The notes under the pieces were generated by a model. The model was not told the origin of the DNA, ran no database searches, and saw only the letters and a program-made list of their open reading frames with translations. The position numbers were made by a program, and so were the translations under genes. DNA of 64,000 nucleotides. It comes from Nitrospira sp. (GTDB lineage Bacteria > Nitrospirota > Nitrospiria > Nitrospirales > Nitrospiraceae). Positions 1 to 64,000 of this stretch are shown here, piece after piece. Each line of letters starts with the position of its first letter. Within the stretch, counting starts at the first letter, position 1. Location of the stretch: positions 3,865,501 through 3,929,500 of the forward strand of contig BQWY01000001.1 of assembly GCA_036984305.1 (NCBI GenBank). The letters run 5' to 3'.

Positions 1-458
1 ACAAAGGTTTTGGACTGCTCGGAGCCGTGTTGCCGCTGCGTCAGTTCAAGGAAGATGCCGCAGCCCGGGAATAAGGGATAGGTGAAGCGTTGTTTCAGCG
101 GGCCGAATCCATCCCGCCCATCCTTGAGGCTTCCGCTGAACCGCACCCCGTGGGCTTCCCATTCGTGACACACAGCCTCGATATCATCGACCTCGATCGC
201 GATATGCTGCACGCCTTCGCCATACCGATCGATGAATTCTGAGATTTGGGATTTGACGGCCTTGTTGCGCCCCTGCATCAGTGCGATCTTGGCGTCGCCG
301 CGCTGGACGACCACCGTGTCCATGCTCGACTTATCACTGCCAACGTCCCGCGCGGACCATACCACCTCAAACCCCAACACCTTGGTGAAGAGCACTTCGG
401 CCGCATCCAGGTTTTTGACACAGAGGGTGACGTGATCGATACCCGTTGCCTCATTCAT
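1..458 (-). CDS. 4-hydroxyphenylpyruvate dioxygenase-like VOC protein (partial)
   Basis: The gene runs off the left edge, so only the first 152 residues are visible. The start is ATG at 458, preceded by GGGAGGGA. The translation opens with GIDHVTLCVKNLDAAE and later has FIDRYGEGVQHIAIEVDD and FLELTQ. These match the vicinal-oxygen-chelate fold and the Fe(II)-binding pattern (two His, one Glu) of the C-terminal half of 4-hydroxyphenylpyruvate dioxygenase, which converts 4-hydroxyphenylpyruvate to homogentisate in tyrosine breakdown. The metal-binding half begins almost at the start codon, so this may be a short HPPD-like paralogue rather than the full two-domain enzyme. It is divergent from the CADD-like gene and close to tryptophanase, which fits aromatic amino-acid metabolism. 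The exact substrate is inferred. Confidence 0.72.
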   Translation of the reverse strand, partial: MNEATGIDHVTLCVKNLDAAEVLFTKVLGFEVVWSARDVGSDKSSMDTVVVQRGDAKIALMQGRNKAVKSQISEFIDRYGEGVQHIAIEVDDIEAVCHEWEAHGVRFSGSLKDGRDGFGPLKQRFTYPLFPGCGIFLELTQRQHGSEQSKTF

Positions 459-733
459 GACGTTCCCTCCCATCAGATATTTCGAGGGGCCATCAGGCTC
501 ATTGCGCCGCTCAACCGAGGGTGACACACATAGCCTATAACATATTTATTGCATCATTCAATATATTTTCTATATTATCTAGTATCGTTCGATGAATCAG
601 ATGACGGTCCATCGCTTTTGCGTCAGCCTCGCCCACGGATGAGCCGCATGATACAGATTCTCAATCACCGAGACGCCGGCGGCCTGCCGTGACAGTGAGG
701 ATGGCGGAATCCGCGCGGGAGTGGAGGTGCATC
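459..733. promoter_or_regulatory. Divergent AT-rich intergenic region
   Basis: This gap separates two divergent genes and contains a very AT-rich block (about 530-595) in an otherwise GC-rich window. TATTG at 547-551 and CAATA at 559-563 form a short inverted repeat with a 7-base spacer. Several TATATT/TATTAT stretches could serve as -10 elements in either direction. The assignment rests on composition and position only; no transcription start is demonstrable. Confidence 0.4.
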
Positions 734-1471
734 ATGTCCTTCTACGATCACATGCGCGCGTCGGTCCTTCAGCATGGAGCGATCAACAATTCCTATCTCA
801 CACGTTTTCGATCCGGTTCCCTCACCGACAGCGAGTTGCGCGAGTTCGCCATCGAGTTCTACAGTTTCACTCGCTTTTTCCCGCGCATCCTCGTCGCGCA
901 ACTCGTCAACACGGAGGATGAGGCCGTCGCCGCTGAATTGACCAAGGTCCTGTACTCGGAGCTGGGCGACGGCCACGTCACACGACGCCACGAGCTGCTG
1001 TATCGAGACTTTCTCCGCTCCATCGAGATCAGCGTGCACGAGGCGATGACCCGGCCTATGCGTCCCTCGACCCGCGTCTACATTGAAGGCATGGAGCACC
1101 TCTACGGCGGCGGAAACCATGCCATGGCCGTCGGCGCGTCATTCGGACTGGAAAACATGGCCATTACAATGTGGGATCACCTGATACCCGGTCTCAGGAG
1201 CCTACGGGCTCGCCGATTTCCCACGATGGACATGACCTATTTTACGTTCCACCGCGAGTTGGAACAGGGTCATGAGGAGGCCATGAAAAATGCCGTACAC
1301 GCCATGCACGGCGAGCCTGGGACTGAGGGGCTCTCGTTCCAGGACAAGCAGGACTTCGAACGCGGCATGGTGGCGGTGTTGAATGATCTGGAAAGATTCT
1401 GGATGGGCCTTGAGCCGAATTCTTCCCGGGTCGACCGTGCTCAGAAGGTCTGGCTCTCCTCCGCGCCGTGA
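734..1471 (+). CDS. CADD-like diiron heme-oxygenase-fold protein, candidate p-aminobenzoate synthase
   Basis: A 245-residue protein of the TenA/PqqC/heme-oxygenase-like helical fold. The start at 734 is chosen because GGAGGTG lies just upstream; an in-frame GTG at 689 has no such support. Candidate iron ligands are visible: an acidic/His cluster SELGDGH...H near residue 80, a Glu in FGLENMAITMWDH, and FHRELEQGH near residue 175, which has the H-x3-E-x2-H spacing of CADD-type diiron enzymes. Chlamydia CADD and the Nitrosomonas NE1434 homologue are reported to supply p-aminobenzoate for folate, with a tyrosine of the protein as precursor. That role here is inferred from similarity and was not checked by alignment. 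The next gene is an HTH regulator about 90 bases downstream. Confidence 0.65.
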   Translation: MSFYDHMRASVLQHGAINNSYLTRFRSGSLTDSELREFAIEFYSFTRFFPRILVAQLVNTEDEAVAAELTKVLYSELGDGHVTRRHELLYRDFLRSIEISVHEAMTRPMRPSTRVYIEGMEHLYGGGNHAMAVGASFGLENMAITMWDHLIPGLRSLRARRFPTMDMTYFTFHRELEQGHEEAMKNAVHAMHGEPGTEGLSFQDKQDFERGMVAVLNDLERFWMGLEPNSSRVDRAQKVWLSSAP

Positions 1472-1563
1472 ACGAGATTGACAGCCGGACGCCGACACAA
1501 GTCGAACAGGGCATCGGGATTGAGGACCACCGCGCACAGCACGCCTAACCGCAGGGAGAGACA

Positions 1564-2547
1564 ATGTTTGAGACGGCACGGTACCTGGAGGAAGTGAAGA
1601 GACGCTACAACCTGACGAGTGACTATGCCCTGGCCGCCAAGCTGGGAATCGCCCAACCGGAAGCGAATCTAATTCGTCGCGGCCTCAAGGTTCCGAAGCC
1701 GGAACTGTGCATCAAGGTTGCGACGTTGCTCGACAAAAACCCCGTCGAACTGCTGCTCATCGCGCAGAAAGATAAAGCACCGGCTCGGGCCAAGGAGTAT
1801 TGGAAACTGGCACTGACCGCAGTCGATGTCATGTTGCACGTCCCGAAGCACCCCCGCTACCTTCCGAGAAAAGTCGAATCGATCGGTCGTGAACTGCGGC
1901 AGTTTGAGGCTCAAACACTGACCTATGAGGGGGCGGCGGCCAATGCCGAGGCCGTCCGTCTCATGGAAACGGCCGAGCGGACCGTCGACGCCATGATGGA
2001 GCGCTGGAATATTTGGAAAAAAGGCGAGGCCCTCTACCCCAACTACTTGCTCGCCAACCAGGCCGCGGCACGGAGGCACGTACGGATTCGGCGACTCCTC
2101 ATTCTCACGCACGAGCAAATGCACAGCGAATCCATGGTCGTCGACGCCATCCACGTCATGGACGATCAACGACGCGCAGGCATCAAGATTTTCTATTCGT
2201 TTCGGGAGGAACTGGTCCATTCCACGATGTTTCGGAGACTCGAGGAGGATTTCAAAAAATACGGGGCCGCCCAGGATTTGAACGCCGCCATGTTCGACGG
2301 AGAGATTTTGATTTTTTCCCAGACCTACGGAACCGTCCCCCTTGGGGTCGTCGGAACGCCAACGCCGATCACGATGATCAACCGACTGCAGATTACGTGG
2401 AAGCCGCAGATGATTCGAGAGTTGGACCCGGCTCCGCTGTTCGACATGACGCGCTACGTGTTCGAATATGACGGTGCCGAGCCCTTTCGTGAACACTTGG
2501 CTCGATTCAGGAGGTCCACCCGTGAAGTTCCCATCCGAGCCGTTTAA
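1564..2547 (+). CDS. HTH transcriptional regulator with uncharacterised C-terminal domain
   Basis: A 327-residue protein. Residues about 15-65 form a Cro/CI-like helix-turn-helix (YALAAKLGIAQPEANLIRRG followed by a VATLLDKNPVELL helix). The remaining 260 residues have no family I recognise; they contain an Arg-rich segment (AARRHVRIRRLLILTHEQMH) and end with a beta-rich region. The start at 1564 is preceded by GCAGGGAGAGACA. Its 3' end overlaps the tryptophanase start by 26 bp, so the two are translated from one message, and the protein is a good candidate regulator of tryptophanase. The effector, possibly an aromatic amino acid or indole, is unknown. Confidence 0.6.
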   Translation: MFETARYLEEVKRRYNLTSDYALAAKLGIAQPEANLIRRGLKVPKPELCIKVATLLDKNPVELLLIAQKDKAPARAKEYWKLALTAVDVMLHVPKHPRYLPRKVESIGRELRQFEAQTLTYEGAAANAEAVRLMETAERTVDAMMERWNIWKKGEALYPNYLLANQAAARRHVRIRRLLILTHEQMHSESMVVDAIHVMDDQRRAGIKIFYSFREELVHSTMFRRLEEDFKKYGAAQDLNAAMFDGEILIFSQTYGTVPLGVVGTPTPITMINRLQITWKPQMIRELDPAPLFDMTRYVFEYDGAEPFREHLARFRRSTREVPIRAV

Positions 2548-3925
2548 GATCAAAGTCGTCGAACCGATTCGAAACACGACCCGGGAAGAACGCGACCGAC
2601 TGCTCCGCGAGGCTGGGTACAACCTCTTCCAAGTTCCGGCGGACAGCGTCTATGTCGATCTCCTCACCGACAGCGGCACCTCGGCCATGAGCGACCGTCA
2701 ATGGGCCGGCCTCATGCTCGGGGACGAATCCTACGCCGGCAGCAAGAACTACTACCACTTCGAGGCGGTCGTGCGTTCCATTTTCGGCTATCGGCACGTC
2801 ATTCCAACGCACCAGGGCCGCATGGCCGAGAATCTCCTTTTCTCCACCGTCGTCAAGCCGGGCATGGTGGTTCCCAATAACATTCACTTCGACACGACAC
2901 GGGCGAATGTCGAGCATCAACATGCCGACGCGATCGATCTGGTGGTCAAGGAAGCGTACGACCCGCACTGTGACCTTCCCTTCAAAGGCAACATGGACCT
3001 CGTCAAGCTCGAGGAGACCATCACCCGCTTGGGGCGCGAGCGCATTCCGCTCGTCATGCTCACCATCACCAACAACAGCGGAGGCGGCCAGCCGGTGTCC
3101 ATGTCGAACATCCGCGAGTGCCGGCGGCTCTTGCATCACTATCGCATCCCGTTATTCTTTGACGCCTGCCGATTCGCGGAAAACTGCTTCTTCATCAAGG
3201 AACGGGAGCCCGGATACGCGGAAACACCCGTCTTGGAGATCGCGCGCGAACTGTTCGGCTATGGAGACGGCTGTACCATGTCCGCCAAGAAAGACGGCCT
3301 CGTGAACATTGGGGGGTTCCTGAGTCTCAATGACGAGCAGTGGGCGTTGGACATTACCAACATGCTGATTCTGGTTGAAGGATTCCCCACCTACGGAGGC
3401 CTCGCGGGTCGCGACCTCGAAGCCATGGCCAGGGGATTGGAAGAGGTGCTCGACGAACAATATCTACGGTTCCGAATCGGGCAGGTTCGCTATTTAGGAG
3501 AGCTGTTGGAGGCGGGCGGCGTACCCATCGTGAAGCCGATCGGCGGCCACGCTGTCTATCTCAACGCAAAGGAATTCCTCCCGCATATCTCCCAAGATCA
3601 GTTCCCGGCACAGGCGCTCGCGGTCGCGCTCTACCGGGAATACGGCATTCGCGGCGTGGAGATCGGCACCGTGATGTTTGGAAAGCGCGATCCTACAACC
3701 GGACGTCACATACACCCGGAACTGGAACTGGTCCGGTTGGCTATCCCCCGCCGTGTCTATACAAATATGCAGATTACCTACGTCGCCGAATCGATCATCA
3801 GTCTCTACGAGAAGAGGGACTCGATCGGCGGATTGTTCATGAACTATGCGGCCCCGGTCCTTCGCCACTTCACCGCGCGATTCGAGGAACTGACTCCGGC
3901 TGGTGCGTCCGTGACGAACGCCTAG
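2522..3925 (+). CDS. tnaA: Tryptophanase (beta-eliminating lyase)
   Basis: A 467-residue PLP enzyme that cleaves L-tryptophan to indole, pyruvate and ammonia. The GTG start at 2522 gives VKFPSEPFKIKVVEP, matching the family N-terminus, with an AGGAGG site upstream; the open frame continues to 2468 without similarity. Conserved blocks are LLTDSGTSAMSD, PTHQGRMAENL, GGQPVSM, FDACRFAENCFFIKERE and MSAKKDGL, where the second lysine (residue 257) is the PLP Schiff-base lysine. The close relative tyrosine phenol-lyase normally has an Arg in an SMERG-like segment; here the segment is VEIGT, as in tryptophanases, so tryptophanase is preferred. The gene overlaps the HTH regulator upstream and converges on the oxidoreductase downstream. 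Confidence 0.85.
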   Translation: MKFPSEPFKIKVVEPIRNTTREERDRLLREAGYNLFQVPADSVYVDLLTDSGTSAMSDRQWAGLMLGDESYAGSKNYYHFEAVVRSIFGYRHVIPTHQGRMAENLLFSTVVKPGMVVPNNIHFDTTRANVEHQHADAIDLVVKEAYDPHCDLPFKGNMDLVKLEETITRLGRERIPLVMLTITNNSGGGQPVSMSNIRECRRLLHHYRIPLFFDACRFAENCFFIKEREPGYAETPVLEIARELFGYGDGCTMSAKKDGLVNIGGFLSLNDEQWALDITNMLILVEGFPTYGGLAGRDLEAMARGLEEVLDEQYLRFRIGQVRYLGELLEAGGVPIVKPIGGHAVYLNAKEFLPHISQDQFPAQALAVALYREYGIRGVEIGTVMFGKRDPTTGRHIHPELELVRLAIPRRVYTNMQITYVAESIISLYEKRDSIGGLFMNYAAPVLRHFTARFEELTPAGASVTNA

Positions 3926-3977
3926 CCCCGTGATTCCGCCTACGTCTCCTTCTCGCCCGCTTTGGCCAAGAGCCCAT

Positions 3978-4076
3978 CGTCATACGTCAATCGTCATTCG
4001 CTTCCGAACGTGGCACCCCAAGGCCCCACTCGGTTGTTCGCTCTGCACGATTGACGTGTGACCAGTGACGAATCAG
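3978..4076. repeat. Heptamer-phased inverted repeat element 1
   Basis: Three consecutive heptamers CGTCATA, CGTCAAT, CGTCATT occupy 3978-3998. After about 50 bases a reverse-oriented set follows: GATTGAC, GTGTGAC, CAGTGAC, GAATCAG at 4049-4076. ACGTCAATCGT (3984-3994) and ACGATTGACGT (4047-4057) are perfect 11-bp inverted copies, so RNA from either strand could fold into a long imperfect hairpin. It lies between the convergent tnaA and oxidoreductase genes, where it could act as a bidirectional terminator. Two related elements occur elsewhere in the window. Confidence 0.6.
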
Positions 4077-4089
4077 ACGACCTCCGTGG

Positions 4090-5076
4090 TCAGAGTTTCA
4101 CGACGGTCCGTCCGCGATGGGTGCCCGCCAGCAGGCGTTTGCAGACCGACGGAACGTCTTCCAGGGAAACCGTCTCGGGCGCGATACGATCCAGATGTCT
4201 CGGGCGCAAATCCGTGGCCAGCCGCTGCCAGCAATGCCGGCGCAAGGGCATCGGACAGTTCGCCGAAGAAATGCCCAGCAGACTGACGCCTCGTAGAATA
4301 AACGGCATCACCGTCGTCTGCAGATCACTCCCGCCCGCGAGTCCGACGCTGGCGATGCTCCCCCGAGGGAAGATGGTCCGCGTCAGCCATGCCAGTACGT
4401 CCCCGCCGACAGTGTCAATTGCACCGGCCCACTGCGCTCGTTCCAGCGGTTGACGCCCCATCTCCAATTCATCACGCAAGACGATTCGCCGGGCGCCGAG
4501 TCTCACCAACTCGTCCGATGCCTCTCGCTTGCCGGTGATTGCCACCACCTCATAGTTCAGGGCTGCCAGTATGTCGACCGCCAGACAGCCGACTCCACCG
4601 GTCGCACCAGTGACGACGACCGGCCCGTTGGCCGGGCGCACTCCATTGTCCTCCATTCTCGTGATCGCCAGCGCAACGGTGAGCCCTGCCGTACCGAGGG
4701 CCATGACCTCGTGTAGACCCAATCCCTCCGGGACGGGCACTACCCACTCGGCCGGCACACGAACGTACCCGGCATAACCGCCGTCATGATCTTGGCTGAG
4801 ACCGTACCCGGTGACTAGAACGTGCTCGCCGGCGCGAAACCGCGGGTCATCGGAAGCCTCGACTACTCCCGAGACGTCGATTCCGGCCACCAGAGGGAAG
4901 CGCCGTACGATTTTCCCATGACCGGTCACCGCCAGCGCATCCTTATAATTGACGCTTGAGTATCGAGCGGCGATGAGAACGTGGCCGGGCGAGAGATCAT
5001 CGACACGGAGGGTGACCAAGCGGGCACGCTCGTGATTCTGTTCGTGGTGAATTTGCAGGGCTTGAAAGGTGTTCAT
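4090..5076 (-). CDS. YhdH/AcuI-family NADPH:quinone/acryloyl-CoA oxidoreductase
   Basis: A 328-residue medium-chain dehydrogenase/reductase without the catalytic zinc cysteines. The N-terminal GroES-like domain has SSVNYKDALAVTGHGK, FPLVAGIDVSG and FRAGEHVLVTGYG; the Rossmann domain has VVVTGATGGVGCLAVDIL, and the protein ends with HRGRTVVKL. These are characteristic of the YhdH/YhfP group, some members of which (AcuI) reduce acryloyl-CoA with NADPH. Length is typical. The gene is monocistronic, converging on tryptophanase. The physiological substrate cannot be read from the sequence. Confidence 0.85.
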   Translation of the reverse strand: MNTFQALQIHHEQNHERARLVTLRVDDLSPGHVLIAARYSSVNYKDALAVTGHGKIVRRFPLVAGIDVSGVVEASDDPRFRAGEHVLVTGYGLSQDHDGGYAGYVRVPAEWVVPVPEGLGLHEVMALGTAGLTVALAITRMEDNGVRPANGPVVVTGATGGVGCLAVDILAALNYEVVAITGKREASDELVRLGARRIVLRDELEMGRQPLERAQWAGAIDTVGGDVLAWLTRTIFPRGSIASVGLAGGSDLQTTVMPFILRGVSLLGISSANCPMPLRRHCWQRLATDLRPRHLDRIAPETVSLEDVPSVCKRLLAGTHRGRTVVKL

Positions 5077-5341
5077 GGGGTCCCGGATCGCCCAACGGTC
5101 AACGGCCCATCAAGGAACAGAGGAGCCCCCGGAAACCGCCGGCTAATGCGCGCGCTGATCCTCGAGACGCGACACAGATGTTCCGGTCACGGTCTACGCG
5201 AATCCACACTGCGCTCGCTGGGCGAGGCACATGACGGCAGGAGCCGAGTGCTCATTCGCACGTGAGGGCGGCGCGGTAGGACACTCCGAGAGCGTCACCC
5301 TGTGAGTGCCGGCTTGTTCGGTCTCATCCGCACGGATGCGA

Positions 5342-5563
5342 TCATCGAGAGGCACGACCTGGATCAGAACTCTGCGTGCCGGCCTGCACGCACTCCTGAC
5401 AGCCCGGACAGTAGGTATGTGCCAACAATAAATCGTCGGGTTGGAATCCGTACGTCATCTGGAATGCCCTCAATTCGACCCAACGTGGATGCTGCTTCTC
5501 GGCCCCCAGATCGTCGCGCACTTTTCCGCATCCGTCACAGAACTGCACGTGTTGCTTTTTCAT
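5342..5563 (-). CDS. Small Cys-rich zinc-ribbon-like protein
   Basis: A 73-residue protein starting MKKQHVQFCDGCGKVRDD, with CxxC near the N-terminus and CPGCQEC near residue 55, a pattern expected to bind one zinc or similar metal ion. The ATG at 5563 has GGAGGGA just upstream; the open frame extends further 5' without convincing sequence. The family is not recognised. It follows the CBS-domain gene on the same strand by about 20 bases, so the two are probably cotranscribed. Confidence 0.55.
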   Translation of the reverse strand: MKKQHVQFCDGCGKVRDDLGAEKQHPRWVELRAFQMTYGFQPDDLLLAHTYCPGCQECVQAGTQSSDPGRASR

Positions 5564-5582
5564 AACCGGCTCCCTCCGTGAT

Positions 5583-6014
5583 TCACTCGTCCCGCGATCC
5601 CAGATAGGCCTGGAGCACGTCTCGACGTGCCGCGATGCCGACCAGCTTACCCTCTCGATCGACGACCGGCACACGGATCAGATGATTGGTCTGCAGGACA
5701 TAGATCAACGTGCGAACGTCCGTGTGGTCGCTCACGCTGACGACCGAGTTGGTCATGAGTTGTCTGGCTTCGAGGTTCGGGAGTCGTTTCCCCTCGTCCA
5801 ATGCCGCAAGAAGATCGAACTCCGTGACAATACCCGCCAAATGGTGCCGGTCGTCCACGATCGGCACTCCGCCGAACCCTTCGATCATCATCGACGCGAT
5901 GACGTCGGCCTTCGTCCGAGGATGCGCCACTTGCACCTCTCGTTCCATCACATCCAGGGCCTTCAACCGATCGAACGCGACGGGCTCGGCTGCTACTTCT
6001 GTCGTTCGCATCAT
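5583..6014 (-). CDS. CBS-domain pair protein
   Basis: A 143-residue protein consisting of two CBS motifs: residues about 18-75 (VMEREVQVAHPRTKADVIASMM, GFGGVPIVDD, LAGIVTEFDLL) and 80-140 (LMTNSVVSVSDHTDVRTL, RVPVVDREGKLVGIAARRDVL). Stand-alone CBS pairs bind adenosyl ligands such as AMP, ATP or NAD and act as energy sensors, often on a partner protein. The start may be either of two adjacent ATGs (6014 or 6011) after GGAAAGAG. It precedes the small zinc-ribbon-like gene. The partner is unknown. Confidence 0.85.
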   Translation of the reverse strand: MMRTTEVAAEPVAFDRLKALDVMEREVQVAHPRTKADVIASMMIEGFGGVPIVDDRHHLAGIVTEFDLLAALDEGKRLPNLEARQLMTNSVVSVSDHTDVRTLIYVLQTNHLIRVPVVDREGKLVGIAARRDVLQAYLGSRDE

Positions 6015-6688
6015 GCTCTTTCCTCCTCTGCCGCATCCATTGTGTTCGAGCCGGTGCCTACAGTTTTGATCGTAACGACTTCACGAAGCAGTGCGCGCTG
6101 CGGCGTCGTCGAATCGAACGGCGTCCCTCCGTCATGACGCAGTGACGTCTCGCCCTGATCGTGCCCCCGAGCGCCGCCTGCGTCACGGACGGTCGAGTGA
6201 GGCGAGACAGATCCGCTCCACGCCGCTGGAGCCCAGCATGCGCCGGTGGGTGCCGCTGGATCAACAGGTCGCCGGGACGTCCACCGTGTCGCGCTGACTT
6301 CTCCTTGACGCTCGCCTGATCCCATGCCGCTCTTTCTTTCCAAGTGTGCGGTGCAAACTGGATTCCGCGATCCTGACGATCAACGCAAACATCATGCTTG
6401 GCCAGGGCAAGAGAGGCTTCTCGCAGGGGGGGATGCCATTGCCCGGACACGTTTTCCACACCTCACGCCAATCACCTCGATTTAGCAGGATGGCGATAAA
6501 TACCTCAATACCGGAATATCACTTGATGCAAAACGCCGCAGTCAAATCGTCCACTGCCGCATGGCCGTGGTCTGGCCGGGCCAGAGACCATCTTCTACGG
6601 CAAGATGTACCGGCATGAGTGATGCAGAGCCATCTCACGCAACGCCCACGTGCGGAGCGATTTAAAGGGAGGGACGGCCTGAGCCCAC
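6015..6688. other. Intergenic region without a supportable gene
   Basis: 674 bases between the divergent CBS-domain and UspA genes. Open frames exist on both strands, but their translations are rich in Arg, Ser, His and Pro, lack recognisable domains and have no good ribosome-binding sites. The right-hand 200 bases are more AT-rich and probably hold the uspA promoter. No terminator, RNA gene or repeat was recognised. Confidence 0.5.
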
Positions 6689-7603
6689 ATGAAGATCGTC
6701 TGTGCCGTAGACGGATCCGAATACTCGCGATGGGCAGTGGAGGCTCTGCATATTCTTGCAGCCGACCCGCCGGACACACTCTGCCTGCTTCACACCATCG
6801 AGCCTCGCCCTCCTCGATCTGTAGGTCCCCTAAGCCCGGCTCGCATGTCCCGGGTCGTCCGAGCCCTGGACCAGCGTGGCACGACGCTCCTCCGGGAGAT
6901 GAGCGGGCTCGCATCCGTGGCGCTCGGTCAGGGAGGAACGAGCGCACGGACCAAGGTCGAAATAGCCCTTGCGCACGGGCGTCCCGGGACCAGCATCGTG
7001 AACCAGGGAACCCGGCGGCGCGCCGACCTACTGGTCCTTGGTTCTCGAGGATGGAGCGATATCCGCGGGTTCCTCTTGGGGAGCGTCTCGCGCCATGTTT
7101 CCGTGCACGCTTCTTGTCCGACCTGGATCGTCAAGCGGCCGTTGACGTCGCTCCGGCAGGTCGTCCTGGCAGTCGACGCTTCAAAACATTCACGTCGAGC
7201 GTGCGAATTCCTCTGCGCTCATTTCCTGGCTGAGTCTACACACGTCTCCGTCTTGTCGGTCGCAAGCCACGGACTGACCGACATGGCGGCCCGTATTCTT
7301 TCGGCCACGGAAATCCAGCAACTCGTCCAGCCGCAGATCGATCACGCGCATCAACTCGTCGAATCCTACCGTGAGCGGCTGATAAAGACCGGTTGTTCCG
7401 TCACAACACAGGTCGTGACCGGCCATACGAGCGAGGCCATTTTGAGCCAAGCCGAGAAGGTCCGTGCGGATATGATCGTGGTCGGATCGCGGGGACTTGA
7501 GGGAACGGAACGGCTGCAGCTCGGCAGCGTCGCCGAGAACGTGTTGAAATACGCACCTTGTTCGGTGGTGGTCGTCCGTCGGCGCCCCAACCAATCCACC
7601 TGA
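6689..7603 (+). CDS. Tandem-domain universal stress protein UspA
   Basis: A 304-residue protein with two Usp domains. Domain 1 (residues 1-150) begins MKIVCAVDGSEYSRWAVEAL and carries the ATP-binding glycine pattern GSRGWSDIRGFLLGSVS. Domain 2 (155-300) begins VVLAVDASKHSRRACEFL and carries GSRGLEGTERLQLGSVAE. Both retain the G-2x-G-9x-G-S signature of ATP-binding Usp proteins. It acts in the cytoplasm in stress or starvation responses; its specific trigger is unknown. AGGGAGGG at 6666-6673 is the nearest purine tract, though far from the ATG. A second tandem UspA lies at 37.9 kb. Confidence 0.88.
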   Translation: MKIVCAVDGSEYSRWAVEALHILAADPPDTLCLLHTIEPRPPRSVGPLSPARMSRVVRALDQRGTTLLREMSGLASVALGQGGTSARTKVEIALAHGRPGTSIVNQGTRRRADLLVLGSRGWSDIRGFLLGSVSRHVSVHASCPTWIVKRPLTSLRQVVLAVDASKHSRRACEFLCAHFLAESTHVSVLSVASHGLTDMAARILSATEIQQLVQPQIDHAHQLVESYRERLIKTGCSVTTQVVTGHTSEAILSQAEKVRADMIVVGSRGLEGTERLQLGSVAENVLKYAPCSVVVVRRRPNQST

Positions 7604-7676
7604 GTCAGCCGTTCACGACTCCGACCGTCGCTTCTCCACTCGAAGAGTGACACGCTGGAGCGTTCACGACAACGCG

Positions 7677-8005
7677 TCATGAAGAATGGGGGCGGGTCGT
7701 CTGTATGCCTCTGGCCGGCGTAATGATTTGACCTTCCATCAAGATCCGAGTCGCTGCTCGCGCCAGACGTACTGACGTGCTGGCCTTGTCCCGGACCTGC
7801 TCCACTGTGAGGGAGACTCGGGCGATTCCTTGTGACTGGGCCGACATCGCTGCGGCGACTGCGAGCCTGGGGACGATCTCCCATTCATCCATTCGGGGAA
7901 AAATGTAATCCTCACGAATGCCTCGTTCCTTCGCACACTGAACCAACTCTTCACCAACAGCTCGAGCCGTTTCGTCGGGCAGGCAGTCACAGACTTGGCG
8001 CGAAT
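7677..8005 (-). pseudogene. C-terminal remnant of a malic enzyme
   Basis: Read on the minus strand, this segment gives [20 protein letters not shown] followed by [19 protein letters not shown] and ILMEGQIITP. That resembles the last 100 or so residues of long-type NAD(P)-dependent malic enzymes, including the DEWEV-PR-AVAV-K--EQG-AR pattern. Nothing similar continues upstream on the same strand (8005-8160), where the catalytic and NAD-binding domains should be, so about three quarters of the gene is missing. Malic enzyme makes pyruvate from malate, and the neighbouring operon consumes pyruvate and acetate, so this is plausibly a decayed member of that cluster. Confidence 0.55.
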
Positions 8006-8135
8006 CTCCCCCGCAGGTCATGGGCGGAGTGCTGAATTCTGCTACAGGGTCATCGACGCTCGCCCCGTAGGGCCCGCACAAACGTGGCATCCCACGGCCA
8101 CAGCCGAGAGCGTGTGTGGTGGCTGGAGATGGCCT

Positions 8136-9932
8136 ATGCCTTGCACCCTTGCGCCCGTTATGAAGTGGGTTCCGATCATCAAATCCCGTCGAGAGTGGGA
8201 GGTTGTGCCCAACTTATTCGACTATGCGGCGCTGCGGCAGTCCTTTACGTGGGAGCAGGCCCGCAACGAACTCACGGGCCTTCCGGGCGGAAACGGACTC
8301 AATATCGCACATGAGGCCGTGGCCAGGCATGCCGACGGGACTCGTGCCGAGCATGTCGCAATTCGGTGGCTGAGCAAGGGCGGTGAGTGCCACGATTACA
8401 CCTATACCGACCTAGACAGACTCACGAACCGTTTCGCAAACGTGCTCCAGTGCTTAGGCGTGGGCAAAGGCGACCGTGTGTACGTGCTCGCCGGGCGCAT
8501 TCCTGAGCTGTATATCGCGGCCCTCGGCACGCTGAAGAATCGCAGCGTGTTCTGTCCGCTCTTTTCGGCGTTCGGCCCCGAGCCGATTGAAACCCGTCTC
8601 CGGATCGGCCAAGCGAAGGTCTTGGTCACAACGGAAGTCTTGTACCACCGCAAGGTTGCCGTCATACGCGGCTCACTGCCTCACCTTGCACATGTTGTGA
8701 CGATCAAACAGGATCCCGCGTCGACGGGAATTTCCGATACACGCGATTTTCACAACCTCATGGAGACGGCGGACGACTCGTTTACGATTGCGCCGACCGA
8801 CCCGCAAGACCCCGCGCTCTTGCACTTCACGAGCGGAACGACCGGAACCCCGAAGGGTGCGGTACATGTCCATGAAGCAGTGGTGGCACATCATATGACG
8901 GGAAAATTCGCGCTCGACCTGCATCCGGACGACATTTTTTGGTGCACCGCCGATCCGGGATGGGTCACGGGGACCTCCTACGGCATCATTGCCCCTTTGA
9001 CGAACGGTGTGACGAGTATCGTCGACGAGGCCGAGTTCGACGCCGAACGGTGGTATCGGACGCTCCAAGATCAACGCGTGACCGTGTGGTACACCGCGCC
9101 GACGGCCATCCGAATGATGATGAAGGCAGGCCTCGAACTGATTCAACGCTACGATCTGAACCGGCTGCGCTTTTCCGCGAGCGTGGGGGAACCGCTGAAT
9201 CCGGAAGCGGTCGTGTGGGGCCAACAAGCCTTCGGTCATCCATTCCATGACAACTGGTGGCAGACAGAAACCGGGGGCATCATGATCGCCAATTTTGCTG
9301 CCATGGACGTACGCCCGGGCTCCATGGGACGACCGCTGCCAGGTATCGAAGCAGCCGTCGTGCGGCGCGGGAGTGACGATGAAGACATTCAGGTCATCGT
9401 CGAACCCGATACGGAGGGAGAATTGGCGCTTCGACCAGGCTGGCCATCGATGTTTCGCGGCTACTGGCATGAGGAGGACCGGTACAAGAAGTGCTTCGTC
9501 GGCGGGTGGTACCTCACTGGCGATCTCGCCAAGCGTGATAAAGACGGCTACTTTTGGTTCGTGGGCCGCGCCGACGACGTGATCAAGACGTCGGGGCACT
9601 TGATCGGACCATTCGAGGTTGAAAGCGCCCTCATGGAACACCCAGCGGTCGCTGAGGCTGGAGTCATTGGCAAGCCCGATCCTGTGGCGATGCAAGTGGT
9701 CAAAGCATTCGTCAGCCTGAAAGACGGGTTTGCTTCCTCCCCGTCATTACAGAAGGAGCTCCTGGCCTTCGCTCGTACTCGCCTGGGAGCCGTCGTAGCG
9801 CCAAAGGAAATCGCCTTTCTCCCGAGCTTGCCGAAAACCCGCAGCGGGAAAATTATGCGCCGACTCCTGAAGGCACGCGAGTTGGGCCTTCCCGAAGGAG
9901 ATACCTCCACCCTGGAGGGCGGGTCATCGTGA
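8136..9932 (+). CDS. acsA: Acetyl-CoA synthetase, AMP-forming (Bacillus AcsA type)
   Basis: A roughly 598-residue enzyme activating acetate to acetyl-CoA through acetyl-AMP. Motifs in order: [17 protein letters not shown] (phosphate loop), [53 protein letters not shown] and the catalytic-lysine segment [11 protein letters not shown]. Alignment from memory is close to Bacillus AcsA along the full length, ending [15 protein letters not shown] 8136 has GGAG seven bases upstream and is chosen; ATG 8160 is a shorter alternative. The final lysine segment is the usual target of acetyl-lysine regulation, and a GNAT/acyl-CoA-synthetase fusion lies at 39.2 kb. Its stop overlaps the pdhA start (GTGA). 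Confidence 0.92.
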
Positions 9933-10936
9933 AGGAGCAACCCGCCACGGACAGCCGCATACCACCCCGGTCCCGGGCACTGGATCTGCTGCGCCAAATG
10001 ATCCGCATTCGGCGATTCGAGGAGAAAGCCGCTGAACTGTACAGTGCGGGAAAGATCCGCGGGTTTCTGCACCTGTACATCGGTGAGGAAGCGATCGCGG
10101 TGGGCGCCATGCAGGCGCTAAGGCCGGAAGACGCAATCGTCGCGACCTATCGAGAGCACGGCCATGCCTTGGCACGAGGCACGCCCATGGGTCCGCTGAT
10201 GGCCGAATTGTACGGAAAGGCCAACGGTTGCAGCCGCGGACGCGGAGGCTCGATGCATTTCTTCGATGCTTCGCGTCGATTCTACGGGGGACTTGCGATT
10301 GTAGGCGGAGGCCTGGCGATCGCCGTGGGGTTGGCCTTGGCCGATCAGTTGCGCAAACGCCCGTCCGTCACAGCCTGCTTTTTCGGTGAGGGTGCCGTCG
10401 CCGAGGGAGCCTTTCATGAATCCATGAATCTGGCCGCGCTGTGGAAGCTTCCCGTCCTCTTCATCTGCGAGAACAACCTGTATGCCATGGGAACCGCTCT
10501 CGTGCGATCGGAGTCCATGACCGATATCGCAGCCAAGGCGGCGGCGTACGGCATTCCGGGTGAAGCCGTGGACGGCATGGACGTGTTGGCCGTCGAAGCC
10601 GCTGCCAAACGGGCAACTGAACGAGTGCGGGCCGGAGGAGGGCCTTCTCTCTTGGAGTGTAAGACGTACCGCTTTCGTGCGCACTCGATGTACGACCCCG
10701 AGTTATACCGCTCCAAAACCGAAGTGGAGGAGTGGAAAACTCACGGGCCAATCGTCTCATTCGAAGGCCGCATGCGGGAGTGGAAATGTCTGACGTCCGA
10801 AGATCTCTCTGCAATCGAGGCCGCAGTCCGCGCGGAAATCGACGAAGCGGTAGCCTTTGCCGAACGCGGAGAGTGGGAACCGCTCGAGGAATTGACGAAA
10901 GACGTCTACACAGCGAACGTGAACAGTGAGACGTAA
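9929..10936 (+). CDS. pdhA: Pyruvate dehydrogenase E1 component, alpha subunit
   Basis: A 335-residue thiamine-diphosphate subunit that, with E1 beta, decarboxylates pyruvate and reductively acetylates lipoyl-E2. Visible features are [57 protein letters not shown] and the ThDP/Mg segment [11 protein letters not shown] with ICENN 25-30 residues later. The usual GDG of this motif is GEG here, a conservative change of a Mg ligand. [14 protein letters not shown] is the typical phosphorylation-loop region. The GTG start overlaps the acsA stop by 4 bp. The 3' end, including the stop codon, is already part of a heptamer repeat. Confidence 0.9.
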
Positions 10937-11037
10937 GAGGTAAAGGGCCTGGAGAATCAATACGACGATCGCACGACACGCTCCCTGCCCTGCTCAGATA
11001 GCTCTTTACTCCTTACACCTGATTTCTCACTTTTAAC
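10926..11037. repeat. Heptamer-phased inverted repeat element 2
   Basis: Forward heptamers GTGAGAC, GTAAGAG, GTAAAGG at 10926-10946 overlap the pdhA stop codon. After about 55 bases, five complementary-type heptamers follow without gaps: TCTTTAC, TCCTTAC, ACCTGAT, TTCTCAC, TTTTAAC (11003-11037). The arms can pair imperfectly into a long hairpin inside the acsA-pdhA-pdhB message. The right arm ends nine bases before the pdhB ATG, and no Shine-Dalgarno sequence is visible between. The design matches element 1 (3978-4076) and element 3 (53089-53162) although the heptamer sequence differs. Confidence 0.6.
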
Positions 11038-11046
11038 TCGGACACC

Positions 11047-12024
11047 ATGACCAGGATGACGTATCGAGAGGCCGTACGGGAAGGGTTGCGCGAAGCACTA
11101 CGGAGCGACCCACGGGTATTCCTCATGGGCGAGGACGTCGGCAAGTACGGCGGCCCCTACGCCTGTTCGAAAGGCTTCCTGGACGAGTTCGGTCCCGATC
11201 GAATCCGCGATACTCCGCTGTCCGAAAATACATTCGTCGGAGCCGGCATCGGCGCGGCACTGGGAGGTCTGCGCCCTATCGTCGAAGTCATGACCGTGAA
11301 CTTTAGCCTGCTCGCCCTGGATCAGATCGTGAACAACGCCGCGACGATTCGCCATATGTCGGGTGGACAGTTCGGCATCCCGTTGGTCGTACGCATGGCT
11401 ACGGGGGCTGGCCGACAAGTTGCGGCGCAGCATTCCCATAGCTTGGAAGGCTGGTTCGCACACATCCCGGGTATCACCGTGCTGACGCCGGCGACCATAC
11501 CCGATGCGAAGGGCATGCTCCTGGCCGCCCTGCAGCAACCCGATCCTGTCTTCATCTTTGAACATGCCTATTTGTATCCGACCGAAGGAGAGCTGGACGA
11601 ACAGGCCGGAGCAGTCGATATCCGGCATGCGATCGTTCGGCGAGCCGGTACCGACATGTCGATCATCACATTCGGCGGAAGCGTGTGGAAGGCGCTGGCC
11701 GCGGCGGACCAACTCGCCACCGATGGCATCGAAGCCGACGTGATCGACCTACGGGTCCTGCGCCCCCTGGATATGGCGACGATTCTCGCATCCGTCTCCA
11801 AGACGCATCGGGCGGTCATTGTCGATGAAGGCTGGCGGACCGGCAGTTTTGCGGCCGAGATTAGCGCCCGGATCGTCGAGGGCGGGTTCTACGAATTGGA
11901 CGGTCCCGTCCAACGGGTCTGCTCGGCAGAGGTCCCGATTCCATACCCCAAGCATCTCGAAGACGCGGCGCTGCCGAACGTCGATCGCATCGTTCAGGCG
12001 GTGCGCTCGCTCGTGTCGCCATGA
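11047..12024 (+). CDS. pdhB: Pyruvate dehydrogenase E1 component, beta subunit
   Basis: A 325-residue subunit partnering PdhA. It shows [72 protein letters not shown], the C-terminal transketolase domain with LRVLRPLD, and [10 protein letters not shown]. Length and order are normal for the family. The start is ATG 11047, with ATG 11056 as an in-frame alternative; neither has a clear ribosome-binding site because a repeat element occupies the leader. It sits between E1 alpha and the unusual pyruvate kinase; E2 follows the latter. No E3 lipoamide dehydrogenase gene is in the window, so E3 must be encoded elsewhere. Confidence 0.9.
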
Positions 12025-12060
12025 TCCGGAGACCGAGCGCTTGAACACAAGGTTGCTGTC

Positions 12061-13989
12061 ATGAATCAGGGACAACCGCCCGTCGACCCGAACGAGACCA
12101 CCTCGGATCCATTCACAAAAAAGCTGATGGAGTTGTACCAAGATATTGCCCAGAAGGCGCTCCGTGCTCGAGGACGGTTCCCGTTCTTCGACCTCGATCA
12201 GGAGTGCAGCCGTGACAACCTCTTGGCCTACCTGGCCCTACGTGGGTATGACCTTTTGGATGTCCAGTTGGAGTTGGCTGACCGAGGCCTCTCTTCTCTG
12301 GGACGGCTGGAGGGGGCCGTGATGACAAGTCTGCGGAAGGTCCTCGAACACCTTGGGTCACCACCACCGGAGTCCCCTCTCGCCGCGCCGAGTTTCAGCC
12401 AAGCCCGAGGCATGCTGTCCCAGCGCAGCACCCGCTTGCTCGGCCGACCTCGTCTCCATCACCAAACCCGAATCATGGTGACGCTGGACACCGACACGTT
12501 ACGGCAGCCGGATCTGCTGGAGCAACTTCTCCTAAAAGGGATGGACATCGCTCGGATCAACTGTGCGCATGACACCAGCCGTGAGTGGTTGAGACTCATC
12601 GAGGCCGTTCGGGATGCCGAGACGAGACTGGCCCAGCAAGGGCAGGGAATTGGTCGACGCTGCCGCATTGTTATGGATCTGGCAGGTCCGAAGGTTCGGA
12701 CTGGTCCGCTCAAATCTTCGACGCGTCCCTTGAAGCTTTCCGTTGAGAAGGACCTACGCGGACGACCGCGCTGCGTTCTCGAGGGGCATCTCACCGCAGC
12801 CACAGAGGAGACCCGGCTCATTCGCAACCCCGGCGAACCCCGCCGATTTGTCATTGCGTTGCCTCAGCAGGACCGATTGAACAACCTCTCGCTCGGCGAC
12901 GACCTGACCTTCGTTGACACGAGGGGCCGGACGCGCCTGCTTCGCGTGCTCGAGCGCGCCAGTCCGACGCGAGTGCGGGTCGGTTTGAATCGGACCGCGT
13001 ACATCGAGGAAGGGACCGAGCTGATGTCGCCGCAGGGATTCTCTTTTCGAGTGGGTCCGATCACCGATCAACCGGTGGCCATTCACGTGCAAGTGGGGGA
13101 CCATCTGCGCCTCTATCGCGACCCGGCATGCCCAGGCCATCCGGCGGAAGGGGACCAACCAGCGGGCATTGCGTGCACGCTGCCCGCCGTGCTGGAGGCA
13201 GTGCAACCGGGACATCGGGTGTTCATCGACGACGGAAAGATCGGAGCGAGGGTCCTCAACGTGCTGCCGGAGTATCTGGAACTGGAGATCATGGCCCCCC
13301 GTGACACCCCCGCGCGAATCCGTGCCGAGAAGGGACTCAATTTTCCCGACAGCGCCATCGAAATTCCGGCGCTGACGGAGAAGGATCGTGAAGATCTGCG
13401 GTTCGTCGTGAAGCATGCCACTGCGGTCGGCCTCTCCTTCGTTCACCGGCCCCGCGACCTGGATGATCTCCGCTCCGCGCTCAAGGACCTCGGCAATCCG
13501 GAAATCGGAATCGTGATCAAGATCGAAACGCGTGAATCGATTCATCGATTGGCCCAGTTGCTCCTGGCGGGTCTGGATCTGCCAAAATTCGGGGTCATGA
13601 TTGCCCGCGGTGATTTGGCCGTTGAGGTCGGCTTCGAGCACCTCGCCTTAGTCCAGGAGGACATTCTCTGTATGTGCGAAGCCGCCCACATCCCGGTGAT
13701 CTGGGCGACGCAGGTATTGGAAAATTTGACCAAGAGCGGGCTGGCGGCGCGGGCCGAAATCACCGACGCCGCCACTGGGCAGCGGGCTGAATGTGTGATG
13801 CTCAACAAGGGCGCGCACATTATCGAGGCCGTGAAGACGCTCGGAGATCTGTTGAGTTCCCGGGAGCGACAGCGAGTCAAGAAGCGGCAGGTGTTTCGCG
13901 AGATCACGGCGCAGTACGACGTGCTGGCGATCCCCGGCCTCGAAGCGGCATCAACCGCGTCTCCCGCCGCAGCACCGGGTACCGGATGA
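12061..13989 (+). CDS. Atypical long pyruvate kinase with N-terminal extension and no C domain
   Basis: A 642-residue protein. The first 130 residues are a helical extension without a recognised domain. The pyruvate kinase core then begins (TRIMVTLDTDT, MDIARINCAHD, VMDLAGPKVRTG). The B-domain region is enlarged. The second half of the TIM barrel has IGIVIKIETRESI with the catalytic lysine, FGVMIARGDLAVEVGFE, and IWATQVLENLTKSGLAARAEITDAA. The sequence stops shortly after the barrel, so the allosteric C domain of ordinary pyruvate kinases is absent. The reaction expected is phosphoenolpyruvate plus ADP to pyruvate plus ATP, which would feed PDH encoded by the same operon. Loss of the regulatory domain suggests different control. 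Function is inferred. Confidence 0.75.
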   Translation: MNQGQPPVDPNETTSDPFTKKLMELYQDIAQKALRARGRFPFFDLDQECSRDNLLAYLALRGYDLLDVQLELADRGLSSLGRLEGAVMTSLRKVLEHLGSPPPESPLAAPSFSQARGMLSQRSTRLLGRPRLHHQTRIMVTLDTDTLRQPDLLEQLLLKGMDIARINCAHDTSREWLRLIEAVRDAETRLAQQGQGIGRRCRIVMDLAGPKVRTGPLKSSTRPLKLSVEKDLRGRPRCVLEGHLTAATEETRLIRNPGEPRRFVIALPQQDRLNNLSLGDDLTFVDTRGRTRLLRVLERASPTRVRVGLNRTAYIEEGTELMSPQGFSFRVGPITDQPVAIHVQVGDHLRLYRDPACPGHPAEGDQPAGIACTLPAVLEAVQPGHRVFIDDGKIGARVLNVLPEYLELEIMAPRDTPARIRAEKGLNFPDSAIEIPALTEKDREDLRFVVKHATAVGLSFVHRPRDLDDLRSALKDLGNPEIGIVIKIETRESIHRLAQLLLAGLDLPKFGVMIARGDLAVEVGFEHLALVQEDILCMCEAAHIPVIWATQVLENLTKSGLAARAEITDAATGQRAECVMLNKGAHIIEAVKTLGDLLSSRERQRVKKRQVFREITAQYDVLAIPGLEAASTASPAAAPGTG

Positions 13990-14028
13990 ACCGAATCGCG
14001 GCCGTTTTGGTGAGGGGAAGGAGATGCC

Positions 14029-15240
14029 ATGACTGAATTTGTCATGCCCACGCTCGGCGCCGACATGACCGAAGGCACGTTGGTCATGTGGAAAAAGCAA
14101 GTGGGCGACCGCGTCGAGAAGGGTGACATCATCGCCGAGGTTGAAACCGACAAAGCGGCGATCGAGATCGAAGCCTTCTCATGCGGTACCATCGAGCGAT
14201 TCCTGGTACAACCAGGGGACAAAGTTCCGGTGGGCACTCCGATGGCCATTATCCGTGATGCACAGGCACCGGCTACCACAACCGCAATGCCGGGGACGAC
14301 GCCGAAGGAAACGGAGCCACACGTCGACTCTTTGGCCACGAGTTCGCCGCCGGCTGCAGAGGTTCAGCCCCAGTCCCCGTCACATGCGCAAGGAGATCGA
14401 CTGCGTATCTCGCCGACCGCCTGGCGCCTCGCACAGGAACTTGGCGTGGACCCCACCTCGCTCATCGGAACCGGACCTGAGGGCGCCATATCCCGGGAAG
14501 ATGTTCAGCGGGCTGCAGCGATCCGTGTTCAACCGGAGTTGAGACAGAAAGGATCTGCTGTACCCGCAGATAGCCGCCAAGCCAGGATCCGACACACCAT
14601 CGCCGCGGCCATGGCTCGCTCAAAGCGGGAGATCCCTCATTATTACTTGAGTACGAGCATCGATATGGGACCAGCCATGGAATGGCTCCGACAGTGCAAC
14701 AACGCACGCGGCGTCGCCGAGCGGTTGCTGCCGAGCGTCCTCCTGATCAAGGCGGTTGCGCTCGCTTTGAAGGAGATCCCCGAGTTGAATGGTTTCTGGA
14801 AGGACGGACACGCGATTCGAAGCGAAGCCATTCACGTCGGCGTCGCGATTTCGCTTCGCGGAGGCGGGCTGATCGCTCCCGCCGTCCATGACGCCGATCG
14901 GTTGAGTCTTATGGACACCATGGAACGCTTGCAGGATGTGGTCAGACGGGCTCGCGCCGGATCGCTGCGCAGTTCCGAAATGTCGGACTCGACGATCACG
15001 GTCAGCAGTTTGGGTGATCTCGGCGCCGACCAGGTGTTGGGGGTCATCTATCCGCCGCAGGTCGCCCTCGTGGGATTCGGCAAGATTGCCGAGCGGCCCT
15101 GGGTGGTGAACGGCCAAGTGGTGGCGCGGTCCGTCGTAACTGCCAGCTTGTCGGCCGATCATCGTGCGAGCGATGGCCATCGGGGCGGTCTGTTCCTGGA
15201 AGCCATCGATCGACTGCTGCATCACCCCGAGAGCCTGTGA
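14029..15240 (+). CDS. pdhC: Pyruvate dehydrogenase E2, dihydrolipoamide acetyltransferase
   Basis: A 403-residue protein. Lipoyl domain residues 1-78 with the lipoylation site EVETDKAAIEIEAF (Lys42); a Pro/Ala/Thr-rich linker; a peripheral-subunit-binding domain about 120-160 (RISPTAWRLAQELGVDPTSLIGTGPEGAISREDV); and the catalytic domain about 175-403 ending with SADHRASDGHRGG, the HRxxDG active-site motif. It transfers the acetyl group from lipoamide to CoA. The start is preceded by GGGGAAGGAGATGCC. A single lipoyl domain and this length are normal for compact bacterial E2s. It is followed at 30 bases by an exported NTF2-like protein. Confidence 0.92.
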   Translation: MTEFVMPTLGADMTEGTLVMWKKQVGDRVEKGDIIAEVETDKAAIEIEAFSCGTIERFLVQPGDKVPVGTPMAIIRDAQAPATTTAMPGTTPKETEPHVDSLATSSPPAAEVQPQSPSHAQGDRLRISPTAWRLAQELGVDPTSLIGTGPEGAISREDVQRAAAIRVQPELRQKGSAVPADSRQARIRHTIAAAMARSKREIPHYYLSTSIDMGPAMEWLRQCNNARGVAERLLPSVLLIKAVALALKEIPELNGFWKDGHAIRSEAIHVGVAISLRGGGLIAPAVHDADRLSLMDTMERLQDVVRRARAGSLRSSEMSDSTITVSSLGDLGADQVLGVIYPPQVALVGFGKIAERPWVVNGQVVARSVVTASLSADHRASDGHRGGLFLEAIDRLLHHPESL

Positions 15241-15270
15241 GGACGGATCGATCGGTCGAAGGAGGCTCAC

Positions 15271-17899
<2,629 letters not shown>

Positions 17900-17906
17900 G
17901 TGTCCA

Positions 17907-18179
17907 GTGGCTGAGAATAATGCAACCCTCAAGCAGGCCGTGGACAAGCAAGTCGCCCGTATGAAACGGGCACAGAAGGAGCGTCCGACCTTGCTGGCGC
18001 AGAGTGCCTATTTGGGTACGGCCGGCATTCTGTTCGTGCTCCCCATCGTCGCAGGCGCCTACCTCGGACGCTGGCTCGATGGGTTCTTCTCGGGGTACTC
18101 GGTGCGATGGACAGTCAGCCTGATCGTGCTGGGGATCGCGTTCGGTGGCATCAACGTGTACTTATTCCTACGAGACTAA
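17907..18179 (+). CDS. atpQ: N-ATPase accessory membrane protein AtpQ (AtpI-like)
   Basis: A 90-residue protein starting at GTG 17907 (VAENNATLKQAVDKQVARMK), with a charged N-terminal helix and two membrane segments: SAYLGTAGILFVLPIVAGAYLG and the stretch near the C-terminus ending INVYLFL. It matches the ATPase_gene1/AtpI-like AtpQ of N-ATPase operons, thought to help c-ring assembly or ion supply. In the canonical order atpDCQRBEFAG a second membrane protein, AtpR, follows; here only 14 bases separate AtpQ from subunit a, so AtpR is absent. Confidence 0.75.
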   Translation: MAENNATLKQAVDKQVARMKRAQKERPTLLAQSAYLGTAGILFVLPIVAGAYLGRWLDGFFSGYSVRWTVSLIVLGIAFGGINVYLFLRD

Positions 18180-18193
18180 CGGTCGAGCCAGGT

Positions 18194-18868
18194 ATGACCA
18201 CGAACATCGTCCTTCAGGTCGGTCTCTTACGCATTACCGAGCCGGTCGTCACCACCTGGGCGTTGATGCTCGTCATGACGATCAGTGCATGGGTGGTGTC
18301 CCGCCGCCTCGCGCTCGAACCTCGGCCCTGGCAGGTCGCGGTCGAGGGGACCGTCGAGACCATTCAGGGGGCGATTGCCGCCGTCGCACCGGAACAGGCC
18401 TCGGTGCTGTTGCCCTTCATTGCCACGCTCTGGCTGTTCATCGGTTCCGCCAACCTCTTGGGTGTTATCCCAGGCTTAAGCGCCCCAACCGGTCACCTGT
18501 CAGTGACCGCGGCGCTGGCTCTGCTGGTGTTCGGATCGGTGCATTGGTTTGGCATTCGAGCCGAGGGCCTGCGTGGGCATCTAGGCCATTACGTGACTCC
18601 CACCCCCTTGATGCTACCGTTTTATATACTCAGCGAGCTCAGTCGGACCGTGGCTTTGGCCGTCCGCCTCTTCGGCAATATCATGAGCCTGGAAATGGCC
18701 GCGTTGCTGGTCCTGATCGTCGCCGGCTTTCTCGTCCCAGTGCCGCTCCTGGCTTTGCACATCATCGAAGCCGTGTTACAAGCCTATATTTTTGGCATGC
18801 TTGCGCTCATTTATATCGCCGGGGCACTGCAGTCTCATGAGCAACGGCGCCAGCTAGCAAAGGATTGA
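18194..18868 (+). CDS. atpB: N-ATPase Fo subunit a
   Basis: A 224-residue integral membrane protein with five to six hydrophobic segments. It contains the essential stator arginine in ELSRTVALAVRLFGNIMS and the typical C-terminal helix LHIIEAVLQAYIFGMLALIYI. It forms the half-channels next to the c ring. The ATG at 18194 has GGTCGAGCCAGGT upstream, only a weak binding site, so translational coupling with atpQ is likely. The length is normal for N-ATPase a subunits, which are shorter than those of standard F-ATPases. Confidence 0.9.
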   Translation: MTTNIVLQVGLLRITEPVVTTWALMLVMTISAWVVSRRLALEPRPWQVAVEGTVETIQGAIAAVAPEQASVLLPFIATLWLFIGSANLLGVIPGLSAPTGHLSVTAALALLVFGSVHWFGIRAEGLRGHLGHYVTPTPLMLPFYILSELSRTVALAVRLFGNIMSLEMAALLVLIVAGFLVPVPLLALHIIEAVLQAYIFGMLALIYIAGALQSHEQRRQLAKD

Positions 18869-18871
18869 CCC

Positions 18872-19138
18872 ATGAACAACATGACCTGGTTTGCGATTCT
18901 CTCTACCGTCGCTGCGGTTCTGGCGATTGCCATCGGCACCATGCTTCCGGCCTTTGCCATGGGCCGGGCGATCAGCCAAGCACTCGAATCTCTGGCCAGG
19001 CAGCCCGAGGCGGAACGCTCGATCATGCGAACCCTGTTTATCGGGTTGGCCATGATTGAATCGTTGGCGATCTATTGTCTGGTCATCGTGCTCATCGTGT
19101 TGTTCCGGAATCCTTTGATCGAATATCTGGTGAAATAG
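18872..19138 (+). CDS. atpE: N-ATPase Fo subunit c
   Basis: An 88-residue hairpin proteolipid. Helix 2 contains AMIESLAIYCLV: Glu (equivalent to Ilyobacter E65), Ser (S66) and Tyr (Y70), the Na+-site pattern ES-x3-Y. Helix 1 contains LPAFAMGRAISQ; with the conserved Pro as P28 and the ARQPEA loop aligned, the position equivalent to 32 is Met, where Na+-binding and N-type c subunits usually have Gln or Glu. The glycine packing motif of helix 1 is also sparse. Ion specificity is therefore uncertain. AAGGA precedes the ATG. Confidence 0.92.
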   Translation: MNNMTWFAILSTVAAVLAIAIGTMLPAFAMGRAISQALESLARQPEAERSIMRTLFIGLAMIESLAIYCLVIVLIVLFRNPLIEYLVK

Positions 19139-19172
19139 CACTGCCCGCCTGGCGCGGGAGCGGAGCCGCATC

Positions 19173-19937
19173 GTGGAACTCGATTGGTCAACGATCGTCC
19201 TGGAAATGGTCAATTTCGGCGTCTTGGTGTGGCTGCTGCATCGACTGTTGTACCGGCCCGTCCTCAACGTGATCGCGCAACGACGGGCGGCCATCGAGTC
19301 GCAGACCACAGAGGCCCGACGCATTCGGAATGAAGCGGACGGCTTGCGGGCCCAATACGACGGGCGGCTGCAGACCTGGGAGGAGGAACGGGCTCAGGCC
19401 CGGCGCCACCTGGCGGAGGAGCTTCAGAAGGAACGCGTTCGGCGGCTCGCCGAATTGCAGACCTCTCTCGATCAGGAGCGAGAAAAGCGCCGCGTCGTGG
19501 ATGAACGGCGGCAGCAGGAGGACGCACGGCAGGCCGAGGAACAGGCAATGACCCAGAGCGCACAGTTTGCCGCCAAGCTACTCGCCCGGGTAGCAGACCC
19601 AGCGCTGGAAGCCAGATTGACCGAAGCGGCACTCGCCGATCTTCAAACATTGCCCGATGGTCGCCTCACCCGCTTGCGGGAAGCGATTGGAACCGGTGCG
19701 GGCGAGGCGACCATCACCAGCGCCTACCCCATTCCGGAATCCCGGCGACGCGTCCTGGTCGATCGGCTCACCGCCGTTCTCGGTCGGACACCTCATTGCG
19801 TCTGGAGAGAGGATGTCGCACTGGTCGCCGGCCTTCGGATCACGATCGGCCCCATCGTGTTGGGTGCCAACCTCCACGACGAGCTTCGATTCTTTACGGA
19901 GGTCGCCTCGAATGATGCCATCTCGTCCGTACGCTGA
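19173..19937 (+). CDS. atpF: N-ATPase subunit b with fused delta-like C-terminal domain
   Basis: A 254-residue protein starting at GTG 19173. Residues 1-30 form the membrane anchor ([18 protein letters not shown]); 35-150 are a long, strongly charged coiled coil; 165-254 resemble the C-terminal half of F-ATPase delta ([37 protein letters not shown]). The fusion explains the absence of a delta gene, as known for N-ATPases. It is the peripheral stalk linking Fo to F1. The 3' end overlaps the alpha start by 26 bp. Confidence 0.87.
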
Positions 19938-21417
19938 CTCCAGACTCGCTCGCCGAGCCGCGTGGGTCGAGCGCTATGACTTCCGCCTTCGCCTCTCCGA
20001 GCGTGGGACGGTCGTCTCGCTGGGCGACGGGATCGTCTGGATCGAAGGCCTCCCGTCCGCCGCCATCGACGATCTGGTGGTGTTCGAAGAAGGCAGTCAC
20101 GCACTCGTGTTTCATCTGGGGCAACAGGTCATCGGCGGAATTCTGCTACACCAGACCGGCCAACTCACCGCCGGGACAGGAGCCCAACTGGCCGGTCTTC
20201 AGCTCAGTATCGTCGTGGGGGAGACGCTCCTTGGTCGCGTCGTCGACCCCCTCGGATTTCCGCTCGACGGATCGCCTCCCGTCGAATCCCCGACGCGGCG
20301 GCCGCTGTTCGCGCCCGCCCCTCCGATTACGGCTCGAGATTTCGTCAGTCGACCGCTGTACACCGGAAACAAAATCGTCGACATCATGATTCCCATCGGC
20401 AAAGGACAGCGCCAGCTGATCATCGGCGACAATGGCCTGGGGAAAAGTACCCTCGCGATCGACGCCATCTTGAATCAGCGCACCAAGGACGTCCGTTGCG
20501 TGTACGTCTTCATCGGACAAAAGCGGTCCGATGTGGTCCAGTGCCTTCAGACCCTACGGGCCCATGATGCGTTGGCCTATACGACGTTGGTGGTCGCCCA
20601 GGCGAGCGCACTTCCGGGGCTCAAATATCTCGCACCCTTCGCGGGATGTGCGTTGGCCGAAGCATGGATGTACGAGGGTAAAGACACGCTTATCATTTAC
20701 GACGATCTGACCATGCACGCCCAAACCTATCGGGAGCTGTCCCTCCTGCTTCGGCGGCCTCCGGGCCGGGAGGCCTACCCGGGCGACATTTTCTTCCTGC
20801 ATTCGCGTCTGCTCGAACGGTCGACGTGCTTGAGTCCCTCCAACGGAGGCGGCAGCATGACCGCCCTGCCGGTCGTCGAGACCACACAAGGGGATATCGC
20901 CGGCTACATTCCCACCAATTTGATCTCGATCACGGACGGCCAGATCTATCTGGACAGCCGGCTGTTCGCCGCCGGAACGCTTCCGGCCATCGACGTGACC
21001 AAATCCGTTTCGCGCATCGGCGGAAAGGGTCAGCACCCGAACATGAAGCGCCTGGCCGGTCGGCTGAAGCTCGAGTATCTCCAGTTTCTGGAACTCGAAC
21101 TGTTTACTCGCTTCGGCGCCCGACTCGAAGCTTCCGTCGAGGCCAAGATCGAGCGTGGGCGCTTACTGCGAGAGCTGCTCAAACAGGATCGTCTGGCGCC
21201 TCTTTCGATCGAGACGCAACTGGCCTGGCTCGTGGCCTTTCAGAAGGGGCTGTTCGACGAACTGCCTATGCCGGCCGCTCATCGAGCGATCGACAGTCTG
21301 GCCGCGCGAGTACAGGAGGGGACCTTGACCTTGGACTCGCCGGAGGACCAGTGGGTCTCGGCGCTCGAGACATGGTTCACGGAGATCGGCACACATGAGT
21401 CGGCGACGCGACATTGA
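19912..21417 (+). CDS. atpA: N-ATPase F1 alpha subunit
   Basis: A roughly 501-residue non-catalytic nucleotide-binding subunit. Motifs: [35 protein letters not shown]-loop [57 protein letters not shown], and [10 protein letters not shown] with the alpha arginine finger. Two consecutive ATGs (19912 and 19915) follow GGAGG; the longer open frame upstream lies inside atpF and is not part of the protein. It overlaps atpF by 26 bp and gamma by 23 bp, so the F1 genes are tightly coupled. Confidence 0.93.
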
Positions 21418-22324
21418 CCAGCACCTGCATACCTTCGGAGAAATCGGTGGCATTCTCCGGGCGATGCGCAACATTGCGCTCATGGAAACTCAGAAGCTGG
21501 CCCGGTTTGCGACCGCCCAGCAGCAGTCCATCGACCTGATTGAAGCCGCTGCAGCCGACTTTCTGAACTGGCACCCCTTCGCGCTTGCGCGGCCGAGTCA
21601 CCGGCGCCCGCTCTATCTGCTGCTCGGCTCAGAACGGGGTTTTTGCGGGGAGTTCAACGACGCCGTCCTCGCGTCCTTTCATGAGCATGTCGCGGCCGAT
21701 CGCGGAGCCGATCCAATCTTGATTCTCGTCGGCTCTCGGCTGGCCCTTCATGCACAGGGACTACGGGGCACCATCGTTACGATACAAGGACCGTCGGTGG
21801 CGGAGGAGACCGCGGCCGTCATCGGCCGACTCGTCGAACAACTCAGGGCCCTGCACAAGACGGACGATCTCGTGTGCATCCTCGACGCCACGGTCGTCCA
21901 TCACGTCTCCACGAATCACCACTCAACCGTCATGGTGCGCCGGCCATTCTTGGGACTGAAGGACCGGGGCCCACGTCACGCCTATCCTCCAGTCCTCACC
22001 CTCACTCCCATGATGTTCGCGGCAGAGCTGGTCGATCACTACCTTTTTGCCATCCTGCACGATCTGTTGCATCGTTCGCTGTTGTCCGAAAACCAGCGTC
22101 GTGTCCGCCACATGGAACAAGCGTTGCAGCGGCTGGACGGCACGATGGCAGAGTTGACGCGCAAGCGCCATGCAGTTCGTCAGGAAGAGATTACGGAGGA
22201 GATTGAAACGATCATGCTGAGCGCCGAACTGCTCGGACAGGGTCAGACGGGGCGCCGGGCCGGCAATTCGAGGTCGCCGGGCCGAGGGAGCGTTCCACCG
22301 ACTAGGGATAGTATGATGGAGTGA
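21395..22324 (+). CDS. atpG: N-ATPase F1 gamma subunit
   Basis: A 309-residue central-stalk subunit. The N-terminal coiled coil ([30 protein letters not shown]), the Rossmann-like core with [15 protein letters not shown], and the C-terminal helix with [20 protein letters not shown] are family features. The final 50 residues form a low-complexity Arg/Ser/Gly tail. Overlap with atpA is 23 bp. It is the last gene of the operon; a cupredoxin gene follows after 150 bases. Confidence 0.88.
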
Positions 22325-22474
22325 CGAGCTCGCACGGGACCTGTGTCACCGAAAGGAATGGACCAGTCCGATCACCGTGTGAACGATACACGGAAAGAGG
22401 CGGAGGAAGGTGTACATTTTTCCCGGTGCCGTCGTTGGGGTTCCTCGGATCTCTTGTCGCAGAGGAGCATGCAT

Positions 22475-22918
22475 ATGCGCGTACTGCGGACCATATCCCT
22501 CGTTGGCCTCACCATTGTTGCAAGCCTTGGACTCTCGCAGAGCGTATTCGCCGACAAATTCGAAGGCGCGGTGCAACATCCGGACGTGCAACGTGTCGAA
22601 CTGCTGATCGACAATTATGCCTTCGTGCTCCCGAGGCCCATCGCACTCAGACTCGGCACGCCGACGGCACTGATCTTGCGCAACCAGGACATCGTGCGTC
22701 ACGGCCTGACCGCCCCGATGTTCGCGCAATTGAGCCTCCGCGTCGAAGGCGAAGGCATCGCGACATTTGGAAAGGGAATCGAAGGGGTACACATCGACCC
22801 GGGCAAGACGGTTGTCCTTTATTTCACACCGGAACGAGGGGGGAAGTATACATTCCAGTGCGATCTGCATCCTCAGATGAAAGGCGAACTGCTTTCCTTG
22901 GATCTTCCAGCGGCGTGA
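22475..22918 (+). CDS. Periplasmic cupredoxin
   Basis: A 147-residue exported protein: signal peptide MRVLRTISLVGLTIVASLG... with probable cleavage after FADK-like sequence, then a plastocyanin-type beta barrel. Copper ligands are readable: the early His in VRHGLTAP and the C-terminal loop FQCDLHPQMKG giving Cys129, His132 and Met135, the complete type-1 copper set. ATG 22475 is chosen because AGAGGAG lies seven bases upstream; ATG 22469 and a longer frame to 22343 are less likely. It could carry electrons between cytochromes or oxidases. The gene converges on the APS kinase gene with only three bases between them. Confidence 0.85.
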   Translation: MRVLRTISLVGLTIVASLGLSQSVFADKFEGAVQHPDVQRVELLIDNYAFVLPRPIALRLGTPTALILRNQDIVRHGLTAPMFAQLSLRVEGEGIATFGKGIEGVHIDPGKTVVLYFTPERGGKYTFQCDLHPQMKGELLSLDLPAA

Positions 22919-22921
22919 CCA

Positions 22922-23476
22922 TCATGGCGATCGATCGAGGCCCCGTGCGGCTATAAGGTACTCTCGGGTGCGTAGCACCTCGAGGATCTGCGCGGCAGCC
23001 GCTTCTGCATCGACTCGTGTCGTATCGAGCCTGACCTCCGGGGCTTCGGGAGCTTCGTACTCGACCTGTAGGCCCGGCACGGTCGCGTTGGTACCCGCCT
23101 GTCCTCCACGATAGGTTCCTTTCCGGTCGCGAGCCATACAGACTTCCAACGGGCACGCCACCTCAACTTCGAGAAAGTGTGGAATGAGGGTACGTGCCAG
23201 TGCACGGTAGCTGCGACGATGGGCAGTGGCGTCGAGAATCACGGGAACCCCATGGGCGACCAACCGGCTCCCGAAGTAGGCGAGCGCGCGATAGAACAGG
23301 TCCCGCTCCTCGGCCTGATACGTCGGCTCCGGCGTCAAGATGCTTCGAAGCGAATCGGACTCAAGCCTCTCGACGGTCAGACCGGCATCGGTCAGTTCTC
23401 GCTGGAGGACGCTCGCGATCGTGCTTTTTCCGGATGCCGGTAGGCCCGTCAGCCAGACCGCAAATGCCCGGCTCAT
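22922..23476 (-). CDS. cysC: Adenylylsulfate kinase-like protein
   Basis: A 184-residue P-loop kinase: GLPASGKST near the N-terminus, LESDSLRSIL, DATAHRRSYRALARTLIPHFLEVEVACPLEVC and ARDRKGTYR. This matches APS kinase, which phosphorylates adenosine 5'-phosphosulfate to PAPS. The canonical family has DGDNVR where this protein has ESDSLR, and no sulfate adenylyltransferase lies nearby, so a related small-molecule kinase is possible. ATG 23476 follows AAAGGAGAAG; a TTG start five codons upstream is less likely. Confidence 0.75.
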   Translation of the reverse strand: MSRAFAVWLTGLPASGKSTIASVLQRELTDAGLTVERLESDSLRSILTPEPTYQAEERDLFYRALAYFGSRLVAHGVPVILDATAHRRSYRALARTLIPHFLEVEVACPLEVCMARDRKGTYRGGQAGTNATVPGLQVEYEAPEAPEVRLDTTRVDAEAAAAQILEVLRTREYLIAARGLDRSP

Positions 23477-23593
23477 CTCTTCTCCTTTCAAAGGTTGTCA
23501 GACCCTGCCCAGTCTGTATTGTGGCGCTGCGCATGGTCGCAAGTCAGATGCCGGTAGAAATTGAGGCGCCACATCGTGGACTTACGTTCGCCT

Positions 23594-26500
23594 ATGTCGA
23601 TAATCGCCCCAGAACCACATCTCAACTTTGACGCAGAACGCTACAGGACTACAGCTTCTCCCGGCGGCGGGAGGTTTCCCACATGGCCCAATTGGATGTA
23701 CGGGCACGACACCGCAGAGATTTTCGCCGCCTTCACCGCCGCACTGGTCGTGTGCCCCCTCCTGGCACTTGGGCTGCACGACACAACTGGCATGGCCTCC
23801 CCTGCTCCCCAAGAAATTGCGCGTATCCCGATCGACGACGTGTACAGGAAGCTGGAAACCTCACCCAACGGCCTGACCTCGTCGGAGGCTGAAAAGCGGC
23901 TCCGGCAGTACGGGCCGAATCGTCTCCATACAGCGGCGCGGACAGCATGGCCCCTCCGACTGTTGCGACAGGCTACGCATTTTCTCGCTCTTTTGCTATG
24001 GATTGCCGCCGGACTGGCGATTCTAGCTGAAGTCATGAATCCCGGCAGCGGCATGTTCACGCTAGCTCTGGCGATTGTGGCAGTAATCGCCGTGAACGCG
24101 CTGTTTGCCTTCGCACAAGAATTCAGGGCTGAGCGGGCCGTCGATGCACTACACGATCTGCTTCCGACGACCACGTGGGTCATTCGCGAGGGGCGTCCCC
24201 AGCAGGTTGCCCGGCACGACATCGTTCCAGGAGATCTCCTCCTGATCGAGGAAGGAGAGCGGCTTCCGGCGGATGGTCGCCTCGTCGAAGCGCTTGCCAT
24301 GCGGGTGGATCTGGCGTCGCTGACGGGTGAAGCACGCCCGAAGGCGAGAACGACTCACATAGTGTCCGACGGCCATCTGCTCGACCTGCCCAACCTCGTC
24401 TTTGCGGGCACGACTATCCTGTCCGGGCATGGGCGTGCGGTCGTCTATGCGACGGGAATGGACACCGAATTCGGCAAACTTGCCGGTCTGGCGACGACGC
24501 TGGAGCCCGGACTGAGTCCACTGCAGCTCGAAATGGTCAAGGTCACTCGTATGATTGCAGTGTTCGCGTTGGTCATGGGCGGTCTCTTTTTCATCCTCGG
24601 CATCTCGATGAATCTTGGATTCTGGGTCAGCGCAGTCTTCGGTATCGGAATCATCGCCGCGAATGTTCCAGAAGGCTTGCTCCCAACCATGACGCTCGCG
24701 CTCGCACTCGGCAGCCAGCGCATGGCAAAGCGAAACGCCCTCATCAAGCATCTGTCTTCCGTCGAGACGCTGGGATGCACCACGGTCATCTGCACCGACA
24801 AGACCGGCACGTTGACTGAAAACCGCATGCGTGTGGAACGCGTGCATGTGGACGGTCTCGATTTAGAAGCGCGGAACGGTCTCCTGGTGATCAAGGATTC
24901 CATCCCCAACACGATAGAGCCCAGCCAACTGGGACCGATCGCGCAGGCCCTCTCACTGTGCCACACGGCAAAACGCGTTCGGCAGGCCGGAGGCCGCAGC
25001 GTATGGGTCGGGGATCCGACGGAGGTGGCTCTGCTCGAATTCGTTGACGCATACGGCCTCTCGCCTCCCGCTCCTCCGCAACGACTGGGTGAACTCCCGT
25101 TCGATGCGGATCGAAAGCGAATGACCACCCTTCATTGGATGGCGGGACAGCTCGTCGCTCACGTCAAGGGCGCACCGGAGACCGTCATTCCGCTATGTTC
25201 GCGGGCCTATGACCCGGTGGCCCCCGTCCCTATGAGCGATGCAGTGCGACAGGAACTGTTGACACACAGTCGACGGTTGGCTCAGCAGGCGTACCGTGTC
25301 CTGGCGGTCGCCGTGCGGGAAATCGAGCGAACTGATGTTGATCTCGATAGCAAAACGGTCGAACAGGACCTGGTGTTTCTTGGTCTCGTGGCCATGATAG
25401 ACCCCCCGCACCGGGAAGTCCCCGGCGCGGTGGCCCGTTGCCGCACGGCCGGAGTCCGTGTCGTCATGTTAACCGGGGATCATCCTCTGACGGCAGTCGC
25501 GCTTGCCCGGAAGATCGGCCTACTCCCTGGGACCCTCGATCCGTCAAAACCGGAGCTTGTTCCGGTGATCGAAGGGACACGCGTGGAGGTGATGAACGAC
25601 GCGGAACTGCAGGCCTTCCTGACTCCCGCCAGGCCGGGGGAAACTGAGCCACTCTTCGCACGCATGGCCCCGCGACACAAGATGCGTGTCGTATCGATGC
25701 TCAAGCGGATGGGCGAGATTGTGGCGGTCACGGGCGACGGCGTGAACGATGCACCGGCGCTCAAACAGGCGGATATCGGCATCGCGATGGGAATTGCCGG
25801 CACTGATGTGGCCAAAGAAACGGCTGATATGATTCTCCTCGACGACAACTTTGCCACGATCGTCAACGCCATCGAGGAAGGCCGTGCCGTCTATGCGAAT
25901 ATCAAGAAGTTTACGACCTACGTGCTGGCCAGCAACGTCCCGGAAATCGTGCCGTTTCTTGGATACGGCATGGTCGGATTACCGCTGGCGATTACGGTTC
26001 CGCAAATCCTGGCGGTCGACCTTGGCACGGATATGCTGCCGGCCTTGGCCCTTGGCGCCGAGCGGCCAGATCCGGGACTCATGAATGTGCCGCCACGCGC
26101 ACGATCTGCGCGTCTTGTCGATCGGTCGCTCATGCTCCGCGCATACGGCTTTTTGGGCCTGATTGAAGCGGCCTTGGCGATGGGGGCATTCTTCGGGTTC
26201 CTCTATCTCCGGGGATGGGAGTGGGGCGTGTCGCTCAACTGGTCGGATCCTCTGTATCAGGAGGCCACGACCGTCACCTTGGCCACGATCGTGGTCGCCC
26301 AGGTAGCCAACGTGTTCGCCTGTCGATCCGCGCGACAGTCCGCCCTTCGCCTCGGATTCGCGACCAACGCGCTGCTGTTTTATGGCATCGCGGCCGAGCT
26401 CGCGCTCTTACTGGCTATCGTCTACCTGCCAGCTCTTCACGTTCTGTTCGGAACCAAATCCCTGCCCATGTGGATTTGGCCGGCCTTGGCCGGCGGTGCG

Positions 26501-26626
26501 GTTTTCCTGCTGATGGCTGAGGAACTACGCAAACTCCTGCTCCGCCGGCGCCACTGGTTGGACGGACGAGCGCCCTCACCGCCCCACACGCACATTCAAG
26601 AAATCGTTCGGAAGGAGTCCCTATGA
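23594..26626 (+). CDS. P-type ATPase of the Na,K-ATPase-like (P2C) group
   Basis: About 1010 residues. It has an N-terminal cation-ATPase domain (IDDVYRKLETSPNGLTSSEA), the TGEA actuator motif, the phosphorylation site [13 protein letters not shown] and the hinge TGDGVNDAPALKQADIGIAMG. Membrane segment 4 is IIAANVPEGLLPTMTLALA and segments 5-6 include SNVPEIVPFL and VDLGTDMLPALALGAERP. The NVPEGLL and DLGTDM-PA blocks are those of Na,K/H,K-ATPases rather than Ca-ATPases (AIPEGLPA). It probably exports Na+ or another monovalent cation; no beta subunit is seen. The start is uncertain: no ribosome site is obvious, and ATG 23792 begins the conserved part. The stop overlaps the cytochrome c start (ATGA). 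Confidence 0.82.
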   Translation: MSIIAPEPHLNFDAERYRTTASPGGGRFPTWPNWMYGHDTAEIFAAFTAALVVCPLLALGLHDTTGMASPAPQEIARIPIDDVYRKLETSPNGLTSSEAEKRLRQYGPNRLHTAARTAWPLRLLRQATHFLALLLWIAAGLAILAEVMNPGSGMFTLALAIVAVIAVNALFAFAQEFRAERAVDALHDLLPTTTWVIREGRPQQVARHDIVPGDLLLIEEGERLPADGRLVEALAMRVDLASLTGEARPKARTTHIVSDGHLLDLPNLVFAGTTILSGHGRAVVYATGMDTEFGKLAGLATTLEPGLSPLQLEMVKVTRMIAVFALVMGGLFFILGISMNLGFWVSAVFGIGIIAANVPEGLLPTMTLALALGSQRMAKRNALIKHLSSVETLGCTTVICTDKTGTLTENRMRVERVHVDGLDLEARNGLLVIKDSIPNTIEPSQLGPIAQALSLCHTAKRVRQAGGRSVWVGDPTEVALLEFVDAYGLSPPAPPQRLGELPFDADRKRMTTLHWMAGQLVAHVKGAPETVIPLCSRAYDPVAPVPMSDAVRQELLTHSRRLAQQAYRVLAVAVREIERTDVDLDSKTVEQDLVFLGLVAMIDPPHREVPGAVARCRTAGVRVVMLTGDHPLTAVALARKIGLLPGTLDPSKPELVPVIEGTRVEVMNDAELQAFLTPARPGETEPLFARMAPRHKMRVVSMLKRMGEIVAVTGDGVNDAPALKQADIGIAMGIAGTDVAKETADMILLDDNFATIVNAIEEGRAVYANIKKFTTYVLASNVPEIVPFLGYGMVGLPLAITVPQILAVDLGTDMLPALALGAERPDPGLMNVPPRARSARLVDRSLMLRAYGFLGLIEAALAMGAFFGFLYLRGWEWGVSLNWSDPLYQEATTVTLATIVVAQVANVFACRSARQSALRLGFATNALLFYGIAAELALLLAIVYLPALHVLFGTKSLPMWIWPALAGGAVFLLMAEELRKLLLRRRHWLDGRAPSPPHTHIQEIVRKESL

Positions 26627-26979
26627 GACGGTTGACTCGAGTATCGATGATCGGCTGCCTGCTCGCACTCTTTGCGTGGAGCGCCGCGGGACTCGGACAG
26701 GATGGTCGCATTCGGAGCGGCCGCATGATTTATGAAGAGCATTGTTACCGTTGCCATGGGCCGAACGGGGAAGGAGACGGTCCCGACGCTGAGCGGCTCA
26801 TCGTGAAGCCGACCAACTTTCATTCCCCCGACATCCGCGCAAAGTCCGACTTTGAACTGTGGATGGCCGCCGCGTATGGGGTCGCCTATACCCCGATGCA
26901 CGGCTGGCTGATGCGCCTCCCCGAGGAGGAAATTCTTGAGGCATTGTCCTACATCAGAGAACTGGCGCCACCGAAATGA
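26623..26979 (+). CDS. Small exported c-type cytochrome
   Basis: A 118-residue monoheme cytochrome. Signal peptide (MRRLTRVSMIGCLLALFAWSAAG), heme site CYRCH near residue 42, and the probable distal-side methionine in TPMHGWLMRL; the protein ends with EALSYIRELAP. Translation is coupled to the P-type ATPase by a 4-bp overlap, an unusual partnership. A paralogue with the same YTPMHG...YIR..AP layout is at 38742-39131. It acts in the periplasm as an electron carrier or sensor; its partner is unknown. Confidence 0.87.
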   Translation: MRRLTRVSMIGCLLALFAWSAAGLGQDGRIRSGRMIYEEHCYRCHGPNGEGDGPDAERLIVKPTNFHSPDIRAKSDFELWMAAAYGVAYTPMHGWLMRLPEEEILEALSYIRELAPPK

Positions 26980-27161
26980 TCCCGCATGGTGTCACCCGAG
27001 CACACCTGTCAGGAAAAGGCACGAGCCGAACGAACGATCGGCCCACCGCCGCTGGCGTGCCGCCCATTCCCACGTCGATGAGTGTAGTTCGGCCCGCCGT
27101 GCTATAACATTGAGCGCAGGGCCACCACTCGGCATCAATGCCCGGCCAGGAGGATGTACCG

Positions 27162-28283
27162 GTGAAGCGCGACGCAAGCCAGACACTGATGATCGACAAG
27201 GGGAACTGTTATGTCTTGCTCGCCTACGATATCGGGACGTTTGTCAATCTCGACGAGGCCGATCGACGCATTACCGCCCTGAAAGAACGGGCTCGCATCC
27301 GGCACAAGCTGCGCGCCCCGGCTCACTTGGTGTACCGTCCGGCACCCTTGCGGATCACCCAGGAAACCGCCCCGATTAAAGTTTGGCACTACGCGACGCA
27401 TCCCAGCGTCGAACTCATGCTCTATGATTTTGGTGCGCTCTCCGTCATGTATCGCATTCCCATCGAAGGCGATTTCGCCGGACTGCTCGGATTGAGCGAA
27501 GCCCTCTACGACAACCCGCCATTGCTGAAGGATTCCCGCCAATGGGTCGAGCAGTTGGTATCGGCGCTCGGCGAGGCGATCGAGAAGCCGGGCATCGCCC
27601 CCGAGGTCGAGGACTACGCGGTCATGCACATCGAAGCTTCCAGCGCTCCCAATGTGCCGTTGCTGTGGAGCGAGTTCGAGCAGGAACTGGCGCAGATCCT
27701 CCGATGCGAGCGATCGGTGCTCTCGGAGCAAGAGGTCCGCGACGCCTTGGCCTGCCGCATTTCGTTCAGCCCGGAGGACATGGCCGCCGTGGACTGGAAT
27801 GCGGCCTTCTTGTTCGGAACGGAGATGGAAGACGTGCTTGCCGTTCTGGAATTCGCGAATGTCGAACTGCTCGAGATGCGCCTGCTCGATCACCAGCTGG
27901 ACAACGCGCTGGATCAGGCCTACGAGGTCGTGTCGAAACAACAGAGCCGGTGGCCGCTCCTTCGCGCGCACGAGAGCAGTTCCACCCGCATCGCGGAGAT
28001 GCAGGTCGACAGCGCGGTCCTGTTCGAACGAGTGACCAATACCCTGAAGTTGCTTGGCGACCAGTATCTCGCGCGCGTGTACCGACTCACGTCACAGCGA
28101 TTTCACTTGGAGGAATGGGACGCCAGCATCATCAGGAAGTTACAGACATTGGATAGCATTTACGGGAAAATGACGGACCGCGCCTCGAATCTGCGGATGG
28201 AAATGCTTGAATGGATCATCGTGATCCTGATCGCCATCTCCATCCTGATCTCGTTCGTCCCAATCGGTGCCATTCATTCATGA
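27162..28283 (+). CDS. RMD1/YagE-family (DUF155) protein with C-terminal membrane anchor
   Basis: A 373-residue protein. The central region (LMLYDFGALSVMYRIP, ALYDNPPLLKDSRQWVEQLV, EDYAVMHIE) and the later coiled helices (YLARVYRLTSQRFHLEEWDASIIRKLQTLDSIY) are typical of the RMD1/YagE family, whose eukaryotic members sit in mitochondria and whose bacterial role is unclear. The C-terminus has one hydrophobic segment (EWIIVILIAISILISFVPIGA). GTG 27162 is chosen because AGGAGG lies eight bases upstream; ATG 27138 is in frame but unsupported. It overlaps the following nucleotidyltransferase gene by 4 bp. Confidence 0.75.
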   Translation: MKRDASQTLMIDKGNCYVLLAYDIGTFVNLDEADRRITALKERARIRHKLRAPAHLVYRPAPLRITQETAPIKVWHYATHPSVELMLYDFGALSVMYRIPIEGDFAGLLGLSEALYDNPPLLKDSRQWVEQLVSALGEAIEKPGIAPEVEDYAVMHIEASSAPNVPLLWSEFEQELAQILRCERSVLSEQEVRDALACRISFSPEDMAAVDWNAAFLFGTEMEDVLAVLEFANVELLEMRLLDHQLDNALDQAYEVVSKQQSRWPLLRAHESSSTRIAEMQVDSAVLFERVTNTLKLLGDQYLARVYRLTSQRFHLEEWDASIIRKLQTLDSIYGKMTDRASNLRMEMLEWIIVILIAISILISFVPIGAIHS

Positions 28284-28948
28284 CGACGCACGCCGAACAG
28301 GTCATTCTCAAGGTGCTGATCGGCTCGCAGGCACACGGCTTGGCCGGAACCGGCAGCGACGCAGATTACCGAAGCGTCTTTGTCGTGCCGACCGAGGAAC
28401 TCTTCAGAGTCGGCTTCAAGCCACACGGCCCGCGCATGACCAAAGGGAGCGGCGATGAGACGGCGTGGGAAGTCGGCGTGTTCCTCAGTCTCGCGATCGA
28501 CTGTTATCCGCTGGCACTCGAAACCCTCGTCGCTCCAACGGTGTCGGCGGACGAATGGGGTCACGCTTTGCGTGAGCTGTTTCCGTCGCTCTGGTCTCCC
28601 CACCAGGCGTACGAAGCCTTTCTGTCCTACGCCCACAATCAGCGCAAGAAGTTCCTCGAAAAGAAGGATGGGCGACCGGCCAAATATGCCGCGGCCTATC
28701 TCCGAGTCCTGTACAACCTATGTGAACTGCTGGAACGCGGGAGCTTCACGGTTCGCATCCTCGACACGCCGGTTGGACCCGACGTGGCGCGGTTGAAAAC
28801 CGGGGACTATCGAATCGGAGAGGTCATCGACCTCGGCGAACGGTGGACGGAAGAGGCGGGCGCCCGTCTCGCGCGCTGCCGCCATCAGGGCAATCCCAAG
28901 GCGGTCGATGAATTCGCGATTGCACTTCGCCGCGCCTTCCTGACGTAA
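28280..28948 (+). CDS. RlaP-like nucleotidyltransferase
   Basis: A 222-residue protein. The N-terminus (VILKVLIGSQAHGLAGTGSD, then DYRSVFVVPTEELF) has the GS-x-AHGLA-x-GSDxDYRxVFV pattern of the predicted RNA-ligase-associated (RlaP/YcgL-like) nucleotidyltransferases, with Gly-Ser and acidic metal-binding residues. Downstream NQRKKFLEK and KYAAAYLRVLYNLCELL are also family features. The start overlaps the RMD1-family stop by 4 bp. No RNA ligase is adjacent, so its substrate is open: RNA repair or antitoxin-like nucleotidyl transfer are the main options. Confidence 0.72.
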   Translation: MTTHAEQVILKVLIGSQAHGLAGTGSDADYRSVFVVPTEELFRVGFKPHGPRMTKGSGDETAWEVGVFLSLAIDCYPLALETLVAPTVSADEWGHALRELFPSLWSPHQAYEAFLSYAHNQRKKFLEKKDGRPAKYAAAYLRVLYNLCELLERGSFTVRILDTPVGPDVARLKTGDYRIGEVIDLGERWTEEAGARLARCRHQGNPKAVDEFAIALRRAFLT

Positions 28949-29117
28949 CGTAGCCATTCGTAGTTGACTGGGGTACCCTCAATGCACCGGGGGCTCACCT
29001 CACCTGCGTGATACGGAAAAAGCTGGCTCGCAGTTGCTTCCGATTCCGTGCGGCACTTCCCACACTGGAAACCTGATCTGACATGGCGGGGCACAGCGGT
29101 ATTTCGGAGCGGCACCG

Positions 29118-29498
29118 TTACAGTCGTTGGACCTCTCGCTGTAATTCACGAAGCAAGCCCTGCGTGTTGGCGAATTGATTGTTGAAGATTTTCCTGGCGA
29201 CCACGAGCAAATCACCCACTAATGGGTCGCGAAGCGAGTAGCGCACAGACGATCCTTCCTTCTGCCCCAACACAATGCCTTGGGTTCGAAGCACCGCGAG
29301 TTGTTGCGAGACGATCGGCTGTTCCAGCATCAGGGCCTCCTGCAGTTCCTGCACGGTACGCGCCCCTCGGACAAGAATCTCCAGTATGCCGATCCGAATC
29401 GGGTGTGCCAATGCTCGAAAGAACTGCGCTTTGAATGACTGGAGTTCGCCGGCTGGTGCGGGCTCGCCCGACTTCTGAACTCGTTTTTTACTTGCCAC
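29118..29498 (-). CDS. ArsR/SmtB-family regulator without cysteines
   Basis: A 126-residue winged-helix repressor: FFRALAHPIRIGILEILVRG, the recognition helix region EQPIVSQQLAVLRTQGIVLGQKEG, the wing SSVRYSLRDPLV, and a C-terminal helix. No Cys is present, so the usual thiolate metal or arsenite site cannot exist. The GTG start at 29498 (VASKKRV) is preferred to ATG 29576, which would place AT-rich promoter DNA in the coding sequence. It is divergent from the dabA operon across a 48-base gap containing a palindrome, so it is the likely regulator of that operon. Confidence 0.75.
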   Translation of the reverse strand: MASKKRVQKSGEPAPAGELQSFKAQFFRALAHPIRIGILEILVRGARTVQELQEALMLEQPIVSQQLAVLRTQGIVLGQKEGSSVRYSLRDPLVGDLLVVARKIFNNQFANTQGLLRELQREVQRL

Positions 29499-29514
29499 TG
29501 TATCAGTATATAAT

Positions 29515-29540
29515 AATATTGCTATAATATAAACAATATT
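29515..29540. promoter_or_regulatory. Palindromic operator and promoter between the ArsR-family gene and dabA
   Basis: AATATTG at 29515-29521 and CAATATT at 29534-29540 are perfect 7-bp inverted arms with a 12-base AT-rich spacer. TATAAT (29523-29528), a consensus -10 hexamer for the dabA direction, lies inside the spacer. A regulator bound to the arms would cover the promoter. If that -10 is used, the dabA leader would be only about a dozen bases. The stretch is the most AT-rich in its surroundings. Confidence 0.6.
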
Positions 29541-29546
29541 AAGCCT

Positions 29547-32528
29547 ATGATCCACCGGGCTCACGCGTCGCCCCATTCTCTGGCCTCCCTAATCGACGAC
29601 TTGGCGCGCCTGCTGCCGGCTCAAGGTCCCATCAGCATTTTTATTCATCACAATACGTTGCACGCGTTCGAACACCTGCCATTCGAGGAGGCAGTTCAGC
29701 TCGCCGCGGAGCGACTGGGGTGCGAGCCGTTCCTCGCCGAATCGCGCTATCGCGACAAATTGGCGTCGGGCCGTATTCTCGCCAAGGACGTCGAGACGCT
29801 CCTCCAAGACCAGCTGGGTGAGAGAGGCACAAGAGATGTGGCTGGCGTCGGCTCGCGATTCAATCTCTGGCGCGCAGTGGTGCTGCACGGTATTCCCCCG
29901 GCAACCGGTCGAGAGCTTTCGTGGATTCTGAATGAAACCCCTGCGTTGTCCCGGTTTAGAACGGACGTGCCAGCAACCGCTCGCGCTGTGTCGAGTGCAC
30001 TCAGCGAGCTGGACGATCACGGTCGTGAGGAGCACCGAGCCGTGCGCCGTCTCTGGAACGGCTGTGTTGCAGCAGTGGAATCGGCCGGCAAACCGCCCCC
30101 AGTTCCAACGGGCTTGCTCGTTCGCCATCGCGACTGGTTGCAAGCTGTACACGGACTTGATACGGATGCTTGGATACACCCACCGCTCATTCGATTCCTT
30201 GCAGCCTATCTCGATCAGGGCCTTGCCCATTGGTCCATGCCTGAGAGATGGCGTGGCATTCATGGCTGCTTCTTGGAGATTTACACAACGGCTCTCACTG
30301 CACAGTGCGGGCCGTGGGCGCGAACACTCCCCTGGCTGATCGCCGAAGACCGAGCCGTCCAGCGCGACGCCCTGGGCTCCATTGGTCACTCCCTCGCCGA
30401 ACTTGGAGTCGCTGATGACGAGTGGAAGGACTATGTAAGCGGCGAGCTACTGGCCCTGCGAGGTTGGGCTGGGATAGTCAGGCAGATTGAGGAGCGACCA
30501 GACCGCGTTCCCGCACGCGACCTGACTGTGACATTGCGAGGATACCTCGCAGTCCGCTTGCTGTTCGAACGTGCGGCTCTCCACCATGCAGCGCGCCAGT
30601 GGTCCTTTGCTGGCCCCTTACGGGATCTGTGCCCCTGGCTTCGGAATCGGCTTCCCCAGCGTCTTCCCCCGACCGTCGTCGAGCGTGCATGGCCGCTGTT
30701 TCACGTGGCTCAACTCTGCGGCCTCGACGGATCGATTGTCGAGCAGTGGGGCGAGCAGCACGTGAGGGAGCTCGAGTCCGAACTGCATGCAATCGACAGC
30801 ATGCATCGACGCCAGATCCTGCACCAGGCGTTCGAGCGAGCCATCCGCTACCGCCTGTACGACGCACTCGTAGGACATCCATCACAGAAGTTGTCCGGCC
30901 CTCCGGCATTTCAGGCTGTGTTCTGCCTCGACGAGCGGGAGGAATCATTCCGCCGACATCTGGAGGAGATCGATCCGGACTGCGAGACGTTCGGCACGGC
31001 CGGATTCTTCAACGTCGCGATGTATCACCAGGGCTCCACCGACGCTCACCCTCGACCGCTGTGTCCTGTGGCGATCCACCCGAAACACTACGTCGCGGAG
31101 ATCGAAGTGGACGGTGATCGGTTCGTGAGACGGTCGCGCCGGTTCCAACGGCTCGCTGCGGGGTTCCTCGGCTACAACGTTCACCAAGGAAGTCGGCTGC
31201 CGGTCCGCGGCGCAGTGCTGATGACCGTGTTTGGCTGGCTCGCGCTGATTCCGCTCGTTCTTCGGGTGGTGTTTCCTTGGTTCTCCTCTCGACTGGGCCG
31301 CACGCACGAAACGTCAAGCACGACGGTGCGAACCCGTCTGCAGCTCGACCGCGAGGCTGGAGCGCCGCCCATCGGGACCCATGCGGGATTCACAGTTCGG
31401 GAGATGGCGAATATTGTGCGCCGCGTGCTCAACGATATCGGAATAAGCGATCGGCTGTCTCCGCTCGTCCTCGTCGTCGGACATGGTTCTATCAGTCTCA
31501 ATAATCCTCACGAGTCGGCCCACGATTGCGGGGCGTGCGGGGGCGGACGCGGTGGGCCAAATGCCCGCGCGTTCGCGCACATGGCCAACGATCCCCGCGT
31601 GCGCCAACTCCTGGCGACAGATGGCCTCTGCATCCACGCGACGACGTGGTTCGTGGGAGTCCAACGGAATACGTGCGACAACACGGTCACGTTCTTTGAT
31701 GAGGATCTTGTTCCTGCGGCATCTCAACCGGTGTTGGCACGAGCGAAGGAAACAATCGGAACCGCGAGGCGGAAAGAGGCTCACGAACGGTGTCGCCGTT
31801 TTGAGGCCGTGCCGTTGTGGTACCCCCCCCTGGCGGCACTTGCTCACGTACAGGGACGCGCGGCCGACTTAGCACAACCTCGTCCGGAATACGGCCATGC
31901 CACAAACGCGTTCTGCATCATCGGCCGGCGCATGCGGACACGCGGGTTGTTCCTTGATCGACGAGCCTTCCTGGTGTCCTATGATCCGACCCAAGACCAC
32001 AATGGTGCGATACTCGCCCGTATTCTGGCGGCTGTGGTGCCGGTCGTGACCGGAATCAATCTCGAGTACTACTTCAGCTACGTCGATCCCTCAGGATATG
32101 GCTGTGGCACCAAACTGCCGCACAACGTCACGTCGCTCCTCGGGGTGATGGACGGTGCACAGAGCGATCTCCGCACCGGCCTTCCCTGGCAGATGGTCGA
32201 GATTCACGAGCCCACGCGACTGGCGCTTGTCATCGAAGACACGCCAGATCGCCTCTTGCGGGTCATACAAAATATTCCGGACGTCGCTCGACTCGTTCGA
32301 CACCGCTGGGTCTGGCTCGCCTGCCTGGACGTGGAATCCAGCACGGTGTGGGAGTTCCGAACGACAGGTTTCGTGCCTCACGCAGCCACAGGTGCGCTTG
32401 CCGCCGTATCGGGCGGCTCCAACGCCTGGTATCAGGGGAAACGTGGGTTTCTTCCACCTGCGACGATCGTGCAGGGGCATGCCGTCCTGCGAGCGGTGGA
32501 GAAAACGCACGGCGGTCACTCGACATGA
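29547..32528 (+). CDS. dabA: DabA-type inorganic-carbon uptake protein (DUF2309)
   Basis: A 993-residue soluble, carbonic-anhydrase-like subunit of the DAB/DAC dissolved-inorganic-carbon accumulation complex. The DabA zinc site is recognisable: FCLDERE gives Cys460 and Asp462; LVVGHGS gives His646; HDCGACGGG gives Cys661. The His-to-Cys spacing of 15 equals that recalled for Halothiobacillus DabA (H524/C539). The protein is longer than that DabA, as in other long DUF2309 members. It works at the inner membrane with the next gene, drawing CO2/HCO3- into the cell at the expense of ion motive force. The start is ATG 29547 with little room for a ribosome site; the stop overlaps the next start (ATGA). 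Confidence 0.9.
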   Translation: MIHRAHASPHSLASLIDDLARLLPAQGPISIFIHHNTLHAFEHLPFEEAVQLAAERLGCEPFLAESRYRDKLASGRILAKDVETLLQDQLGERGTRDVAGVGSRFNLWRAVVLHGIPPATGRELSWILNETPALSRFRTDVPATARAVSSALSELDDHGREEHRAVRRLWNGCVAAVESAGKPPPVPTGLLVRHRDWLQAVHGLDTDAWIHPPLIRFLAAYLDQGLAHWSMPERWRGIHGCFLEIYTTALTAQCGPWARTLPWLIAEDRAVQRDALGSIGHSLAELGVADDEWKDYVSGELLALRGWAGIVRQIEERPDRVPARDLTVTLRGYLAVRLLFERAALHHAARQWSFAGPLRDLCPWLRNRLPQRLPPTVVERAWPLFHVAQLCGLDGSIVEQWGEQHVRELESELHAIDSMHRRQILHQAFERAIRYRLYDALVGHPSQKLSGPPAFQAVFCLDEREESFRRHLEEIDPDCETFGTAGFFNVAMYHQGSTDAHPRPLCPVAIHPKHYVAEIEVDGDRFVRRSRRFQRLAAGFLGYNVHQGSRLPVRGAVLMTVFGWLALIPLVLRVVFPWFSSRLGRTHETSSTTVRTRLQLDREAGAPPIGTHAGFTVREMANIVRRVLNDIGISDRLSPLVLVVGHGSISLNNPHESAHDCGACGGGRGGPNARAFAHMANDPRVRQLLATDGLCIHATTWFVGVQRNTCDNTVTFFDEDLVPAASQPVLARAKETIGTARRKEAHERCRRFEAVPLWYPPLAALAHVQGRAADLAQPRPEYGHATNAFCIIGRRMRTRGLFLDRRAFLVSYDPTQDHNGAILARILAAVVPVVTGINLEYYFSYVDPSGYGCGTKLPHNVTSLLGVMDGAQSDLRTGLPWQMVEIHEPTRLALVIEDTPDRLLRVIQNIPDVARLVRHRWVWLACLDVESSTVWEFRTTGFVPHAATGALAAVSGGSNAWYQGKRGFLPPATIVQGHAVLRAVEKTHGGHST

Positions 32529-33892
32529 TCCTGAACCCTTCCGTCGCGTCGGCTGTGTTTATCGGGATCGGAGCACCCGCGACCCTCTTGGTCATTCTCG
32601 GAGCGGCATCGCTCGTCAACCGCCCACTCCCGGAAAGATGGACGGGCGCCCTCGCGGTGGGGGCCATGCTAGTGGCCTGCGCTGCCTTGTCGGCAGCGTT
32701 TGCTTTGTACGGTATCACCGAAAGTGAGACGTGGCTCCTTTCATATGGCACCTGGTTTGCCCCTCACGAAGGCGGCATTGCCGTTGAGTTCCTCGTTGAT
32801 CGGCTCTCTCTTGGTTTCGCAGCACTTTCGGCCGGGATAGCCAGCGTCGTATCCGCATTTTCCAACCGCTATCTGCACCGGGAATCCGGCTACAATCGAT
32901 ACTTCGTCCTTCTGGCGATGTTCGTCACCGGACTCTTGCTCGTGGCGCTTGCCGGCAACGTCGTCGTCCTGTTCGTCGGGTGGGAGTTCGTCGGTCTCAG
33001 CTCGGCGTTGCTCGTCGCATTCTTTCACCAGCGACCAGCACCAGTGTCGAACGCGCTGCGTGTGTTCTCGGTCTACCGCATCAGCGATGCCGCCATGCTG
33101 TCGGCGGCTGTGCTCCTGCGCCACGTCGCAGGTACCGATAGTCTGTCACTGCTGTTTGGCGGCAGCGGAGCCACTTCAGCGGTCGAATTGACAGGCGGCA
33201 ACGCGACACTCATTGCCGTCCTCCTCATCGTTGCGGTGGCAGGAAAGAGTGCGCTCCTCCCCTTCTCGAGTTGGCTCCCGCGCGCGATGGAGGGCCCCAC
33301 TCCATCAAGCGCGGTCTATTATGGCTCGCTTTCGATTCATGCGGGCTGCTTTCTCTTGCTCCGGGCCGCTCCGTTACTCGAACAAGCACCAGCGGCTCGC
33401 ATCCTTGCCGGAGCACTGGGCGCGGCGACAGCAATCTTTGCGGGGTTGACCACACGCGTGCAGAGCGATGTGAAATCCTCGCTGGCGTATGCATCGCTCA
33501 CACAGGTCGGCATCATCATCGTCGAAATATCGCTCGGGTGGTATACGGTCGCATTCCTTCACCTGGCTGGACACGCCTGTTTTCGGCTGCTGCAGTTCCT
33601 GAGCGCACCGAACGTCCTCCACAATCTGCATGGCATGGAAGACGCGCTCGGTGAGCGACCGTCGTCATCCGGCGGCTACCTGCAGGACGTGGCATCCGAT
33701 CGCCTTCTCCGCCGAGTTTATCTCGTCGCACTCGAACGCGGGTTCCTCGATACCATTCTGGAGCAGGCTGTAGTCGACCCCTTTACACGAATTGCGCGCC
33801 AGCTGACCCGTCTCGATGGTTGGCTGTGCGATGCCGTCGTTCTCACGCGACGGCCACTCCCGACCGAAGGGCACAAGAACCGAGATGAATGA
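32525..33892 (+). CDS. dabB: DabB-type NuoL-like membrane subunit
   Basis: A 455-residue polytopic protein related to NuoL/MrpA antiporter subunits. Key blocks: DRLSLGFAALSAGIASVVSAFSNRYL, VVVLFVGWEFVGLSSALLVAFF with the conserved TM5 glutamate, VAVAGKSALLPFSSWLPRAMEGPTPSSAVYYGSLSIHAG with the TM7 lysine and discontinuous-helix segment, and KSSLAYASLTQVGIIIVEI. It should supply the ion channel coupling DabA to proton or sodium flow. It overlaps dabA by 4 bp and the NuoM-like gene by 8 bp. Confidence 0.87.
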   Translation: MILNPSVASAVFIGIGAPATLLVILGAASLVNRPLPERWTGALAVGAMLVACAALSAAFALYGITESETWLLSYGTWFAPHEGGIAVEFLVDRLSLGFAALSAGIASVVSAFSNRYLHRESGYNRYFVLLAMFVTGLLLVALAGNVVVLFVGWEFVGLSSALLVAFFHQRPAPVSNALRVFSVYRISDAAMLSAAVLLRHVAGTDSLSLLFGGSGATSAVELTGGNATLIAVLLIVAVAGKSALLPFSSWLPRAMEGPTPSSAVYYGSLSIHAGCFLLLRAAPLLEQAPAARILAGALGAATAIFAGLTTRVQSDVKSSLAYASLTQVGIIIVEISLGWYTVAFLHLAGHACFRLLQFLSAPNVLHNLHGMEDALGERPSSSGGYLQDVASDRLLRRVYLVALERGFLDTILEQAVVDPFTRIARQLTRLDGWLCDAVVLTRRPLPTEGHKNRDE

Positions 33893-35354
33893 GGCAGGAC
33901 TGTGGCTCAGTGGTCTCGCGACTCTCCCTATTCTGGTGCTCACTGCGTCTTGTCTTCCCATCGACGTCGAACGGTTGCGTCGTCTGGCGGTGATCTCTGC
34001 AGTATCCATGCTCGTGATGGCGCTCGGGATCGCCTTCTCGCCACCCCTGCACGCTGTCTCGATCCGCACAGAGGCTTTGAGCTGGATTCCCGGCGGCGAG
34101 GCGCTCATCCGTATTGATACCCTGACAGCAGTCCTCCTGCCCTTTACGGCCGCGCTGTGGCTACTCAGTGTGGCCGTGATCCCCCGGGCGGCGCTCGACA
34201 TATGTGGCTTGCGCCGGACGGCCCTCGCCACCCTAGTCACGCTCGGAACCTTTCTCACCGAAAGTGCAGTGGCGCTGTTCGTCTTATGGGGCGCCTCTGC
34301 GTGGACATTCTTGCGCGAACTCGAGGACCCCGCGCATAGGCATCAGCGCCGCATCGTCGCGACGTATTTGGGGGTCTCGACGCTCCTCTTTGGCCTCGGG
34401 GTCGCGCTTTTAATAGCGCCAGGTCTCCAGGATACGGGGGCCGAAGCGGTAGGCCTGTGGTTCATTGTCGCGTCGGCGTTGATCCGAAAGGGGATCGTGC
34501 CGTTCCACGCTTGGGTCCCCGAAGTGTTCGACCATGGACGACTAGGACCAACGATTTTGTTTAGCGCCCCGCAGCTAGGGGCCTACGTGACCGTCGCGTT
34601 GATTGTGCCGCGCGCGTCGGCCGACGTGTTGCGGCTAATCTCCATCTTGGCGCTCGGCACGGCGGTCTATGGGGCTGCGCTTGCTCTCGTACAAACCAGT
34701 CCGCGCCGGGCGTGCGGGTACTTGTTCATGAGTCAGTCTGCTCTCGTGATGGCGGGCCTGGACTGCACGAGCGTCAGTGCCCTGGCAGGTGGATTGCTGG
34801 TATGGCTCTCGGCGGGGTTGGCCTTCGGAGGACTTGCCTGCTGTGTCCTGGTGCTGGAGGCGCGTCGAGGCCGCTTGAATCTTGATCTCTACCACGGAGG
34901 GTACGAACGCATGCCGTTGCTCGCGGTCACCTTTCTGGCCATGGGTCTGGCTTGTACAGGCTTCCCCGGCACACTTGGTTTCGTGGGGCAAGAACTGCTC
35001 GTGGATGGTGCCGTCGAGGCTTTCCCGGTGCTGGGATTTGCGGTAGTTCTAGCATCAGCGCTGACCGGTTTGGCTGTGCTGCGGATGTACTTTTCGCTCT
35101 TTTGCGGCCGTCCGAACGCGCTCGCTCAATACGGACCCTGGCTCGGTTTGACGCGACGCGAGTCCTGGACCTTTGTGGCACTGGTGATCACCTTGGTTGG
35201 TTTTGGAGTCGCGCCTCGCGCGCTCGTCGACTCGCAGGTCGCCACCAGCCAAGACATCCTCCAACTCCGCGAGACGCGCGGTCTGAAAGGGGCCATTCCG
35301 ACAAAGCAGAGCTCCTCGGCCAGCACGGTGCCACGGTGGTGCAAGACGTGTTGA
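33885..35354 (+). CDS. Second NuoM/NuoL-like membrane subunit in the dab operon
   Basis: A 489-residue polytopic protein of the proton-translocating quinone-oxidoreductase/Mrp family. It shows RIDTLTAVLLPFTAALWLLSV, FLTESAVALFVLWGASAW with the conserved Glu/Trp region, ALIRKGIVPFHAWVPEVFDHG (TM7 Lys plus PFHAW-P), SPRRACGYLFMSQSALVMAG, and CTGFPGTLGFVGQELLVDG (the FPGxxGFxGExLL block, with Gln in place of Glu). Two-gene dabA-dabB operons are the described arrangement; a second antiporter-like subunit overlapping dabB by 8 bp suggests a larger complex. The last 25 or so residues look non-conserved. Confidence 0.82.
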   Translation: MNEAGLWLSGLATLPILVLTASCLPIDVERLRRLAVISAVSMLVMALGIAFSPPLHAVSIRTEALSWIPGGEALIRIDTLTAVLLPFTAALWLLSVAVIPRAALDICGLRRTALATLVTLGTFLTESAVALFVLWGASAWTFLRELEDPAHRHQRRIVATYLGVSTLLFGLGVALLIAPGLQDTGAEAVGLWFIVASALIRKGIVPFHAWVPEVFDHGRLGPTILFSAPQLGAYVTVALIVPRASADVLRLISILALGTAVYGAALALVQTSPRRACGYLFMSQSALVMAGLDCTSVSALAGGLLVWLSAGLAFGGLACCVLVLEARRGRLNLDLYHGGYERMPLLAVTFLAMGLACTGFPGTLGFVGQELLVDGAVEAFPVLGFAVVLASALTGLAVLRMYFSLFCGRPNALAQYGPWLGLTRRESWTFVALVITLVGFGVAPRALVDSQVATSQDILQLRETRGLKGAIPTKQSSSASTVPRWCKTC

Positions 35355-35430
35355 GCGTTGCGATCTATCTGGGTATGGCTACACTGCTGCTCTAGTCGTC
35401 GCTGGCACGCATCTGGCTCCCTACACCCCC

Positions 35431-36573
35431 ATGAAAAACCGATCCCTCACGCTCGCGGCCACGATCTTCATAGTGATCGGCGTGCTGTACGCCCTCCAGT
35501 CGGCGGCCGGATCCCCACCGCGATCCGGTACGGACGTGACGCTCGACGTGTTCGTGCGAGAGGGATGTCCCCATTGCTCTCGCGCCAAGGCCTTTCTCGA
35601 GTTGTTGGCGCTCGAACGGCCCCACTTGCGCATCGCCGTTCATGATGTCGCGGAAAGCCCCGCGGATTTCCAACGGCTCATGGACCTTGCGGCGGAACGC
35701 GATCTTCAGCCGGTCGGGGTTCCGGCATTCCTGATCGGCGACGAGCTGCTCATCGGATTCGCCGATGAGGCCACGACGGGCGAGGCGATTCGCCGTGCGC
35801 TCGACCGCGTGCCCGACCTTGACCGCCCACTCAAAGACATCGCGACTTCGCCCCTCGGCCCATTGGACGTCCGAGCAATGGGGCTTCCGTTCTTTACGAT
35901 CGCTCTGGGACTCCTTGACGGATTCAATCCCTGTGCGATGTGGGTGTTGCTGTTCCTGTTGTCGTTGTTGGCCGCCGTCAAACGCCGCGCCACTATGGCT
36001 TTGGTAGCCGGCACCTTCGTCCTGGTCAGCGGGCTCGTGTATTTCGCCTTTATGGCTGCATGGCTGAACCTCTTCCTGTTTATCGGGTTTGCGCGTCCTA
36101 TCGAACTGGTGCTTGGGACCCTTGCCATCCTCATGGGCGGCATCCACGCAAAAGATTTTCTTGCACCGGACATGGGATGGTCGCTCCGCATCCCGGAGCG
36201 CGCGAAACCAGGCTTGTACGAGCGCATCCGACGGGTCATGCAGGCGGAAGATGTCCGCGGGGCGTTGGCCGGAGTCGTGATCCTGGCAGTCCTGGTCAAT
36301 ATCGTCGAGCTGCTCTGCACGGCCGGATTTCCGGCGCTCTATACGCGTATCTTGAGCATGCACGACCTGCCCACCTGGCAGTACTACGGCTACTTGTCCC
36401 TCTACAATCTGGCCTATATCGCGGACGATTCGCTGATGGTCACCCTCGCCGTCGTCGCCCTGAGCCGTCGCCGCCTCCAAGAACGTGAAAGCCGGTGGCT
36501 CAATCTGATCAGTGGGCTCGTCATGATCGGACTTGGCATGACACTGCTGATCGCGCCAGACTGGCTGCATTGA
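35431..36573 (+). CDS. Glutaredoxin-CcdA/DsbD-like fusion thiol-disulfide membrane protein
   Basis: A 380-residue protein. Residues 1-25 are a membrane anchor or signal; 35-120 are a glutaredoxin-like domain with VREGCPHCSRAKAF (CPHC active site) and VGVPAFLIGDELLIGF; 150-380 form six hydrophobic segments with LGLLDGFNPCAMWVLLFLLSLL and VELLCTAGFPALYT, each with one Cys, as in CcdA/DsbD electron-transfer domains. It probably moves reducing equivalents from the cytoplasm to a fused periplasmic thiol domain, for cytochrome c maturation or repair. The many c-type cytochromes nearby fit that. It starts 76 bases after the dab operon. Confidence 0.8.
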   Translation: MKNRSLTLAATIFIVIGVLYALQSAAGSPPRSGTDVTLDVFVREGCPHCSRAKAFLELLALERPHLRIAVHDVAESPADFQRLMDLAAERDLQPVGVPAFLIGDELLIGFADEATTGEAIRRALDRVPDLDRPLKDIATSPLGPLDVRAMGLPFFTIALGLLDGFNPCAMWVLLFLLSLLAAVKRRATMALVAGTFVLVSGLVYFAFMAAWLNLFLFIGFARPIELVLGTLAILMGGIHAKDFLAPDMGWSLRIPERAKPGLYERIRRVMQAEDVRGALAGVVILAVLVNIVELLCTAGFPALYTRILSMHDLPTWQYYGYLSLYNLAYIADDSLMVTLAVVALSRRRLQERESRWLNLISGLVMIGLGMTLLIAPDWLH

Positions 36574-36795
36574 CGGCCACCAGGTCTCAGGCCTCCCCTG
36601 TCCCATTTGGCAACAGCGTCTTCCGAGTTCATTGGGCAGAAACGCCTCACCATCCAGTCCCTTCTCCCCAATTTCAAATCGGATCTCACCGAAGTTATTG
36701 CCATCCAAAGAATCTCAGGAACATCCGCTTTTCTGACAGGGCTGGCACCACCCGTGCAATTTGTGAGGGGCGACAGCCGACAGGAGGGAGGGGTC

Positions 36796-37101
36796 ATGGT
36801 CGTGGGAGCCGAGCAGCATATTGGGGAACGGATCATCGAACTGATCGCTTCCATGCCGGGGTGCCAGATTGATGATCTGTTAGGTCGGGATCGAACTCTG
36901 TCGTGGAATCAAGTGTTTGCGGAGATCGATCATCTCAGCCGGACAGGACAAATCTTGGTGACGTTGAGAGGACGGGGGGAATACTTCCTCTCGCTCCCGA
37001 CTCAGGACAATCCGATCGAGTATCCCCGATGCGATCTCGAGCAGAATGATACCCCCGAGCCGGCTCCGGGCGAGGAGGAGTCACGGGGAAAGGTCGCGTG
37101 A
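36796..37101 (+). CDS. Small winged-helix-like protein
   Basis: A 101-residue protein. Residues 5-60 (GERIIELIASMPGCQIDDLLGRDRTLSWNQVFAEIDHLSRTGQILVTLRGRGEYFLSL) have the helix-helix-helix-wing pattern of a winged-helix domain; the C-terminal 35 residues are acidic and Pro-rich. ATG 36796 follows GGAGGGAG; the open frame starting at 36607 lacks support. It precedes Hsp20 and may regulate it. The family is not firmly identified. Confidence 0.6.
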   Translation: MVVGAEQHIGERIIELIASMPGCQIDDLLGRDRTLSWNQVFAEIDHLSRTGQILVTLRGRGEYFLSLPTQDNPIEYPRCDLEQNDTPEPAPGEEESRGKVA

Positions 37102-37162
37102 GGAGCGCGCGTCACATAACGACTCAATCACTGACACAGTGGTGCACAAGGAGGAGACCGCC

Positions 37163-37633
37163 ATGGGAGCATTGACGCGTTGGGAGCCACTGACCCGTTG
37201 GAATCCGATGAAGGAACTCGAAGACATGGAAAAGCGATTGTCCACCCTCTTCGGTAGGACGTCGATGAAGGGCGGCGACCGGGAGGAGGCAATGACCGTC
37301 ACCGAATGGTCTCCCCTCGTGGACATTACCGAGGATGAGAAAGAGTACCTCATCAAGGCCGAGCTGCCTGAAGTCAAGAAGGAAGACATCAAGGTGTCCG
37401 TCCATGACGACGTCATGACCATTTCGGGCGAGCGCAAGTACGAGAAAGAGGAGAAGGGGAAAAAATATCATCGCGTGGAACGGGCGTACGGAAGCTTCAT
37501 GCGGAGTTTCACCCTGCCCGAGGACGCAGATGCGACCAAAGTCTCAGCGGACTGCAAGGACGGCATTCTTCGAGTGCGGCTGCCAAAGACGGAAAAGGCC
37601 AAAGCCAAATCGGTCGAAATCAAAGTCAGCTAA
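37163..37633 (+). CDS. Small heat-shock protein Hsp20
   Basis: A 156-residue alpha-crystallin-type chaperone. The N-terminus is MGALTRWEPLTRWNPMKELEDMEKRLSTLF; the alpha-crystallin domain spans about 48-145 (WSPLVDITEDEKEYLIKAELP, VSVHDDVMTISGERK, ERAYGSFMRSFTLPEDADATKVSADCKDGILRVRLPK); the C-terminal KSVEIKVS supplies the oligomerising I-x-V motif. AAGGAGGAG precedes the ATG; the open frame further upstream is non-coding. It holds unfolded proteins in the cytoplasm and sits beside a UspA gene in a stress cluster. Confidence 0.95.
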   Translation: MGALTRWEPLTRWNPMKELEDMEKRLSTLFGRTSMKGGDREEAMTVTEWSPLVDITEDEKEYLIKAELPEVKKEDIKVSVHDDVMTISGERKYEKEEKGKKYHRVERAYGSFMRSFTLPEDADATKVSADCKDGILRVRLPKTEKAKAKSVEIKVS

Positions 37634-37882
37634 CGCATCGAGGCAAGGCGGGCGCCCGTGCACTGGCCGGTTTCCGTTGAAGCGGCACGTCGGCGCCGAA
37701 AGAAACGCGTGAGACACCTTGCGGTTCCAGGAGCCTGGCGCGCCGCGCGTGGCATGAACCGGGAACTGATGGCTAGGATCTCCGAGCCGTCGGTGGTAAC
37801 CTCGAAGCGGTCCGACAGCGGCGCACCCGTTCGGCATTCACGCCGTCCGCGCCGTTTGAATGCGGAAGAAAGGCAAGGTGCC

Positions 37883-38740
37883 ATGCGCGCGGTCATTGCA
37901 GTAGATTGGTCGGATCAGGCATTCAACGCCGTACAAGTGACATGCAGGCTGTTCACACCGGATGAACTCACCCTCATTCACGGGGTGGACACCCGACCGT
38001 TCGAGTCTCCACTCACGGCACCACCAATGGCCAAACAGGCGGCTGCAGACCTGCGGCAGGCCTTGATCGATGCCGGCGAACGATTGCTTGGGCAGTCGGC
38101 AGAGCTGGTTCCCTCTGCGGTCAAATCGGTTCGGCGGCTCTACCAAATCGGCAATCCGGCGGATGTCGTGTTGGAAACCGTCAAGTCGGCGCACGCGGAC
38201 CTGGTGACAGTCGGGACCCGTGGCCGAGGCCGGATCGCCGAGATGTTTCTCGGGAGCGTGTCGCACCGAGTCGTCAGCCATGCAGGCTGTGCCAGCCTCG
38301 TGGTCAGAGGCGACCCTGGCCCGATACGGCGCGTGTTGGTGGCCATCGAAGGGGAGGAAGACGCCGCACGACTCCGGAGCTGGCTGAGCGCCCACCGATT
38401 CAACGAGGCGGTCGAGATGTCCTTGTTGAGCGTGGTGCCCGTACCCCAACTCGGCGACCCCTCACTCGCCTACGGATATGCGGCCTGGACGGATGAGATG
38501 GAAAAATACGCCCAGGAGCAGGTTCGAGAAACGGCGGATGCGCTCAGTTCGCTCTATAAGGTGAGTGCCGCCCAGGTCGTGAAGGGTGATGCCGTGGATC
38601 AGATTGCCGACGCCTCCCACGATGCACAACTCGTGGTGATCGGCTCTCACGGGCGACGAGGCATGGAGCGGTTTTTGCTCGGCAGCGTCTCGCATGCAGT
38701 GTTGCACCACGTCAACTGTCCCGTGTTGGTCATTCGCTAA
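37883..38740 (+). CDS. Tandem-domain universal stress protein UspA
   Basis: A 285-residue protein starting MRAVIAVDWSDQAFNAVQ at ATG 37883; the longer frame upstream is Arg-rich and unlikely to be translated. Domain 1 carries GTRGRGRIAEMFLGSVSHRV; domain 2 carries GSHGRRGMERFLLGSVSHAV, both with the ATP-binding G-2x-G-9x-G-S motif. It lies 250 bases after hsp20 and directly before a cytochrome c gene (one base between stop and start). It is the second tandem UspA in the window. Confidence 0.88.
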   Translation: MRAVIAVDWSDQAFNAVQVTCRLFTPDELTLIHGVDTRPFESPLTAPPMAKQAAADLRQALIDAGERLLGQSAELVPSAVKSVRRLYQIGNPADVVLETVKSAHADLVTVGTRGRGRIAEMFLGSVSHRVVSHAGCASLVVRGDPGPIRRVLVAIEGEEDAARLRSWLSAHRFNEAVEMSLLSVVPVPQLGDPSLAYGYAAWTDEMEKYAQEQVRETADALSSLYKVSAAQVVKGDAVDQIADASHDAQLVVIGSHGRRGMERFLLGSVSHAVLHHVNCPVLVIR

Positions 38741-38741
38741 C

Positions 38742-39131
38742 ATGAATGGAAAGAGACGCGCGACGCCGAAGCAAGCTTTTGCGATCGTCACGTTGATCGC
38801 CGTTGTGACCCTGTGCGGTACGTGGGCGGCTGCCCAAAGCGAGCGTGGCAATCCCAAGAACGGAGAAACGGTCTACAGGCAACAGTGTCTCCGATGTCAC
38901 GGTGAACATCTAGACGGACAAGGCCCGGAAGCGAGGTGGCTGATCGTCCCGCCCGCCGATTTGACGTCGCTCAAGTCCCGCTCCAAAGAAGATTGGGAGT
39001 TGTTGGTGTCAATCTATCACGGTGTCTTGTTTACGCCGATGCACGGATTTCGGGACACCCTGTCGTACGATCAGATTCGCGATGTGCTCAGCTACATTCG
39101 CCACGTCGCCCCGTACGGCGGCATCGGGTAG
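38742..39131 (+). CDS. Small exported c-type cytochrome
   Basis: A 129-residue monoheme cytochrome with a signal peptide (MNGKRRATPKQAFAIVTLIAVVTLCGTWAAA), heme site CLRCH, and FTPMHGFRDTLSYDQIRDVLSYIRHVAP. It is a clear paralogue of the cytochrome at 26623-26979. Each follows a gene for stress or ion handling, so a shared periplasmic electron-transfer function is likely. ATG 38742 lies immediately after the UspA stop. Confidence 0.87.
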   Translation: MNGKRRATPKQAFAIVTLIAVVTLCGTWAAAQSERGNPKNGETVYRQQCLRCHGEHLDGQGPEARWLIVPPADLTSLKSRSKEDWELLVSIYHGVLFTPMHGFRDTLSYDQIRDVLSYIRHVAPYGGIG

Positions 39132-39151
39132 GAGGAGCCGTACCGGGAATC

Positions 39152-41845
39152 ATGTCGGATCGGCTCGCGAATTCTCCCGTCATACTCCGAGACGGTTCAA
39201 CCGCCAATCTCTATCTTGCCCGCCCTCAGCACCGTGGGACGCTCCTGTCATTCTTTGAGCGATTGTCGCCAACCGCACGCTATCGACGTTTCTTTTTCGA
39301 GACCTCTCCTCCGGAGTTCCTCGTCGCCGACATGTGCGACGCCTCGGACGCGCGCCGACAGGTGACACTCTTCATCGGGAGAGAGGACCAGCAACGCCTA
39401 CATGTGCTGGCCGTCGGAAGCTACGAACAGAAGGACTCGCAGGCGGTGGAGGTCTCCTTTGCCGTGGACGACGAGTACCATGGTAGGGGATTGGGCACCA
39501 TTCTGCTGGAGCGATTGGCGTTTCTTGCGCACGAACACGGATTCACCCGCTTGTGGGCGGTCACGCAACCGGATAACCTGGCCATGCGCCAGGTTTTTCA
39601 GGAATCGGGCCTTGCCGTTCATGAACGCTATGGCGGCGATGAGATGGAGGTGGAGATCGAATTGACCCCGCCGGGACCCGAAGCGACCAAGTCGGACTTG
39701 CGCGAGCGCGTGGCCACCGTGGCGTCTCTGAGGCCGCTCTTCCATCCACGATCGATCGCGGTCATCGGCGCATCCAGACACCCCGAGCGGATCGGCGCGC
39801 AGGTGTTGGCTGCGCTGCTGGCCGCTCCGTTCACGGGCTTGGTGTATCCGGTCAACCCGCAAGCTGCTGAACTCCAGGGTCGGCGCGCATACCGCTCCGT
39901 CGGCGACGTGCCGGGGCCGGTGGATCTCGCGGTGCTGGTCGTGCCGCCGTTGCAGATCCTTCCCGTGGTCGAAGCATGCGGCACCGCCAGCGTCCGTACT
40001 CTCATCGTGATCACGTCCGGCTTCGCCGAGGTCGGCGCGGACGGCGCCTCCCTGCAGGACCGTCTGCTTCACAAAGTCCGCGACTACGGCATGCGGATGA
40101 TCGGACCGAATTGTTTCGGGGTTGTGAACACGGAGCCGAGCGTCCGCCTCAATGCGACGTTTACCTCGAACTTTCCCCCGGCGGGACGTGTCGCGATGTC
40201 CTCGCAAAGCGGGGCGATCGGTCTGGCCCTACTGGCTGCCGCGCATCGCCTGCAGGTGGGCATCTCCTCGTTCGTGAGCGTCGGGAACAAGGCCGATGTG
40301 TCGGTCAATGACCTCTTGCAGTACTGGGAAGAGGATTCGGCCACGGATGTCATCCTGCTCTACGTCGAGTCATTCGGCAATCCACGACGCTTTGCACGGA
40401 TTGCTCGCCGGGTCGCGCGTTCGAAGCCGATCATCGCGGTGAAAGCCGGGCGCTCCCAGGCCGGTCGGCGCGCCGCAGGATCGCATACCGCCGCGCTGGC
40501 CGCACCGGAGACGGCCGTCGACGCGCTGTTCCACCAGAGCGGCGTGATGCGCGCCGAGACCCTGGAAGATTTGTTTGCGCTGGCGTCCCTTCTCTCGAAC
40601 CAGCCGCTCCCGGCTGGACGACGGGTCGGGGTGCTCACCAATGCCGGAGGACCCGCCATTCTCTGTGCCGATGCGTGCGAATCGGCCGGATTGGTCGTTC
40701 CGGAATTGTCGAGGGACACCAAAGCCCAACTGGCGCGTTTCACTCCGGCCGCCGCCGCACTGAAAAATCCCGTCGATCTGATTGCCTCGGCCACCTCGGA
40801 ACAATACCGCGACGCGATTGACGCGCTCCTCGGTGCCGACGAGATCGATGCCCTGATCGTGTTGTACGTGTCCGTCAGTCCGACCATGACGGAACCGATC
40901 GCCGGCGGCATTCAAACCGGGATTCAGCGGGCGCGAGCCGCAGGTGCGTCGCGGAAGCCGGTGCTGCTCGTCTGGATGGCCGAAGGAGATCTGGACCGCC
41001 GATTCACAGTGGACCATGAACTGATTCCGACGTTTAATCTGCCGGAGAGGCCGGCGATTGTATTGGGAAAGGCCGCCACCTATGAGGAGTGGCGGCGTCA
41101 GCCCCTCGGCCACGTTTCCGATTGTGGCCAACTCGATCTCGTGCCGGCACGCGAGGTGTGCACGACGGCGCTTGCCTCACGCGGTTCCGGCTGGCTGACG
41201 GCGGAAGAAACGCGGTCGGTCCTGACGTCGTTTCGATTTCCGCTGGTGGATGGAGGGGTAGCTCGGACCGAAGACGAAGCGAGCGTCATCGCCGAAGAGA
41301 TCGGCTTTCCGGTGGTCATGAAAGTCGTGAGCCGTGAGATCGTCCACAAAACCGAGGTGGGCGGCGTGAGACTCAACCTCGTGGATAACGCCCAGGTTCG
41401 CACCGCATACCGGGACATACAGCGGGCGCTGAAGGACTTGAACAAGTCCGAGTCATTCGAAGGCGTCTTGGTCCAACCGATGCTCACCGGCGGCGTCGAA
41501 GTCATGGTCGGCGTCACGCACGACCCGTCGTTTGGCCCCCTCGTCGCGTTCGGATTGGGCGGGATTCACGTCGAAATATTAAAGGACATCAGCTTCCGGA
41601 TTGCACCGCTGACGGACCGCGACGCGCAGGAGATGATCCGAGCCATCAAGGGCTATCGACTCCTCGAAGGCTACCGAGGCCATCCCCCGGCTGACATCGC
41701 CGCGCTTCAGGACACCCTGCTGCGCGTCTCACACCTCGTCGAAGAGATTGCCGCGATCCAGGAACTCGACCTGAATCCGATCTTCGCCCTCCCGCCCGGG
41801 CAGGGCTGCCGCATTGTGGACGCACGGATCCGGGTCGGCGAATGA
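39152..41845 (+). CDS. GNAT acetyltransferase fused to ADP-forming acyl-CoA synthetase (Pat-like)
   Basis: An 897-residue protein starting at ATG 39152 after GGAGGAG. Residues 1-175 are a GNAT domain (VEVSFAVDDEYHGRGLGTILLERL is the acetyl-CoA pyrophosphate loop). Residues 190-640 are the CoA-binding and succinyl-CoA-ligase-like domains (IAVIGASRHPERIG, MSSQSGAIGLALL, GSHTAALAAPETAVDALFHQSGVMR). Residues 670-897 are an ATP-grasp domain (GFPVVMKVVSREIVHKTEVGGV, LDLNPIF). E. coli PatZ has the opposite order (synthetase first, GNAT last). Such enzymes acetylate lysines, classically of acetyl-CoA synthetase, and an AcsA is present at 8.1 kb. Regulation of that enzyme is inferred. Confidence 0.85.
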   Translation: MSDRLANSPVILRDGSTANLYLARPQHRGTLLSFFERLSPTARYRRFFFETSPPEFLVADMCDASDARRQVTLFIGREDQQRLHVLAVGSYEQKDSQAVEVSFAVDDEYHGRGLGTILLERLAFLAHEHGFTRLWAVTQPDNLAMRQVFQESGLAVHERYGGDEMEVEIELTPPGPEATKSDLRERVATVASLRPLFHPRSIAVIGASRHPERIGAQVLAALLAAPFTGLVYPVNPQAAELQGRRAYRSVGDVPGPVDLAVLVVPPLQILPVVEACGTASVRTLIVITSGFAEVGADGASLQDRLLHKVRDYGMRMIGPNCFGVVNTEPSVRLNATFTSNFPPAGRVAMSSQSGAIGLALLAAAHRLQVGISSFVSVGNKADVSVNDLLQYWEEDSATDVILLYVESFGNPRRFARIARRVARSKPIIAVKAGRSQAGRRAAGSHTAALAAPETAVDALFHQSGVMRAETLEDLFALASLLSNQPLPAGRRVGVLTNAGGPAILCADACESAGLVVPELSRDTKAQLARFTPAAAALKNPVDLIASATSEQYRDAIDALLGADEIDALIVLYVSVSPTMTEPIAGGIQTGIQRARAAGASRKPVLLVWMAEGDLDRRFTVDHELIPTFNLPERPAIVLGKAATYEEWRRQPLGHVSDCGQLDLVPAREVCTTALASRGSGWLTAEETRSVLTSFRFPLVDGGVARTEDEASVIAEEIGFPVVMKVVSREIVHKTEVGGVRLNLVDNAQVRTAYRDIQRALKDLNKSESFEGVLVQPMLTGGVEVMVGVTHDPSFGPLVAFGLGGIHVEILKDISFRIAPLTDRDAQEMIRAIKGYRLLEGYRGHPPADIAALQDTLLRVSHLVEEIAAIQELDLNPIFALPPGQGCRIVDARIRVGE

Positions 41846-41873
41846 CTTTTTCCACCTGGAACCCGTTCCTCTA

Positions 41874-42404
41874 TCAATAGACGCGGCTGCCGCTGCTGTA
41901 GGGCGCGGGAAACAGGATGGAATAGTAAGAAACGTCGTGATCCCAAAACCACCGGCTCACGAGAAACACGGCCACCAGGATCGGTCCGATCAGAAGGAGC
42001 ACTCCGCCCACATCCTCCGCGTTCAATCGACGGGCGCTCACACGACAACTTCCATCTTCCCCCGGCTTCAGCGCGCGTATCATGACCGCCACGTTCAACG
42101 TGTGACTGCGGAACCAAATCGAGTAGGCGTCTCCGACAAATGGAATGGCTCCGATCAATCCATTCTTGAGTAGATTATAGGCCATGTGCGCCAGCGCCGG
42201 CCATGGAAGGTCAAGGCGTCGCGCATGAATCAAAATGACCACGCCCCATGCCGTGACGACGAGGTCGCCGAACACCGGGATCAGCCCAATGCATGGGTCG
42301 AGACCAATCTTGAGGCGTGTCCCACCGACCCACAAGAGTTCATCCAGCAACCTGGCTTGCGCCTCGGCCCGTGCCATGGTTTCGCGCACGTTGTCCATGA
42401 TCAC
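41874..42404 (-). CDS. DUF4112 membrane protein
   Basis: A 176-residue protein matching the DUF4112 pattern: LLDELLWVGGTRLKIGLDPCIGLIPVFGDLV, then NLLKNGLIGAIPFVGDAYSIWFR, i.e. the two repeated IP-x-GD segments, and a C-terminal hydrophobic helix (VLLLIGPILVAVFLVSRWFW). The function of the family is unknown. The start may be GTG 42404 or ATG 42398. It converges on the acetyltransferase fusion gene and is divergent from the pqq operon. Confidence 0.8.
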   Translation of the reverse strand: MIMDNVRETMARAEAQARLLDELLWVGGTRLKIGLDPCIGLIPVFGDLVVTAWGVVILIHARRLDLPWPALAHMAYNLLKNGLIGAIPFVGDAYSIWFRSHTLNVAVMIRALKPGEDGSCRVSARRLNAEDVGGVLLLIGPILVAVFLVSRWFWDHDVSYYSILFPAPYSSGSRVY

Positions 42405-42639
42405 ATTGTACGGACAAAGTCAGCCGGACGACAGACCCTCTCGGCCTGTCTTCACACGACGGGCCCTCCTCGCATCGGAACGCGATTCGCCCTTGAACAG
42501 GGCCCGTCCCTGTGTCTAAGCTGGCGAGGTGGAAACTTCTTAATTTTGGTAGTATGAGATCGCCTGACAACTCCGAGGTCGCGAGGACAAACGCGCCCCC
42601 GCTCCTCGGCACGTCCCTGTACCGACTTGGAGGGCTCAC
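42405..42639. promoter_or_regulatory. Divergent region upstream of pqqA
   Basis: 235 bases between the DUF4112 gene and pqqA. GGGCCC-type short inverted sequences occur around 42460-42510, and an AT-rich patch containing TAATTTTGGTAGTATGAG (about 42540-42557) offers a plausible -10 (TAGTAT). A PQQ promoter is expected here, but no convincing -35 could be assigned. GGAGGG at 42629-42634 is the pqqA ribosome-binding site. Confidence 0.35.
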
Positions 42640-42792
42640 ATGAGCTGGGAGACACCGTCGTACCACGAAGTGAATATGAGCTCGGAGATCGGCGCCTACC
42701 AGGATGAATTCGAGGAACGCGCACCGACGCCCTTGGAGGCTTCCAAATCCCAGACGCTTCCCATCGACGATGGCGTCGTGACCCAAGCCTGA
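42640..42792 (+). CDS. pqqA: PQQ precursor peptide PqqA, C-terminally extended
   Basis: A 50-residue peptide. The N-terminal part is MSWETPSYHEVNMSSEIGAY; Glu16 and Tyr20 with E-x3-Y spacing are the two residues cross-linked by PqqE and built into pyrroloquinoline quinone, at the same numbers as in the Klebsiella peptide. Most PqqA peptides end within about ten residues of the Tyr; this one carries a further 30 acidic and polar residues ending VVTQA. GGAGGG precedes the ATG and pqqB starts five bases after the stop. No dedicated PqqF/G protease is seen nearby. Confidence 0.88.
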   Translation: MSWETPSYHEVNMSSEIGAYQDEFEERAPTPLEASKSQTLPIDDGVVTQA

Positions 42793-42797
42793 AGACC

Positions 42798-43718
42798 ATG
42801 CGCGTGCTCGTCTTGGGTTCGGCCGCGGGCGGAGGGTTTCCGCAGTGGAACTGCGCCTGTCTCAACTGCCGCGGGCTTCGTGACGGTAGCATCTCCGCAA
42901 CTGCCCGCCTGCAGGCTGCGCTCGCCATCGAGGCCGCAGACGGAAGCCGCTTCCTCATCCACGCCTCCCCGGACCTCCGGCAGCAGTTGGACTCCTCGGG
43001 GTTCCATCCTCCTGCGGTGCGCGCCTGCCCCTTTGACGGAGTACTTCTTACCAACGGCGATCTGGATCAATGTCTCGGCCTCTGGTCACTGCGTGAGGGC
43101 CAGCCGGTGCATGTCTACGCGACCGAGGCGGTACGCCGAGGATTGATCGAGCACAACTCAATGTACCGCGCGCTCGCCCCGCATCTCTTGTGGCACGAGC
43201 TGAAATTGGATACGAGCCAGAACGTGCACGGCGACGGTCCATCGCCCTCTTTATCGGTCACCACGCTATCCGTGCCGGGAAAAGTCCCGCTCTACTTGGA
43301 GGGAGTCGCGGAGACCCAACCGGACACCAATGTCGCGCTGCTCTTCCGAGAATATTCGCAAGAACATGCGAACGGTCCGACGCTGGGCTACGCTCCCTGT
43401 GTGGGCGGTCCCGCACCCTCGGTGGATCGGTTGCTCGCGGAGGCGGATTGCCTGTTTTTCGACGGCACGTTCTGGTCGCAAGACGAATTGCCGGCGCTCG
43501 GCATCGGGCACAAGACGGCGCGGGACATGGCGCACTGGCCCATCGGGGGGCCACAGGGTAGCCTCCACCAATTAACCAGCAGCCGGGCATCGCGCCGCAT
43601 CCTGATTCACATCAACAACACCAACCCCATCCTGCGCGACGGTTCCGCCCAGCGCCGAGAGGTGGAAGAGGCCGGGGTTGAAGTGGCCTACGATGGAATG
43701 GAGATCGTCATTACATGA
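42798..43718 (+). CDS. pqqB: PQQ biosynthesis protein PqqB
   Basis: A 306-residue metallo-beta-lactamase-fold protein. The N-terminus MRVLVLGSAAGGGFPQWNCACLNCRGLR has the zinc-binding Cys cluster of PqqB; TNGDLDQCLGLWSLREGQPVHVYAT, FFDGTFWSQDELPALGIG and MAHWPIGG are further family blocks. PqqB is proposed to hydroxylate the tyrosine-derived moiety during PQQ assembly. Length is standard. Its stop overlaps the pqqC start (ATGA). Confidence 0.95.
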   Translation: MRVLVLGSAAGGGFPQWNCACLNCRGLRDGSISATARLQAALAIEAADGSRFLIHASPDLRQQLDSSGFHPPAVRACPFDGVLLTNGDLDQCLGLWSLREGQPVHVYATEAVRRGLIEHNSMYRALAPHLLWHELKLDTSQNVHGDGPSPSLSVTTLSVPGKVPLYLEGVAETQPDTNVALLFREYSQEHANGPTLGYAPCVGGPAPSVDRLLAEADCLFFDGTFWSQDELPALGIGHKTARDMAHWPIGGPQGSLHQLTSSRASRRILIHINNTNPILRDGSAQRREVEEAGVEVAYDGMEIVIT

Positions 43719-44482
43719 GCGTGTCCGCACCACTGACGCCCGACGTTTTCGTCGATCGCTTACGCAAAGAAGGGTCGCGGCGGTATCACCATGTGCATCC
43801 GTTTCACGTGCTGATGCACGAAGGACGGTTGACCAAACCTCAGCTCCAGCAGTGGGTGGTGAACCGCTATTACTATCAGACACGAATTCCCATCAAGGAC
43901 GCACTGATCCTGGCCAAGTCGGAGGATCCGGTCTTTCGCCAGGCGTGGATTCATCGAATCCGCGATCAGGACGGCGACGCCTCCAACGACGGAGGCCTGG
44001 CCCTGTGGCGACGACTGGCGGTCGCCATGGATATCGATGTGGAATTTCTCACAGGCTTTCGAGGCGTCCTTCCCGGCGTGCGTCAGGCCTGCGACAGTTA
44101 CGTGGATCTGGTGCGCGATGCCTCCTTGGTCGAGGCCGTGGCCGCTTCGCTCACCGAGTTGTTTGCGCCCGATTTGATGGCGACACGCATCGCGGCCTGG
44201 GAACGGCACTATCCCTGGGTGGAGCCCCAGGCACTGGCCTATTTCCGGGGACGGGTCACGCGAGCTGCCGGCGATGCCGAACAGGCGTTGGCCTTCGTCG
44301 TCTCGCACGCCACCACGGCGGAGCGCCAATCGCACTGTCTGTCGGCGTTGATTCGCAAAACGGATATCCTGTGGACTTTGTTGGACTGCGTGTATCGGGC
44401 CTCTATCGAATCACCGGACGATTCAGACGATGACCGAGCAAAGCTGTCCGAGGCTGTCTCCTCACGTCCGATTGCGACCTGA
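43715..44482 (+). CDS. pqqC: Pyrroloquinoline-quinone synthase PqqC
   Basis: A 255-residue enzyme performing the last step of PQQ synthesis, a cofactor-free eight-electron oxidation and ring closure. Recognisable segments: RYHHVHPFHVLMHEGRLTKPQLQQWVVNRYYYQTRIPIKDALILAK, WIHRIRDQDGD, VLPGVRQACDSYVDLV, SLTELFAPDLM and AWERHYPWV. The catalytic His, Arg and Tyr positions of the family appear intact. It overlaps pqqB by 4 bp and pqqD by 53 bp. Confidence 0.95.
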   Translation: MSVSAPLTPDVFVDRLRKEGSRRYHHVHPFHVLMHEGRLTKPQLQQWVVNRYYYQTRIPIKDALILAKSEDPVFRQAWIHRIRDQDGDASNDGGLALWRRLAVAMDIDVEFLTGFRGVLPGVRQACDSYVDLVRDASLVEAVAASLTELFAPDLMATRIAAWERHYPWVEPQALAYFRGRVTRAAGDAEQALAFVVSHATTAERQSHCLSALIRKTDILWTLLDCVYRASIESPDDSDDDRAKLSEAVSSRPIAT

Positions 44483-44702
44483 TCGCCGATGCGGCGGTCT
44501 GTGGTTGCTCTCCCCTGAACGCGGGCTGGCGCTCAACGGCTCGGCTGGAGAGATTCTTCACCTGTGCGATGGACGCACCACGATTCGGGCCATCACCGAC
44601 ACGTTGGCGCGTCGACATGGCACGCAACTGCGCGACACCATCCAAAAGGATGTCCTCGCCCTGCTCGCGAGATTGCATGCGCGGGGATTAATCCGGGATT
44701 GA
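44430..44702 (+). CDS. pqqD: PQQ peptide chaperone PqqD
   Basis: A 90-residue peptide-binding protein with the PqqD pattern: CPRLSPHVRLRPDRRCGGLWLLSPERGLALNGSAGEILHLCDGRTT followed by a C-terminal winged-helix part. It presents PqqA to the radical-SAM enzyme PqqE. The chosen ATG overlaps pqqC by 53 bp, longer than usual, but matches the family N-terminus. pqqE starts six bases after its stop. Confidence 0.93.
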   Translation: MTEQSCPRLSPHVRLRPDRRCGGLWLLSPERGLALNGSAGEILHLCDGRTTIRAITDTLARRHGTQLRDTIQKDVLALLARLHARGLIRD

Positions 44703-44707
44703 CCCGC

Positions 44708-45790
44708 ATGGACACACCCCACACGCTCATTGCGGAGTTGACGTATCGCTGCCCGCTCGCCTGTGCGTATTGCTCGAATCCTCGTTCGTATTCGGGCGGG
44801 AAGCCTCTGCCCACCGAGGTCTGGCGTCGGGTGCTCCGCGAAGCCGAGGCGCTTGGCGTGGTCCAACTTCACCTGACCGGGGGCGAACCGCTCCTTCGAG
44901 ATGACCTGGAGGCCCTGATCGAAGAGGCCTGCACCCTCGACCTCTACATCAATCTGATCACGAGCGGGATCCCACTCGATCGCGATCGTCTCGTCCACCT
45001 TCGCGACTGCGGCCTGGATGCCGTTCAACTATCGCTCCAGGACACCGACCCGGCTGCCGCCGACCGGATGGCGGGAATAGCAGTCCACGCGCGCAAGCTG
45101 GAGGCGGCCCGCTGGGTGCGTGAGTTGGAGATCCCTCTCACGATCAACGTCGTCCTGCACCGAGGCAACCTCTCTCGCGTCGCCGAGATCATCGAGTTGG
45201 CGGCTCGGCTCGGAGCCTCGCGTCTCGAGTTGGCCAACACGCAGTATTTGGGCTGGGCCTTGACGAATCGCGCGTCGCTCCTGCCATCGCGCGAGCAATT
45301 GGACGACGCTCGTTCCGCAGCCGCAGCGGCCCGAGCGCGGTTCGAGGGCGCCATGGAAATCATCTTCGTCACCCCCGATTATTATGCCGATGTCCCGCGC
45401 GCCTGTATGGATGGCTGGGGGAGACGGTATATGGTGGTCGCGCCGGACGGGATGGTACTCCCCTGTCACGCCGCTCATACGATTCCGGGCCTGCCGATGG
45501 AGCGGGTGACGGAGCGTAGTTTGGGGGACATCTGGGAAGGCTCCCCCCTCTTCAACATGTTCCGAGGAGAAGCCTGGATGCCCGACCCATGTCGAAGTTG
45601 TGATCGCCGCACCACCGATTACGGTGGCTGTCGCTGCCAGGCCTATCACCTCACAGGGCATGCGGCGTCCACCGATCCGGCCTGCCGATGGTCCCCGTTC
45701 CACACGATGGTGCAGTCGGCTCGTCAGGAGGCATGGCGCCCGCTCGAACCCATCGTGCTTCATCCGCGGCTCATGAAGAATACGCCGTAA
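44708..45790 (+). CDS. pqqE: PqqA peptide cyclase PqqE (radical SAM)
   Basis: A 360-residue radical-SAM enzyme joining Glu and Tyr of PqqA. The radical-SAM cluster CPLACAYC is near residue 18, with [11 protein letters not shown] downstream. The C-terminal SPASM region has [30 protein letters not shown] and further Cys, expected to hold auxiliary iron-sulfur clusters. ATG 44708 is chosen because [17 protein letters not shown] matches the family; the frame upstream lies in pqqD. It completes pqqABCDE; a PQQ-type sugar dehydrogenase follows 28 bases later. Confidence 0.95.
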
Positions 45791-45818
45791 ATCGATCGAG
45801 CATGAGCAGGAGGGATTA

Positions 45819-46973
45819 ATGTCGAACATCATACTTCGCCTCGGACTCGCTGTCAGCCTGTGGGCGTGCACGCCGACAGGGCCGCCCGTGGAGGCTCAGG
45901 CGCCACGCTCCCCAACTCCTGCCTCCACCGAGGGCATCGTCAAGATCGAGCCAATCCTCGGGGGACTCGAGCATCCATGGGGTCTCGCCTTTCTCCCTGA
46001 TGGGCGCATGCTCGTCACCGAACGTCCGGGCCGACTGCGGCTCGCCGACAAAAATGGAGAGTTGTCCAAGCCGCTCGCCGGAGTGCCGACTGTGTTTGCG
46101 CAGGGACAAGGAGGATTGCTCGACATCGAACTGGACCCGAAGTTCTCCGAGAATCGTCTCGTGTACCTTTCTTTCGCCGAGCCGGGCCAGGATGGCACGG
46201 CCGGCACGGCAGTTGCGCGCGGACGGCTGGAAGGCGAGCGACTCGAGAACGTGCAGGTTGTCTATCGTCAGCAGCCGAAAGTGAGTGGCCCCAATCATTT
46301 TGGCTCTCGCCTCGTGTTCGCCCGAGATGGCACGTTGTTCGTCACCCAGGGTGAGCGCTATGCGTACCGGGACCAAGCGCAGGATTTGTCGTCCGGGATG
46401 GGAAAGGTCGTGCGCATCAATCCGGACGGATCGATTCCGAAGAACAATCCGTTCGTGGATCGACGCGGAGCGCGACCTGAGATCTGGTCCTACGGACACC
46501 GCAACGTGCAGGCGGCCGCGCTCCAACCAGAAACGGGACAGCTCTGGACCATCGAGCACGGAGCCCGCGGTGGCGATGAATTGAATCATCCTCAAGCAGG
46601 GAAGAACTATGGGTGGCCGGTCATTACCTACGGCGTCGATTACAGCGGCGTGCACATCGGAGAAGGCACCGCCAAGGCCGGGATGGAGCAGCCCGTGTAC
46701 TATTGGGATCCGGTAATCGCGCCCTCCGGTATGACCTTTTACACCGGGCAGGCATTTCCGGATTGGAAAGGAAACATCCTGGTGGGCTCACTCACCCCGG
46801 GATTGCTCGTGCGATTGGTTCTGAAGGACGGAGCCGTCGAGCATGAGGAGCGTTACCTCGGGAAACTCCACGAGCGTATTCGTGAGGTCCAAGAAGGACC
46901 GGATGGCTTCTTGTATCTGCTGACGGACAGCCCGGATGGACGGATTCTCCGTGTGTCGCCGGCTGGTCAGTAA
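45819..46973 (+). CDS. PQQ-dependent soluble aldose sugar dehydrogenase-like protein
   Basis: A 384-residue six-bladed beta-propeller of the YliI/Asd/GdhB group. Segments: [93 protein letters not shown] and [16 protein letters not shown]. The conserved His/Arg residues contacting PQQ in homologues are in the HG-RGGDELN and GHRN motifs. The N-terminus LAVSLWAC suggests export, possibly as a lipoprotein. It oxidises sugars in the periplasm; the position after pqqE strongly suggests PQQ use. Confidence 0.88.
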
Positions 46974-47010
46974 GGTCGTTGCGCCGAGAGTGAGGGTGGC
47001 GACCGGACGC

Positions 47011-47535
47011 TCACGGCTCGGAGCGGGGAGTCAGTTCGCATGTCATCACGAGCGATGTCCCTCCGACACGATTCTGCATCCGGGCAGTCTCTCGAAATCC
47101 CAGGCTCACATAAAATCGCACGGCCGGATTGTCTTCCCGTACGGAGAGGACCACCGCAGAAAAGACGGGGCGGGCCGCCTCCATCAAGCGGACCATCATC
47201 GCAGTCCCAATGCCTCGCCCGCGCATCTCTGGCAGAACCGCCGTCGCCAATTCGGGATCCCGGCCGTCACCAATCGTGAAATGGCCGCTGGTGCCTCGCA
47301 GGCGCAGCCACGCGGCTCCGACAGCCGCTCCGCCGTCCCGACGGGCGATGATGCCCAGATCTCCGGGCTTGGAACCCCATCCCTCCACATACCCGCGCAA
47401 GAACTCGTCGGCCTTGGCTATGGCCACCATGGCGTCGCCACCATCCTCCATCGAGGCGGCATAGGTCAGCATTCGCCATAAGGTCGCTTCGTCTCCAGGC
47501 AAGGCTTCCACGAAGCCAACGTCATTCAGACCCAT
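47011..47535 (-). CDS. GNAT-family N-acetyltransferase
   Basis: A 174-residue acetyltransferase. AVLPEMRGRGIGTAMMVRLMEAAR is the acetyl-CoA-binding motif A (R-x-x-G-x-G/A), followed by LSVREDNPAVRFYVSLGF, motif B. The substrate cannot be told. It is the last gene of a minus-strand group that includes two cytochromes and trxC. Confidence 0.85.
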   Translation of the reverse strand: MGLNDVGFVEALPGDEATLWRMLTYAASMEDGGDAMVAIAKADEFLRGYVEGWGSKPGDLGIIARRDGGAAVGAAWLRLRGTSGHFTIGDGRDPELATAVLPEMRGRGIGTAMMVRLMEAARPVFSAVVLSVREDNPAVRFYVSLGFRETARMQNRVGGTSLVMTCELTPRSEP

Positions 47536-47568
47536 CGGTTGGTCGCTTCCTTACTCCCGGATGATGCA

Positions 47569-48048
47569 CTACCTGGTCTTCCTGACTGGTTCACGGCGGA
47601 GATGACTAAGGTAGGCGAGAATGTCCGAGATGTCCTGGTCGCTGAGCGTGGGATCGGGCAGCATGGCCGTGCCGGGATGCCCTTTGCGGATGGCCTTGCG
47701 CCGTTGCTGCTCGGACAAGAATCGCTCGGAGTCTGGAGCGCGAAGGTCGGGCGGAGGCGGGGAGAGTTTCGAGATCACCGCCGTCGTGTTCTCGTTCATC
47801 GGCGGACGACGGGCCGGATCGCCGTCGAGGCCATGACACATGGCGCAGGCGCCCTTGCCATGATAGAGCGCGCGCCCCCTCGCAGCCCCTTCGGAAAGAG
47901 CCGACGGATGCTGGGCAGCGGCCACAGTACAGATCATCCACAAGGCGGCCGACACCAAGCACATCGTGCCCGTCCTGTTAATGCAGGCAGACCGTTCTCG
48001 ACGTCTCGAATCCGCTACGCTCATGCGAGCAGCCGCTCCGTCACTCAT
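47569..48048 (-). CDS. Exported c-type cytochrome
   Basis: A 159-residue monoheme cytochrome: a signal-like hydrophobic segment (MCLVSAALWMICTVAAAQ), heme motif CAMCH near residue 69, and the C-terminal Met-containing GTAMLPDPTLSDQDISDILAYLSHLR typical of class I cytochromes. The first ATG (48048) overlaps the stop of the upstream cytochrome gene by 8 bp, suggesting coupling; shorter starts at 48024 or 47964 would leave a more compact signal peptide. Confidence 0.85.
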   Translation of the reverse strand: MSDGAAARMSVADSRRRERSACINRTGTMCLVSAALWMICTVAAAQHPSALSEGAARGRALYHGKGACAMCHGLDGDPARRPPMNENTTAVISKLSPPPPDLRAPDSERFLSEQQRRKAIRKGHPGTAMLPDPTLSDQDISDILAYLSHLRREPVRKTR

Positions 48049-48553
48049 CCGGTGCCCTCACGACGAATGCTCGATGACAAGCGGTACAGGCTTTGAGCAC
48101 GCCATCCAGGGCCGGAATGATTTTCCCGAAATCCTTCGATGGGATGCTCGCCGCCAACGAGTCGGTCGCCGTTTGATGGTTCAACGCCAGTTGCTGAAAA
48201 TTCGGCGGATAGTCTTCGAATCGTTGCTTGACCGTGAGCATCCGGCGTTCGAAAAAGGAGGCGTGCGCATTCGCCTGCATTTCGGCCAACACGAAGTTTC
48301 CCTTCGCTAACGCCCCGACGATCTGATCCAAGGTCTCCAGATGCTGAAGCATGACGTCGCGATGCTCGCGCACGGCCGACTCGCTCAGCGGCAACACTTG
48401 CCGCGTATCCGGCGGGGACACCAGCGGAGGAACCGGCTCGCGCTGTTCGTACTGTCGCACATCCTTCAGCCCGTCGCCGCAGCCGGCGAGCAGCCCGCTC
48501 GTCAGCAGGAATACGAGTCCCACGTGCCGCATTCTCCCATACCCCTTCGTCAT
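48041..48553 (-). CDS. Cytochrome c'-like lipoprotein with C-terminal heme site
   Basis: A 170-residue helical protein. The N-terminus has a lipobox (FLLTSGLLAGC), and the only heme motif, CTACH, lies near the C-terminus (VLKACTACHRAFV), as in cytochromes c' and c-556. A paralogue is at 63290-63775, sharing the P-x-x-x-x-LA-x-x-H...IPS-DF...CHRAF pattern. The start may be 48553 or 48532. It is eight bases after the frameshifted trxC and overlaps the next cytochrome gene. Confidence 0.8.
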   Translation of the reverse strand: MTKGYGRMRHVGLVFLLTSGLLAGCGDGLKDVRQYEQREPVPPLVSPPDTRQVLPLSESAVREHRDVMLQHLETLDQIVGALAKGNFVLAEMQANAHASFFERRMLTVKQRFEDYPPNFQQLALNHQTATDSLAASIPSKDFGKIIPALDGVLKACTACHRAFVVRAPDE

Positions 48554-48560
48554 ACGAGTC

Positions 48561-49006
48561 TCACTTGTGGTTCGACAGATGCGATTGAACCCAGCGCACA
48601 ATCGACTCCATGGATTGCGCGCCGGCCTGTCGCGCAATCTCCCGTCCGCCGCGGAAGAGAATCAGCGATGGGATACTGAAGATGTCGAACCGAGCGGCCA
48701 GGGCCTGCTGTTCTTCCGTATTGACCCTGGCCAGTCGGACATGCGGTTCGAGCGCGTGGGCCGCTTGTTCGTAGGCTGGCGCCATCATGCGGCATGGACC
48801 GCACCAGGGGGCCAGAAATCCACCACCAAGGGTACGTCGCTCCGTTCGGAATGCAGGCCGAAATCGGACGCCGTGAGCGCGATGGGGTGCCCCGTGAACA
48901 GAGACTCGCGGCACTGTCCGCATTTCGGATGATGTGTCAGCCGCGCCGCCGGGACACGGTTCAAACTGCGGCAGTGCGGACACGCGAGGTGAATGGACTG
49001 GCTCAT
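48561..49006 (-). pseudogene. trxC: Thioredoxin 2 (TrxC-type) interrupted by a one-base frameshift
   Basis: The first part (MSQSIHLACPHCRSLNRVPA, then CGQC) is the N-terminal zinc ribbon of TrxC and reads to VPLVVDFW; the active site PWCGPCRMMAPAYEQAAHAL and the rest of the fold continue in a different frame. Restoring one base between 48811 and 48812, next to a run of five Gs on the plus strand, yields TGG-GCC-CCC and joins VVDFW to APWCGPC as one 148-residue protein. The segment length (446) is one short of a multiple of three. This is either a real inactivation or a homopolymer sequencing error; everything else looks intact. Confidence 0.85.
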
Positions 49007-49172
49007 GGTATCGTTGCGCTCGCGGCACCTTCGTCCGCGCAGCGAACGAGAAGCCGGAGGCGCCTACGCATCGACTTATGCCACGTGCTGCCGTTCCGCA
49101 TCAACTCGCTCCTGGAAGGGCCGGATCGCCTCACTCCCTGGGTTCGGCTCAAACACGTGGGGCTCGCGCTTC

Positions 49173-49520
49173 TCAGGCACCCGTGCGCTCCTGTTTCCGA
49201 GCACAATCGATGCAGTGTTCAGCCCAAGGTAAGACGTCGAGCCGCGACTGTCGGATCTCTCCGCCGCACCTCGCGCACACCCCATATCCTCCGGTTTCGA
49301 GACGGATCAGCGCTCGATCAATGGACTCGATCTCGGCCTTGAGACGCGTATCCATGCGGTCCAACAGACGGATGAGATTCTCCTCCTGTCCCTGTTCGGC
49401 CGATTCACTCTGTGGCTCCTGCTCCAGTTGCAACACATCGTCTTCGGTTCGAGCGGCATCGGCAAAGAGTTCCCGCCGACGATCCAAGAGCTTGGCTCTC
49501 AAATGTTCCATGGGTATCAT
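49173..49520 (-). CDS. DksA/TraR-family zinc-finger protein
   Basis: A 115-residue protein: an N-terminal coiled coil (LRAKLLDRRRELFADAARTEDDVLQLEQEPQSESAEQG) and a C-terminal four-Cys zinc finger (GYGVCARCGGEI ... HCIDCARKQE). It is likely to act on RNA polymerase through the secondary channel, like DksA/TraR. Length is intermediate between the two. It is the first gene of the minus-strand group that contains trxC and the cytochromes. Confidence 0.87.
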   Translation of the reverse strand: MIPMEHLRAKLLDRRRELFADAARTEDDVLQLEQEPQSESAEQGQEENLIRLLDRMDTRLKAEIESIDRALIRLETGGYGVCARCGGEIRQSRLDVLPWAEHCIDCARKQERTGA

Positions 49521-50003
49521 GCGTCACTCCTACTCAAATTTCCTTTTCTTTACCCTACCCTTCCCATCGAGCAGAGAGTATGCCAACGCCGGGCATACCC
49601 AGTGGGAAAAATGTCGAGATTTGTTCAGGGCTTTCCGACGGATGGCTGACCTAGGACCCGTCGGAGGCAAATCCACTGGGGCATTCGGAGCCTTCGGTCC
49701 TTACTAAACTGCTGCAAAATGCACCAGTACCAGGCCTATCTCCTCTTTCTATCATAGCCGTTAGACTGAACACCGACGCCGCTCGGATTTGTAGGTGATG
49801 AAGGCTTCCCCCGTTGCATGCTGTGCCCGGGGCTCCCGCAAGGCGGTCGTCGGTCAAGGGAAAATCCAGCCTGTGAGAGCGAGGGGCAGACCTGGCTTCC
49901 ATGTTGCCGAGACTCTAGGTCTTCGGGCATCAATGCATTCCGCATGTCAGGCAGGCACAACGATTGCTTTTTCGTCATCGACGTGAGGTATAGTAAGGAC
50001 ATC
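49521..50003. other. Intergenic region without a supportable gene
   Basis: 483 bases between the divergent DksA-like gene and the metal-efflux operon. The reading frames here have no recognisable domains. The first 130 bases are relatively AT-rich and pyrimidine-rich and probably hold the dksA-like promoter; TATAGT (about 49989-49994) lies immediately before the next ORF. No repeat or RNA was recognised. Confidence 0.45.
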
Positions 50004-50378
50004 ATGGCACCGGCCACATCCCGATCGAGGTGGAGTTCAAGATCCCTTTCGATTACCTTGTGCGCCCTCTATATGCTCTGTTTCATCGGGCGACTCATGT
50101 GCGGGGTCCCGGATGTGCCGATGGCCGACGGCTATTCCTTATCCGAAGGAACGATGTTCTGTGCCATGGACGGGACAGGCCTGTGCCCCCCGTCACTTCC
50201 CTCCTCCGCTGAGCGAGAAGTGAACGCCGAACCAGATCGACCACTATTGGATGGCACCATATCTCTCGCCCTTGCCATTCCAACGTCCTTGCTGATGGCT
50301 CCCTCGCCGTGGTCCCGGAGCAACGTCCTCTCGATTGTCCCCATCTCCATCGCCTCCTCGCCGGTCCTCCGGATCTGA
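50004..50378 (+). CDS. Putative small exported protein preceding the Cus-type efflux operon
   Basis: A 124-residue open frame starting MAPATSRSRWSSRSLSITLC with AAGGA six bases upstream. A hydrophobic segment (SITLCALYMLCFIGRLM) is followed by a Cys/Met-bearing part (GTMFCAMDGTGLCPPSLPSS), then a second hydrophobic stretch (TISLALAIPTSLLMA). I recall similar unnamed small proteins with a C-x-M-x-G-x-x-x-CPP pattern at the head of copper/silver RND operons, but cannot verify it. If real it may be a periplasmic metal-binding accessory. Confidence 0.45.
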   Translation: MAPATSRSRWSSRSLSITLCALYMLCFIGRLMCGVPDVPMADGYSLSEGTMFCAMDGTGLCPPSLPSSAEREVNAEPDRPLLDGTISLALAIPTSLLMAPSPWSRSNVLSIVPISIASSPVLRI

Positions 50379-50470
50379 TTCTACTCGTCCCCATATTTCG
50401 CTCAAGGCTCGCTTCGAGCTCATGAGTCTTTCCGAGTTTTGTCGTCCACTCGCTTCCCGGAGGTGCGGCC

Positions 50471-51862
50471 GTGCTACAACATCTTGCTTGTCATCTACGC
50501 CGCCTCAGAACGATGCCGTTGTGCGTTCTCGCCGTTCTCCTTCCAACTGCCGTGCACGCGGTCACGGACGGTGTCTCTTCAACCCTTAAGGAAGGTATCC
50601 CCCACCACTCACTTGACACGCGAATTGACCTTCACAGTCTCGTGAACGACCTCGAGCAGGCCAATCCGGAGATCAAGGCAGCCCGCCAGCGCTGGGAAGC
50701 GTCGAGAGCGGTGGTCCCTCAAGTCCAGACTTTACCGGACCCGACGGTGCGATTCGGGTATCAGCGGATGCCCATGGTCGATCCGCTCCAGGGGCCGATG
50801 TATGGGATCGGACAGGAAATTCCGTTCCCTGGGAAGTTACGGCTCCGAGGCGAGGTGGCCCAACGAGAGGCAGACCGGATCGAGCAGGAATATCACGCAG
50901 TCCGCCTTCGCGTGATTGCGCGTTTGAAGGAGTTATACTTCGATCTGCATTTCATCCACAAGGCCATCGAGGTGGTGGAGACCAACAAAATATTGTTGAT
51001 GCAGTTCGAAAAGACGGCCAAGTCCCGGTACGCGGTCGGCCAGGCCGCGCAGCAGGACGTCTTCCGCGCTCAAGTCGAGATTTCACGCGTACTCGACCGG
51101 CTGGCAGTGCTGGAGCAGCAAAAGGAAAGCCTCCATGCCGCGCTCAACCGCCTGCTGAACCGGCCTCCCGCCGGCCCATTCGGCACGCCGGAGGAGATTC
51201 ACGTCACGATGCTGACGCTGCCGTTACCGGAGCTGAGCCGGCGTGCGGACGCGTTCTCGCCCATCCTCCAGGCCTCCGCGAAAGGCGTGGAGCGCGGCGA
51301 GCAAGGGGTGGCACTGGCTCGCAGGGAATACTATCCCGACTTTGACCTGGGCGTTTTGGGCCTTCGGAACGATCGCATCAACGATAACGGGTACCAGGTG
51401 ATGTTGGGAATCCGCATTCCGCTGTACTACACGACGAAACAACGGCAGGGCGTACGACAGGCGTTGGCAGACCTGACAGGCGCACGCGAGCGTCTTATCA
51501 ACACGCGACAGGACGTTCTCTTTCGAGTCAAGGACGATTTCGTCCAAGCACAGCGGGCGGAACGGCTCGTGACGATTTTGCGCGATGCGATCATCCCGCA
51601 AGCGACGAAGTCGTTGCAGGCGTCTCAAGCGGGGTATGGAGTCGGCAAGGTCGATTTTCTGACGCTCCTCAACAGCCTGCTCACTCTTCAGGAAAATGAG
51701 CTTGAATTGCACGGCGAAATGGCTGCGCACGAAAAAGCCCTCGCTCGCCTCGAAGAGGTCACCGGAGGCCCGCTCACGGGCGCCGCCACGGTGCCCGGGG
51801 CCGAACGATGGCGCTCCATGGAGGACACAGAACGTCCCGCCGAAGAGGTGGGGCGCCCATGA
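50471..51862 (+). CDS. TolC-family outer-membrane factor (CusC-like)
   Basis: A 463-residue protein starting at GTG 50471 after GGAGGTG. A signal peptide (LRTMPLCVLAVLLPTAVHA) is followed by two long alpha-helical coiled-coil repeats: LVNDLEQANPEIKAARQRWEASRA, ADRIEQEYHAVRLRVIARLKELYFDL, and VALARREYYPDFDLGVLGLRND leading into the second half. It forms the outer-membrane exit duct for the RND pump encoded by the next two genes. The stop overlaps the adaptor start (ATGA). Confidence 0.88.
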   Translation: MLQHLACHLRRLRTMPLCVLAVLLPTAVHAVTDGVSSTLKEGIPHHSLDTRIDLHSLVNDLEQANPEIKAARQRWEASRAVVPQVQTLPDPTVRFGYQRMPMVDPLQGPMYGIGQEIPFPGKLRLRGEVAQREADRIEQEYHAVRLRVIARLKELYFDLHFIHKAIEVVETNKILLMQFEKTAKSRYAVGQAAQQDVFRAQVEISRVLDRLAVLEQQKESLHAALNRLLNRPPAGPFGTPEEIHVTMLTLPLPELSRRADAFSPILQASAKGVERGEQGVALARREYYPDFDLGVLGLRNDRINDNGYQVMLGIRIPLYYTTKQRQGVRQALADLTGARERLINTRQDVLFRVKDDFVQAQRAERLVTILRDAIIPQATKSLQASQAGYGVGKVDFLTLLNSLLTLQENELELHGEMAAHEKALARLEEVTGGPLTGAATVPGAERWRSMEDTERPAEEVGRP

Positions 51863-53088
51863 ACCGTCGATTCCTGCTCCTCGCCCTCGCGGCGCTATTG
51901 ATCGCCGTCTCGATCGCGAGCTTCTGGTTGCTCGCGCGACAACCGGCGCCGGCCGAGCCGATTCAGGAACCAGGGACGGCCGCCACGTCGGAGTCGCACA
52001 TGAACGAAGCAATGCCGGCATCCGGTCTGGACTCACCGCCATCAATGGCCGAGACCGGCATGACGGCCAATACGATGATGATCGCCCCTGAGCGACTGCA
52101 GACGATCGGTGTCAAATTTCAGAAGGCCGCCCGGCGTCCGCTCGACAAGGTAATCCGTACGGTCGGCCGCGTGGACATCGACGAACGGATGGTGGGGCGA
52201 GTCAATCTCAAATTCGAGGGATGGATCGAGCAATTGCTCGTCAGCGCCGTCGGCGATCACGTCGAGAAGGGGCAGCGCCTGTTCACGATTTATAGTCCGG
52301 ATCTTGTCGCGACCCAGGAAGAATATTTGCTCGCGCTGCAAAGCTATCGGGAACTGGGCAAGAGCGAATTCCCGGAGGTGGCGCGTGGCGCGAAGGAACT
52401 GCTGGAGGCCACCCGTCGTCGCCTCGAACTCTGGGATATTAGGGAGAATCACATCAAGGACTTGGAGCGAACCGGCAAGGTGCTACGGACACTCCCGATC
52501 CATTCGCCTTCCACCGGAACCGTCATCCGCATGCAAGCACGCGCCGGGACTTATGTCACGCCGGGGACCGAGCTGTATTACATCGCCGACCTGTCGAAGA
52601 TTTGGATCTTCGCCGATATCTACGAATACGAGCTGCCGTTCATTGAAGTCGGACAAGGGGCGTCCGTGAGTCTCTCTTATGATCCGGGCGTCACCCTTCA
52701 TGCTCATGTGGAATTCATCTACCCGACCTTGGATGCCAAGACACGGACAGCAAAGGTGCGGTTTGCGCTGGACAATCCAGGGGAGAAGCTCAAGCCCGAC
52801 ATGTACGCTAATGTGGAGTTAAAAGTCCCGCTCGGCACGCGCTTGGCCGTTCCTCGCGACGCCGTCATCGAATCGGGAGAGCGGCAACTGATTTTTATTC
52901 ACCACGGAGGCGGTAAACTCGAATGGCGGACGGTCACACTGGGTGTCCGAGCAGGGAATTGGGTGGAGGTCGTCGAAGGCCTTCAGGCAGGCGACCACGT
53001 CGTCACGGCGGCGAATTTCCTGATCGATTCCGAGAGCCAGTTGAAGGCCGCGGTACGGGGCATGGCAGGGATGCCGGGCATGCAATAG
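51859..53088 (+). CDS. Periplasmic adaptor subunit of a heavy-metal RND efflux pump (CusB-like)
   Basis: A 409-residue membrane-fusion protein. An N-terminal anchor (FLLLALAALLIAVSIASFWLLA) is followed by a Met-rich segment (MNEAMPASG...MAETGMTANTMM) that may bind Cu(I)/Ag(I), a biotinyl-lipoyl-like hairpin domain (VNLKFEGWIEQLLVSAVGDHVEKGQRLFTIYSPDLV), then beta-barrel and membrane-proximal domains (LRTLPIHSPSTGTVIRM, VGQGASVSLSYDPG, LAVPRDAVIESGERQLIFI). It links the inner-membrane pump to the TolC-type channel. It ends with MAGMPGMQ. The next gene is separated by a heptamer repeat element. Confidence 0.9.
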   Translation: MNRRFLLLALAALLIAVSIASFWLLARQPAPAEPIQEPGTAATSESHMNEAMPASGLDSPPSMAETGMTANTMMIAPERLQTIGVKFQKAARRPLDKVIRTVGRVDIDERMVGRVNLKFEGWIEQLLVSAVGDHVEKGQRLFTIYSPDLVATQEEYLLALQSYRELGKSEFPEVARGAKELLEATRRRLELWDIRENHIKDLERTGKVLRTLPIHSPSTGTVIRMQARAGTYVTPGTELYYIADLSKIWIFADIYEYELPFIEVGQGASVSLSYDPGVTLHAHVEFIYPTLDAKTRTAKVRFALDNPGEKLKPDMYANVELKVPLGTRLAVPRDAVIESGERQLIFIHHGGGKLEWRTVTLGVRAGNWVEVVEGLQAGDHVVTAANFLIDSESQLKAAVRGMAGMPGMQ

Positions 53089-53162
53089 GACTGAGCATAC
53101 AGAATTGAGGGCCGAGGAACATGCCCCACTCTCAGCACTCAGGACTCAGCACTCATCACTGA
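53089..53162. repeat. Heptamer-phased inverted repeat element 3
   Basis: Left arm at 53089-53116: GACTGAG, CATACAG, AATTGAG, GGCCGAG. Right arm at 53128-53162: ACTCTCA, GCACTCA, GGACTCA, GCACTCA, TCACTGA. All units are seven bases and contiguous; the left arm is TGAG-based, the right CTCA-based, so the two can pair as an imperfect hairpin with a loop near 53117-53127. The element begins at the stop codon region of the adaptor gene and ends three bases before the ATG of the RND pump, leaving no room for a Shine-Dalgarno sequence. Confidence 0.65.
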
Positions 53163-53165
53163 CCT

Positions 53166-56100
53166 ATGGTTGAACGGATTATCGAATTCAGCGCCAGGAA
53201 CCGAGTCATGGTGTTCCTGTTCGTCTTCGGCCTGGCCGCCGCGGGTCTCTGGGCAATGCAACACACGCCGGTCGACGCACTGCCCGACCTCTCCGACACG
53301 CAGGTCATCGTCTACACCAAGTGGCCCGGCCGGTCACCGGATCTCGTCGAGGACCAGATCACCTATCCCATCGTGACGGCGCTCCTTTCCGCTCCCAATG
53401 TGACTGTCGTTCGTGGAATTTCTGATTTTGGGTACTCGTATGTCTACGTCCTCTTCAAGGACGGAACGGACATCTACTGGGGCAGGTCGCGCGTACTCGA
53501 ATATCTGAATCAGCTCGCAGGGCGTTTGCCGGAAGGGGTCTCGCCGCAACTGGGACCCGATGCCACCGCGGTGGGCTGGGTGTTTGAATATGCCCTCATC
53601 GACGAAACCGGCCAGCATACCCTGGCCGACTTGCGCTCGTTTCAGGACTGGTATCTCCGTTACTGGCTGCTGAGTGTCGAAGGGGTGGCCGAGGTCGCGA
53701 GCGTTGGCGGGTTCGTGCGGCAGTACCAGGTCAATCTGGACCCGACAAAGGTACTGGCCTATCGCCTCAACATCCAGGACATCGTGGAAAAGATTCGGTT
53801 AAGCAACAACGACGTGGGCGGACGCGTGGTCGAGTTCTCCGGTATCGAATACATGATACGCGGGCGCGGTTACATTCGACATGTCGAGGACATCGAGCAC
53901 ATCGCCGTGGGTGTCAACGACAACGGCACGCCCATTCTCCTGCGCGACGTGGCGACGGTGCGACTTGGACCCGATATGCGGCGGGGCCTGGTCGAACTGA
54001 ACGGCGAGGGCGAAGTGGCAGGGGGAATCGTCGTCATGCGGTTCGGCGAAAATGCCATGACGGTCATAGACCGCATCAAGGCAAAACTGAAGGAGCTGGA
54101 GCCGTCCATGCCCCCGGGGGTGAAGGTCATCGCGACATATGATCGCAGCGATCTCATTGAAGAATCCATCGGCACGGCTCGAAATAATCTGATCGAAGAG
54201 CTCATGGTCGTGAGCGTCTTGCTCGTCGGATTCCTCCTCCATTTGCGCTCCGCCCTCATTCCGATCATCACGCTCCCGCTGGCCGTCCTGTTGTCGTTTA
54301 TCCCCTTCTATTTTATGGGCATCGGGATGAACATCATGTCGATCGGCGGAATCATCGTCGCCATCGGCGACATGGTGGACGCTTCCATCGTCATGGTGGA
54401 CAACGCGCATCGCCGGTTGGAGGACTGGGAACGGGGCGGTCGCGTCGGCGATCGCACCCAAGTCCTGATCGATTCGGCGAAGGAGGTCGGTCCGTCGATT
54501 TTCGCCTCGCTCCTCGTCATCGCGATCGCGTTCATGCCTGTATTCACGCTAGAGGCTCAGGAAGGACGATTGTTCAAGCCGCTCGCGTGGACGAAGAACC
54601 TCGCCATTGCGATGAGCGCCGTGGTCGCGATCACATTGATTCCGGCCTTGCTGACCCTGTTCATCCGGGGCCGCATCATTCCAGAGCGACGGCACCCGGT
54701 CAGCATGGCCCTGAAATGGGCGTACGCGCCGGTTCTGCGGCTGGCGATTCGAGCGCGGTGGCTCGTCGTGGCGGGGGCGATCGGACTGACGCTCGCCACG
54801 GTGCCTGCCTTTCTCGGTCTGGGTTCCGAATTCATGCCGCCTCTGTACGAAGGGACGATCCTCTATATGCCCACGACCCTGCCGGGTCTTTCGGTCACGG
54901 AGGCCGGCCACCTGCTGCAACTCATGGATAGGAAACTCAAGACGTTTCCGGAAGTGGAACAGATCTTCGGCAAAGCGGGACGGGCCGAGACCTCCACCGA
55001 CCCGGCACCATTCAGCATGATGGAAGTCATCATCGTCTTGAAGGACAAGGAGCACTGGCGACCGGGAATGACCTACGAACGTTTGGTCGAGGAGATGGAC
55101 GCGGGCCTGGAATTTCCCGGCGTCACCAACGCATGGACCATGCCGATCAAGGGTCGCCTGGACATGCTGACGACCGGAATCAGGACGCCGGTCGGGCTCA
55201 AGATTCTTGGGTCCGACCTGAGGGAGATCGAACGCATCGGCAAGCGCATGGAGGTGGCCTTCAAGGACGTGCCGGGGACCCGCAGTGTCTATGCGGAGCG
55301 TGTGTTCGGAGGTTACTTTCTCGACTTCGACATTAATCGAGTCGAAATCGCCCGCTATGGGCTCAACGTCATGGATGTCGGCCGGGTCATCGAATCGGCG
55401 GTGGGGGGTGAAAACATCTCGACCACGATCGAGGGGCGCGAACGATATCCGATCAACCTGCGCTACTTTCGCGAGTTGCGCGACGATCCCGACAAGCTCC
55501 GGCGCGTGCTGGTGGATACCCCGACCGGCGCTCAGGTGCCGCTGGCCCAACTCGCGACCCTCCGATTCGTCAGCGGCGCGCCGTCGATTCGGGACGAAAA
55601 TGCAATGCTGGCCGGATATGTCTTCGTCGACATGAGCGGGAGAGACGTGGGAAGCTACGTCGAGGATCTGAAACACATCGTGAGCGAGAAGATCCCGCTT
55701 CCACCGGGTTATACCATCGCCTGGTCCGGGCAGTATGAGTATATGGAGCGCGTTCAGGAACGTCTCTCGATCTTCATTCCTCTTACGCTCGTCATCATTT
55801 TCGTCTTGTACTACTTCACGTTTCGCTCGGTGGCGGAAACCCTCATGGTCATGCTCGGTGTCCCACTCTCCATGGTTGGAGGCATTTGGTCGCTCAGCCT
55901 GCTCGAGTACAATATGAGCATTGCGGTCTGGGTGGGGTTGATCGCGCTGGCCGGCGTCGGGGCCGAGACCAGCGCCGTCATGTTGGCATACCTGGATGAA
56001 GCCTGCGCCCGACGCCAACGAGCCGGGGCGCTGACCACGCTCGCCGAATTGTGCGAGACGGTCCAGCAGGGAGCCTTGGAGCGCATACGGCCAGTTACCA

Positions 56101-56309
56101 TGACGTCGCTGTCCAATATTCTTGGATTGATGCCCGTCATGCTTGCCACGGGGACAGGCGCCGACGTGATGAAGCGCATCGCCGCCCCAATGGTCGGTGG
56201 CGTGTTCACGGCCATGCTGCTCACCCTCGTAGTTATCCCCGCGGTGTATGTGATCTGGCGATGGCAGACGGATGTGAGTGGGCGCATGCGCTCACCAGGA
56301 CACGGATGA
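53166..56309 (+). CDS. Heavy-metal RND efflux transporter (CusA/CzcA family)
   Basis: A 1047-residue inner-membrane pump with 12 predicted membrane segments and two large periplasmic loops. The start is MVERIIEFSARNRVMVFLFV; HTPVDALPDLSDTQVIVYTKWPGRSPDLVEDQITYPI, GDMVDASIVMVDNAHRR in TM4 (proton relay Asp) and VGLIALAGVGAETSAVMLAYLDEA are HME-RND hallmarks. In the porter domain NAWTMPIKGRLDMLTTGIRTPVG parallels the CusA region holding metal-binding Met residues, favouring Cu(I)/Ag(I) over Zn/Co. It uses proton motive force and works with the two preceding genes. Confidence 0.92.
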   Translation: MVERIIEFSARNRVMVFLFVFGLAAAGLWAMQHTPVDALPDLSDTQVIVYTKWPGRSPDLVEDQITYPIVTALLSAPNVTVVRGISDFGYSYVYVLFKDGTDIYWGRSRVLEYLNQLAGRLPEGVSPQLGPDATAVGWVFEYALIDETGQHTLADLRSFQDWYLRYWLLSVEGVAEVASVGGFVRQYQVNLDPTKVLAYRLNIQDIVEKIRLSNNDVGGRVVEFSGIEYMIRGRGYIRHVEDIEHIAVGVNDNGTPILLRDVATVRLGPDMRRGLVELNGEGEVAGGIVVMRFGENAMTVIDRIKAKLKELEPSMPPGVKVIATYDRSDLIEESIGTARNNLIEELMVVSVLLVGFLLHLRSALIPIITLPLAVLLSFIPFYFMGIGMNIMSIGGIIVAIGDMVDASIVMVDNAHRRLEDWERGGRVGDRTQVLIDSAKEVGPSIFASLLVIAIAFMPVFTLEAQEGRLFKPLAWTKNLAIAMSAVVAITLIPALLTLFIRGRIIPERRHPVSMALKWAYAPVLRLAIRARWLVVAGAIGLTLATVPAFLGLGSEFMPPLYEGTILYMPTTLPGLSVTEAGHLLQLMDRKLKTFPEVEQIFGKAGRAETSTDPAPFSMMEVIIVLKDKEHWRPGMTYERLVEEMDAGLEFPGVTNAWTMPIKGRLDMLTTGIRTPVGLKILGSDLREIERIGKRMEVAFKDVPGTRSVYAERVFGGYFLDFDINRVEIARYGLNVMDVGRVIESAVGGENISTTIEGRERYPINLRYFRELRDDPDKLRRVLVDTPTGAQVPLAQLATLRFVSGAPSIRDENAMLAGYVFVDMSGRDVGSYVEDLKHIVSEKIPLPPGYTIAWSGQYEYMERVQERLSIFIPLTLVIIFVLYYFTFRSVAETLMVMLGVPLSMVGGIWSLSLLEYNMSIAVWVGLIALAGVGAETSAVMLAYLDEACARRQRAGALTTLAELCETVQQGALERIRPVTMTSLSNILGLMPVMLATGTGADVMKRIAAPMVGGVFTAMLLTLVVIPAVYVIWRWQTDVSGRMRSPGHG

Positions 56310-56352
56310 CGAGTCAAGCCGGTGACATGGCTTCAGGAGAAAGGAGCTACCC

Positions 56353-56535
56353 ATGGCAACTGATCCGGTTTGTAAGATGGTCGTCGATGAGAGCACCGCA
56401 ACACTCACCAGTGAGTATAAGGGGACGCAGTACTATTTTTGCTCGTCGGGATGTAAGGAGAGCTTCGACAAAGATCCGGAAGCGTATCTGACCGACACGG
56501 ATGTCTTGGGTCGGAAGCGAAAGGTACCGCAATGA
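56353..56535 (+). CDS. YHS-domain metal-binding protein
   Basis: A 60-residue protein that is essentially one YHS domain: MATDPVCKMVVDESTATLTS, YKGTQYYFCSSGCKESFDKDPEAYL. The CxM and C-x3-C cysteines are the expected metal ligands. AGGAGAAAGGAG precedes the ATG. It ends the Cus-type operon (43 bases after the pump) and resembles the two YHS modules of the CopA-type ATPase encoded convergently. Confidence 0.9.
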   Translation: MATDPVCKMVVDESTATLTSEYKGTQYYFCSSGCKESFDKDPEAYLTDTDVLGRKRKVPQ

Positions 56536-56574
56536 TTCCTATCGCTCATGGGTCGAGGGCTTGCCATCGACACA

Positions 56575-56625
56575 GCGCCGGGGCTCACACAGCCCAGTGT
56601 GACTCCATGTTATGCCCCCCGGCGC
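56575..56625. terminator. Nested stem-loop between convergent YHS and copA genes
   Basis: GCGCCGGGG (56575-56583) pairs perfectly with CCCCGGCGC (56617-56625). Inside the loop TCACAC (56585-56590) pairs with GTGTGA (56597-56602), and GGGCT/AGCCC (56581-56585 and 56591-56595) is an alternative inner hairpin. No T-run follows directly, so it is not a classical intrinsic terminator. Its position between convergent genes suggests a bidirectional terminator or RNA-stabilising structure. Confidence 0.55.
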
Positions 56626-56661
56626 ACGCGTGGTTCAAATTCTAGAATTTCTTTCCCAACG

Positions 56662-59355
56662 CTAAAGCTTCAGGCCCCGTAACCGAAGCGCATTCCCGAT
56701 AACCGAGACTGAACTGAAGGTCATGGCAGCGCTGGCAATCATGGGGCTCAGGAGCAGCCCGAAGAACGGATACAAAATACCAGCCGCAATCGGCACCCCC
56801 AGCATGTTATAGGCAAACGCAAAAAAGAGATTCTGTCTGATGTTGCGCATCGTGCCACGGCTCAATCGACGAGCTCGTGCGATGCTCCGCAAATCGCCTT
56901 TCACCAGAGTCACGCCTGCGCTTTCCATGGCTACATCTGTGCCCGTACCCATGGCAATGCCCACATGGGCCTGGGCGAGCGCCGGCGCGTCATTAATGCC
57001 GTCACCAGCCATGGCGACGACTCGACCTTCGGCCTGCAATGCCTTAATGATTGCAGACTTCGCTTCCGGGAGTACTTCGGCCTCGACTTCATCGATATGA
57101 AGCCGGGTCGCCACCGCTTGTGCAGTCGCTCGATTGTCCCCCGTTAACATCACGACGCGCAGCCCTTCGGCACGCAGCTCGCTGATCGCTTCCGGTGTGG
57201 AGGCCTTAACCGGATCAGCGACACCAAGCAGTCCGGCAGGACGGCCGTCGATCGCGACGAATACGACGGTGTGTCCCTGCTGCCGTAACGGTTCAGCGTG
57301 ATGCAGCAAGGACTCAGCTTGAACCGACGCGTCTTTCAGGAAGGAGACTGTTCCCACCATCGCGGACCGACCCCCGATCATCCCGGTGACCCCCTTCCCG
57401 GTCACAGATCGAAAGTCCTCAGGCTTCAGCAGGGCGAGGCCCCTGTCCCTGGCCGCTGTGACAATGGCGGTTGCCAAGGGATGCTCGCTGTGCTGTTCCA
57501 ACCCTGCCGCAACCCCCAACAGGTCGTCCTCCGAAAATCCCGAGGCAGGAAGCATCGTCATGAGGCGTGGCTTCCCTTCTGTGAGCGTGCCCGTCTTATC
57601 GACCACGAGCACGTCTACCTTGGCCAGCGTTTCGAGCGCTTCGGCATTGCGGATTAACACACCCGCCGCGGCACCCCGCCCGGTCCCGACCATAATGGAC
57701 ATTGGGGTCGCCAGCCCTAAGGCACAGGGGCACGCGATGATCAGCACAGCGACCGCGTTCAACAAGGCATGGGCCATGCGTGGTTCAGGACCGTACCACG
57801 CCCACACGAGAAACGTGACCACAGCAACGAGGATGACAATCGGCACAAAATACCCGGCGACGAGATTGGCTACGCGTTGAATTGGCGCACGGGTGCGCTG
57901 CGCCTCGCTCACCATTCGAACGATCTGGGACAAGAGCGTCTCACGGCCCACGCGCTCGGCCCGCATAAGGAAGCTCCCCGTGCTATTCACCGTCGCGCCC
58001 ACGACCTTGTCGCCCGGTTCCTTTTCCACCGGAATCGCCTCACCGCTGATCATGGACTCGTCGATGGCACTCTTTCCATCCAGCACCACCCCATCGACGG
58101 GAACCTTCTCACCTGGCCTGACCCGTAAATTGTCGCCGACTTCAACTCGTTCCAATGCCACGTCTTCTTCACGGCCATCCCCTCGGACGACCCGAGCGGT
58201 TTTTGGCGACAAGCCGAGCAGGCCCTTTAAGGCGCTGCTCGTTTGGCTGCGAGCCCGCAACTCCAGTACCTGACCTAAGAGGACCAGGGCCACGATAACG
58301 ACGGCGGGTTCGAAATACACCGCCACTGCTCCACCCGGCATGCGGAACGAATCCGGGAACACGTTTGGAGCAAGCGTCGCTGCGACGCTGTAGAGATACG
58401 CCGCGCCCGTACCCAGCCCAATGAGCGTAAACATGTTGAGGTGCCGATTCATCACGGACCCCCACGCCCGTTGGAATAAGGGGAGGCCCGCCCACAGCAC
58501 GACCGGTGTCGCGAGCAATAACTGCACCCAGCTTAACGCCTGCCCCGACACGAGCTGTTGTAATGGTCGGCCAGGCAGCATCTCGGACAGCATCAGAGCA
58601 AGGATGGGACCGCCCAGCACGACGCTGTGCCAGAACCTGCGTGTCATATCAACTAATTCCGGGTTCGACTCAGCACCGCTCACCGTCCGCAGCTCCAGCG
58701 CCATGCCGCAAATGGGGCAGGTGCCGGGCTCGGACCGGACAATATCAGGGTGCATCGAGCAAGTGTATTCCGTGCGGCTCGCCGGAACGGTGATTTCGGC
58801 CGGCTCCAAAGCCATTCCGCATTTGGGGCATGTGCCTGGTCCCTGTTGGCGAATGTCCGGATCCATCGGGCACGTGTAGATCGCGTCAGCCCCCCGACCA
58901 GGGTGAGCATCAGCATGCGTGAGAGGTTCAGGAGGTTTCGAGGTGAGGTGCCCCTGCGGTTCCGCCGTGAACTTCTTTTGGCATGAAGCACTGCAGAACC
59001 AATACCTGTGCCCCTGATACTCGACCTTTCCGGCTGCATGAGCAGGATCCACAGCCATGCCGCACACGGGGTCGATGGTCGGGACACTGCCGTGGGCTGG
59101 CTTCACATGGTGGTGGGGGGCGGTCTGGAACTTCTTCAGACAGGACGGATTGCAAAAGTGGTACGTCACCCCTTCATGCTGATGAGAACCCGCGGAACGG
59201 TTGGGGTCCACGGTCATGCCGCACACGGGGTCAATGACAGATCTCTCATCCGTAAACTCCAACACTGGCAACATAGTCATACCCCTTTTAATCAAGTCGT
59301 TTTCCGTGTGGGATTGATGGTTCCTGCAACAGTTCGTCGTCTTGGCCGCATTCAT
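56662..59355 (-). CDS. copA: Copper-transporting P1B-type ATPase with two YHS and two heavy-metal-binding modules
   Basis: An 897-residue Cu(I) pump. The N-terminal region holds YHS domains at about 41-84 and 94-137 (IDPVCGM each) and two short heavy-metal-binding modules at 158-185 and 195-222 (YTCPMDPDI...[19 protein letters not shown]...[10 protein letters not shown]); no classical HMA (CxxC ferredoxin-like) domain is seen. The core has [20 protein letters not shown] (metal site), [23 protein letters not shown], and [12 protein letters not shown] plus [18 protein letters not shown], the TM7/TM8 signature of Cu(I) P1B-1 ATPases. AAGGAGG precedes ATG 59355. It is divergent from a Cys-tailed ECF sigma factor. 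Confidence 0.92.
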
Positions 59356-59634
59356 GACATCCTCCTTGTGTTCACTCCTCCATGCGGGGCCAGCGGTACG
59401 ACTGAGTACCGTACCATGATCTGTCGTCCTTTAAGACGGATGCATAGAGCGAACATTACAGTGGGACATAACAGCACGAAAGACCGTTAGAGAAGAGAAA
59501 GGGTTAACGACGCAACTTAGTATAAAGACAGGGGTTATAGACGCGGCCAAGTCACTCGGCTATCGGATGCACTTTTCCATCTGTTTCACATTTATAATAG
59601 AGGCGGGTTACACAAAACTAACTTCCGGCGCACC
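59356..59634. promoter_or_regulatory. Divergent regulatory region between copA and the ECF sigma gene
   Basis: 279 bases with features on both sides. CGGTAC (59394-59399), six bases, then GTACCG (59406-59411) form a perfect inverted repeat about 40 bases upstream of the copA start, a candidate operator or leader hairpin. Toward the sigma gene, TATAAT at 59593-59598 is a consensus -10 about 36 bases before ATG 59635; no good -35 was found. The region is AT-richer than its neighbours. Confidence 0.5.
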
Positions 59635-60216
59635 ATGAATGAGTCACAAAACCACGACGAGCACCCGGAACCACTCCTCAGCAACATTCAACGCATTGTT
59701 CAAAACGAGCCGGCGTTCCGAGCCTTCCTGCACAAACGACTTGGAGACAGAACCCTTGCGGAAGATCTGTATCAGCAATGCCTCCTGCGTGCCCTTCAAC
59801 ATCAGCATTCGATCGAAAACCAGGAAAGTGTCGTCCCATGGTTCTATCGCGTGCTCCGAAACGCCTTGATCGACTACTACCGTTCGCGAGCGAGCCACCA
59901 AGAGCGGCACAGTGCATTTGAAAAGGACGCGCAGGTGCTTCAGGAGCAAGATGTGCCTTCGCTCGATGACGTGAAGGGCACCATTTGTCAGTGTATGGAC
60001 CAGGTGCTGGATACGCTACGCCCGAACTATGCGGATTTGATTCGGCGCATCGATCTGAGTGGTGAACAGCCTTCGGCGGTTGCCAAGGACCTGGCGATCA
60101 CCCCGAACAATGCGACAGTGCGGCTGCATCGCGCCCGCCAAGCATTGCGAGCAAGCCTTGAGGCTACCTGCGGAATTTGCACAAAGCACGGGTGTCTGAA
60201 CTGTACCTGCACCTGA
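59635..60216 (+). CDS. ECF sigma factor with C-terminal Cys-rich metal-sensing tail (CorE-like)
   Basis: A 193-residue sigma-70 family ECF factor. The sigma2 region lies about 30-85 (LHKRLGDRTLAEDLYQQCLLRAL, VVPWFYRVLRNALIDYYRSRA); sigma4 lies about 120-175 (LDTLRPNYADLIRRIDLSGEQPSAVAKDLAITPNNATVRLHRARQAL). The C-terminal extension CGICTKHGCLNCTCT puts Cys at 179, 182, 187, 190 and 192, similar in concept to the Cys-rich domain of Myxococcus CorE, which senses copper directly instead of using an anti-sigma factor. No anti-sigma gene is adjacent. It is divergent from copA, its likely target. The metal is inferred from context. Confidence 0.85.
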   Translation: MNESQNHDEHPEPLLSNIQRIVQNEPAFRAFLHKRLGDRTLAEDLYQQCLLRALQHQHSIENQESVVPWFYRVLRNALIDYYRSRASHQERHSAFEKDAQVLQEQDVPSLDDVKGTICQCMDQVLDTLRPNYADLIRRIDLSGEQPSAVAKDLAITPNNATVRLHRARQALRASLEATCGICTKHGCLNCTCT

Positions 60217-60600
60217 CACCTATCACCGGACCAAGTCGACGCACGGAGAGGCTTGCGTTGGGCTTCTCTTCAATTGCACGCCACAGCCAGACTCATTGAC
60301 CGAGTAGACGAATCCCCTACTCCTCGCCAGTCCTTTCTTAAGGAGTCGTAATACCTGATTGTGGACTTTCGGGCATGGGAGGAGACGGAACTTCAGCCTC
60401 CCAATTCCTGAAGTCCATGGAGTTTTTTGATCGAAGGCAGCGGGCCGGCGTCCCGTACTGCTGATTGGATGGCTCACACGATTTCAACTGGCATAGTGCT
60501 CGCGAATGCGCCAGAGCGGGACTAAGGTCGGTGCGCCGTTAGTCAGGCTCCGAATCAGGCCGCTTCGCTCTCAAAGCTGCCACCCATCCACAATATCCGC
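60217..60600. other. Intergenic region without a supportable gene
   Basis: 384 bases between the ECF sigma gene and the convergent ZIP gene. An 84-codon minus-strand frame (60223-60477) has no recognisable domain or ribosome-binding site and is not called. No clear terminator hairpin with a T-run is visible, although short purine/pyrimidine-biased stretches occur near 60360-60440. Confidence 0.45.
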
Positions 60601-61356
60601 TTATCCATGCGCCAGGCGAAGCAAGACAATGGTGCCGATCCCCGCCAGAATCAAACCGACTTGTGCCACGCCAGTCTGGGGACCAATTCGTTGATGGAGC
60701 CCCGGCACGAGATCGGCCAGACCGATATAGAGAAAACTGGACGCCGACAACGCGAGCATCACGGCAGTCCATTGCGGAAGCTGCTGGAGCCCCATGTATG
60801 CCAGCAACGCTCCTGGGATCGTCGTGCTTCCTGACACCAGGTTCCACACGAGTGCCCGTCGCGGGGTAAATCCGTTGTCGAGTAGGATCGCGAAATCACC
60901 AACCTCCTGCGGCACCTCATGCGCGATCACGGCCACTCCCGTAGCAATGCCCAGAGGAATCGACGTCATAAAGGCGGCAGCAATCACCGCGCCGTCGACA
61001 AAATTGTGTAGGGCGTCTCCCATAAGCACCAGGTGCCCGGCAGCGCCATGAACGTCACACGGTCCCTCATGATGGCAATGCCGCCACAACAACAATCGCT
61101 CCAACACAAAGAAGAGCAGCAAGCCGGCAAGCACGACGCCCAAGCTCATGGAGACCCCGCCGGCCTCGATGGCGCGCGGGAGCAGGCCCAGCAAGGCTGC
61201 TCCGAGCAGAGCACCGGTTGCGTAGCTCACCAGAAACGGGACGAGGCGGTCGCGTATCTCTTTAGGAAAGAGCAGGAATGACGCCGCGCCCGCAATGGCG
61301 CCGACGCTGCCAAGCAGTGAAAACCCCACGATCCAGGGAATCGCCTCCTGGCTCAC
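60601..61356 (-). CDS. ZIP-family divalent metal transporter
   Basis: A 251-residue membrane protein with about eight hydrophobic segments. The two metal-binding helices carry LMGDALHNFVDGAVIAAAF (HNFVDG) and VIAHEVPQEVGDFAILL (HEVPQEVGD), the standard ZIP binuclear site. A His-rich cytoplasmic loop, WRHCHHEGPCDVHG, lies before the first motif. It imports Zn2+ or related ions. The start is GTG 61356, though no good ribosome site is visible. Confidence 0.9.
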   Translation of the reverse strand: MSQEAIPWIVGFSLLGSVGAIAGAASFLLFPKEIRDRLVPFLVSYATGALLGAALLGLLPRAIEAGGVSMSLGVVLAGLLLFFVLERLLLWRHCHHEGPCDVHGAAGHLVLMGDALHNFVDGAVIAAAFMTSIPLGIATGVAVIAHEVPQEVGDFAILLDNGFTPRRALVWNLVSGSTTIPGALLAYMGLQQLPQWTAVMLALSASSFLYIGLADLVPGLHQRIGPQTGVAQVGLILAGIGTIVLLRLAHG

Positions 61357-61475
61357 CGGTCGAGCCCGCTGACCGGCTGTTTGACGCTGACCGTCCCACG
61401 CAGCTCTCCGAAACCGCGATGGCCATGAGGTACTCCTTCACTCCGCGCCTCTACCATACCGTCTCCAGGGATTGG

Positions 61476-62540
61476 CTACTGCGGCAATTTCGGCATCTGG
61501 AACTTGATCGGCTCACCGGTGAGTGCGTTGAGGAACGCGATCAAGTCGGCCTTCTCGGCCGGCGCCAGCCCAAGCCGTTTGATCAATGGGCTGAGGTTGG
61601 GATTCTTCCCTCCTCCCTGGTCGAGAAAATCCAGTGCTTCTTCAAGCGTTTTGAAGACACCGTCGTGCATGTATGGAGCCGTTTCGGTGATGCTGCGCAA
61701 CGTCGGAGTCTTGAACGCCCCTTTGTCTTGCTCCTGCCTCGTGACGTCAAAGCGGCCGAGATCTTCCTTCATCGGACCCGCTTGCGGCACGCCCAGGTTA
61801 TGAAATTGATTGTCGGTAAAATTCGGCCCATTGTGACACAGGATGCAGCGCGCCTTTCCTTTGAAGAGCGCCATTCCTCGAATGGCCGATTCATCCATCG
61901 CTTTGGAATCGCCCAGCACGTACTGATCGAATGCGGAATTCGTCGACACAACCGTGCGCTCATAGGCCGCGATCGCTTCGGCAATACCCTGGAGATTCAC
62001 CTCCGTGCCGAACACGGCCCTAAACTGCTGCTGGTAGCCTTTGATCTTGCCGAGCTTCTTGACCACGTTCTCATGCGTTTCGGCCATTTCCACGGGATTG
62101 GCGATCGGCCCGATGGCCTGTTCCTCGAGTGAACCGGCCCGCCCATCCCAGAATTGCAGAGGGATGTACCCGGTATTGTAAACAGTCGGAGCCTGACGGC
62201 CTCCCACGCCCCCATCCACGCCGATCGAGGTTTGACGGGGGTCGGCGAAGCCGGTGAACGGGTTGTGGCAAAACGCGCAGGAAATGGCGTTATTCTTGGA
62301 GAGCCTGCCATCGAAATAGAGCTGCTTTCCCAGTGCGATTTTGGTCTTGTAGTTGAGATTCGTCGCCGGAATCGGTACGGCCGTCGGCAGCGGACCGATG
62401 TCAGGCACAGTCATGTCGTCCAGCATGACCATCCCGGGCGGTGCCGACGGTTCCGCGTTGAGTTCCGTGAATGACATCCATGCGCTGGCTACCACCCCGG
62501 CTGCAAGACACCCAATGAGGATTCCTCTGTTCTTCTTCAT
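61476..62540 (-). CDS. Diheme cytochrome c peroxidase (MauG/CcpA family)
   Basis: A 354-residue periplasmic enzyme reducing H2O2 with electrons from small cytochromes. A signal peptide (GILIGCLAAGVVASAWM) precedes LGKQLYFDGRLSKNNAISCAFCHNPFTGFAD (first heme CAFCH), WDGRAGSLEEQAIGPIANPVEM, and GKARCILCHNGPNFTDNQFHNLG (second heme CILCH). TPTLRSITETAPYMHDGVFKTLEEALDFL is the typical C-terminal block. ATG 62540 follows GGAGGAGAGG and is preferred to ATG 62573. Confidence 0.92.
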   Translation of the reverse strand: MKKNRGILIGCLAAGVVASAWMSFTELNAEPSAPPGMVMLDDMTVPDIGPLPTAVPIPATNLNYKTKIALGKQLYFDGRLSKNNAISCAFCHNPFTGFADPRQTSIGVDGGVGGRQAPTVYNTGYIPLQFWDGRAGSLEEQAIGPIANPVEMAETHENVVKKLGKIKGYQQQFRAVFGTEVNLQGIAEAIAAYERTVVSTNSAFDQYVLGDSKAMDESAIRGMALFKGKARCILCHNGPNFTDNQFHNLGVPQAGPMKEDLGRFDVTRQEQDKGAFKTPTLRSITETAPYMHDGVFKTLEEALDFLDQGGGKNPNLSPLIKRLGLAPAEKADLIAFLNALTGEPIKFQMPKLPQ

Positions 62541-62600
62541 CCTGACCTCTCCTCCAATGTCTACTGGCCACACTGAGCCCCGATTCGTCTCGACTCAGGC

Positions 62601-62939
62601 CTATTGCATCATTCCGTGCGGGACGTTTCGTTGCATGTCCCGCGAATGGCGCTCTGCTTCATCTGCCTGCTTGCGCAGCGTTTCTGCCATCTCGCGCCAA
62701 TGGGCAAGCCGTTCTTGGTCCGGGTTTGGTTGGAGGGACAGCATTTCGGCCTCCAGTTCCCTCTGATGCGCCATGGCACGCAACGTAGCCGCCAAGTTTC
62801 GATAGTCGAGCACGGCTCGTGCCGCTTCTTCCTGCGACGACGGCATCGCTCCGTACTCACCGGGTTGAGTCGAGGCGCAACCCGTCATGACAATCATCCC
62901 CACGACCAACAGGGTTTTGGTGACGCATATCTGTCGCAT
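62601..62939 (-). CDS. Small helical lipoprotein
   Basis: A 112-residue protein with a lipoprotein signal (LLVVGMIVMTGCAS) and an all-helical, charged body: AARAVLDYRNLAATLRAMAHQRELEAEML, LAHWREMAETLRKQADEAERHSR. AAAGGAGG precedes ATG 62939. The function is unknown; it is 60 bases upstream of the peroxidase gene on the same strand and probably cotranscribed. Confidence 0.75.
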   Translation of the reverse strand: MRQICVTKTLLVVGMIVMTGCASTQPGEYGAMPSSQEEAARAVLDYRNLAATLRAMAHQRELEAEMLSLQPNPDQERLAHWREMAETLRKQADEAERHSRDMQRNVPHGMMQ

Positions 62940-63079
62940 CGAACCGCCTCCTTTGACGACATTCTCACTGCCTCTCCGATCGCGCTCCCGCGTTTCTCGA
63001 AGGACTGGTCCCATGGACGCCAGTCTCTCTGCTCAAGCGGCCTGTGCCCTCCGGCACCCCCGCCCTGCGCAACGCATCG

Positions 63080-63280
63080 CTAGAACGCAAGAAGGTGTGC
63101 AATACCTTCTCGCGCGCAGAGGGCTTCGAGTGCCTGGGCGTGTCGGCCTTCCGCCTCCACGATGTTGACGAACGGTCGCACCGGCCCGAATGCCTTGATT
63201 ACCAACCGATAGAGCGCCCGCGCCTTGTATTCATCATGCAACGCCTCGAGCACCATGGCTGTATTCTTCTTGTCGAGCAT
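63080..63280 (-). pseudogene. Truncated ferritin-like (DUF2202-type) protein
   Basis: A 66-residue product, MLDKKNTAMVLEALHDEYKA ... VNIVEAEGRHAQALEALCAREG, which matches the first helix pair of ferritin-like DUF2202 proteins including E-x-x-A and E-x-x-H metal-ligand positions. The family normally has about 150-200 residues with four helices; here a stop follows LLAF and none of the three downstream frames restores similarity. It is either a decayed gene or a stand-alone half. It lies between the lipoprotein and the cytochrome gene. Confidence 0.55.
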
Positions 63281-63289
63281 GGTCGGCCG

Positions 63290-63775
63290 TCACAATTTAA
63301 AAGCCCGGTGACAGGACACACAGGCTCCGATGGTTTTGTCCAATTGCGATATGATTGCCTTGAAATCGTGCGACGGAATTACCGCGGCCAGATCTTCAGC
63401 CTCTCGATGGTGCGCCATCGCGAGATCGTGATATTCGGGCGGAAAGGTGGCCCCCGCTTCACGCTCCATCGCTCGATGATGCTTCGGAAATCCCAGTTCT
63501 TCATGCGCAATGGAAGCTGCCCGGTCGAACTCTGCGCGGCCTAAGGCGGCGACGACATCGTGAATTGCTTCCAGATGTTCCCGCATGGTGAGCTTCAGGC
63601 CGGCCTCGGCTGTCGGTCCAAGGTTCAATGTCACCCGCTCATCGCGAGCGACATCCCCGGCGATCTCGGCGCTGCCCTGCCCGTGCTGATGGTCATGCTG
63701 CGCGTTCACGACCGACGCCAGGCTCATGAGTGCCGCCATTACTAACCCGCACGTTGCGACAACCGCACGGCTCAT
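63290..63775 (-). CDS. Cytochrome c'-like exported protein
   Basis: A 161-residue helical protein with a signal peptide (VVATCGLVMAALMSLASVVNA), a His-rich mature N-terminus (QHDHQHGQG), and a single heme motif CVSCH at the extreme C-terminus (GACVSCHRAFKL). It is a paralogue of the lipoprotein cytochrome at 48041-48553. ATG 63775 follows GGGGGAAG. The His-rich start might bind metal. Confidence 0.83.
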   Translation of the reverse strand: MSRAVVATCGLVMAALMSLASVVNAQHDHQHGQGSAEIAGDVARDERVTLNLGPTAEAGLKLTMREHLEAIHDVVAALGRAEFDRAASIAHEELGFPKHHRAMEREAGATFPPEYHDLAMAHHREAEDLAAVIPSHDFKAIISQLDKTIGACVSCHRAFKL

Positions 63776-63914
63776 CACACTTCCCCCGCACATGGACTGA
63801 TCTGTACTGAGGCGGGCTTTCCACACCAGGAGTCAATTGTGCTCGGCATACGTCTAGGCATCCTGACAACGTGATGCTCATACACGAGTCGGCTGGAGAA
63901 GCCTCCGTGCGCTC

Positions 63915-64000
63915 TTAGGGACTGAGCGACCGAATGTACGCGATGACGTCGGCAACCCCAGTATCATCGAGGGCGCCCTCGAATCCGGCCATCGCCGTAC
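63915..64000 (-). CDS. C-terminus of a c-type cytochrome (partial)
   Basis: The last 28 or so codons of a gene running off the right edge. The translation MAGFEGALDDTGVADVIAYIRSLSP has the Met ligand and the C-terminal helix (ADVIAYIRSL) of a class I cytochrome c. The heme-binding part lies outside the window. Confidence 0.6.
   Translation of the reverse strand, partial: TAMAGFEGALDDTGVADVIAYIRSLSP

What the first reader, a model, noticed from the sequence alone, without database searches (positions are those of the whole stretch)
17907..19138. N-ATPase lacking AtpR, with a c subunit lacking the TM1 ion ligand
Seen: only one membrane gene (AtpQ-like) lies between epsilon and subunit a, and c has Met at the position equivalent to 32 while keeping E65, S66 and Y70 equivalents. 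Known: N-ATPase operons are described as atpDCQRBEFAG, and N-type or Na+ c subunits normally have Gln or Glu in TM1. Inference: loss of AtpR and loss of the TM1 polar residue may be linked, defining a subgroup with altered ion specificity or c-ring assembly.
Basis: partly seen in the sequence, partly recalled or inferred. Interest (0 to 1): 0.68.

Follow-up and report, generated by a model that had tools for sequence, protein, structure and literature searches.

The report
AtpR-less, probably proton-type N-ATPase operon
This Nitrospiraceae bacterium carries a second, N-type ATPase operon that lacks the small gene atpR and whose rotor protein lacks a sodium ligand, so it is probably a proton pump; published work already describes this variant in the same family, and our survey shows that the two losses need not go together.

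Summary
Between epsilon and subunit a lies one membrane gene (AtpQ, PF09527). No AtpR (PF12966) is found in the whole 4.35-Mb, 99.97%-complete genome. Subunit c has Met where Ilyobacter tartaricus has Gln32 and keeps E65, S66 and Y70.

It is not new. ISME J 2025 (PMC12342949) reports the same combination (no atpR, no E32, T67 to Leu) for most Nitrospiraceae N-type ATPases and predicts H+. A similar AtpR-less operon was described in Methylacidiphilum in 2019 (PMC6688271).

What the tests add: the operon belongs to a large, mainly gamma/betaproteobacterial clade. All 91 distinct sampled operons have Met32 and no AtpR. The clade nests among AtpR-bearing N-ATPases, so AtpR was probably lost once. 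The proposed link between the losses is not supported: 15 operons of another order have Met32 and keep AtpR (at least two independent origins), and an archaeal one lacks AtpR but keeps Gln32. The clade also has an E. coli-like Glu219/His245 pair in subunit a, plus a clade-specific Glu248.

Best reading: an auxiliary H+-pumping N-ATPase that needs no AtpR. Ion specificity is inferred, not measured.

The parts
16101..17507 (+). N-ATPase beta subunit (atpD), first gene of the operon
   Evidence: TIGR03305 alt_F1F0_F1_bet 594 bits (below its 752 cut-off, but the best model), PF00006; 69% identical to the Sulfuricella denitrificans plasmid copy
17504..17899 (+). epsilon subunit (atpC)
   Evidence: PRK13447, TIGR03166, PF02823
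17907..18179 (+). AtpQ (AtpZ/AtpI family), the only membrane gene between epsilon and a; GTG start
   Evidence: PF09527 E 2e-11, TIGR02230
18194..18868 (+). subunit a; stator Arg158 (E. coli R210), Glu167 (E219), His189 (H245), clade-specific Glu192 (position 248), Gln196 (Q252)
   Evidence: PRK13420 328 bits over cut-off; residue table by clade; alignment A1
18872..19138 (+). subunit c; Met30 at I. tartaricus Q32 position (codon 18959-18961), Glu63/Ser64/Leu65/Tyr68 at E65/S66/T67/Y70
   Evidence: PRK13468, TIGR03322, PF00137; alignment to 1yce sequence
19173..19937 (+). b-delta fusion subunit (N-type hallmark)
   Evidence: TIGR03321; PF00430 plus PF00213 OSCP on one ORF
19915..21417 (+). alpha subunit (atpA)
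   Evidence: PRK13343 693 bits over cut-off; TIGR03324
21395..22324 (+). gamma subunit (atpG), last gene of the operon
   Evidence: TIGR03323, PF00231

Best explanation
[quoted passage not shown] In the ancestor of this clade AtpR was lost once and the c subunit exchanged the TM1 polar ligand (E/Q32) for a hydrophobic residue, with Leu at position 67 and an E219/H245 pair in subunit a. Mechanism: each c subunit carries one protonatable Glu (E63) closed by Ser64 and Tyr68, as in the Spirulina and chloroplast c rings. Protons enter and leave through subunit-a half-channels lined by Glu167/His189/Glu192 around stator Arg158, and ATP hydrolysis drives H+ export. The c ring assembles without AtpR, helped perhaps by AtpQ. 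Shown: gene content, residues, clade membership, genome-wide lack of AtpR. Inferred: H+ specificity, pumping direction, a role in pH or potential homeostasis, assembly without AtpR.
For: Full gene set in N order with b-delta fusion and intact stator Arg and c Glu. No AtpR in the own genome, nor above the family cut-off in any of 12 other Nitrospiraceae with this operon; of 30 proteobacterial and related hosts only two have AtpR, one of them (Nitrosomonas marina) in a separate E32 operon (L248). All 91 distinct clade operons: Met32, E65, S66, L67 (one M), Y70 and no atpR. IQ-TREE alpha+beta+a: clade UFBoot 99, nested inside AtpR-bearing N-ATPases (UFBoot 100); the alternative with AtpR-bearing operons monophyletic is rejected by AU (p 0.016). 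Closest solved c ring is the H+-binding Spirulina c15 (2wie, E 3e-18). Subunit a: E219 54/57, H245 57/57, E248 57/57 in the clade, versus G/D/E at 245 and T/I at 248 in canonical N-types. Literature: the same inference of H+ in Nitrospiraceae (PMC12342949); a measured H+-selective N-type c ring in Burkholderia pseudomallei, which carries the ETM motif of the sister group (PMC5376962); ProAD counts any incomplete Na+ motif as H+ (PMC11738941).
Against: No ion-specificity measurement exists for any member. E65, S66 and Y70, part of the Na+ motif, are kept, and the B. pseudomallei result shows that motif-based prediction can fail. The sister relationship has only 0.81 SH-like support in FastTree, and SH does not reject AtpR-bearing monophyly (p 0.137). 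Pumping versus synthesis cannot be told from sequence.
Confidence: 0.75

Rival explanations
1. The two losses are mechanistically linked: AtpR's two conserved intramembrane arginines neutralise the two c-subunit carboxylates (E32, E65) during ring assembly, so losing E32 makes AtpR dispensable or the reverse.
For: AtpR has one invariant Arg (122/122) and a second at 94%; PMC6688271 says AtpR is speculated to interact with subunit c; the window clade lacks both features without exception, and its nearest relative L246 has Leu32 and no AtpR.
Against: 15 operons have Met32 and an AtpR with the invariant Arg; 26 have neutral Gln32 and AtpR; a haloarchaeal operon has Gln32 and no AtpR on its stretch (L272); L236 has E32 and no AtpR in the operon, though an AtpR persists in a decayed second operon of that genome. 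On the tree there is only one shared event.
Confidence: 0.12
2. The operon is still Na+-coupled: E65/S66/Y70 plus backbone groups and water suffice to bind Na+ without the TM1 ligand.
For: E65, S66 and Y70 are retained.
Against: Both side chains that complete the Na+ site (Q/E32 and T67) are replaced by hydrophobic residues in every member; the subunit-a channel residues are of the E. coli type.
Confidence: 0.1
3. The clade never had AtpR: it branched off before AtpR joined the N-ATPase operon.
For: FastTree support for nesting is only 0.81; the deepest N-type branch, the haloarchaeal L272, also lacks AtpR; SH test p 0.137.
Against: UFBoot 100 for nesting; AU rejects monophyly of AtpR-bearing operons (p 0.016; the constrained tree came from a fast search).
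Confidence: 0.15
4. AtpR is present but missed (divergent, relocated or overlapping another frame).
For: AtpR is short and divergent; in other Nitrospirota it can fall to about 22-29 bits (L360).
Against: 14-nt gap between AtpQ and a; the session HMM, which found divergent copies down to 23 bits, finds none in any of 91 operons; no PF12966 hit at E<=10 in the own genome.
Confidence: 0.03

Closest known systems
AtpR-less, E32-less N-type ATPases of Nitrospiraceae (ISME J 2025, PMC12342949)
   Same: Same family of organisms, same gene set atpGAFEBQCD, no atpR, no E32, T67 to Leu, H+ predicted. This is the same thing.
   Different: The passages read (the section on the respiratory chain) do not describe the wider proteobacterial clade, a tree, the Met32-with-AtpR operons or the subunit-a residues.
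N-ATPase-like operon atpDCQBEF:HAG of Methylacidiphilum (PMC6688271)
   Same: N-like order, no atpR, no ESTxxY motif, described as resembling gammaproteobacterial ATPases.
   Different: Verrucomicrobial; written with a separate atpH. Its place in the present clade was not tested.
Canonical N-ATPase atpDCQRBEFAG (e.g. Picosynechococcus, Desulfobacterota, Nitrospirales lineage IV)
   Same: Gene order apart from atpR, b-delta fusion, second ATPase in the genome.
   Different: Has AtpR, E/Q32 and mostly EST-Y; a-subunit position 245 is Gly/Asp/Glu and 248 Thr/Ile.
H+-selective N-type ATPase of Burkholderia pseudomallei (c17 ring, PMC5376962)
   Same: Carries the ETM motif of the sister group; H+ coupling shown by NCD-4 labelling.
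   Different: Keeps Glu30 (position 32) and AtpR; ET(M) instead of ESL.
Spirulina platensis c15 ring (2wie)
   Same: Closest solved c sequence; Glu in TM2 followed by (A/S)LxIY; H+ binding.
   Different: F-type; keeps Gln in TM1.

Membership tests
N-ATPase (N-type rotary ATPase) | beta-epsilon first, order atpD-C-Q-(R)-B-E-F-A-G | tested here: met
   atpR missing
N-ATPase (N-type rotary ATPase) | b and delta fused or delta absent | tested here: met
   PF00430 and PF00213 on one 254-aa ORF
N-ATPase (N-type rotary ATPase) | groups with N-type subunits apart from F-type on a tree | tested here: met
   N-type clade UFBoot 100 against nine F-types including the own genome's
N-ATPase (N-type rotary ATPase) | second ATPase next to an F- or A-type in the genome | tested here: met
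   F-type alpha at G000:C1:273295-274791, 856 bits
N-ATPase (N-type rotary ATPase) | AtpR (PF12966) between AtpQ and a | tested here: not met
   Absent in operon and genome. Usual but not universal feature; secondary loss is the preferred reading, so it is filed as an AtpR-less branch, not as a typical N-ATPase
N-ATPase (N-type rotary ATPase) | NCBIfam 'alternate F1F0 ATPase' exception models over their cut-offs | tested here: not met
   594 of 752 bits (beta), 560 of 750.5 (alpha), 202 of 302 (a), 104 of 131 (c): a divergent branch
Na+-translocating c subunit | Q/E32, E65, S66, T67, Y70 | tested here: not met
   M, E, S, L, Y
H+-coupled ATPase | measured H+ coupling without Na+ effect | not testable with these tools
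   Needs biochemistry

The most novel reading that the evidence does not exclude
The clade made one coordinated switch to a redesigned proton pump: loss of AtpR, loss of both accessory ion ligands in c (32 and 67), and a new half-channel in subunit a (E219/H245 plus an extra, clade-specific Glu248), allowing a c ring that assembles without AtpR.
Probability: 0.3. Interest if true: 0.45.

Novelty: already known. Interest (0 to 1): 0.27.

Why it matters
It corrects two simple rules: that an N-ATPase operon always has AtpR, and that losing the TM1 ligand goes with losing AtpR. The Met32/AtpR-positive operons, the Met32/AtpR-negative clade and the E/Q32 operons together form a natural comparison set in which AtpR's unknown function and the ion specificity can be tested separately. 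For Nitrospiraceae ecology it supports reading these operons as H+ rather than Na+ pumps.

Tried and rejected
TIGR03305 (beta) as survey query: matches all F-type betas and does not separate the window clade; subunit a (window protein or TIGR03306) used instead. Two phylum searches drew the same 217 genomes, so one was wasted. L252 (E32, no AtpR) rejected as an exception: subunit a lies at the contig edge. L247 and L273-275 are F-type, not N-type. L236 first looked like a clean E32-without-AtpR case, but its genome keeps an intact AtpR beside a fragment of subunit a in a decayed second operon. An RNA structure at the AtpQ start was looked for: z 0.35, nothing. No solved structure resembles AtpR or AtpQ by sequence. 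First frame guesses for a, alpha and beta were wrong and corrected. Dibrova 2010, the founding paper, is not held, so its statements are cited through later papers.

Full report
OBSERVATION. The stretch 17907-19138 holds AtpQ (GTG 17907-18179), subunit a (18194-18868) and subunit c (18872-19138), inside a complete operon beta-epsilon-AtpQ-a-c-(b-delta)-alpha-gamma from 16101 to 22324. AtpQ is PF09527. Only 14 nt separate its stop from the start of a, so there is no room for atpR. PF12966 finds nothing in the own genome even at E 10 (4.35 Mb, 11 contigs, 99.97% complete). Aligned with the sequence of the I. tartaricus ring (1yce), c has Met for Q32, Leu for T67, and keeps E65, S66 and Y70.

PLACE. 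Same-family genomes include records titled Nitrospira sp. (L044 is the same contig as G274:C30), so the window is from Nitrospiraceae. Among 166 Nitrospirales genomes 14 carry the window type (13 others with subunit a 58-64% identical to the window's), all in the window's family, and 18 carry the canonical type (41-44%). A scan of 84,980 species genomes found 423 relatives; the best 80 are mostly gamma- and betaproteobacteria (Methylococcaceae, Legionella, Microbulbifer, Marinobacter, Azoarcus, Nitrosomonas) plus Nitrospira. A Sulfuricella and a Legionella plasmid carry it too, so horizontal transfer is likely.

SURVEY. After removing duplicates, F-types and one contig-edge case, 214 N-type operons remain: 91 Met32 without AtpR, 1 Leu32 without AtpR, 79 E32 with AtpR, 26 Q32 with AtpR, 15 Met32 with AtpR, 1 E32 without AtpR in the operon (L236) and 1 Q32 without AtpR (the haloarchaeal plasmid L272). 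Sampling is uneven: the window clade was sought by similarity, and the last order by AtpR itself, so the counts are not frequencies.

EXCEPTIONS. The 15 Met32 operons with AtpR lie in one order of the phylum reached through a 'Deltaproteobacteria' record; two were read in full and have a genuine AtpR with its conserved arginine (L238, L239), and the invariant Arg is present in all 15. L236 lacks AtpR in its operon, but its genome keeps AtpR beside a fragment of subunit a elsewhere (L354, L359), so AtpR might act in trans there.

TREE. Concatenated alpha, beta and a (93 taxa, 1,184 columns, IQ-TREE LG+F+G4): N-types UFBoot 100 against nine F-types; window clade 99; window clade plus L246 (Leu32, no AtpR) 100; these are sister to the AtpR-bearing ETM group that includes Azospirillum and Paraburkholderia (100). 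FastTree on 189 taxa gives the same arrangement with 0.81. AU rejects monophyly of AtpR-bearing operons (p 0.016; SH 0.137), and all Met32 as one clade (p 0.0002). Parsimony: 3-4 changes for Met32, 3 for AtpR, one shared. So AtpR was most likely lost once on the line to this clade, and Met32 has arisen elsewhere without that loss. With one shared event, no statistical case for a link can be made.

MECHANISM. Subunit a of the clade has E219 (54/57), H245 (57/57) and Q252 (57/57) by E. coli numbering, plus E248 (57/57), which no other sampled group has. Residues 245, 248 and 252 lie on one face of a helix (i, i+3, i+7), so E248 probably lines the half-channel (inference). The c motif ESLxIY resembles the H+-binding Spirulina and chloroplast rings. 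Together with the measured H+ selectivity of the B. pseudomallei ring, which has the motif of the sister group (PMC5376962), H+ coupling is the best guess. Direction (ATP-driven export) rests on the general view of N-ATPases as auxiliary pumps (PMC11738941, PMC5376962). AtpQ of the clade differs at several positions that are near-invariant in one group or the other (e.g. Trp at window position 45 in canonical AtpQ against mostly Leu in the clade, and Tyr56 in all clade members), which would fit an altered assembly role but proves nothing.

PRIOR KNOWLEDGE. PMC12342949 states that most Nitrospiraceae N-type ATPases lack E32, have Leu for T67 and lack atpR. PMC6688271 reports the same kind of operon in Methylacidiphilum. 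PMC4154653 notes two Nitrosococcus halophilus N-ATPases without atpR. ProAD (PMC11738941) counts 893 of 1807 N-types as H+.

Noticed in passing
window 7995-16104; L110:14327-18657; L071:14445-18657: An acyl-CoA synthetase - E1 alpha - E1 beta - E2 - acyl carrier protein block precedes the ATPase operon; the same five genes (37-74% identical) lie beside the operon in a Microbulbifer and a betaproteobacterial genome, there downstream and on the other strand, suggesting a shared mobile gene island.
   Followed up: partly
window 12061-13989: A pyruvate kinase-like protein of 642 aa sits between E1 beta and E2; no counterpart was found beside the ATPase in the related loci.
   Followed up: no
window 23561-26626: A large P-type cation ATPase (best model Na,H/K type IIC, 578 bits, below cut-off) lies just downstream of the operon; 8 of 93 related loci (some from the same genome) also have a similar protein nearby.
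   Followed up: partly
L359 (G1031:C38:13500-26500): Decayed second N-ATPase operon: intact AtpR followed by a fragment of subunit a, while the intact operon of the same genome (L236) lacks AtpR.
   Followed up: partly
L200 and L360 (G293, other Nitrospirota family): An N-like operon that appears split between contigs, with a divergent AtpR (28.6 bits by the session HMM) and a c subunit with Glu at position 32 and an ESV motif.
   Followed up: no
L184:7548-10293 and L250:282-2408: About 1.6 kb separates AtpQ from subunit a in two Nitrospirales operons; the c-subunit hit there scores 244 bits, about twice a normal one, suggesting a double-length c. Not read further.
   Followed up: no
L261:2779-4008 (Acaryochloris plasmid): A cation:proton antiporter gene is inserted between AtpQ and AtpR of a canonical N-ATPase operon.
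   Followed up: no
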